Below are positions 1 through 64,000 of a stretch of DNA of 64,000 nt, piece by piece. Position 1 is the stretch's first letter; each line of letters opens with the position of its first letter. The DNA is taken from positions 62,001 to 126,000 of the forward strand of contig NZ_MBDL01000001.1 in NCBI RefSeq assembly GCF_001707755.1, read 5' to 3'. The position numbers were made by a program, and so were the translations under genes. The notes beneath the pieces were generated by a model. It was not told where the DNA came from and did no database searches. It saw nothing but the letters and a program-made list of their open reading frames with translations. The DNA comes from Acinetobacter celticus. Lineage in GTDB: Bacteria; Pseudomonadota; Gammaproteobacteria; Pseudomonadales; Moraxellaceae.

Positions 1-238
1 TTCAATTTTTAGAATTTAATTTTTAAATGATTTTTACTCTTTTAATGCCCAATTAATCATAATAAAAATTCATCTTTATCCACGTTATTCTAATTTTTAA
101 ATTATTGATTGTACTTATGCCTTAATGGTCGATATCCCGCTTTAGCATAAAATTGCAGTAAAAAATATCCGACATGGCTTGGCCAATTAAAAGATGGTTT
201 TTAACTAACGACTCTTTTGAAATTTTGATAAACAGCAT
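1..238. other. AT-rich non-coding left edge
   Basis: No open frame with coding character is visible on either strand. The stretch is very AT-rich and ends at a strong hairpin serving the leftward gene that follows. It is probably an intergenic region shared with a gene lying left of the window. Confidence 0.6.
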
Positions 239-272
239 AAAACAAGCACCAGATTTGGCTGGTGCTTGTTTT
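239..272 (-). terminator. Rho-independent terminator after the exported protein gene
   Basis: Perfect 14-bp inverted repeat (AAAACAAGCACCAG and its complement, 239-252 and 259-272) with a 6-nt loop. A-tract and T-tract flanks let it work on both strands. It lies just beyond the stop of the leftward gene ending at 300. Confidence 0.85.
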
Positions 273-299
273 AAAGAATAAACCTATACCAAAGGCGTG

Positions 300-1118
300 C
301 TATTGAATGCGATTAAGTAAGCCCTTTTCTACTTGGTAGAGCTGACCGTCACCAAAATCTATCTGTTGATTTTCCCCATGTAAGGTCGGAAAACCCGTAA
401 TTTTCTCTAATTGTGGCGAACGTTGAAACTGCTTCGTTTTAGGATTATACATCCAGTAGATAAAGTGTTTATCTTCAACTTTCTTGCCTTCTGACAAATC
501 TGAAAGCACGACATCATAATAGCCGTCAAAATTAATATCTAAAAAGCCAATACTATTTGAGAAAGCATTAAATCCCGTAAGGCTTTGCAAAATGGTATTG
601 TCAGTTTTGTTGATAATATCAACACGCTTTAAAACTTTTCCTGATGCCTGTTGCGTATCTTCATTGCCATAAAATTTAAAGACAATAATAGGTTTATCTA
701 CAACCTTGAATGCAGGTTCAAAATCAATTTTATTTTTTAGACTTCCATCAATCGTACTCAGTACCGCCGACAACTCTCCTGTATTGGCATTTAAGTTTCC
801 ATCTAAAGTATATTGAGTTACGGCTTCATCAGAACTATCAACACTGACCGATTTTAAATTCAGTGAATTGCCCCTCTGCACTCCTTTAAAGGTAATACTT
901 TTATTTTCTGTTAGGTCTTTTAAAGTCCCATGCGGGTTCCAAATACCGGCATATAAGTCTAGAAAATATCGATTATCGGCAGAGCGCAACATACGTTGCA
1001 TAGAAACACGAACATTATTAAAAGGTTTGAGCTGTTCGCTAATTGTGGCGGTGCTTTCAGCAAAGCTGAAACTTGAAAGTGATAATGCAATAAGGCACAG
1101 GAAACTTTTAGTTTTCAT
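300..1118 (-). CDS. Exported protein of unknown function with FG-GAP-like C-terminus
   Basis: About 272 residues from the ATG at 1118; a GTG four codons upstream is less likely because the signal peptide begins at the ATG (MKTK, a hydrophobic stretch, then SFAES as probable cleavage site). The mature part should be periplasmic or secreted. Near the C-terminus a D-x-N-x-D-G-Y-x-D segment resembles the calcium-binding loop of FG-GAP/VCBS repeats and XAC2610-like proteins. No catalytic motif is visible. The gene stands alone with its own terminator. Function is unknown; the FG-GAP link is a motif impression, not a domain hit. Confidence 0.75.
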   Translation of the reverse strand: MKTKSFLCLIALSLSSFSFAESTATISEQLKPFNNVRVSMQRMLRSADNRYFLDLYAGIWNPHGTLKDLTENKSITFKGVQRGNSLNLKSVSVDSSDEAVTQYTLDGNLNANTGELSAVLSTIDGSLKNKIDFEPAFKVVDKPIIVFKFYGNEDTQQASGKVLKRVDIINKTDNTILQSLTGFNAFSNSIGFLDINFDGYYDVVLSDLSEGKKVEDKHFIYWMYNPKTKQFQRSPQLEKITGFPTLHGENQQIDFGDGQLYQVEKGLLNRIQ

Positions 1119-1130
1119 TGTTGAACTCAC

Positions 1131-1643
1131 ATGCAGAAGAAGATGTTTTATAAGTACTGTATCACAACACTTTTACAACATAGCCAACATCTATTTAGGA
1201 GTTTTGAAACCAACAGCCTATTCAATCCATCTTTTTCAAGATGCCAATTTTTAAAATTTCTTTCAAGATGATATGTCTAGATATCCAATGAATCCGTTAT
1301 TTTTTAAGTTACTGAAATCAAGTTATGGTTTCTGAATTATATTTCAACTTCTCAATAACCTGTTTTCTCTGAAACTCTACATATCAGCCTCATGAGCCTA
1401 ATTCAAGAATGAAGAAGAGTTCTTGCTCAACGTAAAACTATCTACTTTTTGAGAAAATCTATTGCTCAAACATTAATAACCATTCCTCATGAAACATCTA
1501 AATCAAATAATCCCAAACCTATATATTCAAATGGATTATTGAAACCTTCTAAACAAGAAAAACTCAGGCTAGGTATTTTTTATATTCTTAAACCCACCTT
1601 ACAGCTGACCTACTGAGATGATGTTATAATTCCCACCCATAAA
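1131..1643. other. Intergenic region, no gene seen
   Basis: About 510 bases between the exported-protein gene and the ilvC terminator. Several startless open frames up to about 70 codons exist (for example on the plus strand near 1410-1617), but none resembles a family I recognise. It must hold the promoter of the leftward gene; no clear promoter could be assigned. Confidence 0.5.
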
Positions 1644-1667
1644 AAAACCCCGCTTACGCAGGGTTTT
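1644..1667 (-). terminator. Terminator of ilvC
   Basis: Inverted repeat AAAACCCCGC/GCAGGGTTTT around a TTAC loop (one mismatch), with A and T runs on both sides, 28 bases beyond the ilvC stop. It closes the ilvI-ilvH-ilvC run. Confidence 0.85.
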
Positions 1668-1695
1668 ATAGCATAAAATCAGCTAGATAAGAAAA

Positions 1696-2724
<1,029 letters not shown>

Positions 2725-2821
2725 TTAAATGCTTTGTTTCCCTACTTAATAAGTGAGTTCTTATTTTCACTCAATTAAGTTCCTTTCTTTAAAATAAGAA
2801 AGGGTGTATTTATTAAAAAAA

Positions 2822-3313
2822 TTAGATTGTTAAAACTTTTTCGCCACGTGCAATACCTGACACACCTGAACGAACAACTTCAAGAATGGTATTTTCTGCT
2901 AAGGCATCAATAAAACCATCAATTTTTTCAGTCGTACCCGCAATCTGAATGGTATAGGTGGTTGGTGTTACATCTACCACTTGCGCACGGAAAATATCCG
3001 CTGTGCGTTTAATTTCAGCACGTGCTGAGCCTAAAGCTTTCACTTTAATCAGCATCAACTCGCGCTCAATGTGCGCACCTTCAGACAAATCAACGACTTT
3101 CACCACTTCAACCAATTTATTCAGTTGCTTGGTAATTTGCTCAATTTTATGATCATCGCCATAAGTGGTTAACGTTAAGCGTGAAAGGGTTGGATCTTCA
3201 GTTGGCGCTACATTTAAAGTTTCAATGTTATAGCCACGCTGAGAAAACAAACCTACTAAACGAGAAAGCGCGCCTGCTTCGTTTTCAACGAGTACAGAAA
3301 TAATGTGTCTCAT
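2822..3313 (-). CDS. ilvH: Acetolactate synthase small (regulatory) subunit
   Basis: Regulatory partner of IlvI; the N-terminal ACT domain ([20 protein letters not shown]) binds the feedback inhibitor valine in this family. 163 residues, the usual IlvH length. A longer frame starts at 3340, but the ATG at 3313 is preferred: it begins the ACT domain, has AGGGGAG upstream, and overlaps the ilvI stop as ATGA (3310-3313). That overlap implies translational coupling and balanced subunit production. Confidence 0.97.
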
Positions 3314-5037
3314 TTTGTACGCTCCCCTTTGCTTAACCACATATCTTGCATCGATTGACCCGCAATCAGCATTGGATATACGTGCTCTGAACGATTTACC
3401 ATGACATTAATGAATACGCATTTATCATTAATAGCCATTGCTTCAGCCAGTTTAGATTCAAGCTCATCTTCATGGTCAATTTGAATGCCCACGTGACCAT
3501 ACGCTTCCATCAATTTAGCAAAGTCAGGTAAAGAGTCGACATACGAACTTGAATGACGGCCTTCGTAGTTCATATCCTGCCATTGTTTCACCATGCCTAA
3601 AGCTTGGTTATTTAAGCAAAGAATTTTCACATTTAAGTCATATTGCTTACAGGTCGATAATTCTTGGATACACATCTGAATAGACGCTTCACCGGTAATA
3701 CATACCACTTGCTGATCTGGGAATGCAAGCTTGGCTGCCATTGCATATGGCAGGCCTACTCCCATCGTCCCCAAACCACCTGAGTTGATCCATTGACGCG
3801 GACGCTTATATGTATAGTAATTAGCACCAAACATTTGGTGCTGACCCACGTCTGAGGTAATGATCGCTTCGCTGTTGGTCACTTTATCTAAAGCTTCAAC
3901 CACTTGTTGCGGTTTCATCATCCCGTCAGTGGACTTTTCATATCTCATACCATGGACTTTGCGCCATTCATTAATCTGAGACCACCAAGTAGCCATATCT
4001 TCTGGATTTGGCTTAGACACATTTAATTGCTTCAACTGTGTCAGCATTTCCTGAAGCACAGGCTCTACTGCGCCCACAATTGGAATATGCGCCATGATGG
4101 TTTTTGAAATAGCTGCAGGATCAATATCAATATGAATCACTTTCGCATTGGTACAGAATTTTGCTGGATTATTGGTTACACGGTCATCAAAACGTGCACC
4201 AATCGCCAAGATCACATCTGCATTATGCATGGTCATATTGGCTTCATAAGTACCGTGCATTCCCAACATCCCGATGAACTGTTCATCATCACCAGGGAAA
4301 GCGCCCAAGCCCATCAAGGTATTGGTTACTGGGAAATTTAAGGTATGCGCAAGTTCTGTCAATAATGCAGACGCATTGCCTTGCACCACACCACCGCCAG
4401 AGTAAATAACGGGACGTTTTGCATGCAAAAGCTCATCAATGGCTTTACGAATCTGACCAGAGTGACCACGATGTGGTGGCTGGTAAGAGCGCATTTTGAC
4501 TTTTTCAGGATATTCGTAAGCGAATTTTTCTACAGGATTGGTCACATCTTTTGGAATATCGACAACCACTGGGCCTGGACGGCCAGATGCCGCAATATAG
4601 AATGCTTTTTTAATAATTGCAGGAATTTCGCTTGCATGGCGTACTTGAAAGCTATGCTTCACGATTGGACGGGAAATCCCCACCATATCTGTTTCCTGAA
4701 ACGCATCTTCACCAATCAAATGCGAAGCAACCTGACCAGACAAAATCACCATTGGGATTGAGTCCATATATGCAGTTGCAATTGGAGTAACAGTATTGGT
4801 CGCGCCCGGACCTGAAGTGACAAGTACAACGCCAGTTTTACCCGTTACACGCGAATAAGCATCGGCCATATGACCTGCAGCTTGCTCGTGGCGCACTAAG
4901 TAATGGTTAACTCTGTCTTGTTGAAAAAGCGCATCGTAAATATGTAATACGGCGCCGCCTGGGTATCCAAAAACATGTTCAACGCCTTCGTCCGCTAAAG
5001 CGCGAACTAGCATTTCACCACCAGATAAAAGTTCCAA
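3310..5037 (-). CDS. ilvI: Acetolactate synthase large (catalytic) subunit
   Basis: ThDP-dependent condensation of pyruvate with pyruvate or 2-oxobutyrate, first common step of branched-chain amino acid synthesis. 575 residues with the three ThDP-enzyme domains. Glu51 in [15 protein letters not shown] is the cofactor-activating glutamate. The usual GDG metal-binding triplet of the ThDP motif reads GEA here (TGEASIQM, near 440), while the downstream NN part is intact. The start is TTG with GGGTG upstream; it gives the normal family N-terminus and no in-frame ATG precedes it. Overlaps ilvH by 4 bases. Confidence 0.97.
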
Positions 5038-5727
5038 CGTGATTCACCCTAATCTTTTTTAGTCGCATAATGGGAGGCACTTGCGACACTTCATTCATTG
5101 ACTGTGTGCATTGTTATAGCACACATATTTCATAGTTTTCATAGCAATAGGAAAAAATTATGATCTGACTGCTGTTTGAGCAATATGAGATCTAAAACAT
5201 ACTGGGATAAGCACATTTTATTCGCTTTGTTCAGCTTCTCGGCTAGAGAAGTTGTCCATTGCATGACATGACACTTATTCGAAGGGTGATCGACTAAGGC
5301 ATATAAAACTAAAACAGCATTTTTGTTGTTTCAACTATTAAAGTCAAGTTTAAAAATTAGCTTTTTTCTGTTTATTTACAGACCGTTTATTTTTTAGGCG
5401 CAATTCCATATTTTGAACAATAATCAAAACTTTTGTTTTATGTCGCTTTATGCGTAATGCATAATTTTTCCTTATATATCGAATAAATATATTTAATCAA
5501 TATTATTTCAACTCAAGACATCCTCATCAAATAATTATAAAAGTTTGAATTAGTGCTCAAAAATAACGAGTAAAATTAAAACAAGATTTGTACTTTTTTC
5601 ACCCACCTAACCTTTTATCGAATCAGGCTTAAAAAGGGATGGCATCCCTGCTCAAAATAGCGCAAAATTTTGTTTTCGAATGCAATAAAAATTGTATTTC
5701 CAACAGGATCAAGGAACTGAATTTATT
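5038..5727. promoter_or_regulatory. Divergent intergenic region between ilvI and the DUF4124 gene
   Basis: About 690 bases with no gene on either strand. Near ilvI there are two small dyads: TGTGTGC/GCACACA (5103-5109 and 5119-5125) and GTCGCA/TGCGAC (5061-5088). They could be leader hairpins or operator sites for the ilv genes, but no leader peptide rich in branched-chain codons was found. The rest is very AT-rich. It must hold promoters for both flanking genes; exact -35/-10 pairs could not be fixed. Confidence 0.5.
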
Positions 5728-6099
5728 ATGAAAATGTCTTTTCTTAAATTGGGGAGCGTAGCCTCTACTTTCGTACTCATATTTATGGCACAAAGTAGTT
5801 TTGCGCAAAATTTTTATAAGTGGGTTGATGCTAAGGGGTCAACTCATTACACCTCTACACCGCCACCTAAATCTGCACAAAAAAAAGGCAAAGTAGATAC
5901 CCATGGATGGAAGAATTCATCACCAACTACATCCAACAATCAGACGCAGTCAGAGACTCAAAATGCGTCTCCTGCACATGTAGACACTAAAAACGCTGCT
6001 TCTACATCACAATCAAGCACCGCAGAAAAAGAGCAAGTCCATCAACAAGCACAAGAAGCTTTACGCCAAGGCCAAGCGGTTTCTGCTGAACAAAAATAA
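5728..6099 (+). CDS. Small exported DUF4124 protein
   Basis: About 123 residues from ATG 5728; the frame opens 12 codons earlier, but the signal peptide begins at MKMSFLK, with cleavage probably after SSFA. The mature N-terminus carries the DUF4124 signature (FYKWVDAKGSTHYTSTPP), a short beta module of gammaproteobacterial periplasmic proteins. The remainder is low-complexity, rich in Ser, Thr, Gln and Ala, and likely disordered. No enzymatic motif. Function unknown; the domain name is fairly safe. Confidence 0.85.
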   Translation: MKMSFLKLGSVASTFVLIFMAQSSFAQNFYKWVDAKGSTHYTSTPPPKSAQKKGKVDTHGWKNSSPTTSNNQTQSETQNASPAHVDTKNAASTSQSSTAEKEQVHQQAQEALRQGQAVSAEQK

Positions 6100-6136
6100 C
6101 AATTCAGTTTATCTACACGATTTTCCCTCAGAATAG

Positions 6137-8839
<2,703 letters not shown>

Positions 8840-8848
8840 TAAGCTTTT

Positions 8849-8925
8849 AAGCCTCCCTTTATAAAGGGAGGCTTGGAGGGATTTATATAAAAAATCTCCC
8901 CTAACCCCTCTTTAAAAAAGAGGGG
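8849..8925. repeat. Two-armed palindromic intergenic repeat, copy 1
   Basis: A perfect 26-bp palindrome (8849-8874, half-site AAGCCTCCCTTTA) is followed by an imperfect pair (GGAGGGATTT near 8875, AAATCTCCCC near 8892) and a second hairpin, CCCCTCTTT/AAAGAGGGG (8905-8925). A related block lies after secB at 22,272-22,412. This resembles the REP or MITE-like intergenic elements of Acinetobacter genomes. The first palindrome may also act as a leuS terminator. Confidence 0.65.
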
Positions 8926-8954
8926 GAACTAAAGGCGATAAACAATTCCTAAAC

Positions 8955-8981
8955 AAAGCCCGTTGTCATTCAACGGGCTTT
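8955..8981 (+). terminator. Terminator between leuS and lptE
   Basis: Perfect 11-bp stem AAAGCCCGTTG/CAACGGGCTTT with loop TCATT; the T-rich tail is short. It suggests lptE-holA also has its own promoter in 8982-9050. Confidence 0.7.
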
Positions 8982-9060
8982 GACTTTACAATTCGACTCA
9001 TTGAGTAAAACAAAATTTGCCTGATTTCCCACACTGGGACAAATAAATAGAGGACACCAC

Positions 9061-9612
9061 ATGCATTTGGTTCAACGTGTTGCTGCAATTGTACTAACCT
9101 TGGGTCTAGGTGCAGGCTTAACAGGCTGTGGCTTCCATTTAAAAGGCACCAATCCGAATGTTGCACCCGTAACATATGCCAATATGAAATTGGTTTTACC
9201 CAAAGATACTGAAGAACTTGAAGAAAAACTCAATATCTATTTAGGCGCTGCTGGTATTAAGTTAAACAACGCCCCTCAGTCTTACACCCTGCATGTACTT
9301 GACTACTCTCCACGTCGTTTAGAGCTAAATGGTAAATTAGTCGAAACTTTACTCCGCTTAAACGTAACTTTCCGTATTGAAGATGCACAAGGCAAGCCTG
9401 TGACTGAACCACGTACCGTGATGGCAACCCGTTCATATCAATATGATGTCGCAACGGTCAATACCGATGATCAGGAACAAAAATTCCTGAATCAAGTAAT
9501 TATTGATGACGTTGCCCAGCAAATTGCTCGTCAAATTTCATCGAATCGCTTACCTTTAGCGACTCAACGGACTGCACAACCCGCAGTAACGTCTGCTCCC
9601 ATCTCTAAATAA
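9061..9612 (+). CDS. lptE: LPS-assembly lipoprotein LptE
   Basis: Outer-membrane lipoprotein that plugs the LptD barrel during final LPS/LOS insertion. 183 residues: signal peptide with lipobox LTGC (Cys23), then GFHLKG, typical of the LptE (RlpB) start, and the family beta-alpha sandwich. GAGG precedes the ATG. Sits between leuS and holA as in E. coli, and 14 bases before holA, so probably co-transcribed with it. Confidence 0.94.
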   Translation: MHLVQRVAAIVLTLGLGAGLTGCGFHLKGTNPNVAPVTYANMKLVLPKDTEELEEKLNIYLGAAGIKLNNAPQSYTLHVLDYSPRRLELNGKLVETLLRLNVTFRIEDAQGKPVTEPRTVMATRSYQYDVATVNTDDQEQKFLNQVIIDDVAQQIARQISSNRLPLATQRTAQPAVTSAPISK

Positions 9613-9626
9613 ACAGAACATAATCA

Positions 9627-10625
9627 ATGAAGCTCGATTACTTGCAAGCCTTAAAACGTGTTGATGAAGCGCGAGGTGCTTGGGTACTTCATGGCCAAGA
9701 ACCGCTTTTAGAACAGAACTTGGTGGATACGTTCCGTGCAAGTTGGCTAAAGCAAGACATCGAGCGGCAACGTTATGACATCACCAGTGTCAGTGACTGG
9801 AAAACCGTTTTTAACGCCCTAAACAGCTTATCGCTATTTTCGAGTCAATTGGCGATTGAAGTGCATGGCAATATCAAACCCGATGCCAATGGACTCAAAG
9901 AATTAAAAAAATATTTGCAACACAATGAGCAAAATTTACTGCTGGTAGTGATGCCGAAACAAGACAGCAGTAGTCTAAAAACCGCTTTTTTTCAAACCAT
10001 TGATGCCAATGGTGTCAATGTTAATCTAGTGGCCAATTACCCCAAAGACCGTCAGCAAATTTTGGCGGTAGAAGCTCAAAAACTTGGAATTCAACTGGCC
10101 AACGATGCATGGCAATGGCTTGAGCAACATCATGAGCACAATTTACTGGCTGCCAAAAATAGTTTAATGCGGGTCAGTGACACCTTTACCGACGTTGCTG
10201 TCATTCAAATTGATCACCTACATTCCTGTCTGCAAGATCAATCTCGATATACCACCTTTGATTTAAGCGATGCTTTATTGCAAGGTGACTTTGGGCAATC
10301 GGTCAAAATTTTCCAATATCTCATTGCCTCTGGCGAAGCAATGTCACTGATTTTATGGAGCATTAGCAAAGAAATTCGTTTGCTAATGCAACTGTTTGAA
10401 CAACCACAAAATGCATTACAGCTGGGCATTTGGAAAAATAAAGTCAGTCAATATCAACAAGCCCTTCGCAGACTCGACCCCAACAGCTTTCTGGCTTGGC
10501 CGTCGCTCTTACTGCGTATAGATGCCTCTATTAAAGGTCTTGGGAATGAAAATGCTGAACATTTGGTGTTTCAAGCGATTGCGGGGCTATGTGGTAAACC
10601 ATTATTTATGGCACCAACCAGCTAG
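9627..10625 (+). CDS. holA: DNA polymerase III delta subunit
   Basis: Clamp-loader subunit that opens the beta clamp. 332 residues, normal length. The N-terminal pattern (LHGQEPLLEQNLVDTFR) and the helical C-terminal collar region match HolA; as in the family, the AAA+ fold has no functional ATP-binding motif. Follows lptE closely. Its TAG stop shares CTAG (10622-10625) with the stop of the convergent hemerythrin gene. Confidence 0.95.
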   Translation: MKLDYLQALKRVDEARGAWVLHGQEPLLEQNLVDTFRASWLKQDIERQRYDITSVSDWKTVFNALNSLSLFSSQLAIEVHGNIKPDANGLKELKKYLQHNEQNLLLVVMPKQDSSSLKTAFFQTIDANGVNVNLVANYPKDRQQILAVEAQKLGIQLANDAWQWLEQHHEHNLLAAKNSLMRVSDTFTDVAVIQIDHLHSCLQDQSRYTTFDLSDALLQGDFGQSVKIFQYLIASGEAMSLILWSISKEIRLLMQLFEQPQNALQLGIWKNKVSQYQQALRRLDPNSFLAWPSLLLRIDASIKGLGNENAEHLVFQAIAGLCGKPLFMAPTS

Positions 10626-11071
10626 CTGAAAAACCGCGAAAACCAACTTTTCCCTTTTTTCTGTTCCTGCACACGCAAATAATGCAACATATTGTCTCTC
10701 ACACTATCCACATAGTCTTGATCATCATGCTGAATATGGTTAATCAGCCACTTTGACAATAAGCGATGCAGATCATTCTCAACCGATTCGCCAAGCTCGA
10801 ATTTTTGACGGTAATCATTCAGGCGCTTAACGAATAATTGGTGAATCCCCTTGTGAGAAGGCAAATACTGATAATGCACTTGCTCCAATAAGTTTTCTTC
10901 AAAGCTAAAATGAGATTGCGTGTAATCGATTAGATCATTTAAGACCTCTCTAATCTTGTCGCGCTCACCGCTCCCCCGAATACTCTCCAAAGCATTAATA
11001 TAATCTAAAATTTGGCGATGCTGATTATCAATCACATCAATACCAATATTATAATCTTCATTCCATTCCAT
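10622..11071 (-). CDS. Bacteriohemerythrin
   Basis: Single-domain di-iron hemerythrin of about 149 residues. Iron ligands are visible: His in IDNQH, H-x3-E in HFSFEE, the two His of HKGIHQLF, and H-x4-D in HIQHDDQD. The family binds O2 or responds to NO and iron. The frame extends to 11131, but ATG 11071 (or 11074) follows AAGGGGC and begins the typical MEWNEDYNIGID start. A short basic aromatic tail (SWFSRFFS) is added at the end. Upstream dyads may control it. Confidence 0.92.
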   Translation of the reverse strand: MEWNEDYNIGIDVIDNQHRQILDYINALESIRGSGERDKIREVLNDLIDYTQSHFSFEENLLEQVHYQYLPSHKGIHQLFVKRLNDYRQKFELGESVENDLHRLLSKWLINHIQHDDQDYVDSVRDNMLHYLRVQEQKKGKSWFSRFFS

Positions 11072-11113
11072 CATTCGCCCCTTATAAATTTCTATTTTTA
11101 AAGAAATATTTTT

Positions 11114-11171
11114 TGCACAATCATTGTACAAATTTCTGTTATTATGAATCCCATAATTTCTTTATGGGATT
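11114..11171. promoter_or_regulatory. Two dyads upstream of the hemerythrin gene
   Basis: AATCCCATAA/TTATGGGATT (11147-11156 and 11162-11171) is a perfect 10-bp dyad with a 5-nt centre. TTGCACAA/TTGTACAA (11114-11121 and 11125-11132) is a second, one-mismatch dyad. They sit 43-100 bases upstream of the hemerythrin start, where an operator would be expected. The binding protein is unknown. Confidence 0.45.
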
Positions 11172-11476
11172 AAATACTACAAGTTTTTTAAACTTAAATC
11201 TATAGACAAAAGATATAATTTTCAAATTAGTTAAACTCGATTAGTACTTGTATTTTCAGCATAATTTTAAGATATAAACAACTTAGGATTAAAATAGTTC
11301 AAGTACACATCATTCAATCAGTTCAAATTTTCTGTCCTAAAAAATCTAATATTAAAAATGTAAATCATCTTTCTAAAACATATTTTTATTGCCATTTTTA
11401 TTGTCTAACCAACACTGATGCAAGAAATAAGAGAAAACCTAGTGTATTAAAATCTTTACCCGCTCAATCAGCAACT

Positions 11477-11495
11477 TAAAATAATAATCATTTCT
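11477..11495 (+). promoter_or_regulatory. Possible Fur box upstream of macA
   Basis: Best alignment to the 19-bp Fur consensus gives 13 of 19 matches, with a perfect ATAATCATT core (11484-11492). It is 75 bases upstream of macA. The surrounding 11,172-11,569 is otherwise AT-rich and without genes. AT-rich DNA gives such matches by chance, so this is tentative. Confidence 0.4.
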
Positions 11496-11569
11496 ATTTA
11501 GCATAAAATATTCACGATTTATCCTCATTTAAATCTTATAATCGGGACATTCTCAATTTATCTACACCA

Positions 11570-12919
11570 ATGACTATGCCAAAAATAAAACCGACAAAGC
11601 TTCTAATTGCCGTGGTCTGTATCCTTGCTGTTGCACTCACAGCTTGGTACTTTTTCAAGCCGAAACAAGAGCTTCCTCAATACATTACTGCTGAAGTCAC
11701 TAAAGGGGATTTAGAAAATTCTGTACTAGCAACCGGGGTGCTTGAAGCCACCAAAATGGTCAGCGTCGGTGCGCAGGTTTCAGGTCAGGTTAAAAAAATG
11801 TATGTTCAATTGGGCGACCAAGTCAAACAAGGTCAGCTGATTGCACAAATTGATTCAGTACGTCAGGAAAATGATCAAAAAACCGCTGAAGCCAGTATTA
11901 AAAATCAACAAGCACAACTGGCAGTCAAAGATGCCAATTTAGCCAAAGTCGAAGCAGAATATAACCGTCAAAAAGCCATGTATGCACAAGATGCAACCTC
12001 ACGTTCTGAATTAGAGTCGGCATTGGCAAACTACAAAATAGCGCAGGCTGACATTACAGCAATTAATGCACAAATTGAACAATCGCGCTTAACCTTAGCC
12101 ACAGCGAAAGAGGATTTAGGCTATACCCGTATTGTGGCGCCAATGGATGGCACTATTGTCGCGATTGTGACTGAAGAAGGTCAAACCGTAAACGCCAACC
12201 AAAGTGCACCGACCATTGTTAAATTAGCAAAATTAAATGATATGACCATCAAAGCTGAAATTTCTGAAGCGGATGTCATGAAAGTTGAAAAAGGTCAGCG
12301 TGTGTACTTCACCACCTTGGGTGACAGCGAAACCAAACACTATGCAACGCTACGCCAAGTTGAACCTGCACCCTCTTCTATTAACAATGAAAACAGCAAT
12401 AGCTCGACTTCATCTTCAAGTACGGCCATTTATTACAATGCCTTATTTGATGTACCCAATGAAGACGGTAAATTGCGTATTGATATGACCGCTCAGGTGT
12501 ACATTATTTTAGATGAAGCTCGCAATGTGTTAACCATTCCTGCAGCAGCCATTCAAACCTCAAACCGTTCACGCGGTCAATCAAATAATAATGCTGACCG
12601 TGCTTCTGCCAACCAACAACAACCACGGGCCAATAAAGATGAGACGCAAGCCAACCGCCCTAAACGCTTAGAATTAACAGCTGCAGAAAAAGCCTTGGTT
12701 GAACAAGGTAAAGCATCTGTTGCCATGATTCGTGTGGTTCAAGCAGATGGCACAGCAAAACCACAACCCGTATTAATTGGATTAAATAACCGTGTAACTG
12801 CACAAGTCATTCGTGGTTTAAAACAAGGCGATCAAGTGGTGATTGCCGATGGTTCAGATACGTCGAATGACTCTGCAAAACGTAGCAACCGTGCCGGTGG
12901 CGCGCCAATGAGAATATAA
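11570..12919 (+). CDS. macA: MacA-like periplasmic adaptor of a tripartite ABC exporter
   Basis: Membrane-fusion protein linking MacB to an outer-membrane channel. 449 residues: one N-terminal membrane anchor (about 9-27), lipoyl half-motifs ([20 protein letters not shown] and [18 protein letters not shown]), a helical hairpin between them, then beta-barrel and membrane-proximal domains. A Ser/Asn-rich linker and an Asn/Gln-rich insertion near 325-355 are unusual additions. ATG 11576 is an equally good start. Three bases before macB. With the OprM-type third gene, the set also resembles PvdR-PvdT-OpmQ, the pyoverdine exporter of Pseudomonas. Confidence 0.92.
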
Positions 12920-12921
12920 TC

Positions 12922-14901
12922 ATGAGTCAACAGCGAAAACCTCTGCTTGAGGTGAAGGATCTGACTCGTGAATTTCCCGCAGGCGAAACTACAGTTCAGA
13001 TTCTTAAAGGTATCAATTTAGAGATTTACCCAGGCGAACTGGTGGCGATTGTCGGTCAGTCAGGTTCGGGGAAATCGACCCTGATGAATATTTTGGGCTG
13101 TCTCGATCAGCCCACGCATGGTAGTTATAAAGTAAAAGGTCGTGAAACACGTCAGCTTGAAGCAGATGAGTTGGCACAATTACGCCGTGAGTATTTTGGC
13201 TTTATTTTCCAGCGCTATCATTTGCTAGGTGATTTAAACGCTGCAGGCAATGTTGAAGTCCCTGCCATTTATGCAGGGGTAGAATCCTCTGAACGCCAAG
13301 AACGCGCCAAACAATTACTCAGTAATTTGGGTCTGGCAGAAAAAGTCCAAAACCGCCCCAGCCAACTTTCAGGCGGGCAACAACAACGGGTTTCCATTGC
13401 CCGCGCCTTAATGAATGGTGGCGATGTGATTTTGGCCGATGAACCCACAGGTGCATTGGACAAAAACAGTGGTATTGAAGTCATGCGTATTTTGCGTGAA
13501 CTGAATGCCAAAGGTCATACCATCATTTTGGTTACGCACGACCATAACGTCGCTAAAAATGCCTCACGTATTATTGAAATTAGTGACGGTAACATTATTT
13601 CTGATGAAGCCAATATTCCAGAAAATGATGATGAACCTTTAGAAAAGCAAGAACTTCAACCCACGATTAAAAAAAGAACCTCTCCGTGGCATTCGGCAGT
13701 TGACCGCCTAAGCGAAGCATTCCGTATGGCGCTATTGGCCATGAATGCACACCGCATGCGTACTTTTTTGACCATGTTGGGTATTATTATTGGTATTGCC
13801 TCGGTGGTTTCAGTCGTCGCACTGGGCAACGGTTCGCAAAAACAGATTTTAGAAAATATCAGTAGCTTAGGCACCAATACCATTACGGTGTACCAAGGTC
13901 GTGGCTTTGGTGATAATTCAAGATCCGCCCAAGTCAAAACCCTTGTTCCCGCTGACGGTATAGCCTTGGCTGAACAGCCCTATGTGGATGGGGTCAGTCC
14001 AACCGTTTCCAGCAATGTCACCGCACGTTTTAAAGACACCGAAGCATCTGCCACAGTCAACGGAGTCAGCGCCGATTATTTCTATGTCAAAGGTATGACC
14101 TTTGCTTCTGGCCAAGCTTTTGATAAAGAAAGCGTGACCGAACAAGCCCAAGACGTGGTCATTGATGCCAACACTAAAAACACCTTCTTTAGTGATGGCA
14201 CAAACCCTGTTGGACAAGTCATTTTACTGGGTAGCGTGCCTAGCCGTATTATTGGTGTGGTCGATGCACAAAAAAGTATGATGGGGAATTCGGACAGCTT
14301 AAATGTGTATTTACCCTATTCAACCGTCATGAGTCGTATGCTGGGGCAGTCCAATGTTCGTAGCATTATTGTGCGGATTAAAGATGAGTACCCTAGTGCT
14401 GTCGCTGAAAATGCCATTCTGAATTTATTGGTACAACGCCACGGCGCACAAGATGTCTTTACCCAAAACTCCGATAGTATTCGTGAAACTATTCAGCAAA
14501 CCACCCAAACCATGACTTTACTGGTTTCAGCCATTGCCGTTATTTCATTGGTGGTCGGGGGGATTGGTGTCATGAATATTATGTTGGTTTCAGTGACCGA
14601 ACGGACTCAAGAAATCGGGGTGCGTATGGCGGTTGGCGCACGTCAAAGTGACATTTTGCAACAGTTCCTGATTGAAGCGGTATTGGTGTGTATTTTGGGT
14701 GGTATTTTAGGTGTTCTGCTTTCCTTAGGCATTGGACAAATTATCAGTCATTTTGCAGGCGACACCTTCCAAATGGCCTATTCAACCACCTCGATTGTGG
14801 CTGCTTTTGTCTGCTCGAGTATGATTGGTATTGTGTTTGGCTTTATTCCAGCACGTAATGCCGCGCGTTTAAACCCTGTCGATGCACTCTCTAGAGAATA
14901 A
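12922..14901 (+). CDS. macB: MacB-like ABC exporter, ATPase-permease fusion
   Basis: 659 residues. N-terminal ATPase: Walker [10 protein letters not shown] (45-53), signature LSGGQQQR (about 149-156), Walker B with [12 protein letters not shown]-loop THD. C-terminal MacB part: a membrane helix near 270-295, a large periplasmic domain, and three membrane helices at the end with the FtsX-like core ([20 protein letters not shown]). The family exports macrolides, siderophores, toxins or lipopeptides in a mechanotransmission cycle. Joined to macA (2-base gap) and the outer-membrane gene (7-base gap). Confidence 0.95.
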
Positions 14902-14908
14902 GAAACTT

Positions 14909-16315
14909 ATGATGCAAATGAATTTAACCAAACTTGCAAGTGCCTTCATTCTAAGTAGCACATTGGTGGGCTGTGCTGCCATGGTCAAATCGCCTTATGA
15001 AGCCCCTGCTGTGACGATTCCAGCCAGCTTTCAAAACAGTACAGTATTGAGTAAACAAGTCCAGGCCAATGCCTATGCTGACCAATGGTGGACGCTGTTT
15101 GGTGATGCACAACTGAATCAGCTGATTCAACAGGCTTTTCAGGCCAATTCAGATTTGGCTGTGGCAGGCATTAATCTACAACAAGCTCGTTTAAAAGCAG
15201 GTTTGGCTCAAAACCAACAAGGTCCGCGTGTCAGTTCTAGCGCTTCTGCTGGACATAATATCGACCTACATTCAGGTGATGATCACTCACGTGGCGTATC
15301 GCTCAGTGCGGGTGTCAGTTATGAACTCGACTTATTTGGCAAATTGGCGCGTCAAACTGAAGCCAGTAAATGGGAAGCTTCAGCCACAGAACAAGACTTA
15401 CAAGCCACTGCGCAAAGTTTAGTGGGTACTGTGGCCAATTTATATTGGCAACTGGGTTATTTAAATGAACGCGATAGCATTGCGAAACAAAACCTTGCGA
15501 CCACACAAAAAACCTATGAATTGGTACGTGTGCAATACCGCGCAGGGGCAGTTTCGGGGCTAGATTTGACCCAAGCCGAACAATCTGTACAAAGCCAAAA
15601 AGCGACTTTGAGCCAAATTGCACAGCTGAAAGTTGAAACCCGTACAGCACTTGCTGTGCTATTCAATCAGCCTGTACAACAACTGAATATTGCAGAACCA
15701 CAACGTTTACCCCGTATCGCTTTGCCCAATATTGCCTCTGGCCTACCTGCAGAGCTTCTTTCGCGTCGTCCAGATTTACAGGCCAGCGAATTACGTCTAC
15801 GCAAAAGCTTAGCCACGAAAGATGCAACCAAAGCCAGCTATTACCCTTCTATTAGTTTGACCGGTAATTTAGGTTCTTCTAGCACCTCATTAAGTAATTT
15901 ATTGCAAAATCCAGCCCTGACTTTAGGCGCAAGCTTAAGCCTACCTTTTTTGCAATATAATGATATGAAAAAAGATTTAGCGATTAGCGATTTAGACTAT
16001 GAAAAAACCATTGTGCAATATCGTCAAACGCTGTATCAAGCCTTTGCCGATGTTGAAAATGCCTTATCCAACCGTACCGAATTAAACAAGCAAGTCGCCT
16101 TGCAAGAACGTAATGTGCAATTGGCAGAAAAAACTGAACGTCTTACTGAAGTGCGTTATCGTAACGGCGCCATTGCACTTAAGAACCTGCTTGATGCACA
16201 GGAAACCACGCGAAATGCGCGTTTGGCTTTGGTTCAAGCCAAACAGAGCCAATACAATGCTTATGTCACTCTTATGCAAGCCTTGGGTGGTAGTCCTGTT
16301 GCACCCACAGCCTAA
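14909..16315 (+). CDS. OprM/NodT-family outer-membrane channel lipoprotein
   Basis: TolC-type channel partner for MacAB. About 468 residues from ATG 14909 (ATGs at 14912 and 14918 are alternatives; the open frame reaches back into macB). Signal peptide with lipobox LVGC, then the family opening (SPYEAPAVTIPASF), and two OEP repeats with coiled-coil helices and the GLDLTQAEQ and LLSRRPDLQASE segments typical of OprM. Last gene of the exporter operon; a strong terminator follows. Confidence 0.93.
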   Translation: MMQMNLTKLASAFILSSTLVGCAAMVKSPYEAPAVTIPASFQNSTVLSKQVQANAYADQWWTLFGDAQLNQLIQQAFQANSDLAVAGINLQQARLKAGLAQNQQGPRVSSSASAGHNIDLHSGDDHSRGVSLSAGVSYELDLFGKLARQTEASKWEASATEQDLQATAQSLVGTVANLYWQLGYLNERDSIAKQNLATTQKTYELVRVQYRAGAVSGLDLTQAEQSVQSQKATLSQIAQLKVETRTALAVLFNQPVQQLNIAEPQRLPRIALPNIASGLPAELLSRRPDLQASELRLRKSLATKDATKASYYPSISLTGNLGSSSTSLSNLLQNPALTLGASLSLPFLQYNDMKKDLAISDLDYEKTIVQYRQTLYQAFADVENALSNRTELNKQVALQERNVQLAEKTERLTEVRYRNGAIALKNLLDAQETTRNARLALVQAKQSQYNAYVTLMQALGGSPVAPTA

Positions 16316-16332
16316 AAGACCAATTAAGATAT

Positions 16333-16363
16333 AAAAAAACCGAAGCCTTACTTCGGTTTTTTT
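16333..16363. terminator. Bidirectional terminator between the exporter operon and the Sel1 gene
   Basis: 13-bp perfect stem AAAAAAACCGAAG with its complement around CCTTA. A and T runs on both sides serve the two convergent genes ending at 16315 and 16365. Confidence 0.9.
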
Positions 16364-16364
16364 A

Positions 16365-18179
16365 TTAAAATTTTGATTCTTGATTCAAATAGGCTTCAAT
16401 ATTTTTTAACAGTTCAATAGACCGTGGGTGCCTCATAGCGCGCCCTTTTTCAAGCCAACACTGTGCTGTATGCAAATTCCGTTCAACGCCCTGCCCATAC
16501 AAATACATTTGCCCCAAATGACCATAAGCATCTGGATTGGCATGTTGTGCGGCCTGTTGGTAATATTCTAAGGCCACATTAAGGTCAGCTTCTTGCCCTA
16601 ATCCTTGCGCATAAATTTCACCTAAACGGTTCAATGCGACGCCATTGCCCTGTATTGCGGCTTGTTTTAAATACTGCTGTGCCAAGAGCAAGTTTTGCTG
16701 TGAATGATCATCTTGAGAAAGCCCTAAACCTAACGTAACTTGCGCTAAAACATGACCTGCGTCGGCTGCTTGTTGTAAATAAATCCGTGCTTGTTCAAAA
16801 TCATTTACAGTGGAAATAAGTTGCCCCGCATAAAGTTGATAAAACGTCCACAGGGCATCTGTACAACCTTGCTCGGAAGCTTGAACTAAATATGCCAAGG
16901 CTTTATTTCTATCAGGTAATGGATAAGAGGCCATGCAATAAAACAAGCCAATAACATAGTTTTGATCTACGCTATTTTTAATTTTATACCGCCAACCTTG
17001 CTCGGCTGCTTGTTGAAGATATGCTTCTGCCTTGGCTATATCTTGAACGGTTCCAACACCATGCAAATGGCATAATCCCAACCCCATCAAACTCATGTAA
17101 TTGGGTTCAATTTCATGTGCATACTGATACAGCTCAAAGGTCTTTTCGGGTATTTTTGCCACCAAATGCTCTTCGTAATACAAAGCAGCAATTGCGCATA
17201 AGGCTTCTGCATTTTTTTCCTGTGCAGCCTCAGACCAGTAGCGAAACGCCATGGTTTCATTTTTATCGACAAACCAGCCATGAAAATAAGCACGCCCCAA
17301 TAATGCTTTGGCTTTTAAATTTTGATGTTCTTTGGCCTGTGTTAATAAATCAGACCATACTCGCTGACGCTGATCAATATCATATTTCCCCATCAACACT
17401 GCTTGCTGATAAATAGGTAATAACGCTTGATCACCCAAGGCAATACAAACTTTCAAATAGTGTAGAGCGCATTGCTCATTGGCAGGCAAAAACTGACCAA
17501 ACTGGTAATATTCATAAAGTTGCTGATTGGCGACTAAATGTCCCTGCTCTGCAGCTTGAAATAAGGCATGCAAGCCTTCACTGATATTCGGTGTTTTTAT
17601 TTGCGTTAAATAATATTGCGCGAGCTGATATTGTGAACTGGCATGACCATTTTCAGCATTGCGCTTCAATAGACTCAAGTGTTGTTCAGAGACCTGATCG
17701 TTAGGATTAGATAATCCATTAATACGATATTGAGCATCTAGATGTCCCAATGCAACTGCATGACGATACCAATAAAGTGCTTTTTCTAAGTCTTGCAGTT
17801 GCGTTTCATGCCAGATGCCCAACTGATAAGCCGCTTCATCCCCACCTAAGCGATAAGCTTTTTCAAGCAGGCCAATGCCATGCGGTGGATTTTTCTCTCG
17901 CCCCAAACCATATAAATGCATTAACCCCATTTGGGTATACGCCTGCGGCAATTCGTGTTGTTTGGCCAATTGACTATAAATGTCATAGGCTCGTGCATAA
18001 TTTGGCTGTCCCTGATCACAACTTAAATGCTCAGCATGTTTCAATTGTGCGTCAATTTGATCGAGCCATAAATCATGTTGTACTGCTTTTGCTTGATCAC
18101 GTTCAACAGGATCTGGACGTTTCCACATCCAAAACCCCAGCCCTAAAATCCCCAAAATTAAGATCAGCATGAACCACAT
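16365..18179 (-). CDS. Membrane-anchored Sel1-repeat protein
   Basis: 604 residues: one N-terminal membrane helix (about 2-19), a basic stop segment, then a long solenoid of Sel1-like repeats of about 36 residues (patterns such as ALNRLGEIYAQGLG, AYGHLGQMYLYGQG, AKAEAYLQQAAEQG). Such repeats are protein-protein scaffolds, often in stress, envelope or secretion contexts. No enzymatic domain. It stands alone between two terminators. The partner is unknown; the scaffold role is from the family only. Confidence 0.88.
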   Translation of the reverse strand: MWFMLILILGILGLGFWMWKRPDPVERDQAKAVQHDLWLDQIDAQLKHAEHLSCDQGQPNYARAYDIYSQLAKQHELPQAYTQMGLMHLYGLGREKNPPHGIGLLEKAYRLGGDEAAYQLGIWHETQLQDLEKALYWYRHAVALGHLDAQYRINGLSNPNDQVSEQHLSLLKRNAENGHASSQYQLAQYYLTQIKTPNISEGLHALFQAAEQGHLVANQQLYEYYQFGQFLPANEQCALHYLKVCIALGDQALLPIYQQAVLMGKYDIDQRQRVWSDLLTQAKEHQNLKAKALLGRAYFHGWFVDKNETMAFRYWSEAAQEKNAEALCAIAALYYEEHLVAKIPEKTFELYQYAHEIEPNYMSLMGLGLCHLHGVGTVQDIAKAEAYLQQAAEQGWRYKIKNSVDQNYVIGLFYCMASYPLPDRNKALAYLVQASEQGCTDALWTFYQLYAGQLISTVNDFEQARIYLQQAADAGHVLAQVTLGLGLSQDDHSQQNLLLAQQYLKQAAIQGNGVALNRLGEIYAQGLGQEADLNVALEYYQQAAQHANPDAYGHLGQMYLYGQGVERNLHTAQCWLEKGRAMRHPRSIELLKNIEAYLNQESKF

Positions 18180-18241
18180 AGCAACTCCATACGGTCAAAT
18201 TTATTATTTAAAATATTGTGTTTTATTCTAAGTCCTGAAAC

Positions 18242-18269
18242 AAAAAAAAGCACCGTAACTGGCGCTTTT
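18242..18269 (-). terminator. Terminator of tcdA
   Basis: On the minus strand AAAAGCGCC/GGTGCTTTT (one G-U pair) forms a 9-bp stem followed by eight T residues, 25 bases beyond the tcdA stop. Confidence 0.85.
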
Positions 18270-18293
18270 GTTTTTTAAAAAGTGCGTGCTAAT

Positions 18294-19064
18294 TCAAAGT
18301 TTCAGACGTTTTGCATCTAACTTTTTCAATCCCTCAGCCACCGCAATCATGGCAAAACTTGATGTCACAACCACTGCGGAACCATATCCTCCACAGCGCA
18401 AGCCTGCACTTGCACATACTTCTGCACTCGAAAATGGATTATCAATGGAATACACACAGGTAATACCAAATTTTTCTTTTGGCTTTTTACAAATCCCCTT
18501 ACTACGCAACTGCGTCCGCAATTTAGCTAACATCGGATCTTGTTCGGTTTTAGATAAATCGGCCACACGAATTTTTAAAGGATCGAGCTTGCCGCCTGCG
18601 CCACCCGAGACAATTAATGGAATTTTATTAAATCGGCAATGTAGCATCAGTGCTAATTTGGCTTTGACATCATCAATACAATCTAAAATTAAATCAGGTG
18701 CTTCGGCCAATAGTTCTTTAACATTTTCAGGTGTTAAATAGTCATCAATTAAATTAATTTTAATTCGTGGGTTAATTGATCGACAGCGCTCTGCCATCAC
18801 TTCAATTTTGTCCATACCCAGTGTTGAACTCATGGCAGGCAATTGACGGTTAATATTTGAGGCTGCCACCACATCCATATCGATCAGGGTAAGTTCACCT
18901 ACACCTGTTCGCGCTAAGGCTTCCACCGCCCAAGAACCGACGCCACCAATACCAATAACCATGACATGGCTTTTTTCATAATGACTGAATGTATCTTCGC
19001 TATAAATTTTTGCAACACCTGCAAATCGGCGATCATATTCATCATCTTGGAACAATTCAGTCAT
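18294..19064 (-). CDS. tcdA: tRNA threonylcarbamoyladenosine dehydratase
   Basis: E1-like enzyme that cyclises t6A37 to ct6A in tRNAs reading ANN codons, using ATP. 256 residues, normal for TcdA/CsdL. ThiF/MoeB fold: nucleotide motif GIGGVGS at 38-44, the N-R-Q motif (SNINRQLPA), and the C-terminal AEVCASAGLRCGGYGS segment with conserved cysteines that distinguishes TcdA from ThiF and MoeB. Single gene with its own terminator. Confidence 0.95.
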   Translation of the reverse strand: MTELFQDDEYDRRFAGVAKIYSEDTFSHYEKSHVMVIGIGGVGSWAVEALARTGVGELTLIDMDVVAASNINRQLPAMSSTLGMDKIEVMAERCRSINPRIKINLIDDYLTPENVKELLAEAPDLILDCIDDVKAKLALMLHCRFNKIPLIVSGGAGGKLDPLKIRVADLSKTEQDPMLAKLRTQLRSKGICKKPKEKFGITCVYSIDNPFSSAEVCASAGLRCGGYGSAVVVTSSFAMIAVAEGLKKLDAKRLKL

Positions 19065-19154
19065 TCTTTCAGCTTAATCTTCAGTCACAATAGCGCGCTA
19101 TTTTAGCAAATTCGACACCAAAATAAACGTTATACCCACTTTAATCCCACCCAT

Positions 19155-19180
19155 AAAAAAAGAGGCTATTCGCCCCTTTT
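19155..19180 (-). terminator. Terminator of orn
   Basis: On the minus strand AAAAGGGGC/GCCTCTTTT with loop GAATA, followed by a T run, 14 bases beyond the orn stop. Confidence 0.8.
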
Positions 19181-19193
19181 CACCTTCACAGCA

Positions 19194-19751
19194 TCAGTCG
19201 TTATTCATAATGAAAAAATACTGACGGTAATATTTTAATTCTGCAATGGAGTCACGAATGTCGTCCATGGCCAAATGTGAAGCATTTTTCTTTAAGCCAT
19301 CCATAATTTCAGGGCGCCAGCGTTTTGCCAATTCTTTAACTGAAGAGACGTCTAAATTACGATAATGGAAAAATTGTTCCAATTCAGGCATCAAACGGTG
19401 CATAAAACGACGGTCTTGGCAAATAGAGTTACCGCACATTGGCGATACTTTTGGATTAATCCATTTTTTTAAGAATTCGATGGTCTGCTGTTCTGCATCT
19501 TGTGCGGTCAGTTTACTCCGGCGCACACGTTCAATTAGGCCAGACTGACCATGTTGACGGGTATTCCACTCATCCATCGCATTGAGTATCAAAGGAGACT
19601 GATGGATCGCCAGCACAGGGCCTTCCGCCAAAATATTGAGCTTGTCATCGGTTACAATGGTCGCAATTTCAATAATTCGATCGTTATCTGTATCTAGACC
19701 TGTCATTTCAAGGTCAATCCAAATGAGACGGGTATCCGGTGTGCTGCTCAT
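19194..19751 (-). CDS. orn: Oligoribonuclease
   Basis: 3'-to-5' exonuclease that finishes RNA turnover by cutting dinucleotides, including pGpG from cyclic-di-GMP breakdown. 185 residues, standard length. DEDDh residues visible: D13 and E15 in [10 protein letters not shown], an Asp in the [11 protein letters not shown] region, and the final H and D in [11 protein letters not shown]. Divergent from rsgA across a 120-bp gap; orn next to rsgA is the usual gammaproteobacterial arrangement. Works downstream of EAL proteins such as the one at 33.4 kb. Confidence 0.97.
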
Positions 19752-19874
19752 AAATGTGCAATCTTATTGGGCTGAAAAACCACTATAGTAGCAAATTTAT
19801 CAGTCTCGCGCTGTAAATAGACCCCGCTTCATGCTATTTTTGCCTTCTCGTTTTTATGGTTTTTTAGGATATGA

Positions 19875-20933
19875 ATGGCTTTAATTCGTAAGCGCCGTTT
19901 GACTGAACAGCAACAACGCCGCATTCAGCAACAACAGAAATCCCGTCAGGAAGACCTTGATACATCCAGTGATCTTGAAGGGCTTGTGGTTCAGCATTAT
20001 GGTCGTCAGTTAGAGGTTCAAGCCTTATCCACGCCAGAGATACATCCTGAAAAGCCTGTAGTCTTAGCAGGCGAGCCAGAACCGTCTTGGAAGCCCATTG
20101 AATTGGGCAGTGTTTGGCGCTGTCATACACGTACCAATTTAGAAGCCTTGGTCACAGGTGACCGCGTGAAATGGCAAGCTGACCCCAACACAGGGTTGGG
20201 AATCATTACCGCCATTCATCCACGCCAGTCTTTACTGACCCGCCCCGACCGCTACCATAAAGTTAAACCTGTGGCAGCCAATGTCAGTTTAATTGTGATT
20301 GTATTTGCCTCTTTCCCAGAAGTTGCACCCGGCTTAATTGACCGCTATTTAGTGGCCTGTGCCAGTGCAGATATTCCAGCCCTACTGGTGCTAAATAAAA
20401 TGGATTTAGTGAAAGAAAACGATCCTATTTTAACATTGGTTGAAGAATATAAAAATTTAGGCTATGAAATTTTATTGACCCAATCTGATGGTGATCTGAC
20501 TGAGTTGGCACAGCGTCTAGCTGGTGAAACGGTCGCCTTTGTCGGACAGTCTGGTGTAGGTAAAAGCTCACTGATTAATACCATCATTCCTGATGCCGCT
20601 CAAAAAACCAATGTGATTTCAGAAAATTCGGCACTAGGTCAACACACCACGACCTCGACCCGTTTAATTGCCTTTGGTGAAAATGCAGCCCTGATTGACT
20701 CACCCGGTATTCGTGAATTTGGCTTGTGGCATTTAAACATTGAAAATGTACAAAATGGTTTCCCTGAAATTTTCAATTTATTGGGTTATTGCCAATTCAG
20801 GAACTGTACCCATAAACATGAAAAACAATGTGCTTTACGCCAAGCAGCCTCTGCAGGTGAAATTTTACCTAGACGTTTAGAAAGCTATTTGCGTTTAATT
20901 GATGAAATTGCGGAAGCACAGCAAAAAAATTAG
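19875..20933 (+). CDS. rsgA: Ribosome small-subunit maturation GTPase RsgA
   Basis: Circularly permuted GTPase acting late in 30S assembly. 352 residues: basic Gln/Arg-rich N-terminal tail, OB fold, then G4 NKMD (174-177), G1 GQSGVGKSS (224-232) and G3 DSPG (275-278) in permuted order, and a C-terminal zinc finger with Cys306, Cys311, His313 and Cys319. The ATG at 19875 has AGGA five bases upstream; an overlapping ATG at 19871 opens a frame of only six codons. Confidence 0.97.
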   Translation: MALIRKRRLTEQQQRRIQQQQKSRQEDLDTSSDLEGLVVQHYGRQLEVQALSTPEIHPEKPVVLAGEPEPSWKPIELGSVWRCHTRTNLEALVTGDRVKWQADPNTGLGIITAIHPRQSLLTRPDRYHKVKPVAANVSLIVIVFASFPEVAPGLIDRYLVACASADIPALLVLNKMDLVKENDPILTLVEEYKNLGYEILLTQSDGDLTELAQRLAGETVAFVGQSGVGKSSLINTIIPDAAQKTNVISENSALGQHTTTSTRLIAFGENAALIDSPGIREFGLWHLNIENVQNGFPEIFNLLGYCQFRNCTHKHEKQCALRQAASAGEILPRRLESYLRLIDEIAEAQQKN

Positions 20934-21027
20934 TTTTTATTCAGCTCTAACCCTTGAAGCGGTGATTTTGATCACCATATTTATCAGCTATACTCTTGGC
21001 AGTTTTTAAATTGTGATTAGGTGACTT

Positions 21028-21435
21028 GTGGAACGTTGGTTCGGATTTATGGGGAATCACCCCTTCTTATTTGGCACACTCGCTATATTAGTGGTGCTGT
21101 TCTTTGTTTTAGAAGGTCAGCGTAATGGCCGCAAAATTTCACCACAGTCTTTGGGAATTTTAGTCAAAGCTAAAAATGCCATGCTGATCGATTTACGTGA
21201 TGCGAAAGATTTCCGTGAAGGCCATATCAGTGGTAGCCGTAATATTCCGTATAGCCAACTTACACAGCATCTAGAAGAGTTAAAAACTTCTGACCGCCCG
21301 TTGGTATTTGTGTGTAACTTAGGCCAAGTGGCCGGTTCAGCATTACAACAAGTGGGTCATGCTGATGCTTACCGTTTAGATGGCGGTATTAGCAACTGGA
21401 AAGCCCAAGGCTTACCTTTAATCAAAAGCAAATAA
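21028..21435 (+). CDS. Membrane-anchored rhodanese (YibN-like)
   Basis: 135 residues: one N-terminal membrane helix (about 12-28), then a single rhodanese domain with Cys96 in the active loop (VFVCNLGQVAG), so probably a sulfurtransferase or redox protein at the membrane. The start is GTG; no better ATG exists before the helix. Followed by grxC (20-base gap) and secB, the same order as yibN-grxC-secB in enteric bacteria. Confidence 0.9.
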   Translation: MERWFGFMGNHPFLFGTLAILVVLFFVLEGQRNGRKISPQSLGILVKAKNAMLIDLRDAKDFREGHISGSRNIPYSQLTQHLEELKTSDRPLVFVCNLGQVAGSALQQVGHADAYRLDGGISNWKAQGLPLIKSK

Positions 21436-21455
21436 TACGCAAAAGGAGAAAGAAA

Positions 21456-21710
21456 ATGGCTGAAGTAACAATTTATTCAACCTCCGTGTGTCCTTATTGC
21501 GTTCGAGCAAAACAGCTTTTAGAGCGTAAAGGCGTGGCTTATAAAGAAATTAATTTATCTACGGAAGCAGCTGAAGTCCGTATGGAGTTAATGCAACGCA
21601 CCAATCACCGCACTGTTCCTCAAATTTTTATTGGTGAGCAGTTTATTGGCGGTTTTGACCAGCTGTATGCATTAGAACGCGAAGGCAAGCTCGACGAATT
21701 ACTGGCTTAA
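21456..21710 (+). CDS. grxC: Glutaredoxin 3
   Basis: 84-residue glutathione-dependent disulfide reductase with the C12-P-Y-C15 site, the cis-Pro segment (TVPQIFIG) and a GG-D motif (GGFDQ). Strong ribosome site AAGGAGA nine bases upstream. Middle gene of the rhodanese-grxC-secB unit; supplies electrons to cytoplasmic reductases. Confidence 0.97.
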   Translation: MAEVTIYSTSVCPYCVRAKQLLERKGVAYKEINLSTEAAEVRMELMQRTNHRTVPQIFIGEQFIGGFDQLYALEREGKLDELLA

Positions 21711-21753
21711 TGGTCAGATAACATCACATCTTCATAATATTAAGGATTAAAGA

Positions 21754-22212
21754 ATGAGTGAAGAACAACAAGCTCAACCGCAACTTGCTTTAGAGCGTAT
21801 TTACACCAAAGATATTTCTTTTGAAGTGCCTGGGGCGCAAGTATTTACCAAAGAATGGCAGCCTGAACTGAACATTAACTTGTCTTCATCTGCTGAAAAA
21901 ATTGACCCAACTCACTTTGAAGTGTCTTTAAAAGTTGTGGTTCAAGCAAATAATGCGGGCGAGACTGCATTTATTGTTGATGTGACTCAATCTGGTATTT
22001 TCTTGATTGACAGCGTTGAAGAAGAGCGTCTTCCGTACATTTTGGGTGCTTATTGCCCAAACATTCTGTTCCCGTTTTTACGTGAATCTGTGAATGATAT
22101 GGTAACTAAAGGTAGCTTCCCACAATTGCTTTTAACACCAATTAACTTTGATGCTGAATTTGAAGCGAACTTAGATCGCGCGCAAGTTGCAGCCGCTGAA
22201 GGTCAAGCTTAA
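21754..22212 (+). CDS. secB: Protein-export chaperone SecB
   Basis: 152 residues. Keeps precursors unfolded and passes them to SecA; works as a tetramer in the cytoplasm. The family core is present: [14 protein letters not shown] at the start, [16 protein letters not shown] in the middle, and the conserved [12 protein letters not shown] and [12 protein letters not shown] segments. A strong terminator follows, ending the three-gene unit. Confidence 0.98.
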
Positions 22213-22231
22213 TCGCTTTACTTTAAGCAAT

Positions 22232-22259
22232 AAAAAAGACCGCTTTTGCGGTCTTTTTT
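22232..22259 (+). terminator. Terminator of secB
   Basis: 12-bp perfect stem AAAAAAGACCGC with its complement around TTTT, followed by T residues. Confidence 0.92.
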
Positions 22260-22271
22260 ATTGCTTTTACT

Positions 22272-22412
22272 TTTCTCTCTTTGGGAGAAGGTCGGGATGA
22301 GAGTGAAAAAATCACTCTCCCTTTAATAAAGAGGGATAAGAGGAGGATTCATTATCAAAATAATTCTGATATTTCATTGAATCTCCCCATCCTCCCTTTA
22401 AAAAAGGGAGGA
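22272..22412. repeat. Two-armed palindromic intergenic repeat, copy 2
   Basis: Contains CTCTCCCTTTAATAAAGAGGG (about 22316-22335), then a GGAGGATTCATT/AATCTCCCC pair and a near-perfect hairpin CCTCCCTTT/AAAGGGAGG (22391-22411). Layout and sequence match the block after leuS at 8849-8925. The last hairpin lies 6 bases beyond the fabI stop and probably terminates it. Confidence 0.6.
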
Positions 22413-22417
22413 GTTCA

Positions 22418-23224
22418 TTATTCAGCATCCATCATCAATTCAGCGCTCATACCCACCGTATTGAAACCTGCATCGACATACATAATTTCACCTGTAATGC
22501 CATTTGCCCAAGGTGAGCAAAGGAACAATGCAGCATTACCCACATCTTCAATTGTGACATTACGTTTAAGTGGCGCAACTTTTTCATTTAAATCTAACAT
22601 TTTACGGAAAGATTTAATGCCTGATGCAGCCAATGTACGAATTGGGCCCGCAGAAATGGCATTCACGCGAATACCTTCAGCACCCAAACTAGACGCTAAG
22701 TAACGCACACCCGCTTCTAACGATGCTTTTGCCATCCCCATCACGTTGTAGTTTGGCATTACACGCTCAGATCCTTGATACGTTAGGGTCAATAAACAAC
22801 CTTTGCGTACAGCCAAAAGTGGCTTGGCCGCACGTGCCATTGCAATAAAGCTATAAGCACTGATGTCATGTGCGACTTTAAAGCCATCACGGTCTGTAAT
22901 TTCAGTGAAATCGCCATCTAAAGTATGCGCTGGGGCAAACCCAATAGAGTGGACTACGCCATCTAAACCATCCCAGTGCTTTGCAAGCTCTGTAAATGCT
23001 GTCTCAATTTCAGCATCGACGGCAACATCACATGGAAAAACTAGCGTAGAACCGAATTGTGCAGCAAAATCATCGACACGTTTTTTTAATTTATCATTTG
23101 GATATGTAAACGCTAACTCTGCACCTTCGCGATGCAATGCTTGGGCAATACCGAAAGCAATCGATAATTTACTCGCAACGCCTGCAATTAAAAAGCGTTT
23201 GCCTGCCAATAGTCCTTGTGCCAT
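22418..23224 (-). CDS. fabI: Enoyl-[acyl-carrier-protein] reductase (NADH)
   Basis: Last reduction of each fatty-acid elongation cycle and the target of triclosan. 268 residues, SDR fold. Active residues Tyr149, Tyr159 and Lys166 (Y-x6-K) correspond to the E. coli Tyr146/Tyr156/Lys163. The cofactor segment [16 protein letters not shown] and SIGFAP (Gly95, site of triclosan resistance in E. coli) are wild-type in appearance. Ends with the family segment GFNTVGM. Transcribed alone, leftward. Confidence 0.97.
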
Positions 23225-23326
23225 GTGAATTTCACTCGATCAAATTTAATTGCATAATGCCAAGTCTAGAGCATTTTAGAAATTGCATAATGCACCTTTT
23301 TTTCAGCAAATCGAAAATGCTGTTAA

Positions 23327-24154
23327 TTACTGGGCTAAACCTAAGGCCTCTAATGAGTTTTTCCACAGCTGTTCAGCCAACAAAGTTTGATCCATTTGTA
23401 AGCTTTGTGCCAAACCTTGTAGTACATAAGGCAAATTGGCTGGTGTGTTACGTGTACGGTGCGCGGTATCGTGTTGACAGCACAACGGCGTCATATCTGG
23501 ACAGTCAGTTTCTAAAACCAAATGTGACGCACCTACAGCTTGCACAACCGCATGTAGTTTTTTTGCATTGGGATTGGTAATTTGCCCTGTGACCCCAATT
23601 TTAAACCCAAGTTTGATCAATGCTTTGGCTTCTTCTACCCCGCCACTAAAAGCGTGGGCAATGCCCCCCCATTGAAAGTGCTGTGCTTTCAATATTCTTA
23701 GCACCTCTGCATGAGACTTACGAATATGCAATAACACTGGTTTTTGATACTGCGTTGCCAAAGCTAACTGCGCCACAAAAAACTGTTTTTGCTTATGAAA
23801 AGCATCAGCCTGTTTATGTTGCGGCAAAAAAGTGTCTAAACCAATTTCACCAATCGCAACGCACTGTTCAGTTTTCAAAATATGTTCTAAATCGTATAAA
23901 TGACCAGTGTGATGCTGTTCGATATAAAACGGATGCAAGCCGGGTGCTAAATAGCTTTTTGGCGCATGTTGTAAGCTATTTAAATAATGTTGTGTTTGGA
24001 CTAAATCGGTAAATCGCTCTTGCACAAATCCAATTAAAATCAGCCGCTCTACCCCTGCCCGCTTTGCAGTATAAGCCAATACATCCCGATCTTGATCAAA
24101 ATCGGGAACGTCAAAATGGGTATGGGTATCAAACAAAAACGGCTGAATGGACAT
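23327..24154 (-). CDS. TatD-family metal-dependent hydrolase
   Basis: 275-residue TIM-barrel hydrolase. Metal ligands visible: HTH in FDTHTHFD (His11, His13), Glu in GEIGLD, His in LLHIRKSH, and Asp in ETDCPDMTP. The family includes 3'-5' DNases (TatD) and uncharacterised paralogues (YcfH, YjjV); this reads closest to the YjjV type. Its ATG shares one base with the upstream lipoprotein stop (24154), so the two are translationally linked. Confidence 0.9.
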   Translation of the reverse strand: MSIQPFLFDTHTHFDVPDFDQDRDVLAYTAKRAGVERLILIGFVQERFTDLVQTQHYLNSLQHAPKSYLAPGLHPFYIEQHHTGHLYDLEHILKTEQCVAIGEIGLDTFLPQHKQADAFHKQKQFFVAQLALATQYQKPVLLHIRKSHAEVLRILKAQHFQWGGIAHAFSGGVEEAKALIKLGFKIGVTGQITNPNAKKLHAVVQAVGASHLVLETDCPDMTPLCCQHDTAHRTRNTPANLPYVLQGLAQSLQMDQTLLAEQLWKNSLEALGLAQ

Positions 24155-25101
24155 TAAGATTTAACTTTGGCTTCTGAAGCAGGTACTGGATCACTGACTG
24201 GAAAATACTGCGTCTTCAAAATACCTTTCAGCTGATCATAAGGAATGGTTAAACGTGGTAAACCCACAACATAAGGCCCAATCTCATATTCTGCATATTG
24301 CAACACCAGACCATTTTTTGCTAAATAATAATTATCCGATAACTTAAATTTCCAAATCTGCTCATATTCTTCAATACTATTGGCTAACTTGGCATCCATC
24401 ACCCAAACTTTAAAGGCCTCATAGGCTTTACTTTGAAGTGCCATTTTTTGTTGTGGTAACAAAATATCGTCTAGCTGAATGCGTTTTTTACTTTGTAAAT
24501 CAAAATTATAATATTGCTGGCTCGATGCGCCATGCGCACCGCCTAAATAGCTACTACTGTTCAAAACCACTGTAGCCAAAGGCTTTTCTGCATTTAAAAT
24601 TTTAGGTTTAATCATCAAGCTAATTTGCTGTGCAGAACTGAGGGCTTTTAGTTCTTTATCTAACTTTAAAAAGGCTTGCATGAAGGGTTCAGTTTGCTGT
24701 TCTAAAATTAATTTAGGCGTTGCCACTTGAGCCAATGGAGTTGTCGCTTCTGAGCTAGCTGTAGCTTCACGACTGGCCAATTTTGTCTGATCTTTGGCAG
24801 GTTCTATCGATAAAATTTGGCTCAGTAGTTTTAAAATTTCCTGATCAATATAAGCATCAATAAAGCTTTGATTGGTATTTAAACGCTCTATTTTAATTTC
24901 AGGACAACTCTTACCGTCACATTCAGGTAAATTCAATGTCAGCGTTTCAGTATCACCAATTAGTTTCATCTGCTGATCTGGTACAGTCGTTTTAGGCTTT
25001 TCAGTTTCAGGCTGTGGTTCAGCTTTTTGTGGTTGACAGGCACTGAGTAAAACGGCTGATGCCAATAGCGTCATGATCCAAATATTTTTTTGCTTTAACA
25101 T
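24154..25101 (-). CDS. DUF3298/RsiV-like lipoprotein A
   Basis: 315 residues. Signal peptide with lipobox LSAC, a Pro/Glu/Lys linker, a C-x4-C pair (CDGKSC), then a DUF3298-type C-terminal domain with the hallmark GGAHG. In Bacillus RsiV this domain binds lysozyme; here there is no anti-sigma part, so the role is open (envelope sensor or inhibitor are guesses). Directly downstream of the related lipoprotein B and overlapping the TatD gene by one base. Confidence 0.82.
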   Translation of the reverse strand: MLKQKNIWIMTLLASAVLLSACQPQKAEPQPETEKPKTTVPDQQMKLIGDTETLTLNLPECDGKSCPEIKIERLNTNQSFIDAYIDQEILKLLSQILSIEPAKDQTKLASREATASSEATTPLAQVATPKLILEQQTEPFMQAFLKLDKELKALSSAQQISLMIKPKILNAEKPLATVVLNSSSYLGGAHGASSQQYYNFDLQSKKRIQLDDILLPQQKMALQSKAYEAFKVWVMDAKLANSIEEYEQIWKFKLSDNYYLAKNGLVLQYAEYEIGPYVVGLPRLTIPYDQLKGILKTQYFPVSDPVPASEAKVKS

Positions 25102-25174
25102 GCATTTACCTATCTTCTTTTAGATTACGCTTATTGCATTGCGAATAAGCGATCAGCGTTGATATTCAATAGAC

Positions 25175-25999
25175 CTAAAACATATGCTGATATATCTCAG
25201 CTTTCAAGACCTGCTGTGTTTGCTGTTTGCTTAAATAAATATCCAATTGTTTACCATCTTTCACAATTTCATGTGTTCTGTAATGTAAACCAATCCCTTC
25301 CTGATCGAAAAACCAGTCTGCCTGCCCCCAATACAATTTTTTCGGCGCAGCTGCACGGACTGTAACCTCTTGCTCTTTCAACCATTTGGCATAGGCTTCT
25401 TGTACCAGTGTATTCATTTTTATTTGTTGCTTGGCATCAATAATATCCAGTGGCGTTAAGCTTTTCTGTGTACGACGGTCTGCGACAAAAAAATAATGCC
25501 GATCTTTCACTTTAATATTTTCTTGGGCGGTATCTACCCCGACTTGCAACAGTACATATTGATTGCGCTGATAAGGAATGCGAGTATACATCGCTAAAGA
25601 ATAGGGTTGATTGGTTTTAAATTCCGCCTGCCATGCATCTGATTGTTTAACGTAAGCATTGATGGCCTGTTGTAAATTTAAGTTTTGTTTTTGCTCAATT
25701 TGATCTTGAATGACCTGTGCTTGATTACGTTCAATCCAAGTATTGAGCCACACATCTGCGGTCTGAATGGTTTGAATTTCTAAATCGATACAGTTTTTAT
25801 TTTCACAAAATGGAACTGCCATTTTTGCAGGCTGTTCCTGAATATTTAGATAGGGCAATACATCAATTTTTTCCGCTTCAAAAATAGAAGTTTTTTTTTC
25901 ATTTTTCGGTTGTGGTTGTTTTTGAGCATCATCACAAGCGCTCAGTAGCAAAGCCATGCTGACCAGTGAAATTCCTGCGATATGCTGAATGGGTTTCAT
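25175..25999 (-). CDS. DUF3298-like lipoprotein B, paralogue of A
   Basis: 274 residues. Lipobox LSAC, Lys/Gln linker, and a C-x4-C pair (CENKNC) in the same place as in lipoprotein A. The middle and end follow the same plan (a paired aromatic segment, the DIIDAKQQIKMNTLV helix, then YRTHEIVKDG), but GGAHG is missing, replaced by a VDTAQENIKVKDR stretch. Probably an old tandem duplicate that has lost part of the domain signature. Seventy-three bases upstream of A, same strand. Confidence 0.78.
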   Translation of the reverse strand: MKPIQHIAGISLVSMALLLSACDDAQKQPQPKNEKKTSIFEAEKIDVLPYLNIQEQPAKMAVPFCENKNCIDLEIQTIQTADVWLNTWIERNQAQVIQDQIEQKQNLNLQQAINAYVKQSDAWQAEFKTNQPYSLAMYTRIPYQRNQYVLLQVGVDTAQENIKVKDRHYFFVADRRTQKSLTPLDIIDAKQQIKMNTLVQEAYAKWLKEQEVTVRAAAPKKLYWGQADWFFDQEGIGLHYRTHEIVKDGKQLDIYLSKQQTQQVLKAEIYQHMF

Positions 26000-26046
26000 A
26001 GTATTTTAAGCTAAAAATTGAAATGGCGATAAATTTAACACAAAAT

Positions 26047-26072
26047 AAAACAGCTTCATCTGAAGCTGTTTT
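26047..26072 (-). terminator. Terminator of prfC
   Basis: Perfect 12-bp stem AAAACAGCTTCA/TGAAGCTGTTTT with a 2-nt centre and T runs on both sides, 22 bases beyond the prfC stop. Confidence 0.88.
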
Positions 26073-26093
26073 ATTTTTCTATCTATCTAGGAC

Positions 26094-27686
26094 TTAGTGT
26101 TCGCGTGTATTGTGGAATTGAATGTCTGGATAACGTTCCTGCATCAATTGTAAGTTCACACGACTTGGCGCCAAATACGTTAAATGACCACCACCATCGA
26201 CAGACAATTGGTCGTGGGCTTTTTTCTTAAATTCATTAAATTTCTTTTCATCATTGCAAGAAACCCAACGCACAGTATTAATATTTACAGGCTCGTAAAC
26301 ACAATCAACTTTGTATTCTTCTTTCAAGCGGTATGCCACCACTTCAAATTGAAGCACACCCACTGCACCAACAATTAAGTCATTGTTATGCTGTGGCATA
26401 AAGACCTGTGTTGCACCTTCTTCTGAAAGTTCTTTTAAGCCTTTTTGCAGTTGTTTCGACTTTAAAGGATCTTTCAAGCGAACACGGCGGAACATTTCTG
26501 GTGCAAAATGTGGAATACCCGTAAATTGCAACATTTCACCTGAAGTGAAAGTATCGCCAATTTGAATGGTGCCATGGTTATGTAAACCAATAATATCGCC
26601 CGGCCATGCTTCTTCTAAATGCTGACGGTCACCCGCCAAGAAGGTTAAGGCATCACTAATACGCACATCTTTTTCAAGACGTACATGCTTCATTTTCAGG
26701 CCTCGTTCATATTTGCCTGAACAAATTCGCATGAATGCGATACGGTCACGATGCTTTGGATCCATATTCGCTTGAATTTTAAACACAAAGCCCGTAAAGC
26801 CTTCTTCTGTGGCTTCAACAGTACGCACTGCTGTCGGATGTGCTTTTGGCGCAGGTGCATATTGACTAAAAGTATCTAATACATGGTCAACACCAAAGTT
26901 ACCTAAAGCTGTACCAAAGAGTACAGGCGTTTGACGACCTGACAAAAATTCTTCTTGGTCTAATGGCTCATTTGCCATTTGTACCAATTCTAATGATTCT
27001 TCAAATGCTGCCCAAGCCAACTCGCCCACTTTTTCACGTAAGTCAGGATAGTCATAGCCATCACGTACTTCCATTTCAGTAATGGTTGAACCAAAACCAG
27101 CTTTATAGACGTAAAATTTGCCTTCAATTAGGTTAAATACCCCTGCAAAATCACGACCTGTACCTAAAGGCCATGTTAAGGGTACACACTTAATTTTCAG
27201 AACATTTTCAATTTCATCTAAAAGTTCTAAAGGTTCACGAATTTCGCGATCCATTTTGTTTACAAATGAAATGATTGGCGTATCGCGCATACGACACACT
27301 TCCATCAATTTCACAGTACGCGCTTCGACCCCTTTTGCACCATCAATTACCATCAAAGCAGAGTCTACTGCCGTCAAGGTTCGATAAGTATCTTCAGAGA
27401 AATCTTCATGCCCTGGGGTGTCAAGCAGGTTAATCATTTTGTCTTTAAATGGAAATTGCATAACCGACGTGGTAATCGAAATACCCCGTTCTTTTTCCAT
27501 TTCCATCCAGTCTGATGTGGCTGCACGGTCTGACTTACGGCTTTTCACCATACCTGCAACTTGAATAGCTTTCCCCCATAACAGTAATTTCTCTGTCATG
27601 GTGGTTTTACCAGCATCGGGGTGGGAAATAATAGCGAATGTACGTCGCTGAGCGACCTGCGCCGCCAATTCTTGTTTGAAACTCAT
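26094..27686 (-). CDS. prfC: Peptide chain release factor 3
   Basis: GTPase that removes RF1/RF2 from the ribosome after termination. 530 residues, standard length. G1 SHPDAGKTT at 21-29, switch region [13 protein letters not shown]3 DTPGHEDF, G4 NKMDRE, then the RF3-specific domains II and III. AGGT lies eight bases before the ATG. Single gene with its own terminator. Confidence 0.97.
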
Positions 27687-28038
27687 GAAAAGGTACCTGC
27701 TGCAGACGCGCAGCGCAAAAGATCAGATCTGATCAATTTAAAAATTGGCGCAATTGTAGCAGATTTCTAAAAGCATTCACCAATATCAAAAGACTTAGCT
27801 CATCAGCCAGTTGATGCCTATGTGTAAATGACTGTGCTAAATCGTTTTTACTGAATGAGCTAAAATTTATATTCATGTTACATCTTGAATTAGCAGAATT
27901 TTAAAATAATAAGTAAAAGTAAGCATTTTTATAAAAAGAGTCCTTTTTATATATTTTACGGAAGCGATTAAAGTCACATTAAACATATAAGTCACTAATA
28001 AATAATTATAAATTACTTGAAATTTAATTTTTTACTGC
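27687..28038. other. Intergenic region upstream of prfC, no gene seen
   Basis: About 350 AT-rich bases between the prfC start and the integrase relic. Nothing coding was recognised. It marks the edge of the accessory patch; part may be decayed integrase DNA. Confidence 0.4.
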
Positions 28039-28292
28039 TTGATACTTTCTGATGTTTCTAAGTCGTTCTTTCAAATAACTATACACTGCCCTTTTATTGA
28101 ATTCATTTTTTCAATTCTAGCTTTGACTCTACACTTTGATGTATCTGCTGATAAAACGGATTATCCAAGTGCAGTCTGTGAGCATGTGCTTGCCCACAAA
28201 CGACCAGATAGGATTAAAGTAACTTACGTGGTGCTTATCTTGAAAAATGTAAAGAATTAATGGCTGATTGGGCTAGTTTTTGTTGTCACTAG
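28039..28292 (+). pseudogene. Relic of a P4-type tyrosine integrase (C-terminal end)
   Basis: Two frames together give the end of a P4-family integrase. The first (to about 28220) reads ADKTDYPSAVCEHVLAHK then PDRIK, matching the E-x-x-LAH box near the catalytic histidine. The second, shifted by one, reads RGAYLEKCKELMADWASFC and stops at TAG 28290-28292, matching the family ending (A-Y-x-R-G..KR..LM..WA..). A frameshift joins them and the N-terminal part is missing. No tRNA gene is next to it. It suggests an integrated element once ended here. Confidence 0.75.
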
Positions 28293-28366
28293 ACTTAATT
28301 TTCACTATCAAACTTTAAAATAAAATTTAATACGTTAGCGCTCACACCCAATTACATTTTAAGTAG

Positions 28367-29689
28367 TCACATAGATTTGACTACGTCTAAACCTGACTCA
28401 TAAGCACCATGTACAGTCCCTGCTCCAAATGAAGCTAAATGCTCCCCCGCAAAAAATAGTTTCCCCTGAATAGGTTGCTTTAAAATTCCAACTTGATCAG
28501 AAGTATGTCCAACCGCTTGATAACTAAAAGAGCCTTCAGAGAATGGATCATTGCCCCATTCCGTTTTAAAAAGTTGGATTGGCTGAGGGATTTCATCAAA
28601 AATAAGTTCTAGAGACTGTTTAATCTCTTGCCAAACGACATCACAACTTACATTTTCTAGCCAAGTCGCCGATGCGCCACCGAATAAGAACAATAACGTT
28701 GGTTGATGATAAATTTCACTCATATCTAAAAAATTGAGCCAACGATGTTGATTATGAATATACACATTATTGATCTGCTCATACTCAGCCGACTTCCAAA
28801 AACACTCATTAAAGCGAACAAATAATTTGTTAAAGGTACCAAATCCTAAACTTTGAATCGCTTGTTTTTTCTGCTGAGATAAATCTGGTAAAAATTGGAT
28901 ATGGTATTTTTTGAGCACGCCCAATGGCACTGTGATGACCACCTGACTCGCAGAAAATTTTTCACCATCTACAGTCAGAACTTGAATGATATCTTGAGAA
29001 TAATCGATGCATTCAACAACTTTATTGGTCAACACTGTAATATTTTTTGATAATGAGTCAATAACCTGCACATAGCCTTGAGGAAAAATAACTTCATCGC
29101 CTGGGTAAAAGCCTTCGTTCTTCCAAAATTCAGCAGACAAGTGTGCTAAATCACTGGCACAAGGATCTTCCGCTAAGAGATTAAAAAAATCCAAGAGCAT
29201 TTTTTGCAGTTTTATCACTGCATTTTTATCTAAGTGAAATTGATTGTTTATGTGATCTAGAAATTCCTGCCCATTTAACCATGTTTCTAATGCATGCAAG
29301 GCATGGCGATAACGCTCAGGCTGATCTATTTCTTTAAATTGATGTAGTAAATCATCCAAACTTTGTTCAAAAATTAATTTTCCTGTTGAGTCTAACAATT
29401 GTCCATTCGATTGGTAATAGATAGACTCATTATAATTAAACACCGTAGTTTGAATCTGATTCTGCTGCACAATTGACCAGATTGGATTAGCTTCAATCCC
29501 ATGAATCCATGAAGCGCCTAAATCATAGACCTCATGTCCAATTTTTTGACTAAAAATCCGACCGCCTAATCTATCTCGCGCTTCCAAAACAACTACACTT
29601 TTACCTTGCTTTTGCAGTTCACTGGCAGCCGTTAAGCCCGCTATACCTGCGCCAATAACAATAATGGGTGCTTGTTTATTTTTTATCAT
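28367..29689 (-). CDS. FAD-dependent amine oxidase
   Basis: 440 residues with the dinucleotide-binding start VIGAGIAGLTAASEL, the GG-doublet motif LEARDRLGGR, the conserved DLGASWIHG, and the C-terminal FAD motif FFAGEHLASFGAGTVHGAYESG. This is the monoamine/polyamine oxidase layout; oxidative deamination yields an aldehyde or ketone, ammonia or an amine, and H2O2. No signal peptide, so cytoplasmic. The substrate cannot be read from sequence. Follows the amidohydrolase gene (116-bp gap) in the same direction. Confidence 0.88.
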   Translation of the reverse strand: MIKNKQAPIIVIGAGIAGLTAASELQKQGKSVVVLEARDRLGGRIFSQKIGHEVYDLGASWIHGIEANPIWSIVQQNQIQTTVFNYNESIYYQSNGQLLDSTGKLIFEQSLDDLLHQFKEIDQPERYRHALHALETWLNGQEFLDHINNQFHLDKNAVIKLQKMLLDFFNLLAEDPCASDLAHLSAEFWKNEGFYPGDEVIFPQGYVQVIDSLSKNITVLTNKVVECIDYSQDIIQVLTVDGEKFSASQVVITVPLGVLKKYHIQFLPDLSQQKKQAIQSLGFGTFNKLFVRFNECFWKSAEYEQINNVYIHNQHRWLNFLDMSEIYHQPTLLFLFGGASATWLENVSCDVVWQEIKQSLELIFDEIPQPIQLFKTEWGNDPFSEGSFSYQAVGHTSDQVGILKQPIQGKLFFAGEHLASFGAGTVHGAYESGLDVVKSM

Positions 29690-29749
29690 GGACGGTCACT
29701 TTTTTGAAATTAAACATATGAAATATGAAAGAAGCACTTTTTCAGAATC

Positions 29750-29781
29750 CATGCGCGAAGCATTCAAATAATCCGCGCATG
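29750..29781. repeat. Inverted repeat between amidohydrolase and amine oxidase genes
   Basis: Perfect 8-bp arms CATGCGCG/CGCGCATG with a 16-nt centre; GC-rich within AT-rich surroundings. On the plus strand it is followed by TTTT, but the flanking genes run leftward, so an attenuator, processing site or operator is as likely as a terminator. Confidence 0.5.
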
Positions 29782-29805
29782 TTTTAGCACTTGCAATCTA
29801 CATGT

Positions 29806-31560
29806 CTATTGTTGATAGACTTTTTTACCATTAAATATCGTCCACACCACTTTGGTTTCAGCCAATTGCTCAGGTGACACAGTAAAAATATCTCGATCAA
29901 GTACGATCATATCGGCTTTTTTACCCACTTCTAATGTACCAATCTCTTTTTCTCGCCCTAAAGCTTGAGCTGCATTCACCGTATAGGCTTTAAAAGCAGT
30001 TTCCCGATCAATCGCTTCTTTTTTATTTAAATAATCGCCATCTTCTGCGATACGTGTCATGCCAATAGACATTGCAATAAAAGGATTCGGTGTGGATACA
30101 GGTGCATCACTCGCGCCCGCCAGTGTGGCTCCATGCTTGACCAATGAACCTGCTGGGTACATTCCCTGATAAGAGGCTTGACTAATATATGGTTTAACTA
30201 AGGTTTTATTAAATCCATCTTCATACGCCCACGCCAATTGCATAGAAGCAATCACATCATTTTGTTTAAAGCGATCATAGTCTTTTGGATCGACCAGTTG
30301 AAGATGAGTGATCGTATGGGCAACATGGCTCTGGCGTTTAGCGCGTGTATATTCAATCGCATTCAATGACTCATGCACTGCTCTATCACCAATGGCATGA
30401 ATATGAACAAGCATATTTCGTTTATCGGCTTCGTCAACTAATGTTTTAAACACAGCAGGATCGAATAATAATTGCCCATTTTTTTTACTATTGGAATATT
30501 GCCCGATCAAAGCAGCCGATTGCGCAGGATATTCTAAAATACCATCGGCAAAAACTTTCATTCCAATCAGATTAAAATTTTCAATATTTTTGTATTGGTT
30601 ATTAATCACTTCTAGGGTGTCTAATACCTGCGCTGTACTTTTAGAATTAATGATATGTAAGCCAGAAACACGTGCCGTCAACTCGCCTTTTTCAGAAAGT
30701 TCTTTATACATTGGAATGACACCAATCGTATTTTCAGTATTTTTAATATTGAAAATACCCTGTAAAGGACTTGCATTAGAAGCGATGTCTAACCAAGCGG
30801 TGATACCAAGCTGATTCAATTCCTGTACTGCTTTTTTAGATCCTTTGTACATTAGATCATGTGGTACTGAAGGTATTTTTCCACTCACCACATCCCAACC
30901 TGAATCGACTAAGAATCCAGTTGGTTCAAATTTTTGATTATGTCGAATATTTTGTTGATCTTCTGCTACTAATTGGCGAACAAATTTTTTGTCTACTCCC
31001 GCCTTTTTCAACATGGCTTGATTTGCCCATGCGGTATGGTGATCACTGCCGACTAAAGCAATTGGCTGATTTTTCCATTCCTTATGATTAAAAACTGCTG
31101 ATAATTGATCTTCGAGTTCCCAGTATTCAGAAGATAAACCATTTAAAACCAATACATCACCATATACGGCAGTGCCATCTTTTTGTGTGGTTTTTAATTT
31201 TTCGACTACAGCAGGGACACTGATCTCACCCTCTTCCATCGTTGCCATGACGGATTCAACACCTGAAATCAAGGCATGAATATGAGTATCAATTAAGCCC
31301 GGCATGAGCACTTTTTGTTGTAGATCGACTATTTTTGTATCTGCATCAGCGAGCTTTCTAATATCGGCATTATTTCCTACTTTTAGGATCGTACCTTCAT
31401 CCGAAACTGCAATTGCTTGTTGCAAAGGCGTATGATCTTTAGCCGTATAAATTTTCCCATTGAGATAAATACTCTCAACACCATTTTTTGCCCAAGAGCT
31501 ACTAATTAAAAAGGGACACAAGCTCGCAACTAAAAGCGTATTTTTTAAATTAAACATCAT
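29806..31560 (-). CDS. Exported YtcJ-like amidohydrolase
   Basis: 584 residues. Signal peptide ending near SSSWAK, so periplasmic. Amidohydrolase_3 layout: N-terminal beta-sandwich (IYLNGKIYTA), metal motif GLIDTHIH, a VHIHAIGDRAVHESLNAIE segment, the Asp of GASDAPVSTPNPF, and the C-terminal KKADMIVLDRDIF. The family hydrolyses N-acyl amines, amides or imides. Next to an amine oxidase, one can infer release of an amine from an amide followed by its oxidation, but the substrate is not shown. Confidence 0.88.
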   Translation of the reverse strand: MMFNLKNTLLVASLCPFLISSSWAKNGVESIYLNGKIYTAKDHTPLQQAIAVSDEGTILKVGNNADIRKLADADTKIVDLQQKVLMPGLIDTHIHALISGVESVMATMEEGEISVPAVVEKLKTTQKDGTAVYGDVLVLNGLSSEYWELEDQLSAVFNHKEWKNQPIALVGSDHHTAWANQAMLKKAGVDKKFVRQLVAEDQQNIRHNQKFEPTGFLVDSGWDVVSGKIPSVPHDLMYKGSKKAVQELNQLGITAWLDIASNASPLQGIFNIKNTENTIGVIPMYKELSEKGELTARVSGLHIINSKSTAQVLDTLEVINNQYKNIENFNLIGMKVFADGILEYPAQSAALIGQYSNSKKNGQLLFDPAVFKTLVDEADKRNMLVHIHAIGDRAVHESLNAIEYTRAKRQSHVAHTITHLQLVDPKDYDRFKQNDVIASMQLAWAYEDGFNKTLVKPYISQASYQGMYPAGSLVKHGATLAGASDAPVSTPNPFIAMSIGMTRIAEDGDYLNKKEAIDRETAFKAYTVNAAQALGREKEIGTLEVGKKADMIVLDRDIFTVSPEQLAETKVVWTIFNGKKVYQQ

Positions 31561-31619
31561 TTAAATATCCTTTACTCATTCAATATCACAATAAATTAGC
31601 GAACAAATAATGTACTCAT

Positions 31620-32000
31620 TTACTGTTTTTTAGACTGGTCAAATAATGCTTGGGTATAGTTTTCTGCAACATCACTACGTTGACCATCACTATTGAAATA
31701 ACGATCTACATGGCATGTCTGAGTCTTGGTGTCACAGAAAATTCCATTTTCAAATGTGAACTGGGTTTTATCAAAATCACCTTGTGAGAAAACTTTATTT
31801 GCTTGCTGCTGACCTAAGTATTTAACAGTTAACGCATGAGAAATTCCCTCAGCATTTGCACAAACGTATTGATCACACAACACCCTTTTTTCAGGATTTT
31901 TTAAACTGAGTCCTTGTGCTTTATGCTCTGAACTGAGTTGGGATGATTGACACCCAAACAAAAAAATTGGTACCAACGAGAAATACATTAAATTTTTCAA
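31620..32000 (-). CDS. YcgJ-like small lipoprotein
   Basis: 126 residues. Lipobox FGC (Cys17), then a YcgJ/Fels-1-like domain with four conserved cysteines (CDQYVCANAEG and GIFCDTKTQTCHVDRYF), probably two disulfides in the periplasm. Members are small exported proteins of unknown function. Same strand as the amidohydrolase, 60 bases upstream of it, so likely co-transcribed. Confidence 0.8.
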   Translation of the reverse strand: MKNLMYFSLVPIFLFGCQSSQLSSEHKAQGLSLKNPEKRVLCDQYVCANAEGISHALTVKYLGQQQANKVFSQGDFDKTQFTFENGIFCDTKTQTCHVDRYFNSDGQRSDVAENYTQALFDQSKKQ

Positions 32001-32096
32001 TTCATTTCCTCCAATTTAGAAGATGCTTGTTTATTGAATAAAAAACTATCGTTTTAAGGTAACAAAGTTATGTCACTTTTATCTATGATAGCCAAA

Positions 32097-32112
32097 CTTG
32101 AACATATGTTCA
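32097..32112. promoter_or_regulatory. Perfect palindrome, candidate TetR operator
   Basis: TTGAACATATGTTCAA is a perfect 16-bp palindrome 97 bases upstream of the YcgJ-like gene and just beyond the stop of the tetR gene. Size and symmetry fit a TetR-dimer operator controlling the YcgJ-amidohydrolase-amine oxidase genes. No copy was seen directly upstream of tetR. Confidence 0.55.
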
Positions 32113-32129
32113 AATTATTAAGAAAAAAA

Positions 32130-32714
32130 TTACATCTGTAATTCTTGTCGAATCATAAATAAAATTTGCTTATGGAAGAAATCCGAATTCACCCCTTCAA
32201 GTTGTAGATTTGAAACACATTCTAGACCAATCGATAAAGAAATGAATCGCCATGAAATATCTTGTATTTTATCTAAATCAAAGATAAATATTTTTTCTGC
32301 CAAGCCTTCTTTAAGGACAGCAATGATCGAGTTTTGCCAAATTTTAATGGCCCGTGCATAAGCTTGTTTGAAAATTAGGCTGCTTTGTATATTACTTTCA
32401 GCATCATTCCATACGCGAATATAGGGTGTTTCAGATGTATTCGCTTCAGAGCCAAGCAGGTAAATCAATTTTTCTAAACCATTTGAACTTTCAGAAAAAT
32501 GGCTTAAATTCAAATTTTCATGTACCAGTTCAAGAAAAACTTCTGCCTTCAAATCATGTACAGAATTAAAATGATGATGTACTTGCCCAACTGAAAGGTC
32601 TGAACTTTGTGCTAGTTTTCTTACCGTTAATGTATTTAATCCTTCAGCTAATACTACTTTCTTGGCAGAATCAATAATTTGTTGTTTTCTTTCACTTTTA
32701 CTTAAATATGCCAT
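32130..32714 (-). CDS. TetR-family transcriptional regulator
   Basis: 194 residues. The N-terminal HTH reads TLTVRKLAQSSDLSVGQVHH then HFNSVHDL, the TetR pattern; this opening resembles BetI and related regulators. The C-terminal ligand domain has no readable specificity. Upstream of and collinear with three leftward genes, with a perfect palindrome after its stop, so probably their local repressor. Confidence 0.9.
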   Translation of the reverse strand: MAYLSKSERKQQIIDSAKKVVLAEGLNTLTVRKLAQSSDLSVGQVHHHFNSVHDLKAEVFLELVHENLNLSHFSESSNGLEKLIYLLGSEANTSETPYIRVWNDAESNIQSSLIFKQAYARAIKIWQNSIIAVLKEGLAEKIFIFDLDKIQDISWRFISLSIGLECVSNLQLEGVNSDFFHKQILFMIRQELQM

Positions 32715-32792
32715 CTTAAGATACCTTTTATAACACTTACTTTAACTGCGTTGAATCTATAGCCGATTTAACTTATATTCGCACGGGTAGAC

Positions 32793-32838
32793 TGGCTATA
32801 TTGAATGGCTATATTGAATGGCTATATTGAATGGCTAT
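32793..32838. repeat. 13-bp tandem repeat, about 3.5 copies
   Basis: Three exact copies of TGGCTATATTGAA (32793-32805, 32806-32818, 32819-32831) and a partial fourth copy (TGGCTAT). It lies immediately before the IS3-type relic and 78 bases upstream of tetR, so it may border the tetR promoter. The unit adds a 13-bp step, not a multiple of three. Confidence 0.85.
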
Positions 32839-33300
32839 GATGGGTTTATATTCACGTAAAATTGTGGGTTATTCAATGTCCAATCGAATGTCTGCTGACT
32901 TGGTATATATGGCATTACAGATTGCGATTCATACACGATGACTTCCTGCTGGACTGCTTATGTATACTCTTGCGAAGTAATACTTTTCAAGCAACCAATC
33001 TTGTTCATACCAGTATCAAGATTTGCTGTTGCAGTATCAAATCCAATGCAGATGAGCGGTAAGGGATTTTACGGAGCCGTGCTCTTCATATGACCATGTC
33101 GTAATGGAGCGTTTCTTTCTAAATTTAAAAATGGAACAGCTTTGGCGACAATATTACGCCCATCATCAAGAAGCAATCAAGGATGTAGCCTCTACATCAC
33201 GGTGTTTTATAATCAAGTAAGCTTACATTCCACTTTAAATTATTTATCACCTTATCAATTTGAGCAAAATACAAATAATCTATCTATTGAAGTGTCTGAT
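32836..33300 (+). pseudogene. Relic of an IS3-family transposase (OrfB, C-terminal part)
   Basis: Several frames together give the DDE domain end: GLYSRKIVGYSMSNRMSADL, then a decayed stretch (MSGKGFYGAV), then VVMERFFLNLKMEQLWRQ, and after a shift near 33178 YITVFYNQVSLHSTLNYLSP with YQFEQ. Stops and frameshifts rule out function. Terminal inverted repeats and OrfA were not found. It ends next to the cyclic-di-GMP gene, whose 3' end is intact. Confidence 0.8.
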
Positions 33301-33358
33301 TTTTCGTGGCCATCCCATCTCTCTAACATTTTATTATGTAGTATGGAACATGAAAATC

Positions 33359-35425
33359 TCATCCAACAGAGTATTCAGCAGCTTCTAAACGAGTCACATT
33401 GACGGGCAATCCCAATAAATAACCTTGTAATTGCTGACAGCCCAAACGAGTTAAAATTTCAGCCTGTAATGGGGTCTCAATCCCTTCTGCTGTCACGGTT
33501 AAACCCAGTTTTGTTGCCAATTGAATAATACTTTCTAAGATCATTTCTTCTTTGGATTCAGGTGCTAAATCATGAATAAATTCTTTATCAATTTTTAATT
33601 CATCGACAGGTAAATTTTTTAAATATAAAAAACTCGAATGCCCAGTTCCAAAGTCATCAATCGCCAATTTAATCCCCATCTGGCGTAGCAGTTCCAATGT
33701 GCTAATACTATTATCAATATGATGCATAGCTGTCGACTCAGTGATCTCAATCATCAAGTCATTCGGATCAACATGGTACTTCTTCAATAAGTCGTCTAAA
33801 GTTGAAAATAAATGTTTATGTTCAAATTGAATTGCCGATAAATTCACTGAAATAGGCAAAAAATGTGGGTGCGTTTTTTCCCAAAGTTTAATTTGTTTAC
33901 ACGCTTCTTCAAGCGCCCAATACCCCATACGAATAATTAATCCAGTCTTTTCCGCGCCTCGAATAAACATATTTGGGGTCAACAAACCAAGTGTTGGATG
34001 TATCCAGCGAATTAAAGCTTCCACCCCTAAAACAGAATGATCCATGGCTTTAAATTTAGGCTGATAAAACAATACAAATTGCTGATCTTCGACCGCTTTA
34101 TATAAGTCATTAATCAGTTTGGTCTGACTTTTGGCTTCACTTTGATCGGCACTATAATAAAACACAGAGTAAGTATTTCGCCCCTGATATTTAGACGTCA
34201 ACATGGCTGCATCAGCATTAATCAATAAGTCTTGTAAATTATTGCCATGTTCTGGATACATCGCAATTCCAATACTTGCCGACACATTAATTTCTTTGCC
34301 CGCAATCAAAAAACTATCTTGAATCAACTCTAAAATTTGATTGGCTACTTGAGCTACCTGTTCAGGTGTTGCACGTTCCAACACCATTAAAAACTCATCG
34401 CCACCAATACGCAAAAGTTTAGATTGCTCGTCTAATAAACGATGCAGACGATTTGCCAACTGAATAAGAAGTTGATCTCCCACGTGATGTCCGAAAACAT
34501 CATTCACCGCTTTAAAGCGATCTAGATCTATGTACAAAAATGCAATCTGATCTTGATGGTAACGATGATCGGTAAACAAAAAATGTGCATATTCAGCTAA
34601 AAACAATCGATTAGGCAATTTGGTCAAATTATCTTGAACAGATAAATTGGCTAACTCTCGACTGACTTTTTTTAACTGACGATTACGTTCTTCTAAACGT
34701 CGCTCGAGCAAGGCCACACACAATGCAACAGTAAGCACTAAACAGGTAATAAAAAATATAGTGAACAATTTCAGAGGATGATTAAAGCCGACTTCAGGCA
34801 ACAGGGGTTTCACACTTTCAGGTAAAAAGTAAATAGCAGCCATACCTGTATAGTGCATAACCACAATGGTCAATGTCAGCGTCAACGCAATCAAAAACCT
34901 AATTACCGCTCTATGCTTACGGATATGCTTATTTCGAAAAGCCAATAAGAATGTTAGTCCCGAACCACCAATGGCAATCAACACCGAGCATATCAAAATT
35001 AAAGGGTGATACACGATGGTATAACCTGGCACCTTCATACCAATCATACCAACATAATGCATGCCTGAAATTCCTAACCCCATCAGCACTGCGCCCAGTA
35101 CCAAGCGCATCAAAGGCATGGTAAAACGTGAAGTCAACCACAATGCAAATGTAGATGCTAAAAAAGCAATTAAATAAGAAACCAGCGTTAAACTATAATC
35201 AAAAGAATAATCACTTGGCATTTCGCTCGCCAACATACCAACAAAATGCATACCCCAAATGGCTATACCCAAGAGCGCGCCACTCGAAATTAAGATTAGT
35301 TTTTCATATTTTGGGCGTGAATCCCGAAATAAAACCTGCTCCAAAGAAATAGAAAAATAACATGCCAACAGTGCAACAATCACTGAGCCAAATACAAGAC
35401 TGTAATCATAGTGTATATGCGTCAT
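33359..35425 (-). CDS. MHYT-GGDEF-EAL cyclic-di-GMP protein
   Basis: 688 residues from ATG 35425 (GGA upstream; a TTG six codons earlier is less likely). Residues 1-240 form a seven-helix MHYT sensor with MHFVGM (59), MHYVGM (122) and MHYTGM (190), thought to bind metal and sense O2, CO or NO. GGDEF is intact at 341-345 with no RxxD inhibitory site at the usual position. EAL is at 469-471, with metal-site segments EITEST, DDFGTGHSS and LKIDKEF. Both activities look possible; the phosphodiesterase has all its motifs. The 3' end abuts the IS3 relic. Confidence 0.94.
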   Translation of the reverse strand: MTHIHYDYSLVFGSVIVALLACYFSISLEQVLFRDSRPKYEKLILISSGALLGIAIWGMHFVGMLASEMPSDYSFDYSLTLVSYLIAFLASTFALWLTSRFTMPLMRLVLGAVLMGLGISGMHYVGMIGMKVPGYTIVYHPLILICSVLIAIGGSGLTFLLAFRNKHIRKHRAVIRFLIALTLTLTIVVMHYTGMAAIYFLPESVKPLLPEVGFNHPLKLFTIFFITCLVLTVALCVALLERRLEERNRQLKKVSRELANLSVQDNLTKLPNRLFLAEYAHFLFTDHRYHQDQIAFLYIDLDRFKAVNDVFGHHVGDQLLIQLANRLHRLLDEQSKLLRIGGDEFLMVLERATPEQVAQVANQILELIQDSFLIAGKEINVSASIGIAMYPEHGNNLQDLLINADAAMLTSKYQGRNTYSVFYYSADQSEAKSQTKLINDLYKAVEDQQFVLFYQPKFKAMDHSVLGVEALIRWIHPTLGLLTPNMFIRGAEKTGLIIRMGYWALEEACKQIKLWEKTHPHFLPISVNLSAIQFEHKHLFSTLDDLLKKYHVDPNDLMIEITESTAMHHIDNSISTLELLRQMGIKLAIDDFGTGHSSFLYLKNLPVDELKIDKEFIHDLAPESKEEMILESIIQLATKLGLTVTAEGIETPLQAEILTRLGCQQLQGYLLGLPVNVTRLEAAEYSVG

Positions 35426-35493
35426 AAAATAGATTCCGCACAATTTTTTGCTGTTATTTTATTCACATCAAAATGGCCAGTGTTTTTAAGTGT

Positions 35494-35515
35494 ATTGTCT
35501 AAAAATGGAGACAAT
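35494..35515. promoter_or_regulatory. Dyad upstream of the MHYT-GGDEF-EAL gene
   Basis: ATTGTCT/AGACAAT with an 8-nt centre, about 70-90 bases upstream of the start. Could be an operator. The rest of 35426-35730 is AT-rich with no gene seen. Confidence 0.35.
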
Positions 35516-35730
35516 ATAATCTTGGACAGATAAATAATTAACTTAGAATCTAACACTCTTCTGCTTTGGTCAAGCATTTCTTCAGGGGATTTACTATGAC
35601 CAATCATTTGTATAAAAAAACATACAGATCAATCACTGAATTAATAAAAAATAGCGATTTGTTCCGTGGATTATTGTCCCACAACAAGCAAAATTTTCAG
35701 AACAATAAGTCCTCTTTATGCCACATATAA

Positions 35731-35762
35731 AAAAACCAGTCAGCCGTAGCTTACTGGTTTTT
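35731..35762 (-). terminator. Terminator of prc
   Basis: AAAAACCAGT/ACTGGTTTTT, a 10-bp perfect stem with a 12-nt loop and T run, 22 bases beyond the prc stop. Confidence 0.8.
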
Positions 35763-35783
35763 AGATGATTTAATTTTGCACTT

Positions 35784-37982
35784 TTAAGGTGCAGTTTTCG
35801 CTTTACCTTGCAGTTTCGCATAATCCAGTAAAACACTGGCAGCCTCACTGACAAAAGCTTCATCTTCTGGCAATGCAGGACGTTGATTGGCTTTCATTTT
35901 GGCACGCGTTTCAACCAGAGCATCTAAAGAGGCTTGGTAGCTTTCCCAGTTGGTATAAGGTTTTAAGCCCATCGATTTACGACGTGCATTTTCGGAATCT
36001 AAGGTTTTTTGCTCCATATCTAATAGTTCAGCTTTACGCTTTTGTAAATCTAGCACCACTTGTTTTTGCTCAATGGCTTTTTTCGCTAAAGCTGTGCGTT
36101 GCTCTAAGTATTTAAACTGAGGATCAAGGCTGACACGTTGCTGAGATGATTTCACCAAATCTGGGACATAATTTTGAATTGAGCCTTCACGTTTAAACGG
36201 TGCAGTTGGAATAGTGTCCCACTTCAACGCATTTTTCGACTTACGCTCACCAAATTCTTCGTTGTAGATATCAACCAGTTTAATATCTGGTACTACACCT
36301 TTGTTTTGCGTACTGCCACCAGTGACACGGTAAAATTTACGTTGTGTCAATGTGGCCTGACCATAAGCCAAAGAGTCTAACTGTACTTGCGCCGTTCCCT
36401 TTCCTGTCGTGGTACTACCAATCACAATACCGCGCTCATAATCTTGAATGGCTGCAGAGTAAATTTCACTGGCCGAAGCAGATGCCAAATTAATCAGCAC
36501 AGCCATTGGGCCTGCATAAGTTTGAGCACCACCGTCATCATCTTCAAAGACACTAACATTGCCGTTGCCGTCACGAATTTGCACCACAGGGCCAGACTTA
36601 ATCACTTGACCCAGCATACGAGCGACTTCTTCCAACGACCCACCTGGGTTATTGCGTAAATCTATTAAAATGCCTTCAACATTTTGTGCATCTAATGATT
36701 TCAGTGCTTTATTGGTATCTTCAGAAACTGAACGGTACTCTGTCCCTGCACGGCGCGCACGGTAGTTCAAATAGAAAGATGGAATTTCTATGACACCAAA
36801 TTTATGCTTTTTTCCATCGCGTTCAATTTCAATAATGCGTGAGCGTACACCCGCATCTTCTTCCTGAATCACATCACGAACAATGGTCACGTTACGTGCC
36901 TGACTCATAGAAGCTCCAGCACCCAATAAACGCAAGGTCACTTTTGTGCCACGCTTACCACGAATTAAACCGACAATTTCACTGCTTGACCAACCAATGA
37001 CATCCACCATTTTTTCGCCATCTTGGGCCACACCAATAATGCGATCCCCCGATTTAATTTGACCAGATTTGCTGGCTGGGCCACCTTCTACAATAGTTTC
37101 AATTTTGGTGTAATCTTCATTGCCACGTTCAGGTCGAATTGAGACTCCAACCCCTTCCAATTGTAGTGTGGTTTGGCGGTTCAACTCCATCGCATCTACA
37201 GGTGGGAAATAATTGCTATGCGGATCGTAAGTCAGCATCATTGCATTGAGGGTTTTATCTAGAACATCATCGCTTTTCAGACGGCTAATGCGTTCTAACT
37301 GACGTGTAAAACGCTTAGTTAAAGTCTGTGCAGGCGTTAAATCTTCAGGGCCTGTTAAATCCTGTCCATTGGCCAATTCTGGATTATCTTTCAATGCCTT
37401 TTGTTTGGCTAAATCTTCTTCTTTGCTAATGGTCAGATTAATCAGCTGTGACACCAACATTTTATTCCAATGCGCGCGCTGTTCTGCTTCAGACTTAAAG
37501 AATGGCGCTTTTTCGCGATCTGTTTCAATATAAGTATTGGGCTGATGCAGATTTTGCGGTTTTTTCAGCTCCGCAAGCATATAAGTATAGAATTGTTTTA
37601 AGCGATCACGATATTGCGCATGAATTTCATACGGGCCAGACAAATTGCCTGCCTTTAAGTTTACGCCAAAGTTCGAACCAAAACGCTTTTTATAATCCTC
37701 AACTTCAGAAGCTAAAAATAACGTGTGTTCAGGATCGAGACTATCTAAATAGAAATCTAAAATTCGGTTCGATGTATTGGCATCTAAACGCTGATTTAAA
37801 TAATGTTGACGATCGACCAAGGTTGCCAACTGGCGAGAAACCAAAGCTTGCTCTTGAGTTGGCTGAATTGTATTTGAAACAGCGACTGTATTTTCAGCAG
37901 CAATGGCTTCATTTACAACATGAGTAAAAAATAAACCGCCTGTTGCCAAAGCAACGGCGCAAGCTATCGTTTGAAGTTTCAT
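35784..37982 (-). CDS. prc: Tail-specific periplasmic protease Prc
   Basis: C-terminal-processing S41 protease that trims or degrades periplasmic proteins and controls peptidoglycan hydrolases. About 732 residues from ATG 37982, which starts the signal peptide (MKLQTIACAVALATGG, cleavage near AIAAE); the frame runs 15 codons further up. PDZ domain in the middle, catalytic Ser in SASASEIYSAAIQDYERG, Lys in GSTTTGKGTAQ, substrate loop NPGGSLEEVARM, then a long helical C-terminal domain. Divergent from nagZ. Confidence 0.95.
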   Translation of the reverse strand: MKLQTIACAVALATGGLFFTHVVNEAIAAENTVAVSNTIQPTQEQALVSRQLATLVDRQHYLNQRLDANTSNRILDFYLDSLDPEHTLFLASEVEDYKKRFGSNFGVNLKAGNLSGPYEIHAQYRDRLKQFYTYMLAELKKPQNLHQPNTYIETDREKAPFFKSEAEQRAHWNKMLVSQLINLTISKEEDLAKQKALKDNPELANGQDLTGPEDLTPAQTLTKRFTRQLERISRLKSDDVLDKTLNAMMLTYDPHSNYFPPVDAMELNRQTTLQLEGVGVSIRPERGNEDYTKIETIVEGGPASKSGQIKSGDRIIGVAQDGEKMVDVIGWSSSEIVGLIRGKRGTKVTLRLLGAGASMSQARNVTIVRDVIQEEDAGVRSRIIEIERDGKKHKFGVIEIPSFYLNYRARRAGTEYRSVSEDTNKALKSLDAQNVEGILIDLRNNPGGSLEEVARMLGQVIKSGPVVQIRDGNGNVSVFEDDDGGAQTYAGPMAVLINLASASASEIYSAAIQDYERGIVIGSTTTGKGTAQVQLDSLAYGQATLTQRKFYRVTGGSTQNKGVVPDIKLVDIYNEEFGERKSKNALKWDTIPTAPFKREGSIQNYVPDLVKSSQQRVSLDPQFKYLEQRTALAKKAIEQKQVVLDLQKRKAELLDMEQKTLDSENARRKSMGLKPYTNWESYQASLDALVETRAKMKANQRPALPEDEAFVSEAASVLLDYAKLQGKAKTAP

Positions 37983-38180
37983 AAATAAGTTGTGCTTCCT
38001 TGGCATTGAACCAAATAACCTTATCACTTTTCAATTTGATGTGAATATTTTCAAAATTTTAAATGACTTAATCTGTTTATGTCGTGTAGTTTTATCATAA
38101 TCTGTGCTGACAAAGTGTAGCAAAACATTGCAAAATTCAGGTATTGTTTTTCCTTAAAAATTCTAATACGGATTTCGACT

Positions 38181-39206
38181 ATGATTGGCGCATTAATGCT
38201 TGACATTGCTGGCACAGAACTCACTCAAGAAGATATTGAACTATTACAAGCACCGCAAGTCGGTGGCATGATTTTATTTGGTCGAAATATCGAATCTCCA
38301 GAACAAGTTCGTGCTTTAACCAATCATATGCGCCAAGTCCGTCCAGACATCTTAATTGCAGTCGATCAAGAAGGCGGACGTGTACAACGTCTAAAAAATG
38401 GCTTTACCTTGCTCCCTGCTATGGGCAAGTTTGGCGAACTTTACTTAAGCGAACCTGAAAAAGCACTGGAACTGACCGAACAATGTGGCTGGCTCATGGC
38501 AGCAGAAGTTTTAGCTGTTGGTATTGATTTCAGCTTTGCACCTGTACTGGATTTAAACGATGTCAGCGATGTGATTGGCGACCGTAGTTTTTCGAAAAAC
38601 ATGCAAGATATTATGCCTTTAGCCAGTGCCTTTTTAAAAGGGATGAAGCGTGCAGGCATGGCCTCTACAGGCAAGCACTTCCCAGGGCATGGTTCAGTTA
38701 AAGCCGATTCACATGTTGCGGCAGCAATTGACTCGCGGCGCTATGATGAAATTTACAATCATGACATGCAAAGCTTTATTCAGCTTCAACCACAGTTGGA
38801 TGCATTGATGCCTGCACACGTGATTTATGATCAAGTTGACCCAAACCCTGCGGGTTTTTCACCTTTTTGGATTCAAAAAATCTTACGTCAAGAACTCAAA
38901 TTTGATGGGGTTTTATTCTCTGATGATTTAAGCATGCAAGCGGCCTGTGTCGCTGGTGGCGCCGATGCACGTATTCAAGCTGCGCTCAATGCAGGATGTG
39001 ATATGGGCTTGGTCTGTAACGACCGTGAATCGGCCTGTATCGCATTGGAAGGCATTGCTCATTTAGCAATGCCAAACCAGCAACGCCTTGAACGTATGCG
39101 CGGTCATATTCCGAATATTCAGGTTGCACAAAGCTTAGACTTAGGGCAAAACTGGGCACAGACTCGTGACCGTATTTTAGAATTTAAACAACAATTAAGT
39201 GCCTAA
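38181..39206 (+). CDS. nagZ: Beta-N-acetylhexosaminidase NagZ
   Basis: Cytoplasmic GH3 enzyme of peptidoglycan recycling that removes GlcNAc from GlcNAc-1,6-anhydroMurNAc peptides. 341 residues. Substrate-site motif KHFPGHGSVKADSH with the catalytic His, and nucleophile Asp in FSDDLSMQAA. The start follows a weak ribosome site but gives the typical N-terminus. A strong terminator follows. Confidence 0.96.
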   Translation: MIGALMLDIAGTELTQEDIELLQAPQVGGMILFGRNIESPEQVRALTNHMRQVRPDILIAVDQEGGRVQRLKNGFTLLPAMGKFGELYLSEPEKALELTEQCGWLMAAEVLAVGIDFSFAPVLDLNDVSDVIGDRSFSKNMQDIMPLASAFLKGMKRAGMASTGKHFPGHGSVKADSHVAAAIDSRRYDEIYNHDMQSFIQLQPQLDALMPAHVIYDQVDPNPAGFSPFWIQKILRQELKFDGVLFSDDLSMQAACVAGGADARIQAALNAGCDMGLVCNDRESACIALEGIAHLAMPNQQRLERMRGHIPNIQVAQSLDLGQNWAQTRDRILEFKQQLSA

Positions 39207-39230
39207 GTAAATAAACACGAAAATTGACTA

Positions 39231-39259
39231 AAAGGAACACGACAAGGTGTTCCTTTTTT
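39231..39259 (+). terminator. Terminator of nagZ
   Basis: AAAGGAACAC/GTGTTCCTTT, 10-bp perfect stem with a 6-nt loop and a T run. Confidence 0.9.
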
Positions 39260-39331
39260 ATTATGATGACTGAAACAGCAGTTTAACTGCACAAATACTA
39301 AAACTAAAAGAATATCTAAGGCTTAGCTGTC

Positions 39332-40201
39332 ATGACTCAAGATTTATCGCAACATCGTCATATTTCATTTACTGCACATTATACGGGCTATATTTGGTAT
39401 AGCATGGGCATTTCTCATCCTGTTTTTGCCACCAGTAAAGGGAAGTTTTTAGCCAAAGTCTTGCATCCACTAGAAAGCTGGGCCGAAAAACATGTCGGTG
39501 GTAGCATGCGCACAACACTAAAACAACGCCACAGCATTATTGATGATCAACTGACACAGCTGATCCAACAGCACCCTGATTTACAAATTTTAGAAATTGC
39601 CTGTGGTCTTTCGCCACGCAGCTGGAACTTCAGACAAAAATTTCCACAAATTACTTACCGTGAACTCGACTTGCCAGACATGGCAAAAATTAAAACGCAA
39701 GCTTTACAAAAACTAGATTCCGAAGCGCCAGAAGTCCTCACTGCTGATATTTTCACACACGATTTCGAAAAAATTTTTCATACTTTTGATTCAAAACGCC
39801 CTTTGGTGATCATTAGCGAGGGGTTGATTAATTACTTTGATAAGACCTTGCTGAATAAGTTACTTCAAGGGATGACCGAATATGGTCAAGACTTCACAGA
39901 ACTGCATTATCTGACCGACATTTACCCTGAACCGGTAAAAAATAAGCTGGCAAATTTCATTTGGAGCAGTAGCAAATTGTTGAAAGTCATGTCACGCAGT
40001 TCATTTACCTTCCATTTTATCAATCCACAACAAGTTCAAAGCTTTTTTAGTCATGCAGGTTTCAATACTGTTGATGTCATTCAACCACTCAGCTTTTCTC
40101 ACAAGGAAGATACCAGCAACGTCATTCACTTTCAAAACCCCGAAGAACATGGTGGTGATTTGGTCTGGGTGATTCATGCCCGCATAAAAAAACAGCGCTA
40201 A
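39332..40201 (+). CDS. Class I SAM methyltransferase, LCM-like
   Basis: 289 residues. SAM-binding motif LEIACGLSPRSWNF with an acidic residue at the next strand (YRELDLPDM), and VIISEGLINYF as motif IV, a pattern seen in leucine carboxyl methyltransferase-like O-methyltransferases. No signal peptide. Substrate unknown. Stands alone between nagZ and the convergent hydrolase gene; its terminator overlaps the last codons. Confidence 0.8.
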   Translation: MTQDLSQHRHISFTAHYTGYIWYSMGISHPVFATSKGKFLAKVLHPLESWAEKHVGGSMRTTLKQRHSIIDDQLTQLIQQHPDLQILEIACGLSPRSWNFRQKFPQITYRELDLPDMAKIKTQALQKLDSEAPEVLTADIFTHDFEKIFHTFDSKRPLVIISEGLINYFDKTLLNKLLQGMTEYGQDFTELHYLTDIYPEPVKNKLANFIWSSSKLLKVMSRSSFTFHFINPQQVQSFFSHAGFNTVDVIQPLSFSHKEDTSNVIHFQNPEEHGGDLVWVIHARIKKQR

Positions 40202-40215
40202 TACGCTGTTTTTTT
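40186..40215. terminator. Bidirectional terminator between two convergent genes
   Basis: AAAAAACAGCG/CGCTGTTTTTT, about 11-bp stem with a 6-nt loop. It starts inside the last codons of the methyltransferase gene and lies 19 bases beyond the hydrolase stop, serving both. Confidence 0.85.
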
Positions 40216-40233
40216 ATGCCTTAAGTGAAAAAA

Positions 40234-41565
40234 TCAAACGGCTTCAAGTAAATGCGTTTGCTCTTTTTGTCGTTGTACAAAGCGTAGTAATCTTTCCGCA
40301 AGTTCAAAACTGCCGTGCTTAAACAAGGCGCGTAGCTGATGTGCTGTGTTGTCAAAAATCAGACATTCGATTTTAAATTCACCCTCTTCATCTTCTAAAT
40401 GGAGGGCTAAATCACGTGGGAACTGGGTCGCCTGTTCAACCTGTCCTTCTTTTTGTATATTCAATAACACACCAAAATAGTTTAAGTCTTCAATTTCGAC
40501 CTGAATTGTTAAATCTGAATGACGATGGCTTAAATAACTCAAAGGCTGCAATACACCAATACGCTCTTCACCGCGACGTTCAATCTGCGCCATTTGCTCA
40601 CGATTCATTGGAAGAATTCCATCCAAGGGCTGTATCGACTCACCACGTAAATAGGTGGCAAATAAATTCATGGTTTCTTTACGGCGCTGTAATTGGGGTA
40701 CATGGTCTGCATTAGCAATCATGGCAAACTGCATATTTGGACATTGCAAAGCAAAATTGGCATTTTCATGCGGTAAAGTAAAACTGTCATATTGGCCACA
40801 TGCCACCAACACATCACATTCAGGAATCGGCACATTGTTTAAACGCAATAAACGGTTGCAGTTAATGTCATAACGCTCCTGTTCTGTCTCTGTAAACTCT
40901 GCCATCTGACGGAAAAAAAGTCGTTTTGCCGTAGGCGACATACGGGTCACATCCATTTTGGCATGATTCACCAAATACAAAATCACCGCTTGGCCAAATT
41001 CATCCATGCGTTGTTCTTTCATTAAATGCAAAGATTCATCTAACAGCATGCGCCAACTTTTACGGGTTTTTTGCATCACCCCCATTAAAATCATACGCTC
41101 AACAACTTCTGGGCGCTGGTGGGCTAAACAAGACGCAACCACTGATCCCAAGGACATACCCAGTACAGCCACTTTTTGCATACCAACAATGTCTAACCAC
41201 ATGCCCAACATATGGGCCAAGTCTTCTAGTTCTAAAATACCCGCAGATTCACCAGTATCGACATTACTAATTTGCTGATTAGCCCCCATGGAAGGTAAAT
41301 CAATTAAAATAATGGGGCCTGAAGCAAAAAGTTGCTCTACACAATATTTATAAGAATTAAAATTTTGGAATGCCCCGCCAATAATTACCATGGGGGTCAT
41401 ATGTAAGGTATCTGGCCGTGCGATGGCCATATATTCTATTTTCCAACCATTCATCCACGTTGTTCGCGCAGGTTGTTTAAAGCTACTTCTATCGTACACA
41501 TCAAAAAAGCTGTCTTTTAGGTTCGCATCATGCATTTCCGAGTCCATTTGGATCATGGAATTCAT
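40234..41565 (-). CDS. Alpha/beta hydrolase with PilZ-like C-terminal domain
   Basis: 443 residues from ATG 41565 (GGAGG eight bases upstream; the frame runs 22 codons further). Residues about 55-310 are an alpha/beta hydrolase: nucleophile elbow G-M-S138-L-G, probable acid Asp260, His288 in NADHVP. Residues about 325-443 read like a PilZ domain: R331-x3-R335, 24 residues, then D360-L-N-Y-F-G365, matching RxxxR...DxSxxG except Asn for Ser. If right, cyclic-di-GMP could control an esterase or lipase. No signal peptide. The hydrolase part is firm; PilZ is inference. Confidence 0.85.
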   Translation of the reverse strand: MNSMIQMDSEMHDANLKDSFFDVYDRSSFKQPARTTWMNGWKIEYMAIARPDTLHMTPMVIIGGAFQNFNSYKYCVEQLFASGPIILIDLPSMGANQQISNVDTGESAGILELEDLAHMLGMWLDIVGMQKVAVLGMSLGSVVASCLAHQRPEVVERMILMGVMQKTRKSWRMLLDESLHLMKEQRMDEFGQAVILYLVNHAKMDVTRMSPTAKRLFFRQMAEFTETEQERYDINCNRLLRLNNVPIPECDVLVACGQYDSFTLPHENANFALQCPNMQFAMIANADHVPQLQRRKETMNLFATYLRGESIQPLDGILPMNREQMAQIERRGEERIGVLQPLSYLSHRHSDLTIQVEIEDLNYFGVLLNIQKEGQVEQATQFPRDLALHLEDEEGEFKIECLIFDNTAHQLRALFKHGSFELAERLLRFVQRQKEQTHLLEAV

Positions 41566-41867
41566 ATCCCTTTCCTCCATCCTTGCCTTATTTTTATTGT
41601 GCAAGAAAATAATTAGAGCTGCTTGTAGCAAGCATCCTGCTCTTTCGTCGTTATTTGTATGACTTCAATGTCACTATGCTTTCATTCTATACAGGAGATG
41701 TTTTTACACGCAACTGCTATTCGCGCCACTCATCTGCTTTTAAGATAAAAAGGATTTCAAATTATGAATAAGAACATCTAAATCTGGCTAAAAATTAGCT
41801 CGCATGCTTCATTGTCGCGTTATAGACTGTTACTATCAGATTGAAATTTCTAAGTGATCAAACCGCT
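41566..41867. promoter_or_regulatory. Divergent promoter region, hydrolase and proA
   Basis: About 300 bases between two outward-facing genes; only AT-rich spacer with a few A/T tracts. Both promoters must lie here; none could be fixed confidently. The proA reading frame opens at TTG 41841, but the gene starts at ATG 41868. Confidence 0.4.
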
Positions 41868-43133
41868 ATGCAACAGTCTATTGAACAATACATGCAAACG
41901 GTAGGACAACAGGCACGCCAAGCATCTCGCGTGTTAGCCAGTGCTTCTACCCATATTAAAAACAATGCACTATCTGCAATCTATACTGCTTTACAAAACA
42001 GTGAGACTGCTATTTTAGTTGCAAACCAAATTGATATGACCAAAGCGCATAACAATAATTTAGACAGTGCCCTGCTTGATCGCTTAGAACTGACTCCCGC
42101 ACGCTTTAAAGGAATGCTCCAAGGCTTAAAAGATGTGATTGGCCTCATAGATCCTATTGGTGAAATTACCGATATGGCATTCCGTCCCTCAGGGATTCAA
42201 CTGGGTAAAATGCGCGTGCCTTTAGGCGTTGTCGGCATGATTTACGAGTCTCGCCCAAACGTGACCTTAGAAGCAGCCTCATTGGCTTTAAAATCGGGTA
42301 ACGCAATTATTTTACGTGGTGGTTCTGAAGCCATTGAATCGAATCAAGCCATTGCAACTGCGATTCAACATGCACTAAAAACTTCGGGCTTACCAGAAAA
42401 CTCAGTACAAGTGATTAACACCACTGACCGCGCAGCAGTGGGTCAGTTAATTACCATGCCTGAATATGTTGACGTGATTGTTCCGCGTGGTGGCAAAAGT
42501 CTGATTGAACGGATTAGCAAAGAAGCCCGTGTTCCTGTGATTAAACATTTAGACGGTAACTGCCATGTCTATGTCGAAGCACAAGCCGATTTGCAAAAAG
42601 CCTTACCCATTGCGCTAAATGCAAAAACCCACCGCTATGGCGTATGTAATGCCATGGAAACACTTTTGGTCGATGAAAAAGTCGCTGAAGAATTTTTGCC
42701 TAATATTGCCGAACTGTATGTTGAAAAACAGGTCGAACTACGTGGTTGTCCAGAAGCACAACGTATTATTGGTAGCAATGTTATTGATGCCACAGAAGAA
42801 GATTGGTACACCGAATACCTAGGCCCAATTTTGGCAATTAAAGTGGTAAGCGGTATTGATGAAGCGATTGAGCATATTAATAAATATGGTTCACATCATA
42901 CCGATGCCATCATTACTGAAAACTACACCTTAGCGCGTAAATTTTTGGCCTGTGTTGATTCTAGTTCAGTGATGATTAATGCATCGACCCGTTTTGCTGA
43001 TGGTTTTGAATATGGTTTAGGTGCTGAAATTGGTATTTCAACCGATAAAATTCATGCCCGTGGCCCTGTTGGCTTAGAAGGCTTAACTTCACAAAAATGG
43101 GTGGTCTTTGGCGATGGTCAAATCCGCCAATAA
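41868..43133 (+). CDS. proA: Gamma-glutamyl phosphate reductase
   Basis: Second step of proline synthesis: NADPH-dependent reduction of gamma-glutamyl phosphate to the semialdehyde. 421 residues, aldehyde-dehydrogenase fold. Catalytic Cys260 in [14 protein letters not shown]; the conserved [16 protein letters not shown] and VPRGGKSLI segments are present. ATG 41868 is chosen over TTG 41841 because [10 protein letters not shown] is the family start. No proB next to it in this window. Confidence 0.96.
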
Positions 43134-43158
43134 ATTATGCTTTAAACCTTAACTGTCT

Positions 43159-43192
43159 AAAAAAACAGTCCCATACTTGGGGCTGTTTTTTT
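43159..43192 (+). terminator. Terminator of proA
   Basis: AAAAACAGTCCC/GGGGCTGTTTTT around ATACTT, about 12-bp stem with one mismatch, then T run. Confidence 0.85.
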
Positions 43193-43291
43193 ATCTCAAA
43201 TCGGTCAGGTTCTCTAACTACATCTTTGCTGCAGAAAATTCCATCAAAAACTGATTCAATTCAAGTAAGAAGAAAAAATACAGGATTCTCT

Positions 43292-43696
43292 ATGTTTTAT
43301 TACTTAATGATCAGCACCTTTGTTCTCGCGCTTGGCGTATCGTTTATGGTCATGCGACTTTTTTCTCAATCCATTCAAGACATCTTAGCGCGTATTATTC
43401 AAGACCCCATTCATGACGCTTGGGCCAAATACACCAAATTTGCAGGTATGGTAGTCGGGACGTCTTCAGGTATTCGCATTTATGACATGGAAAAATACAT
43501 TACCCCACTGACCTATACAGACAATAACAAAAAAATTGTGATTGAACTGACGCAAGAGCGCTGGGTACTGGAAATTTATAGAACCATTATTGAAACCTTA
43601 CAAGGGCTGGCTTGGATGATGCTGGTGTTTTTTATGGTCGCCTTACTGGCTTACGTCATTGTACGATGGGCTGAAATAAAACATCAAAAACCTTAA
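43292..43696 (+). CDS. Small two-helix membrane protein of unknown function
   Basis: 134 residues from ATG 43292 (AGGA seven bases upstream; the frame is open far upstream without coding character). Two membrane helices, about 3-25 and 105-127, enclose an about 75-residue soluble loop with charged residues and VVIELTQERW-like strands. No family recognised. Not in an evident operon; a likely single gene between proA and ackA. Confidence 0.7.
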   Translation: MFYYLMISTFVLALGVSFMVMRLFSQSIQDILARIIQDPIHDAWAKYTKFAGMVVGTSSGIRIYDMEKYITPLTYTDNNKKIVIELTQERWVLEIYRTIIETLQGLAWMMLVFFMVALLAYVIVRWAEIKHQKP

Positions 43697-43995
43697 TTAT
43701 TTTATGGTTTTAAATTTAAAACAGATTAAAGCATGCTATTGTAAAATCATTGGCGACTAAATGTACTTATCGGTGATGACTATTTCATTAATAAATGGAA
43801 ACCATCAACTGATAAATTTTAGTTATTATCATCTAAGCGGTCGATAGTGCTTAAGTCTAATCGGCTAAAGTCTATCTTGGACAGAAAAACAACACGTGTT
43901 AAAACATCATTACTGATCTAAAGTGCATAAAAAAAGCACTGTGTTCAGATCAAATTAGGGATATGTACTTTAAATTAGAATTCGGGAAAAAAAAC
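43697..43995. promoter_or_regulatory. Leader region upstream of ackA
   Basis: About 300 bases. Near ackA there is a nested hairpin: GATCT (43915-43919)/AGATC (43947-43951) around AGTGC (43922-43926)/GCACT (43936-43940), and a 10-bp palindrome AACACGTGTT (43891-43900). These could fold in the mRNA leader or act as operators. No known riboswitch recognised. Confidence 0.4.
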
Positions 43996-45216
43996 GTGTA
44001 TACATCAGTATTAGTAATTAACTGTGGTTCATCTTCAATTAAATATGCGTTGGTTTCTGAACGTCGTGAAGATCGTATTTTTGGCTTAGCAGAAAACCTA
44101 GGCTCTCCTGAAGCGCGTATTAAAGGCATTACCACAGGTGGTGAAGCGCTAGAGATTTCTATGCCCAATGCAGATCATGAAAAGGCATTAGAAATTATTC
44201 TTGAACGCATCTCGCATCATAACCCACAAGCCATTGGTCACCGCGTTGTACACGGCGGTACATTGACCAAAGCTGAATTATTAACACCTGAAATTATTGA
44301 TCGTATTCGTGAAGCAACGCCACTTGCGCCACTTCACAATCCTGCACATTTGGTGGGTATTACCGCCACCATGCGTCTTTTCCCTGAATTACCACAAGTT
44401 GCAGTTTTTGATACAGCTTTCCATCAAACAATGCCTGCGCATGCATATCGCTATGCCCTACCTAAATTCCTATACACCATGCACAATGTGCGTCGTTACG
44501 GCTTCCATGGTACGAGTCATGCTTATGTATCTGAGCGCGGTTCAGAATTAGCTGGTAGTTTTAAACAAGGTGGCTGGTTAACAGCGCACTTGGGCAATGG
44601 TAGCTCGACATGTGCCATTTGGAATGGTCAAAGTGTTGATACCTCTATGGGCTTGACTCCACTAGAAGGTGTGGTCATGGGTACGCGTAGTGGTGATGTT
44701 GACCCAAGTATTCACCGTTTCCTTGCTTCTAATTTAGGCTGGGATATTTATAAAATTGATAAGATGTTAAATAACGAGTCAGGCTTATTGGGCTTGTCTG
44801 ATCTTTCAAATGACATGCGTACTTTGATTGAAGCCTCTGAACAAGGCAATGAAGATGCAACGCTTGCCATTGAAGTATTCTGCTACCGCTTAGCAAAATC
44901 TTTAGCGGCTTTAAGCTGTGGCCTACCACAACTTAACGGATTATTCTTTACTGGCGGTATTGGTGAAAACTCTGCGTTCATTCGCGAAAAAACAGTTTCA
45001 TATTTACCGCACTTCGGTTTCAACTTAAGCAAAGAAAAAAATGATGGCTTAAAGCGTGGCACAGAAGGTCGTATCGATGTTGGCAATGGCCCACAAATTT
45101 GGGTTGTACCAACAGATGAAGAAGGCCGTATTGCCAAAGAAACACAGTCTGTCGTGGAACAAGGGGTTTCAGCTGCTGTAAAAAAGTCTGATGTGGTCGA
45201 AGAAGCTGTTGCTTAA
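43996..45216 (+). CDS. ackA: Acetate kinase
   Basis: Interconverts acetate plus ATP and acetyl phosphate. About 406 residues from GTG 43996 (GGGA eight bases upstream); ATG 43963 is also possible and adds 11 residues. ASKHA fold: start [14 protein letters not shown], catalytic His/Arg segments GHRVVHGG and [12 protein letters not shown], phosphate loop [14 protein letters not shown], and [15 protein letters not shown]. Sixty bases before pta; the two form the reversible acetate pathway and are surely co-transcribed. Confidence 0.96.
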
Positions 45217-45276
45217 AACAGCAGCTTCCAGCACGCAATCGAGTTCAATATTTTATTTTATTAATTTAGACACCTT

Positions 45277-47418
45277 ATGAAAACAATTTTACTCGTGCCA
45301 ACTGGGGAAAGTGTAGGTTTAGCATCTGCATGTTTGGGCTTAATTTATGCGCTTGATTGCCAAGGAATTAAGGCTGGTTTTTTAAAGCCCTTTGCACAAG
45401 AACCTCATGCGACAACAGACCGCACCACAGCGCTATATCGCCATTTATTCAACAATGAAACTGTTGAACCAATCAGCCATGCCACGGTAACCCGTCGCTT
45501 GAGCCGAGATGAAAATGATGAGCTGTTAGAAGATGCTGTGCGCCTGCATCGTGACATCGCAAAAAAACACGATTTAATTATTGTGGAAGGTTTGGTTCCC
45601 AATAGCCATAATTCATTTGCCTCTGAACTGAATGCAGCTTTGGCCAAAGCACTAGATGCCAAAGTAGTTATTGTCAGTACCGCTGATATTCAGAACCCGA
45701 AAGTGACTGCAGAAAAAATTGAAGCACAAATTCGAAATTTTGGCGGAACCAACAATGAGCGGACAGCGGGCGTGCTGTTTATGCGTACCAAAGGCTTACC
45801 CGCAGATTCTGCACAGGTGCCTGTGACCATTGATCCGAGCCTGCGTTTAATCAGTGATATCAATACATTTTCTATTGAATTGCAAAAACAAAATACTCAT
45901 ATTGGTTCAGCCAGTTTTCCGATTATTGGTCTAGTGCCCTTCAGTAATACGCTAAGCGTGCCACGAATGTCCGATTTGGTTGCACACATTTCTGCACATT
46001 GGATTAACGAAGGTGATGCTCAGCAACGTCGCGTTTTACACAGCAGTTTAATTGCATCTAATATTGAGCATGAGCTACATAAATTTGTGGCGGGTGAACT
46101 GATTGTCAGCGCTTCAGACCGTATTGATGTGCTTTTAGCCAGTAGCTTAGCAAGCAGCAATGGTATTCCGCTTGCGGGCCTCATTTTGACAGAACATCAT
46201 CATCCTAATGAGCAAGTTTTAGATTTTTGCCAAACTGCAATTAAACAAGGTTTACCGATTGCCCATACACCACTGAGCACGTTTGAAGCAGCGCAAGAAC
46301 TGGCAAATTTAAGCAATGAAATTCCTATAGATGATATAGAACGTGCAGACCAAGTCACACGCTTTGTCTCTAGCCATATTGACCCTGAATGGATTACACA
46401 GCTGATTAATGGTTCATATCAGTCCCGTTTATCTCCTTCAGCTTTCCGCCACGAGTTAGTACAAAAGTCTATTGCGGCTAAAAAACGTATTGTACTTCCT
46501 GAAGGTGATGAACCGCGTACAGTTCAAGCGGCTGCCATTTGCCAAGCGCGTGGCATTGCACAATGTGTATTGCTTGCAAAACCTGAAGCGGTCATTGAAG
46601 TCGCTAAAGCACGTGGCATTGAATTGCCTTATGATTTGGAAATTATTGATCCTGACCTAATTCGTGACAACTATGTTGAAAAAATGGTTGAGCTACGTAA
46701 GGGTAAAATCAATGAATTACAAGCACGTGAACAACTACAAGATACCGTTGTTCTTGGCACAATGATGCTGACTTTAAATCAAGTCGATGGTTTAGTTTCT
46801 GGTGCCGTACATACCACAGCTAATACTGTCCGCCCTGCTTTTCAGTTAATTAAAACAGCACCTGAATACTCTTTAGTTTCTTCAGTATTCTTTATGCTGT
46901 TACCCGATGAAGTTTACGTATACGGTGACTGCGCAATTAACCCAGATCCAGATGCAGAACAATTGGCTGAAATTGCTATTCAGTCCGCAGACTCTGCAAA
47001 AGCCTTTGGGATTGACCCGCGTATTGCCATGATTTCTTATTCAACAGGCACATCAGGTGCAGGTGCAGAAGTTGAAAAAGTAGCGAAAGCCACTGAAATT
47101 GCTAGACAACGTCGTCCTGATTTATTAATTGATGGCCCACTTCAGTACGATGCTGCCTCAGTCGAAAGTGTTGGTCGCTCGAAAGCCCCAGATTCTAAAG
47201 TTGCTGGCCGTGCCAACGTGTTTATTTTCCCTGACTTAAACACAGGCAACACCACTTATAAAGCAGTACAACGTTCTGCCAATGTGGTAAGCGTTGGCCC
47301 AATGTTGCAAGGTTTGAACAAACCTGTAAATGACTTGTCTCGTGGTGCTTTAGTCGATGATATTGTGTTCACTATTGCATTAACTGCTATTCAAGCTGAA
47401 CAACAAGCTACTCAGTAG
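45277..47418 (+). CDS. pta: Phosphate acetyltransferase (long form)
   Basis: Converts acetyl-CoA and phosphate to acetyl phosphate. 713 residues, the long three-domain enzyme: N-terminal DRTGG/AAA-like regulatory part with a P-loop relative (PTGESVGLASA), a middle domain, and the C-terminal catalytic PTA_PTB domain (PEGDEPRTVQAA, MISYSTGTSGAGAEVEKV, DGPLQYDAA). Ends MLQGLNKPVNDLSRGALVDD, which recurs decayed at 47,641-47,748. Partner of ackA. Confidence 0.97.
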   Translation: MKTILLVPTGESVGLASACLGLIYALDCQGIKAGFLKPFAQEPHATTDRTTALYRHLFNNETVEPISHATVTRRLSRDENDELLEDAVRLHRDIAKKHDLIIVEGLVPNSHNSFASELNAALAKALDAKVVIVSTADIQNPKVTAEKIEAQIRNFGGTNNERTAGVLFMRTKGLPADSAQVPVTIDPSLRLISDINTFSIELQKQNTHIGSASFPIIGLVPFSNTLSVPRMSDLVAHISAHWINEGDAQQRRVLHSSLIASNIEHELHKFVAGELIVSASDRIDVLLASSLASSNGIPLAGLILTEHHHPNEQVLDFCQTAIKQGLPIAHTPLSTFEAAQELANLSNEIPIDDIERADQVTRFVSSHIDPEWITQLINGSYQSRLSPSAFRHELVQKSIAAKKRIVLPEGDEPRTVQAAAICQARGIAQCVLLAKPEAVIEVAKARGIELPYDLEIIDPDLIRDNYVEKMVELRKGKINELQAREQLQDTVVLGTMMLTLNQVDGLVSGAVHTTANTVRPAFQLIKTAPEYSLVSSVFFMLLPDEVYVYGDCAINPDPDAEQLAEIAIQSADSAKAFGIDPRIAMISYSTGTSGAGAEVEKVAKATEIARQRRPDLLIDGPLQYDAASVESVGRSKAPDSKVAGRANVFIFPDLNTGNTTYKAVQRSANVVSVGPMLQGLNKPVNDLSRGALVDDIVFTIALTAIQAEQQATQ

Positions 47419-47441
47419 TTTTTAACAGTTGGTACTCAGCG

Positions 47442-47472
47442 CCATCCAATCGAAAGATTGGGTGGTTTTTTT
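47442..47472 (+). terminator. Terminator of ackA-pta
   Basis: CCATCCAATC/GATTGGGTGG with a GAAA tetraloop, one T:G pair, then seven T residues. Confidence 0.9.
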
Positions 47473-47640
47473 ATTGTGTATAAGAGCATTTATATTCAAT
47501 ACAACAGATGATAAAAAATTGTATGTCATCCCAATCGCACTTTTTTATATATGAATTCTTCCAAAAACAGCGTACATTTTTTATAAATGAATCAATTTTC
47601 TTTTTTGAATGAAGATCTTCGTTAAATTTACTTCAGATCT

Positions 47641-47748
47641 TAGAGTAATGCTACAAGGTTTTAATAAACCTGTAATGACCTATCTCGTGGTACTTTAAGC
47701 CATGACATCGTATTTATCATGGCATTCGCTACATTCCAAGCACATTAA
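47641..47748 (+). pseudogene. Decayed partial copy of the pta 3' end
   Basis: Read in two frames it gives MLQGFNKPV then DLSRGTL, HDIVFIMAFATFQAH and a stop, aligning with the last 35 or so residues of Pta (MLQGLNKPVNDLSRGALVDD, then IVFTIALTAIQ). The DNA aligns over about 100 bases, with a one-base deletion at CCTGT-AATGAC. It begins about 220 bases beyond the intact gene. This is a tandem partial duplication now broken; it is not translated as a useful protein. Confidence 0.75.
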
Positions 47749-47885
47749 ATGATCGATCTGGCGCGCAGTTGCTTCATGTTTCGGTACAATACCAAAATAA
47801 ATAAAAAATGATAAGAATTTACTTTTCAAATAGTTAAACCATATAATCAAGCAATATAATTACACTTTAAATCATTGGTCTAATA

Positions 47886-48898
47886 ATGAATAAAAAATGG
47901 CTTCCAATACTAATGGTGACAACGTTTTCACTCAGCGCATGTAATAAACCGAATCAACAACTCCAAGTTCAAGCAGAAACCCATTCATCTTCTGCCAGTT
48001 TGACCACTGCCAATTCGGTTGATATTAAAGACGATCTTAAAACTTTGGATCTGGTCGCAAATAAACATTCTCAAGCGATGTTGAATGCACAAGATGCACT
48101 AAATACAGCCCTTCAAAATAAAGAGCTCAATACTCTTTCGGCTCTATTGGAAAACTCAAAACACGTACAACCGAGTTTAACGCCGCTTTGGATGTGACAA
48201 ACTTCAAAAGTCATGAAGTGGATGCATTAAGTGAAAAATTTAAGCAAGTTCATCTATTGGGACTTGAAATAGCTCAAGAAAATAGCAAAAACCCACCACA
48301 GCCAGAGCGTATTAATGCTTTAAAAACACAAATCGGTGCATTACAGCAAAGTGTTCTGAACGACATGAGGTCATTGCAATACACCGCATATACTCAACCA
48401 AATCCTGCTGAAGCAGACCACACGTCACCGCAGATAAAACCAAACACAGAAATAAATGTAACGGATCAAACTCCAGTCATTGCAACTTCAGATCTTAGTC
48501 AAGATAATGTAGCAGACATCAAACATGATCTCGTCGTTCTTAGCGCCGTATCTCAAACAGCCAAACACAATGCTCAAGATTCATTTATGGACATGCAACA
48601 TGCGCTAGACAGCGGTAATAGGAATGCGCTTATGACGGCTGTTAAGCAAATCACTACGCGACTTCACGACCTAAATCAAAAATACAATGCTGTAACACTC
48701 AAAAGCGCTGAAGTCACGGAAGCGCGTGAAAGGTTGAAAGAAGAAAATAATCTTCAAATTGAAATGAGTAACATTATCTTGTCTGCTTCACCAGATCGAC
48801 AAAAGTTTGCTGAGTTGAATAATAAATGGAAAAATTCTCAGAAAATGGTGGAGATTGAGATGGAAGCGCTTCGGATTAAAGCCAATACAGCGTCATGA
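47886..48898 (+). pseudogene. Lipoprotein with duplicated helical module, split by a frameshift
   Basis: Frame 1 (47886-48197) starts with a lipobox LSAC and reads DDLKTLDLVANKHSQAMLNA, then ends early at TGA. Frame 2 (open from before 48188 to 48898) continues TTEFNAALDVTNFKSHEVDA and later repeats the module (KHDLVVLSAVSQTAKHNAQD). One extra A in the AAAA run at 48159-48162 would fuse them into an about 337-residue lipoprotein with two similar helical halves. Either a recent mutation or a sequencing error. Function unknown; no known domain recognised. Confidence 0.8.
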
Positions 48899-49162
48899 TT
48901 AATTCATAGATCTTTTATAAAGTGGATCAGTCGTATTAAGTGCCGTTAATTCCAACATTCATTGGATGTACAGACCTCGCTTCATGTTCAAGTCGTAAAT
49001 AACCTTGGATAAAGTTTCATTTCCGTCTCAATTTTTTTAGCATGAAAATGCCAATGGACTTTATTTAATGTCATAACCGTCTGATCATACTAACAAATAT
49101 GAATCGTTAAATTTTCAACCATCAATATCAGACAAAAAAGGGACTATGCCAACACCAGAAAC
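48899..49162. other. Intergenic region, nothing recognised
   Basis: About 260 bases between the split lipoprotein and a convergent methyltransferase gene. No gene or strong hairpin seen. Confidence 0.4.
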
Positions 49163-49777
49163 TTACTGCTTTTGCGCCAACCACACCGTATGTCCTGTAC
49201 ACTCCACATCGTTAGCGACCATTTTTACCACATTAAAACCATACTGTTTTAATAAAACCCGATATTCATCTTGTGACAAACTGGCATGATATAAAGCATC
49301 ACCAAACATATCTCCCATTACTTCACCAGCCGTAGGCCCACTCGTGAACATTAAAGCCGTATTGGCTACTGAAAATTGAGCAAATTGCGCAAACATCTGT
49401 CGCTGATCATCTGGGGTTAAATGAAAAAAACTATCCCACGCCAAAATAGCATTAAACTTTTGATCTAATTCAACAGTTCGCATATCTGCTTGAACCCAAG
49501 TCTGCTTGGGAAAGTTTTTTTGCGCCATTGCAATCATCACATCTGAACTGTCTACACCTATAAGTGTATGCCCTTGCTGTATCAAATAATCTGCAATGGG
49601 TTTTGCCGAGCCACAACCTAAATCTAAAAGAGTCGAGTGCACAGGAATTAAACTAAGAAACAGGTCTAACCATGCCTTTTCATACAAAAAATCGCCACGT
49701 AATTCAGTCCATGCGCGCGCATGTTTTTTATAGATTTCAATAATATTTTGTGCCAGAGCAGCTTGATTTTCCATCAT
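49163..49777 (-). CDS. Class I SAM-dependent methyltransferase
   Basis: 204 residues. SAM motif LDLGCGSAKPIADYL, acidic second motif GVDSSDVMIAMA, and the post-motif QADMRTVELDQKF then AWDSFFHL. This is the Methyltransf_11/25 type of small-molecule methyltransferase; substrate unknown. Start ATG 49777 (or 49774). Probable -10 TATACT at 49801-49806 on the minus strand; its -35 falls in the octanucleotide repeat, so expression could depend on repeat number. Confidence 0.82.
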   Translation of the reverse strand: MMENQAALAQNIIEIYKKHARAWTELRGDFLYEKAWLDLFLSLIPVHSTLLDLGCGSAKPIADYLIQQGHTLIGVDSSDVMIAMAQKNFPKQTWVQADMRTVELDQKFNAILAWDSFFHLTPDDQRQMFAQFAQFSVANTALMFTSGPTAGEVMGDMFGDALYHASLSQDEYRVLLKQYGFNVVKMVANDVECTGHTVWLAQKQ

Positions 49778-49820
49778 CTAAAATTTCTTATCTTTTAACG
49801 AGTATACGCAAATTTAGATC

Positions 49821-49904
49821 ATGAGTTGATGAGTTGATGAGTTGATGAGTTGATGAGTTGATGAGTTGATGAGTTGATGAGTTGATGAGTTGATGAGTTG
49901 ATGA
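49821..49904. repeat. Octanucleotide tandem repeat, 10.5 copies
   Basis: Ten exact copies of ATGAGTTG (49821-49900) plus ATGA. It lies 43 bases upstream of the leftward methyltransferase gene and downstream of a small leftward membrane ORF. Perfect identity suggests slippage is active, so copy number probably varies between strains. Confidence 0.95.
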
Positions 49905-49936
49905 ACATATTATTTTTATAAAACCGAGTATCAAAA

Positions 49937-49967
49937 AAAGAAGAAAAGCTTATGCCTGTTCTTCTTT
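49937..49967 (-). terminator. Weak terminator-like hairpin after the 29-codon ORF
   Basis: On the minus strand AAAGAAGAA/TTCTTCTTT is a perfect 9-bp stem, followed by TTTT. The stem is AT-rich, so moderate strength. It overlaps the last codons of the small ORF. Confidence 0.5.
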
Positions 49968-50039
49968 CTGTCCGTACATCCACGTTGCGGCGATATATAC
50001 TGCAAAACCCACAACCATCAAAATACTGCTTACTGTCAT
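49950..50039 (-). CDS. Candidate 29-residue single-helix membrane protein
   Basis: ATG at 50039, TAA at 49950-49952. The protein is MTVSSILMVVGFAVYIAATW followed by MYGQKEEQA: a hydrophobic helix of about 20 residues, then a short charged tail, the layout of small bacterial membrane regulators or subunits. The ribosome site is weak (TAAAG). A GCATAATTG -10-like stretch lies upstream. Family not recognised. The ordered helix-then-charged-tail layout argues against chance, but it needs conservation to be accepted. Confidence 0.55.
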   Translation of the reverse strand: MTVSSILMVVGFAVYIAATWMYGQKEEQA

Positions 50040-50194
50040 CTTTATGACTCGCTGTTAATTTGTGACAATTATGCGAAAGTTTTATGACAGTTATATGACA
50101 ACCATAAATTTTATTAAAATTTATTTTAATAATATATATCAATAACTTATATAAATATAGATATTTAACTTTCAAAATTATCATATTATTTCTT

Positions 50195-50226
50195 ATCAAA
50201 TATGACACTTTCTTGTCATATTTGAT
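50195..50226. promoter_or_regulatory. Perfect 13-bp dyad upstream of fumarase gene
   Basis: ATCAAATATGACA (50195-50207)/TGTCATATTTGAT (50214-50226), centre CTTTCT. It is 140 bases upstream of fumA. The inner word TATGACA recurs at 50083-50089 and 50094-50100, giving four copies in about 140 bases, which looks like a regulator's binding sites. The rest of 50040-50365 is very AT-rich. Confidence 0.5.
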
Positions 50227-50365
50227 CCTGTTGCGACAACATTGACAGCCTACTTATATGCCGATATTAAACTTTCGCCCAAAGCCTTTTCAAAACGCCC
50301 ACAACTCGATCTTTTTGTCTTATAATTTAGCCCGCTAGCTATCAGCCCGCTCAAGAGATATTTGT

Positions 50366-51889
50366 ATGACAACTATTATCAAGCAAGACGACTTGATCAC
50401 ATCGGTAAAAGATGCGCTTCAGTTTATTTCTTACTATCATCCACAAGACTTCATCCAAGCGATGAGCCGTGCATATGATCGTGAAGAGAACAAAGCTGCT
50501 AAAGACGCCATCGCACAAATCTTAATTAATTCACGTATGTGTGCAGAAGGTCATCGCCCAATCTGTCAAGATACGGGAATTGTGAACGTCTTTCTTGAAG
50601 TGGGCTTAGACGTTAAATTTGATTTAACCCTCAGCCTAGACGATGCAATTAATGAAGGTGTTCGTCAAGGTTACCTTGAAAACTCAAACATTCTTCGTGC
50701 CTCTGTTTTAGCCGACCCTGCTTTTGGTCGTAAAAATACCAAAGACAACACGCCTGCAGTGATTCACTACAAACTCGTACCGGGTAATAAAGTTGATATT
50801 ACTGTTGCAGCCAAAGGTGGTGGTTCAGAAAACAAATCTAAACTGGCCATGCTCAATCCATCTGACTCAATTGTCGATTGGGTACTGAAAACTGTTCCGA
50901 CAATGGGTGCAGGTTGGTGTCCACCGGGTATGTTGGGTATTGGTATTGGTGGTACTGCTGAAAAAGCCATGATGCTTGCCAAAGAAGCACTCATGGAAGA
51001 AATCAACATGGACGAATTACTTCGTCGTGGACCTGAAAATAAAATTGAAGAACTCCGTATGGAAATCTTCGAAAAAGTAAATGCTTTGGGCATTGGTGCG
51101 CAAGGTCTTGGCGGTCTTACCACGGTTCTAGACATTAAAATTAAAGATTACCCATGTCATGCTGCTGGAAAACCAGTCGGTATGATTCCGAACTGTGCTG
51201 CAACGCGTCATGCACACTTCACATTAGATGGCTCAGGTATTGCACATATTCAAGCGCCTAAATTGTCTGACTACCCTGCTGTGACTTGGGATTCTTCAAG
51301 CTCTAAACGTGTAGACCTAGACAACATCACTCAAGAAGAAATGAACGCTTGGCAACCAGGCGATACCTTATTGCTTAACGGCACAATTTACACAGGTCGT
51401 GATGCGGCGCATAAACGTATGTGTGAAATGTTAGATAACGGTGAAGAACTTCCTGTTGATCTTAAAGGTAAATTCATTTACTACGTGGGTCCAGTCGATC
51501 CAATTGGTGATGAAGTGGTTGGTCCTGCAGGTCCAACAACGGCAACCCGTATGGACAAATTTACTCGTCAAGTTTTAGAAGCCACTGGCTTGTACGGCAT
51601 GATTGGTAAAGCAGACCGTGGTCCAACAGCCATAGAAGCAATCAAAGACAACAAAGCCACTTATTTAATGGCTGTTGGCGGTGCTGCTTACTTAGTTTCT
51701 AAAGCAGTACGTCAAGCTGAAGTCGTGGCTTTTGCTGACTTGGGTATGGAAGCCATCTACAAATTTGTGGTTGAAGATATGCCAGTATCAGTAGCGGTTG
51801 ACGTAAATGGTAGCTCTATTCACGCCACTGCACCAAAAATTTGGCAAGCCAAAATTGGTAAAATTCCAGTGATTGACGCTGCGGGTTAA
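50366..51889 (+). CDS. fumA: Class I fumarate hydratase (4Fe-4S)
   Basis: Interconverts fumarate and malate in the TCA cycle with an oxygen-sensitive iron-sulfur cluster. 507 residues, the two-domain class I form. Cluster Cys67 (RPICQDTG), Cys185 (GWCPPGMLG) and Cys277 (PNCAATRH) are present, as are GGGSENKSKL and the C-terminal domain (YYVGPVDPIG, GKADRGP). Strong start context and terminator. I use fumA as a class label; the enzyme could equally be named fumB. Confidence 0.95.
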   Translation: MTTIIKQDDLITSVKDALQFISYYHPQDFIQAMSRAYDREENKAAKDAIAQILINSRMCAEGHRPICQDTGIVNVFLEVGLDVKFDLTLSLDDAINEGVRQGYLENSNILRASVLADPAFGRKNTKDNTPAVIHYKLVPGNKVDITVAAKGGGSENKSKLAMLNPSDSIVDWVLKTVPTMGAGWCPPGMLGIGIGGTAEKAMMLAKEALMEEINMDELLRRGPENKIEELRMEIFEKVNALGIGAQGLGGLTTVLDIKIKDYPCHAAGKPVGMIPNCAATRHAHFTLDGSGIAHIQAPKLSDYPAVTWDSSSSKRVDLDNITQEEMNAWQPGDTLLLNGTIYTGRDAAHKRMCEMLDNGEELPVDLKGKFIYYVGPVDPIGDEVVGPAGPTTATRMDKFTRQVLEATGLYGMIGKADRGPTAIEAIKDNKATYLMAVGGAAYLVSKAVRQAEVVAFADLGMEAIYKFVVEDMPVSVAVDVNGSSIHATAPKIWQAKIGKIPVIDAAG

Positions 51890-51903
51890 TTGACCTAAGC
51901 AAT

Positions 51904-51936
51904 AAAAAAGCACTCTATATTTAGGGTGCTTTTTTA
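51904..51936 (+). terminator. Terminator of fumA
   Basis: AAAAAAGCACTCTA/TAGGGTGCTTTTTT with one mismatch, 14-bp stem, then T residues. Confidence 0.88.
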
Positions 51937-51945
51937 TTACTGCAA

Positions 51946-52161
51946 TTACGATGAATCTGTAAAAATCTTATGCTCAGCGAGTCTTTTCATCATTTCAATC
52001 ATAAAACAATACAACTTTAATCTGGTCTGAATACTGCCCTGACTAAAAAAGCACACAATCCACGCCTCAATCTCATTCGTTTTATAAATCTTCAAAATCG
52101 AGCTAGCGTAGAGTCGTTTTAGCTTTTTTTGGGTGAAAATACTTGTCCCTAGATGGATATA
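51946..52161 (-). other. Startless 71-codon open frame, possible gene remnant
   Basis: On the minus strand a frame stays open for 71 codons between two stops (ending at TAA 51946-51948) and reads ASSILKIYKTNEIEAWIVCF, later MIEMMKRLAEHKIFTDSS. It has a protein-like look (helical, balanced charge) but no ATG near the beginning. It may be the tail of a lost gene or chance in AT-rich DNA. Nothing else was seen between fumA and the next gene. Confidence 0.3.
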
Positions 52162-52195
52162 TTAAAAGTCCCCTTCAGAAGAATTTTTTAGCTAA

Positions 52196-52912
52196 TTACC
52201 ACGTCCGAGGATCCCACAATTTAAAAGGCTTAACCAATTGTACATCTGTTGCTGGATCATATTGACTGCGTTTAATTTTTTGTGCATTTTTGCGTACTTT
52301 GCCATGTTGCTGATCTTCTGCTACAAAGTTAAAGCTGGTCGATTTCAGCTGGGTAAAAGCAATTTCATTTTTCCCGATACGCTCTGACATCAGTATCAAT
52401 GGCCCCGACACGGCATGACGGGTTGCAAGATTTTCTTCATCGTATTTCACAAAATAAGATTGCCCTGCTTCCACGGTAAAATCTAAATACTTTGGTTTTT
52501 GAAAATGATTAATTCCCAAAGGGCGACTGCTTGAAAGGCGATACGTTCCCGCAGGCAATTCTACCCAATAATAATGATTGTTTAACAAACTCGGAATGCG
52601 TTCGCTATTTAAAAACAAACTACTGGCAACAATTTCTTGACGATTCCACTTACTATCAGGCCGATATAAATACACCACAGCAGCTTGATCGTGTTGAGGT
52701 TTGATCGTTTGAAAATGATTGCCCTGCGCCTGATTGACCCAACCACCAATCGTGAACACACCAATACGGTACTGTTCCATGATGCTGGGTTCATGTTGTA
52801 CATTCACCTCTTTCAAGGTAGAAACTAAGTGTGGTTGCTGTTCAAGAGATGATTTTCCATGACAGCCCAAAAGTACCAAACTGCTGAGTATTACCAAACA
52901 CACACCACGCAT
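52196..52912 (-). CDS. DUF2846-type lipoprotein
   Basis: 238 residues. Signal peptide with lipobox LLGC (Cys17). The middle reads AAVVYLYRPDSKW and later YYWVELPAGTYRL, the DUF2846 pattern of a short beta-sandwich lipoprotein; LDFTVEAGQSYFVKYD follows. Such proteins sit in the envelope and have no known function. Single gene. Confidence 0.82.
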   Translation of the reverse strand: MRGVCLVILSSLVLLGCHGKSSLEQQPHLVSTLKEVNVQHEPSIMEQYRIGVFTIGGWVNQAQGNHFQTIKPQHDQAAVVYLYRPDSKWNRQEIVASSLFLNSERIPSLLNNHYYWVELPAGTYRLSSSRPLGINHFQKPKYLDFTVEAGQSYFVKYDEENLATRHAVSGPLILMSERIGKNEIAFTQLKSTSFNFVAEDQQHGKVRKNAQKIKRSQYDPATDVQLVKPFKLWDPRTW

Positions 52913-53025
52913 GATTATCCCTCACTGCGTATTTTTTATTTTGATTGATTGTTTTAAGTTTTAGCTGTGGCCATTCCCAGCCATCCTGCTGAGATTAACA
53001 TTCAGATTTCTTTTTTAAAATAAAA

Positions 53026-53058
53026 AAACGTGTGCAAATTTAAGATTTACACACGTTT
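53026..53058 (-). terminator. Terminator of clpX
   Basis: AAACGTGTGCAAAT/ATTTACACACGTTT, 14-bp stem with one mismatch, 19 bases beyond the clpX stop. Confidence 0.8.
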
Positions 53059-53077
53059 CTGACGAACAGCACTAAAC

Positions 53078-54391
53078 TTATGCAGACTTGGAATTAATTA
53101 CTTTCAAATCGGCCTTTGGCGCTACATCATCTTTTGGGTTTTTTAGTTGGCGCTCTGGCTTAAACTCAGGTTTCGCTTCACCATTAATCACGGCTTCTGA
53201 AACAACCACAGTACCAACATCGGTACGGCTTGGTAAATCGTACATAGTTTCAAGTAAAGAGTTTTCTAAGATTGAACGTAAACCACGTGCACCAGTATTC
53301 CGATCTAGCGCTTTTTTCGCTACCGCACGTAATGCACTCGGTTCAAAAACCAAATCAACATCTTCCATGTCAAACAAGTATTCATACTGACGTGTTAAAG
53401 CATTCTTCGGCTCTGTCAAAATTTGCATTAATGCATCTTCATCCAGTTCATCCAAAGTCGCAATCACTGGTAAACGACCAATAAACTCTGGAATTAAACC
53501 AAATTTAACCAAGTCAGTCGCTTCTACTTGACGGAACAAGTCAGATAATTTTTTAGTTTCATCTTTCTTGCGTACTTCTGCCGTAAAACCAATACCGCCT
53601 TTTTCCTGACGTTGCTGCACAATTTTCTCTAAACCAGAAAATGCACCGCCACAAATAAACAGGATATTTGAAGTATCAATTTGAATGAATTCTTGTTGCG
53701 GATGCTTACGTCCACCTTGTGGCGGAATAGATGCAACCGTACCTTCAATCATTTTCAACAAAGCTTGTTGTACACCTTCACCCGATACATCACGAGTAAT
53801 AGATGGGTTTTCAGATTTACGGGTAATCTTGTCAATCTCATCAATATAGATAATGCCTTTTTGGGCCTTTTCTACATCGTAATCGGCTTTTTGCAAAAGC
53901 TTTTGAACAATGTTCTCGACATCTTCACCGACATAGCCTGCTTCCGTTAACGTTGTTGCATCTGCCATAGCAAATGGAACATCTAATAAACGTGCAAGAG
54001 TTTGTGCAAGTAAAGTTTTACCCGAGCCTGTTGGCCCAACCAACATGATGTTGCTCTTTGAAATTTCAACACCATCTTCAGGTTTTTTACCGCTAGTGCT
54101 GGCTTTCAAACGCTTGTAATGATTGTAAACTGCAACGGACAAGGTTTTCTTCGCGACATCTTGCCCAATAACGTACTGGTCTAATGCAGCACGTATTTCA
54201 TGAGGCTTTGGCAACGGTCGTGTTGCCCAGTCGTTCGATTCAACTTGTTGACTGGTTTGCACCAAATCTAAGCATACGTCCACACATTCATTACAGATGT
54301 ACGCGTCCTCACCTGCAATCAGTTTCCCGACTTCAGACTGCGTTTTACCGCAAAATGAGCAATGCTTTTGTCCTTGAGGATGTTCGGACAT
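53078..54391 (-). CDS. clpX: ClpX unfoldase, ATPase of the ClpXP protease
   Basis: Hexameric AAA+ unfoldase that feeds tagged proteins into ClpP. About 437 residues from ATG 54391 (GGAG five bases upstream; a GTG two codons earlier lies inside that ribosome site). Zinc domain with four Cys (CSFCGK, CNECVD), Walker A GPTGSGKT, Walker [10 protein letters not shown], pore loop GYVGEDVE, and IGF-type ClpP loop ([10 protein letters not shown]). 29 bases after clpP. Confidence 0.97.
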
Positions 54392-54420
54392 ATTCACTCC
54401 AATTTTTCAATCTTTAAAAC

Positions 54421-55026
54421 TTATGGACGTTTAGATAAAACTTCGTCCACAAGACCGTATTCTTTTGCCTGCTGTGCAGTCATGAAGTTGTCACGGTCAG
54501 TATCTTTAGCCAGACGTTCATAGTCTTGACCACTGTGTTCTGCCATTAATCGGTTCAAACGCTCTTTAATGAATAGAATTTCACGTGCATGAATTTCAAT
54601 ATCAGATGCTTGACCGCGGAAACCACCTAATGGCTGGTGAATCATGACACGCGCATTTTCAAGGCAATAACGTTTGCCTTTGGCGCCTGCATTAAGCAAA
54701 AATGCACCCATAGAAGCGGCCTGACCCATGCAATACGTCACGACATCTGGTTTAATAAACTGCATCGTGTCATAAATGGCCATGCCCGCAGTTACAGAAC
54801 CACCCGGTGAATTGATATATAAATGAATATCTTTATCTGGGTTTTCTGCTTCTAAAAACAACATTTGCGCAACAATTAAGTTCGCCATGTTGTCTTCGAC
54901 TTCACCAGTCATGAAAATTACACGTTCACGTAAAAGGCGTGAATAAATATCAAAAGAACGCTCGCCACGAGAAGATTGCTCAACCACCATTGGTACAAGT
55001 GCGTTTTCAATTGTTGGAACATACAT
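54421..55026 (-). CDS. clpP: ClpP protease proteolytic subunit
   Basis: Serine protease barrel of ClpXP. 201 residues from ATG 55026, the family start ([17 protein letters not shown]); the frame runs 28 codons further without coding character. Catalytic Ser105 (GQAASMGAF), His130 (MIHQPLGG) and a C-terminal Asp (DTDRDNF) are in order; GGSVTAG oxyanion loop present. Between tig and clpX, the standard order. Confidence 0.97.
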
Positions 55027-55181
55027 ACGTTTATTTATTCCTAAATTTTTGTTACCCAACCCATATTCACAATATGAGGGATATTTGACGAAATTGCAAA
55101 AGATTCCCAATTAAATAGCAGATATTTTTTGCAGAAGCTTTGTGAATTCAGGACAATTTATAGCTTTACAATATCAATAAA

Positions 55182-55206
55182 AAAAAGGCGCCTAAAGCGC
55201 CTTTTT
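55182..55206 (-). terminator. Terminator of tig
   Basis: Perfect 10-bp stem AAAAAGGCGC/GCGCCTTTTT with loop CTAAA, 15 bases beyond the tig stop. It would separate tig from clpP-clpX at least in part. Confidence 0.9.
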
Positions 55207-55220
55207 CACCGAGCTAAAAA

Positions 55221-56552
55221 TTAGCCTTGTTGACGAGCTTGTTGCTCTTTCAATAAGTCTTCATAGCTTACAGCTGTTTCTGTTACTTTAGCAGATGCCA
55301 AGATGTGATCTACCACTTGGTCTTCTAAAATAACTGATTCGATTTGAGCGCGTTGCTGTTTATCGTTGTTAAAGAATTCAATCACTTCATTTGGATCTTC
55401 GTAAGAAGAAGCCATTTCATTGATGTACGCTTCAACACGTGCTTGGTCAACTTCAAGTTTAGCATCAGCCAATACTTTGCTTACCAATACACCTAGTTTA
55501 ACTGCTTTTTCAGCTTGTTCTTTGAACAAGTCATCTGGAAGCATGCTGCTGTCAAATGCTTTCGCACCTTGAGCACCAAACTGCTGTGTGAACTGTTGAA
55601 TCATTTGCTGACGTTGACGATCAATTTCTTGAGCCAACATTGCTTCTGGAAGTTCAACTTCGTTGGCAGCAACTAGCGCATCAAAAGCTGCACCTTTCAC
55701 TTGGTTGCGAAGGCCATTTTTCACTTCACGTTCCATATTTTTGCGAACGTCAGCTTTTAATTTTTCAACGCCTTCTTCTTCAGTCAAACCAAATACTTTT
55801 AAGAATTCAGCATCAATTTCTGGAAGTTTTTGTTTTTCAACAAGCTTAACTGTAATTTTGAATTGAGCAGTTTTACCAGCAAGATTTTCAGCTTGGTAGT
55901 CTTCAGGGAAAGTTACTTCAATTTCTTTCTCTTCGCCCTTCTTCATACCAATGATGCCGTCTTCGAAGCCAGGAATCATGCGACCAGAACCTAAAACAAG
56001 TTTAAAGTCTTCTGCAGAACCGCCTTCAAATTTTTCGCCGTCAATTGAACCTTCGAAGTCAAAAGTAACTTGCATGTCTTTTTTAGCCATGCCTTTTGTT
56101 TCAGCCCAACCTGCGCGTTGTTTTTGAAGATTTTCAATCATCTTCTCGACATCGCTGTCATTTACTTCAGTCGTTTTACGCTCAACGTTTAAGCCTTCGA
56201 ATTTAACGTCTACTTCTGGATAAACTTCAACAGTTGCTTGATAAACTAAAACATCATCTTTCATTTCAGTTGAATCAATGTTTGGCATACCAACAGCATT
56301 GATTTTTTCTTGCTGAATGGCTTCGAAAACTGTGTCACGAATGATGTCGTTTACAACTTCTTGGTAAAGACCAGCGCCATATTCACGACGAACAACGTTT
56401 ACAGGCACTTTACCTTGACGGAAGCCGTTGATCTTTACAGTTTTGGCAGTGCGTTTCAAACGAGCTTCAAATTGCTCGTTAATACGGCTCGTCGGTACAG
56501 ATACATTTAAACGACGGGCAACGCCCGAAACCGCTTCAGAAGTTACTTGCAT
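55221..56552 (-). CDS. tig: Trigger factor
   Basis: Ribosome-bound chaperone and prolyl isomerase. 443 residues: ribosome-binding N-terminus ([17 protein letters not shown]), FKBP-type isomerase domain ([29 protein letters not shown]), then a helical C-terminal chaperone domain. First gene of tig-clpP-clpX, transcribed leftward. Confidence 0.97.
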
Positions 56553-56900
56553 GGCTTCCTCGATATTTTGTTAAAAAACAGGTTAAAAAAAAGTGCCACA
56601 TTATATGACAACATTTAAAGATATACAAAATAGCATTATAGCACCTCTTTTTCCTCTTATTTTTTCTGACTGTAATTCCGATAAGAAATTCATAAGCCAT
56701 GATAGATTTACAATTTTTGTTTATTTTTTATTAAAAACAATAAAACTCACGACCAATATCCATATTTTTATATTATTTTCAATTAGTTAAAATCAATCCA
56801 CCTTATACCTAAGTCCAACCTTCACCGACTACCGCCCCTCTTGCTTGAGCATTTATAGCTATAGCACCATTCTTCTTTACAGATACAGAAACGACCTCTA
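56553..56900. other. AT-rich region, possibly decayed TonB-receptor DNA
   Basis: About 350 bases upstream of tig. No gene recognised. It is next to the relic at 56901, and short pieces near 56800-56900 might be earlier parts of the same lost receptor, but I could not align them. Confidence 0.35.
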
Positions 56901-57050
56901 AACGACAACGTGGGTGTGAGAATTACGCTATACAATATTTTTAATCAGAATTTTATTGATTTTGAAAAATGGGGGCCTCACTCTTACAACAACAATCGTC
57001 ATACTCAAGAAGGTCGTCGCGTTCAATTAGACATAACCGTTACCTACTAA
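56901..57050 (+). pseudogene. Relic of a TonB-dependent receptor (C-terminal 49 residues)
   Basis: An uninterrupted frame reads NDNVGVRITLYNIFNQNFID, then HTQEGRRVQLDITVTY and a TAA stop: the last two strands of a TonB-dependent receptor with the aromatic C-terminus used by BAM. Upstream the frame is broken and no barrel can be read. A terminator follows, as it would after an intact gene. It belongs to the same kind of gene as the two receptors to its right. Confidence 0.8.
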
Positions 57051-57070
57051 TTATCTCAATTTATTTATAT

Positions 57071-57098
57071 AAAAAAACCTGCTCTGGCAGGATTTTTT
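57071..57098 (+). terminator. Terminator after the TonB-receptor relic
   Basis: AAAAAACCTGC/GCAGGATTTTT with a TCTG loop and T run: a functional-looking terminator left behind after the gene decayed. Between it and 57,320 only AT-rich DNA is seen. Confidence 0.8.
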
Positions 57099-57324
57099 CT
57101 TCTAAAGCATCAACTTTAATCATTCACTGTTAAAACAACAGCAATTTTACTTATAACTTAAGTATTAAACCAACAATCCAGATCACCCCAAATACTCTAA
57201 ATATACAATATACAATATAAAACAATATCTTAAATTAAAAATGTTATATAGTAACATCTAAATAAACATTTATATCTTTAAATTCTACCGTCAATAACAA
57301 TGTCATAAAGATGCAATAAAAAAC

Positions 57325-57343
57325 AAGAATCATTATTATTCGC
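57325..57343 (+). promoter_or_regulatory. Possible Fur box upstream of TonB receptor 1
   Basis: Best alignment gives 13 of 19 matches to the Fur consensus; it includes AATCATTATTATT. About 33 bases upstream of the ATG, so it would overlap a promoter. Weaker than the box at 60024. Confidence 0.45.
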
Positions 57344-57375
57344 ATACAAATTCACAACATTGTCTCAGGTTTGAA

Positions 57376-59658
57376 ATGGCCTTCATAAAAACGCGTAAGA
57401 AAATTGTCTCATCTGCCATCGCTTCTTCTCTATCTGTTCTTGCTGTCAATGCATATGCACAAGACCAAGTCACAACACTAGAAACGATTCATCAAGATGT
57501 CGCAACAGAACAACAGAGCTTAAAAGTAGACAAATCTGCGAACAGTAAATATGTTGCACCTTTATTAGATACACCAAAATCTGTTTCGGTTATTTCTAAA
57601 CAACTTATTGAAGATACCCAAGTCACAACTTTAAGTGATGCTTTGCGTACTGTGCCTGGTATTACCCTTGGCGCAGGTGAAGGTGGTAACCCAAACGGCG
57701 ACCGTCCGTTTATTCGTGGTTACAGCTCTGAAAGCTCGATGTATGTCGATGGTGTACGTAGCGCATCATCGCAAAACCGTGAAATGTTTGCTGTAGAGCA
57801 AGTTGAAGTGACTAAAGGTTCCGCTTCTGCTTTAGGTGGTGCTGGTTCTGTTGGTGGCAGTATCAACATGATTTCTAAAGTTGCGAAAAATGGTGACTTT
57901 TTAGAAGGTTCTGTTGGCGCAGGTACAGATAATTATCAACGTATTACTTTAGACGGCAACAAAGACTTTGGTAATGGCATTGCAGCCCGTGTTGCGGTCA
58001 TGGGTCACAAAAATGAAAAAGCCGGTCAAGCTGATGGCGCTGAATATGCGCGTGTTGGTATTGCACCAAGCATTACCTTTGGTCTAGATACACCTACCCG
58101 TGCGACATTAAGTTACTACTACTTAAAATCTGACGATACGCCAGATTCAGGTGTGCCATATTGGAATTCGTCAAACAATACAGCGACAGGTAAACCACTG
58201 GATGTAAAACAAGGCGTTTACTATGGTTGGAAAGATCGTGACTTTCAAAAACAAGAAAATCAGATTGGTACCATTAAACTTGAACATGATCTAACTGATA
58301 ATTTAACTATCAGTAATACTGCCGTTTACAGTAACTCTAAAAATGATTATTTGTGGACACAACCCGATGATTCAAAATTAAACATTGCGAATGGAAGTGT
58401 CGCTCGCCGCGCCAATTCACGGATTACAGATACAAATACATTTACTGACCAATTGGCTTTAACGGGCAAATTTAATACTGGTTCAATTAAACACAGCTTT
58501 AATGTGGGTGCAGAATATTCAGATCAAGAATCTGACAAAGGCAATTACACAATTTATGATTTAAACGGCTCTACTACAACATTACCTAATGGTAAATTAA
58601 ATGATATCGCTAATGGTTCTCTGAATATTAGTGGCCCTGGTGGATGCTCAGGGCTTATTGGGGCTGCATCTAACTACTGGTGTACAGATGCTTATAACCC
58701 AAATTCTAGAGATCCATGGTTAGGTCGTATTTCTGCAAATAAAGCGATAACAACAACAACGGCTCAAACAACCTCAGTTTATCTACTAGATAGCATTGAA
58801 TTCACCCCACAATGGTTATTGGACTTAGGCGTTCGCTGGGATAAATTCGAAACTGAATTAAAAACCAATACAACAGGCGCCAAAATTGAAAATGATACGG
58901 ACTTTTTCTCTTATCAAGCGGGCTTAACCTTTAAACCTGCAGAAAATGGTAGCATTTATGCAAGCTTCGCAACTTCAGCCAACCCTGTGGGTGTAGATGC
59001 AGGAGATGGTTCTGAAACTGCCGTTACTGCTGTTAATAAAGATTTAGACCCTGAAGAAAGTCGCACATTTGAGATTGGTACAAAGTGGGATTTGTTCAAC
59101 GAAAAATTGAATTTAACCGCAGCTATTTTCCGTACAGAAAAGCAGAATACCCGTATCTCACTTGATGCAAATACCACAACCAATGGTGGTGCAAGTAAAG
59201 TCGATGGCTTTGAGCTTGGACTAAACGGTAACATTACCGACAAATGGGCTGTTTCTGCTGGTTATACCTATTTAGACAGTGAATCGACTAAAAATGGTGT
59301 CAGCTGTCGCGGTACAACGTGTACCGACCAAACAGCTTACAATGGTAATGTCATGCCAAACGTTGCCAAAAACAGTGCAACACTTTGGACAACGTACCAA
59401 GTTCTTCCACAGCTGAACTTAGGTGTTGGTGCTATTGCCATGGATAAAGTTTATGGTGATTTAGCCAACACTAAATATGTTCCAGGCTATGTTCGTTACG
59501 ACGCAATGGCGCGTTATAACGTCAATAAGAATGTTGATTTACAACTTAACGTAAACAACTTATCTGATGAACGCTATTTCACTAAGGCCTTTGCATCGCA
59601 CTATGCCACTGAAGCAGAAGGTCGTAGTGCAGTACTGTCTGTTAACTTCAAATACTAA
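57376..59658 (+). CDS. TonB-dependent siderophore receptor 1 (Fiu-like)
   Basis: 760 residues. Signal peptide ending at AYAQ, then a TonB-box/plug region (TPKSVSVISKQLIEDT, LRTVPGITLGAGEGG, RPFIRGY) and a 22-strand barrel ending in an aromatic residue (VNFKY). The plug resembles catecholate/hydroxamate siderophore receptors such as Fiu and PiuA. Two loop cysteine pairs (near 417-430 and 642-648) may be disulfides. Ligand not readable. A possible Fur box lies upstream and a strong terminator follows. Confidence 0.92.
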   Translation: MAFIKTRKKIVSSAIASSLSVLAVNAYAQDQVTTLETIHQDVATEQQSLKVDKSANSKYVAPLLDTPKSVSVISKQLIEDTQVTTLSDALRTVPGITLGAGEGGNPNGDRPFIRGYSSESSMYVDGVRSASSQNREMFAVEQVEVTKGSASALGGAGSVGGSINMISKVAKNGDFLEGSVGAGTDNYQRITLDGNKDFGNGIAARVAVMGHKNEKAGQADGAEYARVGIAPSITFGLDTPTRATLSYYYLKSDDTPDSGVPYWNSSNNTATGKPLDVKQGVYYGWKDRDFQKQENQIGTIKLEHDLTDNLTISNTAVYSNSKNDYLWTQPDDSKLNIANGSVARRANSRITDTNTFTDQLALTGKFNTGSIKHSFNVGAEYSDQESDKGNYTIYDLNGSTTTLPNGKLNDIANGSLNISGPGGCSGLIGAASNYWCTDAYNPNSRDPWLGRISANKAITTTTAQTTSVYLLDSIEFTPQWLLDLGVRWDKFETELKTNTTGAKIENDTDFFSYQAGLTFKPAENGSIYASFATSANPVGVDAGDGSETAVTAVNKDLDPEESRTFEIGTKWDLFNEKLNLTAAIFRTEKQNTRISLDANTTTNGGASKVDGFELGLNGNITDKWAVSAGYTYLDSESTKNGVSCRGTTCTDQTAYNGNVMPNVAKNSATLWTTYQVLPQLNLGVGAIAMDKVYGDLANTKYVPGYVRYDAMARYNVNKNVDLQLNVNNLSDERYFTKAFASHYATEAEGRSAVLSVNFKY

Positions 59659-59700
59659 ATTTCAAATTAAAACGCATCTGTAATATATGGGTTTTAAGCT

Positions 59701-59734
59701 AAAAAATAGCCTCTTTTATAGAGGCTATTTTTTT
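59701..59734 (+). terminator. Terminator of TonB receptor 1
   Basis: AAAAAATAGCCTC/GAGGCTATTTTTT, 13-bp stem with a 7-nt loop and T run. Confidence 0.92.
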
Positions 59735-60023
59735 CAGAATACATTTCGTAGCACTACCACTATTTTCTGTCAATTTTCTTAATAAGATAAAACTATGTGT
59801 GCCCTATTTGGAATAATCGTTTTTGATCTCAATTCGCTCGAACTCTCATGTTGTACTTCAACAAAAACGACCACTTATTCAATCTAAAAATTATAACTTT
59901 TAGTAAAAATATCAGTAAATCATCCGTTCATAGACCATTTTTTTAATAGTTTTTCCAAATGAATTAAGTTTAGTTAAACAATATTTCCAACAACAAATTA
60001 TAAAAATGAATGATTTTATTATT
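59735..60023. other. Intergenic region between the two receptors
   Basis: About 290 AT-rich bases with no gene seen; it holds the promoter of receptor 2, next to the Fur box. Confidence 0.4.
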
Positions 60024-60042
60024 GCTAATGATAATTATTAGC
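60024..60042 (+). promoter_or_regulatory. Fur box upstream of TonB receptor 2
   Basis: GCTAATGATAATTATTAGC matches the 19-bp Fur consensus at 16 of 19 positions and is itself nearly palindromic (the symmetry extends to TTGC/GCAA). It lies 114 bases before the start codon. Iron repression by Fur is the expected effect. Confidence 0.8.
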
Positions 60043-60155
60043 AATAACATTCACAACAATTGTTACAGGCCATAACAATTCACCCATTATTACTTCATGA
60101 AGTTGTGAGCATCGAAGTAGTAATGGTTCCTTCCTAATAATTTCAGGACTTGAAC

Positions 60156-62462
60156 ATGGCACACCTTAGTCGTAAACATAGTAAGACTGCTTCTTTTGTT
60201 GCATTCGCAGCAACTTTACCACTTGCAGCCCATGCAACCGACTCAGAATTAAAAGTTACTCAATTACCTACTATTACAGTACAAGCAGAACAAATAAAAA
60301 ACTCATATCTAGCACCTAAAAGTTCATCGACTAAGCGTACAGAAGCAATTTTAGATACTGCAAAAACAGTTCAAGTCATCACCGAAAAAGCGCTCAAAGA
60401 TCAAGGTTTACTTTCACTCCAACAAGCCCTTGCAACCACGCCAGGTATTAGTTTTGGCGCAGGTGAAGGTGGTGGTGGCTATGGTGATAAAATTAACTTA
60501 CGCGGTTATGATGCAACCTACAACACAACAGTCGATGGATTACGTGACGCCGCATTAACCAACCGCTCAGACTTATTCAACTATGAAGCCGTTGAAGTTA
60601 TTAAGGGGGCGAATTCTGTTGAAAATGGCGTCGGACAAATTAGTGGCGGTGTTAATTTAGTTTCTAAAACACCCAAAAATGATGATAGCAATGACCTAAC
60701 TTTAGGTTTCGGTTCTGATGGTTACAAACGCTTTACGGGCGATTTCAATAAAGTTGTAGATGAAGACTTGGCCTTTCGTTTAAATGTCATGGGACATCAA
60801 AATACCTATGCAGGTCGTGATGAAGAAATGAAACGTTGGGGAATTGCACCATCGGTGACATTTGGTCTTAACGATACAACGAAAGCGACGTTATCGTATT
60901 TATATCAAAAAGATGAAAACGACCCGCAATATGGCGTGCCGTATTATAATGGTAAACCCGTTACAGGAATCTCGGATAAAAATAATTACGGCTATAGCAA
61001 TTTAGATCAACAAAATATTGAAAACCAAGTTGTAACATTCAAAGTTGAGAGCGAAATTAGTCCTAATGCTAAACTTAATTCCATTACTCGTTATAGCGAT
61101 ATTCGGCAAGAAGCCACTGTTTCTGCGCCTCAAGGAACATTTTGTTTGGCCAATGGTAAAGCCCCGACTGCCCTGACCAATGATAACCAAACAGGGTTTA
61201 AAGATTGTACAGCGGGTCAAGCAGGACAATATATTGTTTCAGGGCCGCGTGGTTATTATCGAGATACGCAGAACAAACAATTTGCCAATGATACAAATGT
61301 GAATGTGCAATTTAAAACGGGTGCGATTAATCATGCACTGGTTGCAGGTGTCGGGCTAAGCCGTGAAGACTATACCATTACCACAGCAGGCTATATTTAC
61401 AACGCAGATGGCACTGTAGCGGATAAACCGAATATGGATGTCTATAATCCTGAGCACTTTTGGAATGGCCCAACCAATTTCCGTAAAACAGGCTTTTCTG
61501 AAGGCAACTTAAATGTCTATTCGGCTTATTTGTTCGATACGCTAAAATTTGGTGAACAATGGCTACTAAACTTAGGGGTTCGCAACGACTACACCGATGG
61601 TCAATACCGCTCAGATAAAATTGAAACCACCACTGGCCTTGTTACACGTGGCACGACTTATCAGCAGTCAGATAATTTAATTTCTTATAATGCAGGATTA
61701 ACATTTAAACCAACCCCTGCAAGTAGTGTTTATCTCTCATATGCCAACGCGCAAAAACCGGTGCAAAACACCGCAAGTAGTAGTTGCTCTCAGACGGTTA
61801 CCAGTGGTGTCGTGACCGCAAATACATGCAGTACCGATCCTGAAAATGCAGTCGCTTATGAAATTGGTGCAAAATGGCAAGTGAATCCAAATTTCTTAGT
61901 ATCAGGGGCGGTATTTCGCAATGAGCAGGATAAAGTTCGTGTAACTAGCGATATTACTGGAGAGCCCGATGCGAAATTAGACGGCAAAAACTACGTACAA
62001 GGTGTTGAACTTGGTTTAGCAGGTGAAATCACCTCAAAGTGGAATCTCACTGCAAGCGCTGCGTATATGCAAGGCGAATATGACCAGACCAAGGTGAACG
62101 GCTCACCCAATGTTGACTTTCAAAAAGGCGATAAACTGGTTAATGTTCCTAAAATTTCTGGTAGTTTCTGGACGACCTATCAGTTTAATGACCAATGGCA
62201 AGCAGGTTATGGCTTAACCTATCAAGGTGAAATGTATTTAACCACGCACTCTGCGACCAATAATCTTATTGCACAAGTGAAGTCTGAAGATTATCTCGTG
62301 CACAATGCCTCTATTACTTATAACTACAGCAAAGACTTAAGTTTCCAATTGCTCGGTCAAAATTTAAGTGGTGAAAAATACTATACGCATATCCGCAACA
62401 ATGGCTGGGCAATGCCAGGTGAAGGACGCAAAGGCGTATTCAACATCAACTATAAATTCTAA
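60156..62462 (+). CDS. TonB-dependent siderophore receptor 2 (Fiu/PiuA-like)
   Basis: About 768 residues from ATG 60156 (AGGA seven bases upstream; a TTG two codons earlier is less likely). Signal peptide ending near AAHA, TonB-box-like TQLPTITVQAEQ, plug with TAKTVQVITEKALKDQG, TPGISFGAGEGGGG and INLRGYD, and a barrel ending in NINYKF. Plug and following piuC gene point to a catecholate or xenosiderophore receptor of the Fiu/PiuA group, a class also used by siderophore-linked beta-lactams. Cysteine pairs in two loops. Confidence 0.93.
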   Translation: MAHLSRKHSKTASFVAFAATLPLAAHATDSELKVTQLPTITVQAEQIKNSYLAPKSSSTKRTEAILDTAKTVQVITEKALKDQGLLSLQQALATTPGISFGAGEGGGGYGDKINLRGYDATYNTTVDGLRDAALTNRSDLFNYEAVEVIKGANSVENGVGQISGGVNLVSKTPKNDDSNDLTLGFGSDGYKRFTGDFNKVVDEDLAFRLNVMGHQNTYAGRDEEMKRWGIAPSVTFGLNDTTKATLSYLYQKDENDPQYGVPYYNGKPVTGISDKNNYGYSNLDQQNIENQVVTFKVESEISPNAKLNSITRYSDIRQEATVSAPQGTFCLANGKAPTALTNDNQTGFKDCTAGQAGQYIVSGPRGYYRDTQNKQFANDTNVNVQFKTGAINHALVAGVGLSREDYTITTAGYIYNADGTVADKPNMDVYNPEHFWNGPTNFRKTGFSEGNLNVYSAYLFDTLKFGEQWLLNLGVRNDYTDGQYRSDKIETTTGLVTRGTTYQQSDNLISYNAGLTFKPTPASSVYLSYANAQKPVQNTASSSCSQTVTSGVVTANTCSTDPENAVAYEIGAKWQVNPNFLVSGAVFRNEQDKVRVTSDITGEPDAKLDGKNYVQGVELGLAGEITSKWNLTASAAYMQGEYDQTKVNGSPNVDFQKGDKLVNVPKISGSFWTTYQFNDQWQAGYGLTYQGEMYLTTHSATNNLIAQVKSEDYLVHNASITYNYSKDLSFQLLGQNLSGEKYYTHIRNNGWAMPGEGRKGVFNINYKF

Positions 62463-62490
62463 AATATAGCCAAACCGTGTTAAAATTCAG

Positions 62491-62514
62491 CGTCTGATTC
62501 ATCAGGCGTTTTTT
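62491..62514 (+). terminator. Terminator between receptor 2 and piuC
   Basis: CGTCTGAT/ATCAGGCG around TC (one G-U pair) and six T residues. Some readthrough into piuC seems likely, as the genes are only 70 bases apart. Confidence 0.75.
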
Positions 62515-62532
62515 AATTAAAGGAATAATATC

Positions 62533-63216
62533 ATGATCTTACATATTCCAAATTTACTTAGCCTTGATGAACTCAATCATTGTCGCCAAACACTTAATCA
62601 AGCAGAATGGGTGGATGGAAAAATGACCACAGGCCATCAATCTGCTTATTTAAAAAATAATTTACAGCTTGCACAAGACTCTCAAGACGCCCTACAACTG
62701 GGACAAATCATTCAACAAGCAGCCAATTCAAATCCTCTATTTTTTAGTGCTTCGCTTCCCAAGATATTTCTTCCTCCACTCTTTAATTGCTATCAACATG
62801 GTGGTAATTTTGGAATGCATGTGGACAATGCCATTCGCAGACATCCACTGCTCAATAGCTATTTAAGAACAGATGTTTCCTGCACGGTATTCCTCTCTAA
62901 CCCTGAAGAATACACAGGTGGTGAATTGGTGATTGAAGATACATTTGGCACTCAAGAAGTGAAATTGCCAGCAGGCGATGCCATTGTTTACCCTTCAACA
63001 AGTTTACATATGGTCAATCCCGTAACTGAAGGTGCACGTTTTGCATCGTTCTTTTGGGTACAAAGTTTTATTGCATCCGATGCACAGCGCCGAATTTTAT
63101 TTGACCTTGATCAAAATATTCAAAAACTCACCATAGAACTTTCGGCCACACATGAACAAGTCATCAGCTTGACAGGGATTTATCATAATCTCTTACGTGA
63201 ATGGAGCGATTTATAA
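62533..63216 (+). CDS. piuC: PiuC/YbiX-type Fe(II)/2-oxoglutarate dioxygenase
   Basis: 227-residue PKHD-type hydroxylase. Iron ligands H-x-D in FGMHVDNAIR and His in SLHMVNPVTEGARF; the latter Arg should bind 2-oxoglutarate. These genes usually follow Fiu/PiuA receptors (fiu-ybiX in E. coli, piuA-piuC in Pseudomonas) and are thought to help use or process catechol siderophores, though the substrate is unproven. Good AAAGGA site upstream of the ATG. Confidence 0.94.
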   Translation: MILHIPNLLSLDELNHCRQTLNQAEWVDGKMTTGHQSAYLKNNLQLAQDSQDALQLGQIIQQAANSNPLFFSASLPKIFLPPLFNCYQHGGNFGMHVDNAIRRHPLLNSYLRTDVSCTVFLSNPEEYTGGELVIEDTFGTQEVKLPAGDAIVYPSTSLHMVNPVTEGARFASFFWVQSFIASDAQRRILFDLDQNIQKLTIELSATHEQVISLTGIYHNLLREWSDL

Positions 63217-63278
63217 AATTTTCTTATTTTAAGTACGCTTTTCTATTCATTTAAATTTTGTAAATTTGGACACCACCA

Positions 63279-64000
63279 ATGAATAAATCTCCTCTACCCG
63301 CTTTGACTCAAATTCCGCCTTATTTACAAACCATTGCAGACTACGAAATAGAGGCTGAAAAACATCTGTCGAATATGGTTTGGCAATATTTGCAAGGCGG
63401 TTCAATGGATGAACTGAGTGTCCAAAATAATCTAGCACAATTTAAAAACTTTCATTTGATGCCTCGCATGTTGAACGATTTAACCCAAGGCAATACCACC
63501 TGTGAAATTTTAGGCCAAAGCTTCCCGCATCCTATTTTTTTAGCGCCAATTGGTCATCAACAACAATTCCACCCCGATGCAGAAAGTGCTACTGCACTGG
63601 CAGCCGAAGTACTGGGTAGTAATATGGTACTGAGTACTTTTAGCAATACCGATATGCGTACTTTAAAACAGGACAACCCTTTTAAGTGGTTTCAGTTGTA
63701 TTGGCAGGGTGAGCGTGAAAAATCATTGGCCTTGGTCAAATTGGCAGAACAACAAAATTTTACAGCCATTGTGATTACAGTCGACTCACCACATACAGGT
63801 ATTCGTGACCGCGAACGGCGTATTTTTTTCCATTTACCCGAAAATATGCAACATCCACATACACCTGTACATATTCCATTGCCTGAATTAAAAGAAGGTG
63901 ATCATCCTGTTTTTAATGGCTTAATGAAAATTGCACCCACGTGGGATGATATTGCATGGATTGTGCAACAGACACACCTTCCTGTCATTTTAAAAGGCAT
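63279..64000 (+). CDS. FMN-dependent alpha-hydroxy-acid oxidase/dehydrogenase, partial
   Basis: Starts at ATG 63279 and is open for 240 codons to the window edge. LldD/lactate-oxidase fold: MPRMLNDLTQGNTTCEILGQ, then FLAPIGHQQQFHPDAE (FMN site), MVLSTFSNTDMRTL, FKWFQLYWQGERE (FMN site) and VITVDSPHTGIRDRERR. The C-terminal catalytic His/Arg lies beyond the window. Substrate (lactate, glycolate, mandelate or other) cannot be told. Same direction as piuC, 62 bases after it; whether it is part of the iron unit is unclear. Confidence 0.9.
   Translation, partial: MNKSPLPALTQIPPYLQTIADYEIEAEKHLSNMVWQYLQGGSMDELSVQNNLAQFKNFHLMPRMLNDLTQGNTTCEILGQSFPHPIFLAPIGHQQQFHPDAESATALAAEVLGSNMVLSTFSNTDMRTLKQDNPFKWFQLYWQGEREKSLALVKLAEQQNFTAIVITVDSPHTGIRDRERRIFFHLPENMQHPHTPVHIPLPELKEGDHPVFNGLMKIAPTWDDIAWIVQQTHLPVILKG

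Follow-up and report, generated by a model that had tools for sequence, protein, structure and literature searches.

What, if anything, is encoded in the gap between fumA and a methyltransferase gene in a 64-kb stretch of Acinetobacter DNA (hereafter, the window)? On the minus strand of this gap, a frame of 29 codons plus a stop runs from an ATG at 50039 to a TAA at 49950 (49950-50039) and translates to MTVSSILMVVGFAVYIAATWMYGQKEEQA, a predicted single-helix membrane protein for which orthologues and purifying selection can be adduced. The frame lies alone between fumA, the divergent neighbour that encodes a class I fumarate hydratase (50366-51889, plus strand), and the gene for a SAM-dependent methyltransferase, which follows downstream on the same strand (49163-49777, minus strand). 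A first-pass annotation made from the letters alone had picked out this leftward frame, its hydrophobic helix, a relative of the -10 sequence TATAAT upstream, a terminator-like hairpin at the end and both neighbours, and all of these are borne out by the analysis that follows. What that annotation overlooked is a PHO box, from which the gene gains a physiological context.

The frame, its product and its terminator

Beyond a single hydrophobic helix about 17-20 residues in length the product comprises little, as judged from hydropathy and from the shortest relatives, which are 24 residues long; this is the make-up of a small bitopic membrane protein, and the protein is predicted to insert in the inner membrane. 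The best 17-residue Kyte-Doolittle mean is 2.11; among the 279 ATG frames in the window that encode 24-50 aa, 8 attain this value, the 29-residue frame counted, so that hydrophobicity alone is weak evidence. Substitution patterns, in turn, can be followed in 48 distinct sequences over 23 codons, where pN/pS is 0.31 overall and 0.083 over the IAATWxYGQ stretch, at a pS of 0.60, and where third positions account for 52% of the differences. Silent sites outside the terminator arm described below are free to vary (pS 0.58-0.60). Of the 48 sequences, 33 and 14 have stops in the other two forward frames, and 26, 44 and 27 have them in the three antisense frames. Four residues, F12, W20, Y22 and G23, do not vary among 32 aligned members. 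Judging by these sequence comparisons, the 29-residue frame is almost certainly a real protein-coding gene.

At its end, the gene runs into an intrinsic terminator hairpin (49935-49969, minus strand), identified by folding and alignment, with a folding energy of -13.7 kcal/mol and a z of -3.1 in the window, that leads into a T tract; in the five relatives folded, z lies between -3.3 and -4.9. Simple scans at the locus reported neither a terminator nor a -10/-35 promoter. The 5' arm of the hairpin is formed by the last codons of the gene, those for KEDQA (KEEQA here), and across the three K/Q-E-D codons synonymous change is almost nil (pS 0.011), whereas diverged relatives terminate at YGKS or YGHK and have no such tail. 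Given this near-zero pS and the absence of the tail in diverged relatives, the tail is probably kept partly for the sake of the terminator and seems to be secondary. The first-pass annotation had counted the polar KEEQA tail as part of the layout, which the diverged relatives do not share and in which the codons in question are an arm of the terminator. Directly downstream of the gene, a perfect 8-bp tandem repeat of ATGAGTTG is present in 10.5 copies (window 49821-49904). In some relatives (loci L135, L136 and L140) the same place is occupied by another 8-bp array, AAATCTTC, and because different arrays occur at one place, the site seems prone to acquiring short tandem repeats.

The PHO box and the upstream region

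Could the promoter region, then, indicate when such a protein is made? When 25 intergenic regions are aligned, conservation directly upstream of the gene is highest in a block that reads TTGTCATATAACTGTCATAAAACTTTCGCATAAT in the window. Upstream of the gene there is a PHO box, TTGTCATATAACTGTCAT (50084-50101, minus strand), an exact match to the pattern of two TGTCAT half-sites 11 bp apart, and 10 nt past the box, close to the distance of about 10 nt that is expected for a -10 element, there is CATAAT (50068-50073, minus strand), the ATAAT of which is invariant in 25 of the 25 aligned regions. Boxes were scored against the 14-position E. coli PHO-box consensus CTGTCATNNNNCTGTCAT, which others have applied to olsB of Acinetobacter (PMC11828411). 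The site in the window scores 13/14 and is the sole site with this score among the segments scanned in the 64 kb. Only 4 of 850 background segments reach at least 12, two of them overlapping on the PHO box (13) and two on a site at 27582 (12), while 16 reach 11 and 84 reach 10; in the 159 AT-rich segments, scores of at least 11 occur solely on the PHO-box site. The box is present in all 57 distinct upstream regions of the gene at a score of at least 11/14 (13 in 35 regions, 12 in 21 and 11 in one), and in all 57 its distance from the ATG is 59-66 nt. The box score at the fumA site has to be regarded as post hoc, since the box was first noticed by eye.

Comparison with phosphate genes is of uneven value. 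The phoB regions of the genus score 12 in 24 cases of 25 and 13 in the remaining one; the pstS regions that were taken as a positive control (n=29) score just 10-12, several of them at differing places, so that pstS is a weak control, with scores little above background. In the genome from which the window comes, the exact half-site pattern occurs three times, the site of the small gene included, and neither of the other two occurrences precedes an obvious phosphate gene; in this genome the phoB promoter matches the pattern at two mismatches, and allowing up to 2 mismatches yields 64 sites, compared with 32 for a reversed control pattern. On the strength of the box and the spacing of the -10 element, the small gene is very probably a member of the Pho regulon, and we would expect it to be controlled by PhoB in vivo.

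A genus-wide search with a PHO-box pattern starting with C gave matches in 3 of 173 genomes, one of them before ppk; this pattern missed the gene's own site because the first base of that site is T. The ppk match, a PHO box before the polyphosphate kinase gene in genome G015 (L195, 1502-1689), suggests that polyphosphate is under PhoB control in that species. Two further Acinetobacter genomes have PHO-box-like sites (L194, 1502-1541, and L193, 1485-1525) near the gene for an uncharacterised protein of 252 aa that ends in a Ser/Cys/Gly-rich stretch and whose L194 version has no Pfam match.

The same intergenic region holds a perfect 13-bp inverted repeat, ATCAAATATGACA-N6-TGTCATATTTGAT (50195-50226), a possible second operator. 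A related dyad, with up to 3 substitutions and a spacer of 4-9, occurs in 28 of the 57 upstream regions, whereas 20 x 57 base-shuffled regions contain none. In its own genome, the 26-bp dyad core is matched exactly at this place only. The second-best match has 2 mismatches and precedes the start region of a gene by about 219 bp; the first 441 residues of the product of this gene, an incomplete stretch, match the phosphocholine-specific phospholipase C model TIGR03396 (E 2.4e-158; 528.6 bits, the cut-off being 580.25). A third match to the dyad core falls inside a coding frame. Phospholipase C is a phosphate-scavenging enzyme in Pseudomonas; on the phospholipase C side, the dyad is not accompanied by a direct-repeat PHO box (best 10/14). 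The dyad hints at a shared second regulator or at an unusual arrangement of PhoB. Separately, the fumA leader TTATAATTTAGCCCGCTAGCTATCAGCCCGCTCAAGAGAT (window 50320-50365), which contains two AGCCCGCT repeats, is almost invariant in the 25 aligned regions and may be a target of RNA-level control.

Distribution, relocation and decay of the gene

A single-sequence search of 299 genomes of the family yielded 48 with a match at E<0.001, the own genome counted, all of them from the genus of the window, and diverged copies take the two ranks that follow, at E about 0.002. When a profile was run against 175 genomes of the genus, 73 matched at E<1e-6; to these are added three diverged copies (G028, G286 and G325), all three of which encode MMTAVLLTIGFVAYTGAVWHYGHK, and one copy (G107) whose start is intact and then gives way to a run of N, for a total of 77 of 175. 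The three diverged copies have E values of about 4e-4 with the genus profile, and with a wider profile G028 and G286 reach 5.5e-11 and 5.7e-11, respectively. The first-pass annotation had held that conservation with synonymous substitutions would support the frame, and this is what is seen, in about 77 of 175 genomes. The gene is absent from about 98 of the 175 Acinetobacter genomes though phoB is present in 41 of the 41 genus genomes searched, and it is therefore an accessory rather than a core gene.

The 45 loci found in a named collection are all titled Acinetobacter and include A. lwoffii, A. schindleri, A. indicus, A. variabilis, A. bouvetii, A. tandoii, A. terrae, A. portensis and others; fumA divergently adjoins the gene in 44 of the 45, and a relative of the methyltransferase lies inside the fetched flank in 19. 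A genome has a single strong match as a rule, the few exceptions including G301 and G340 with two each, and the site is fixed in most. In G221 (C1:119969-128700), the gene and fumA are about 7 kb apart, compared with about 330 bp elsewhere, which suggests an insertion between them. The second copy in G301 (L262, 943-1011) is shortened and lacks a start and a PHO box (best 9/14), keeps the terminator and the 8-bp repeats, and lies near a copy of the methyltransferase gene.

Beyond the genus, the search becomes barren. An order-level profile search of 390 genomes gave two matches from the genus itself and three others that are very weak (E 0.007-0.0099), and a family-level search of 298 genomes with the wider profile gave no convincing relative outside the genus: of 14 marginal matches in as many genomes (4 from the own genus and 10 from other genera), none supports a relative, as the best upstream box of each scores 8-11/14. 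The small protein had no match in a plasmid collection or among PDB sequences, and scans of 32 members against Pfam (best E 0.012, Pkr1) and NCBIfam (best E 0.27) gave no convincing family. A likeness to CcoQ/FixQ, considered for the W-x-Y-G-x-K motif, was dropped because the Pfam scan contains no such match. Nor is the protein described in the titles and abstract openings of open-licence PMC literature on Acinetobacter phosphate starvation, PhoB and the Pho regulon, and small membrane proteins. The first-pass claim that the protein had been missed by annotation thus holds with respect to Pfam and NCBIfam models, the scope of the test, none of which covers it.

Does the box follow the gene when the gene is found elsewhere? 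In G101 and G340, a diverged copy has glnA as its neighbour (identified by eye in translation; G340 is partly N), and in G028, G286 and G325 between the genes for a beta-lactamase-fold hydrolase and a LysR regulator (likewise named by eye). The diverged copies are 24 residues long, and in all five genomes a 12-13/14 box is present 65-81 nt upstream of the matched frame, a prediction that was passed at loci examined after the finding at the fumA site; the gene with its promoter box is therefore found at three different genomic sites. The reverse case, that of loss, was addressed by searching 60 fumA upstream regions from genomes without a strong profile match with a nucleotide profile of the transcript. 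This profile recovered the N-cut copy of G107 along with decayed copies in G163, G324 and G215 (E 1e-20 to 6e-16) and a faint remnant in G323 (E 0.0017), and the other 55 of the 60 regions, one of which is that of G325 with its diverged copy elsewhere, gave no match at E up to 10. The decayed copies carry stops or shifts, and their best boxes score 10/14 (G163), 8/14 (G324), 10/14 (G215) and 7/14 (the G323 remnant), compared with 11-13 in front of intact genes. Both the diverged loci and the decayed copies test the box independently of, and later than, the by-eye finding, and we conclude that, in the genomes inspected, gene and box have been gained, moved and lost together.

A possible role in the phosphate response

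With its conservation and the PHO box upstream, the membrane protein probably constitutes a small, new component of the phosphate response in Acinetobacter, and the idea of a small membrane subunit or regulator, put forward in the first pass, gains support from the conservation of the protein, the synonymous change and the decayed copies in some genomes that lack the gene. The gene, the selection acting on it, the PHO box and the co-inheritance of gene and box have all been computed, and the scenario that we favour, with reasonable though not strong confidence, builds on them: the product would be a bitopic protein of the inner membrane, induced by PhoB, with a larger membrane protein of the phosphate-starvation response as its binding partner. 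Under phosphate scarcity, phosphorylated PhoB would bind the PHO box at 50084-50101 and give rise to a short monocistronic transcript ending at the hairpin at 49935-49969; the helix would insert in the membrane, and the nearly invariant C-terminal half (F..YIAATWxYG) would bind its partner, for which a phosphate transporter, the PhoR sensor or a transport-linked complex are candidates, and change the stability or activity of that partner. That the protein acts by binding a larger membrane protein is likely; the identity of the partner and the sign of the effect are guesses, and it is rather doubtful that the target is PhoR or Pst. Against the scenario speaks the fact that no linked partner gene is evident, the constant neighbour being fumA (44 of 45 named loci), for which, to our knowledge, no phosphate role is known.

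A more specific form of this explanation makes the protein a feedback regulator of PhoR, or of the Pst/PhoU complex, damping or sharpening signalling in the way MgrB acts on PhoQ. A tiny membrane protein as the target of a response regulator fits such a role, and PhoR-binding small proteins are known, namely DUF1127 in Agrobacterium and YjiS of E. coli (PMC12501420); yet our protein matches no Pfam or NCBIfam model and its gene is absent from more than half of a genus in which phoB was found wherever it was searched for, so that we consider this form possible and hardly probable. Still more tentative is the thought of a genus-specific membrane feedback element, whose W-x-Y-G helix would bind PhoR/Pst and set the strength and duration of the phosphate-starvation response, with gain and loss of the gene tuning the response between species.

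Size and hydrophobicity would also be compatible with the membrane toxin of a type I toxin-antitoxin system or with a growth-arrest peptide of phosphate starvation, and 2 of 32 members match Pfam Ibs_toxin very weakly (best E 0.088). This reading is improbable given a single strong match per genome, a few exceptions apart, at a site fixed in most, and a nearly invariant W-x-Y-G that suggests specific binding and not bulk membrane damage; moreover, an Rfam scan of 49000-51000 found no RNA family at E<=1, which bears on antisense RNAs of known families only. The same null result in the Rfam scan counts against the view that the transcript is a small RNA, or a dual-function one, in which the frame is incidental. 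A short transcript with a promoter and a terminator of its own does resemble an sRNA gene, and the last codons are constrained at the nucleotide level, as seen in the pS of the K/Q-E-D codons; however, silent sites elsewhere vary while the residues of IAATWxYGQ are fixed, and each other frame is broken by stops in 14 to 44 of the 48 sequences, which makes this view very improbable. That the frame arose by chance in the AT-rich gap beside fumA, as the 8 equally hydrophobic small frames out of 279 might have allowed, is already refuted by its presence in 73 of 175 genomes, by synonymous change and by three genomic sites with the promoter box.

For the PhoB-induced, partner-binding protein that we prefer, MgtS is, by analogy, the clearest precedent. 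MgtS is under PhoPQ control and responds to low Mg2+, whereas low phosphate is proposed as the signal for the small protein, which matches no family model. MgrB, a longer protein, has cysteines and a periplasmic part, in contrast to the small Acinetobacter protein with its 24-residue minimal form and no soluble domain; KdpF and CydX are single-helix subunits that pack against a large membrane complex; and DUF1127 proteins are basic and soluble. The likeness to MgtS (31 aa) is that of a tiny membrane protein made on depletion of a nutrient (Mg2+) that binds transporters, MgtS being thought to inhibit PitA and stabilising MgtA (PMC10710835), and the likeness to MgrB is that of a small protein made by a response regulator, in the latter case for negative feedback on PhoPQ (PMC7808668). 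As a small single helix that would pack against a large complex, the protein also resembles KdpF and CydX. AcrZ, which makes up a single-helix belt around AcrB (PMC10710835), is of the same type; unlike these three, our protein has no Pfam or NCBIfam match, and its gene is not beside an evident partner gene. DUF1127 proteins such as YjiS, acting on PhoR, are small proteins tied to phosphate control as well (PMC12501420), but scanning 32 members against Pfam gave no DUF1127 match.

The small protein is a new family among stress-induced small membrane proteins, one for which there is no Pfam or NCBIfam model. A family of this kind is hereby added to a well-studied regulon, with the testable prediction that the gene is induced through PhoB at low phosphate. 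In more general terms, a protein as short as 24-29 residues can be placed in context by a promoter motif together with codon evolution. In A. baumannii, phosphate limitation leads to PhoR-dependent lipid changes, in a study whose title ties them to antibiotic tolerance (PMC11828411), and because of this link a small membrane modulator of the phosphate response would be of practical interest.
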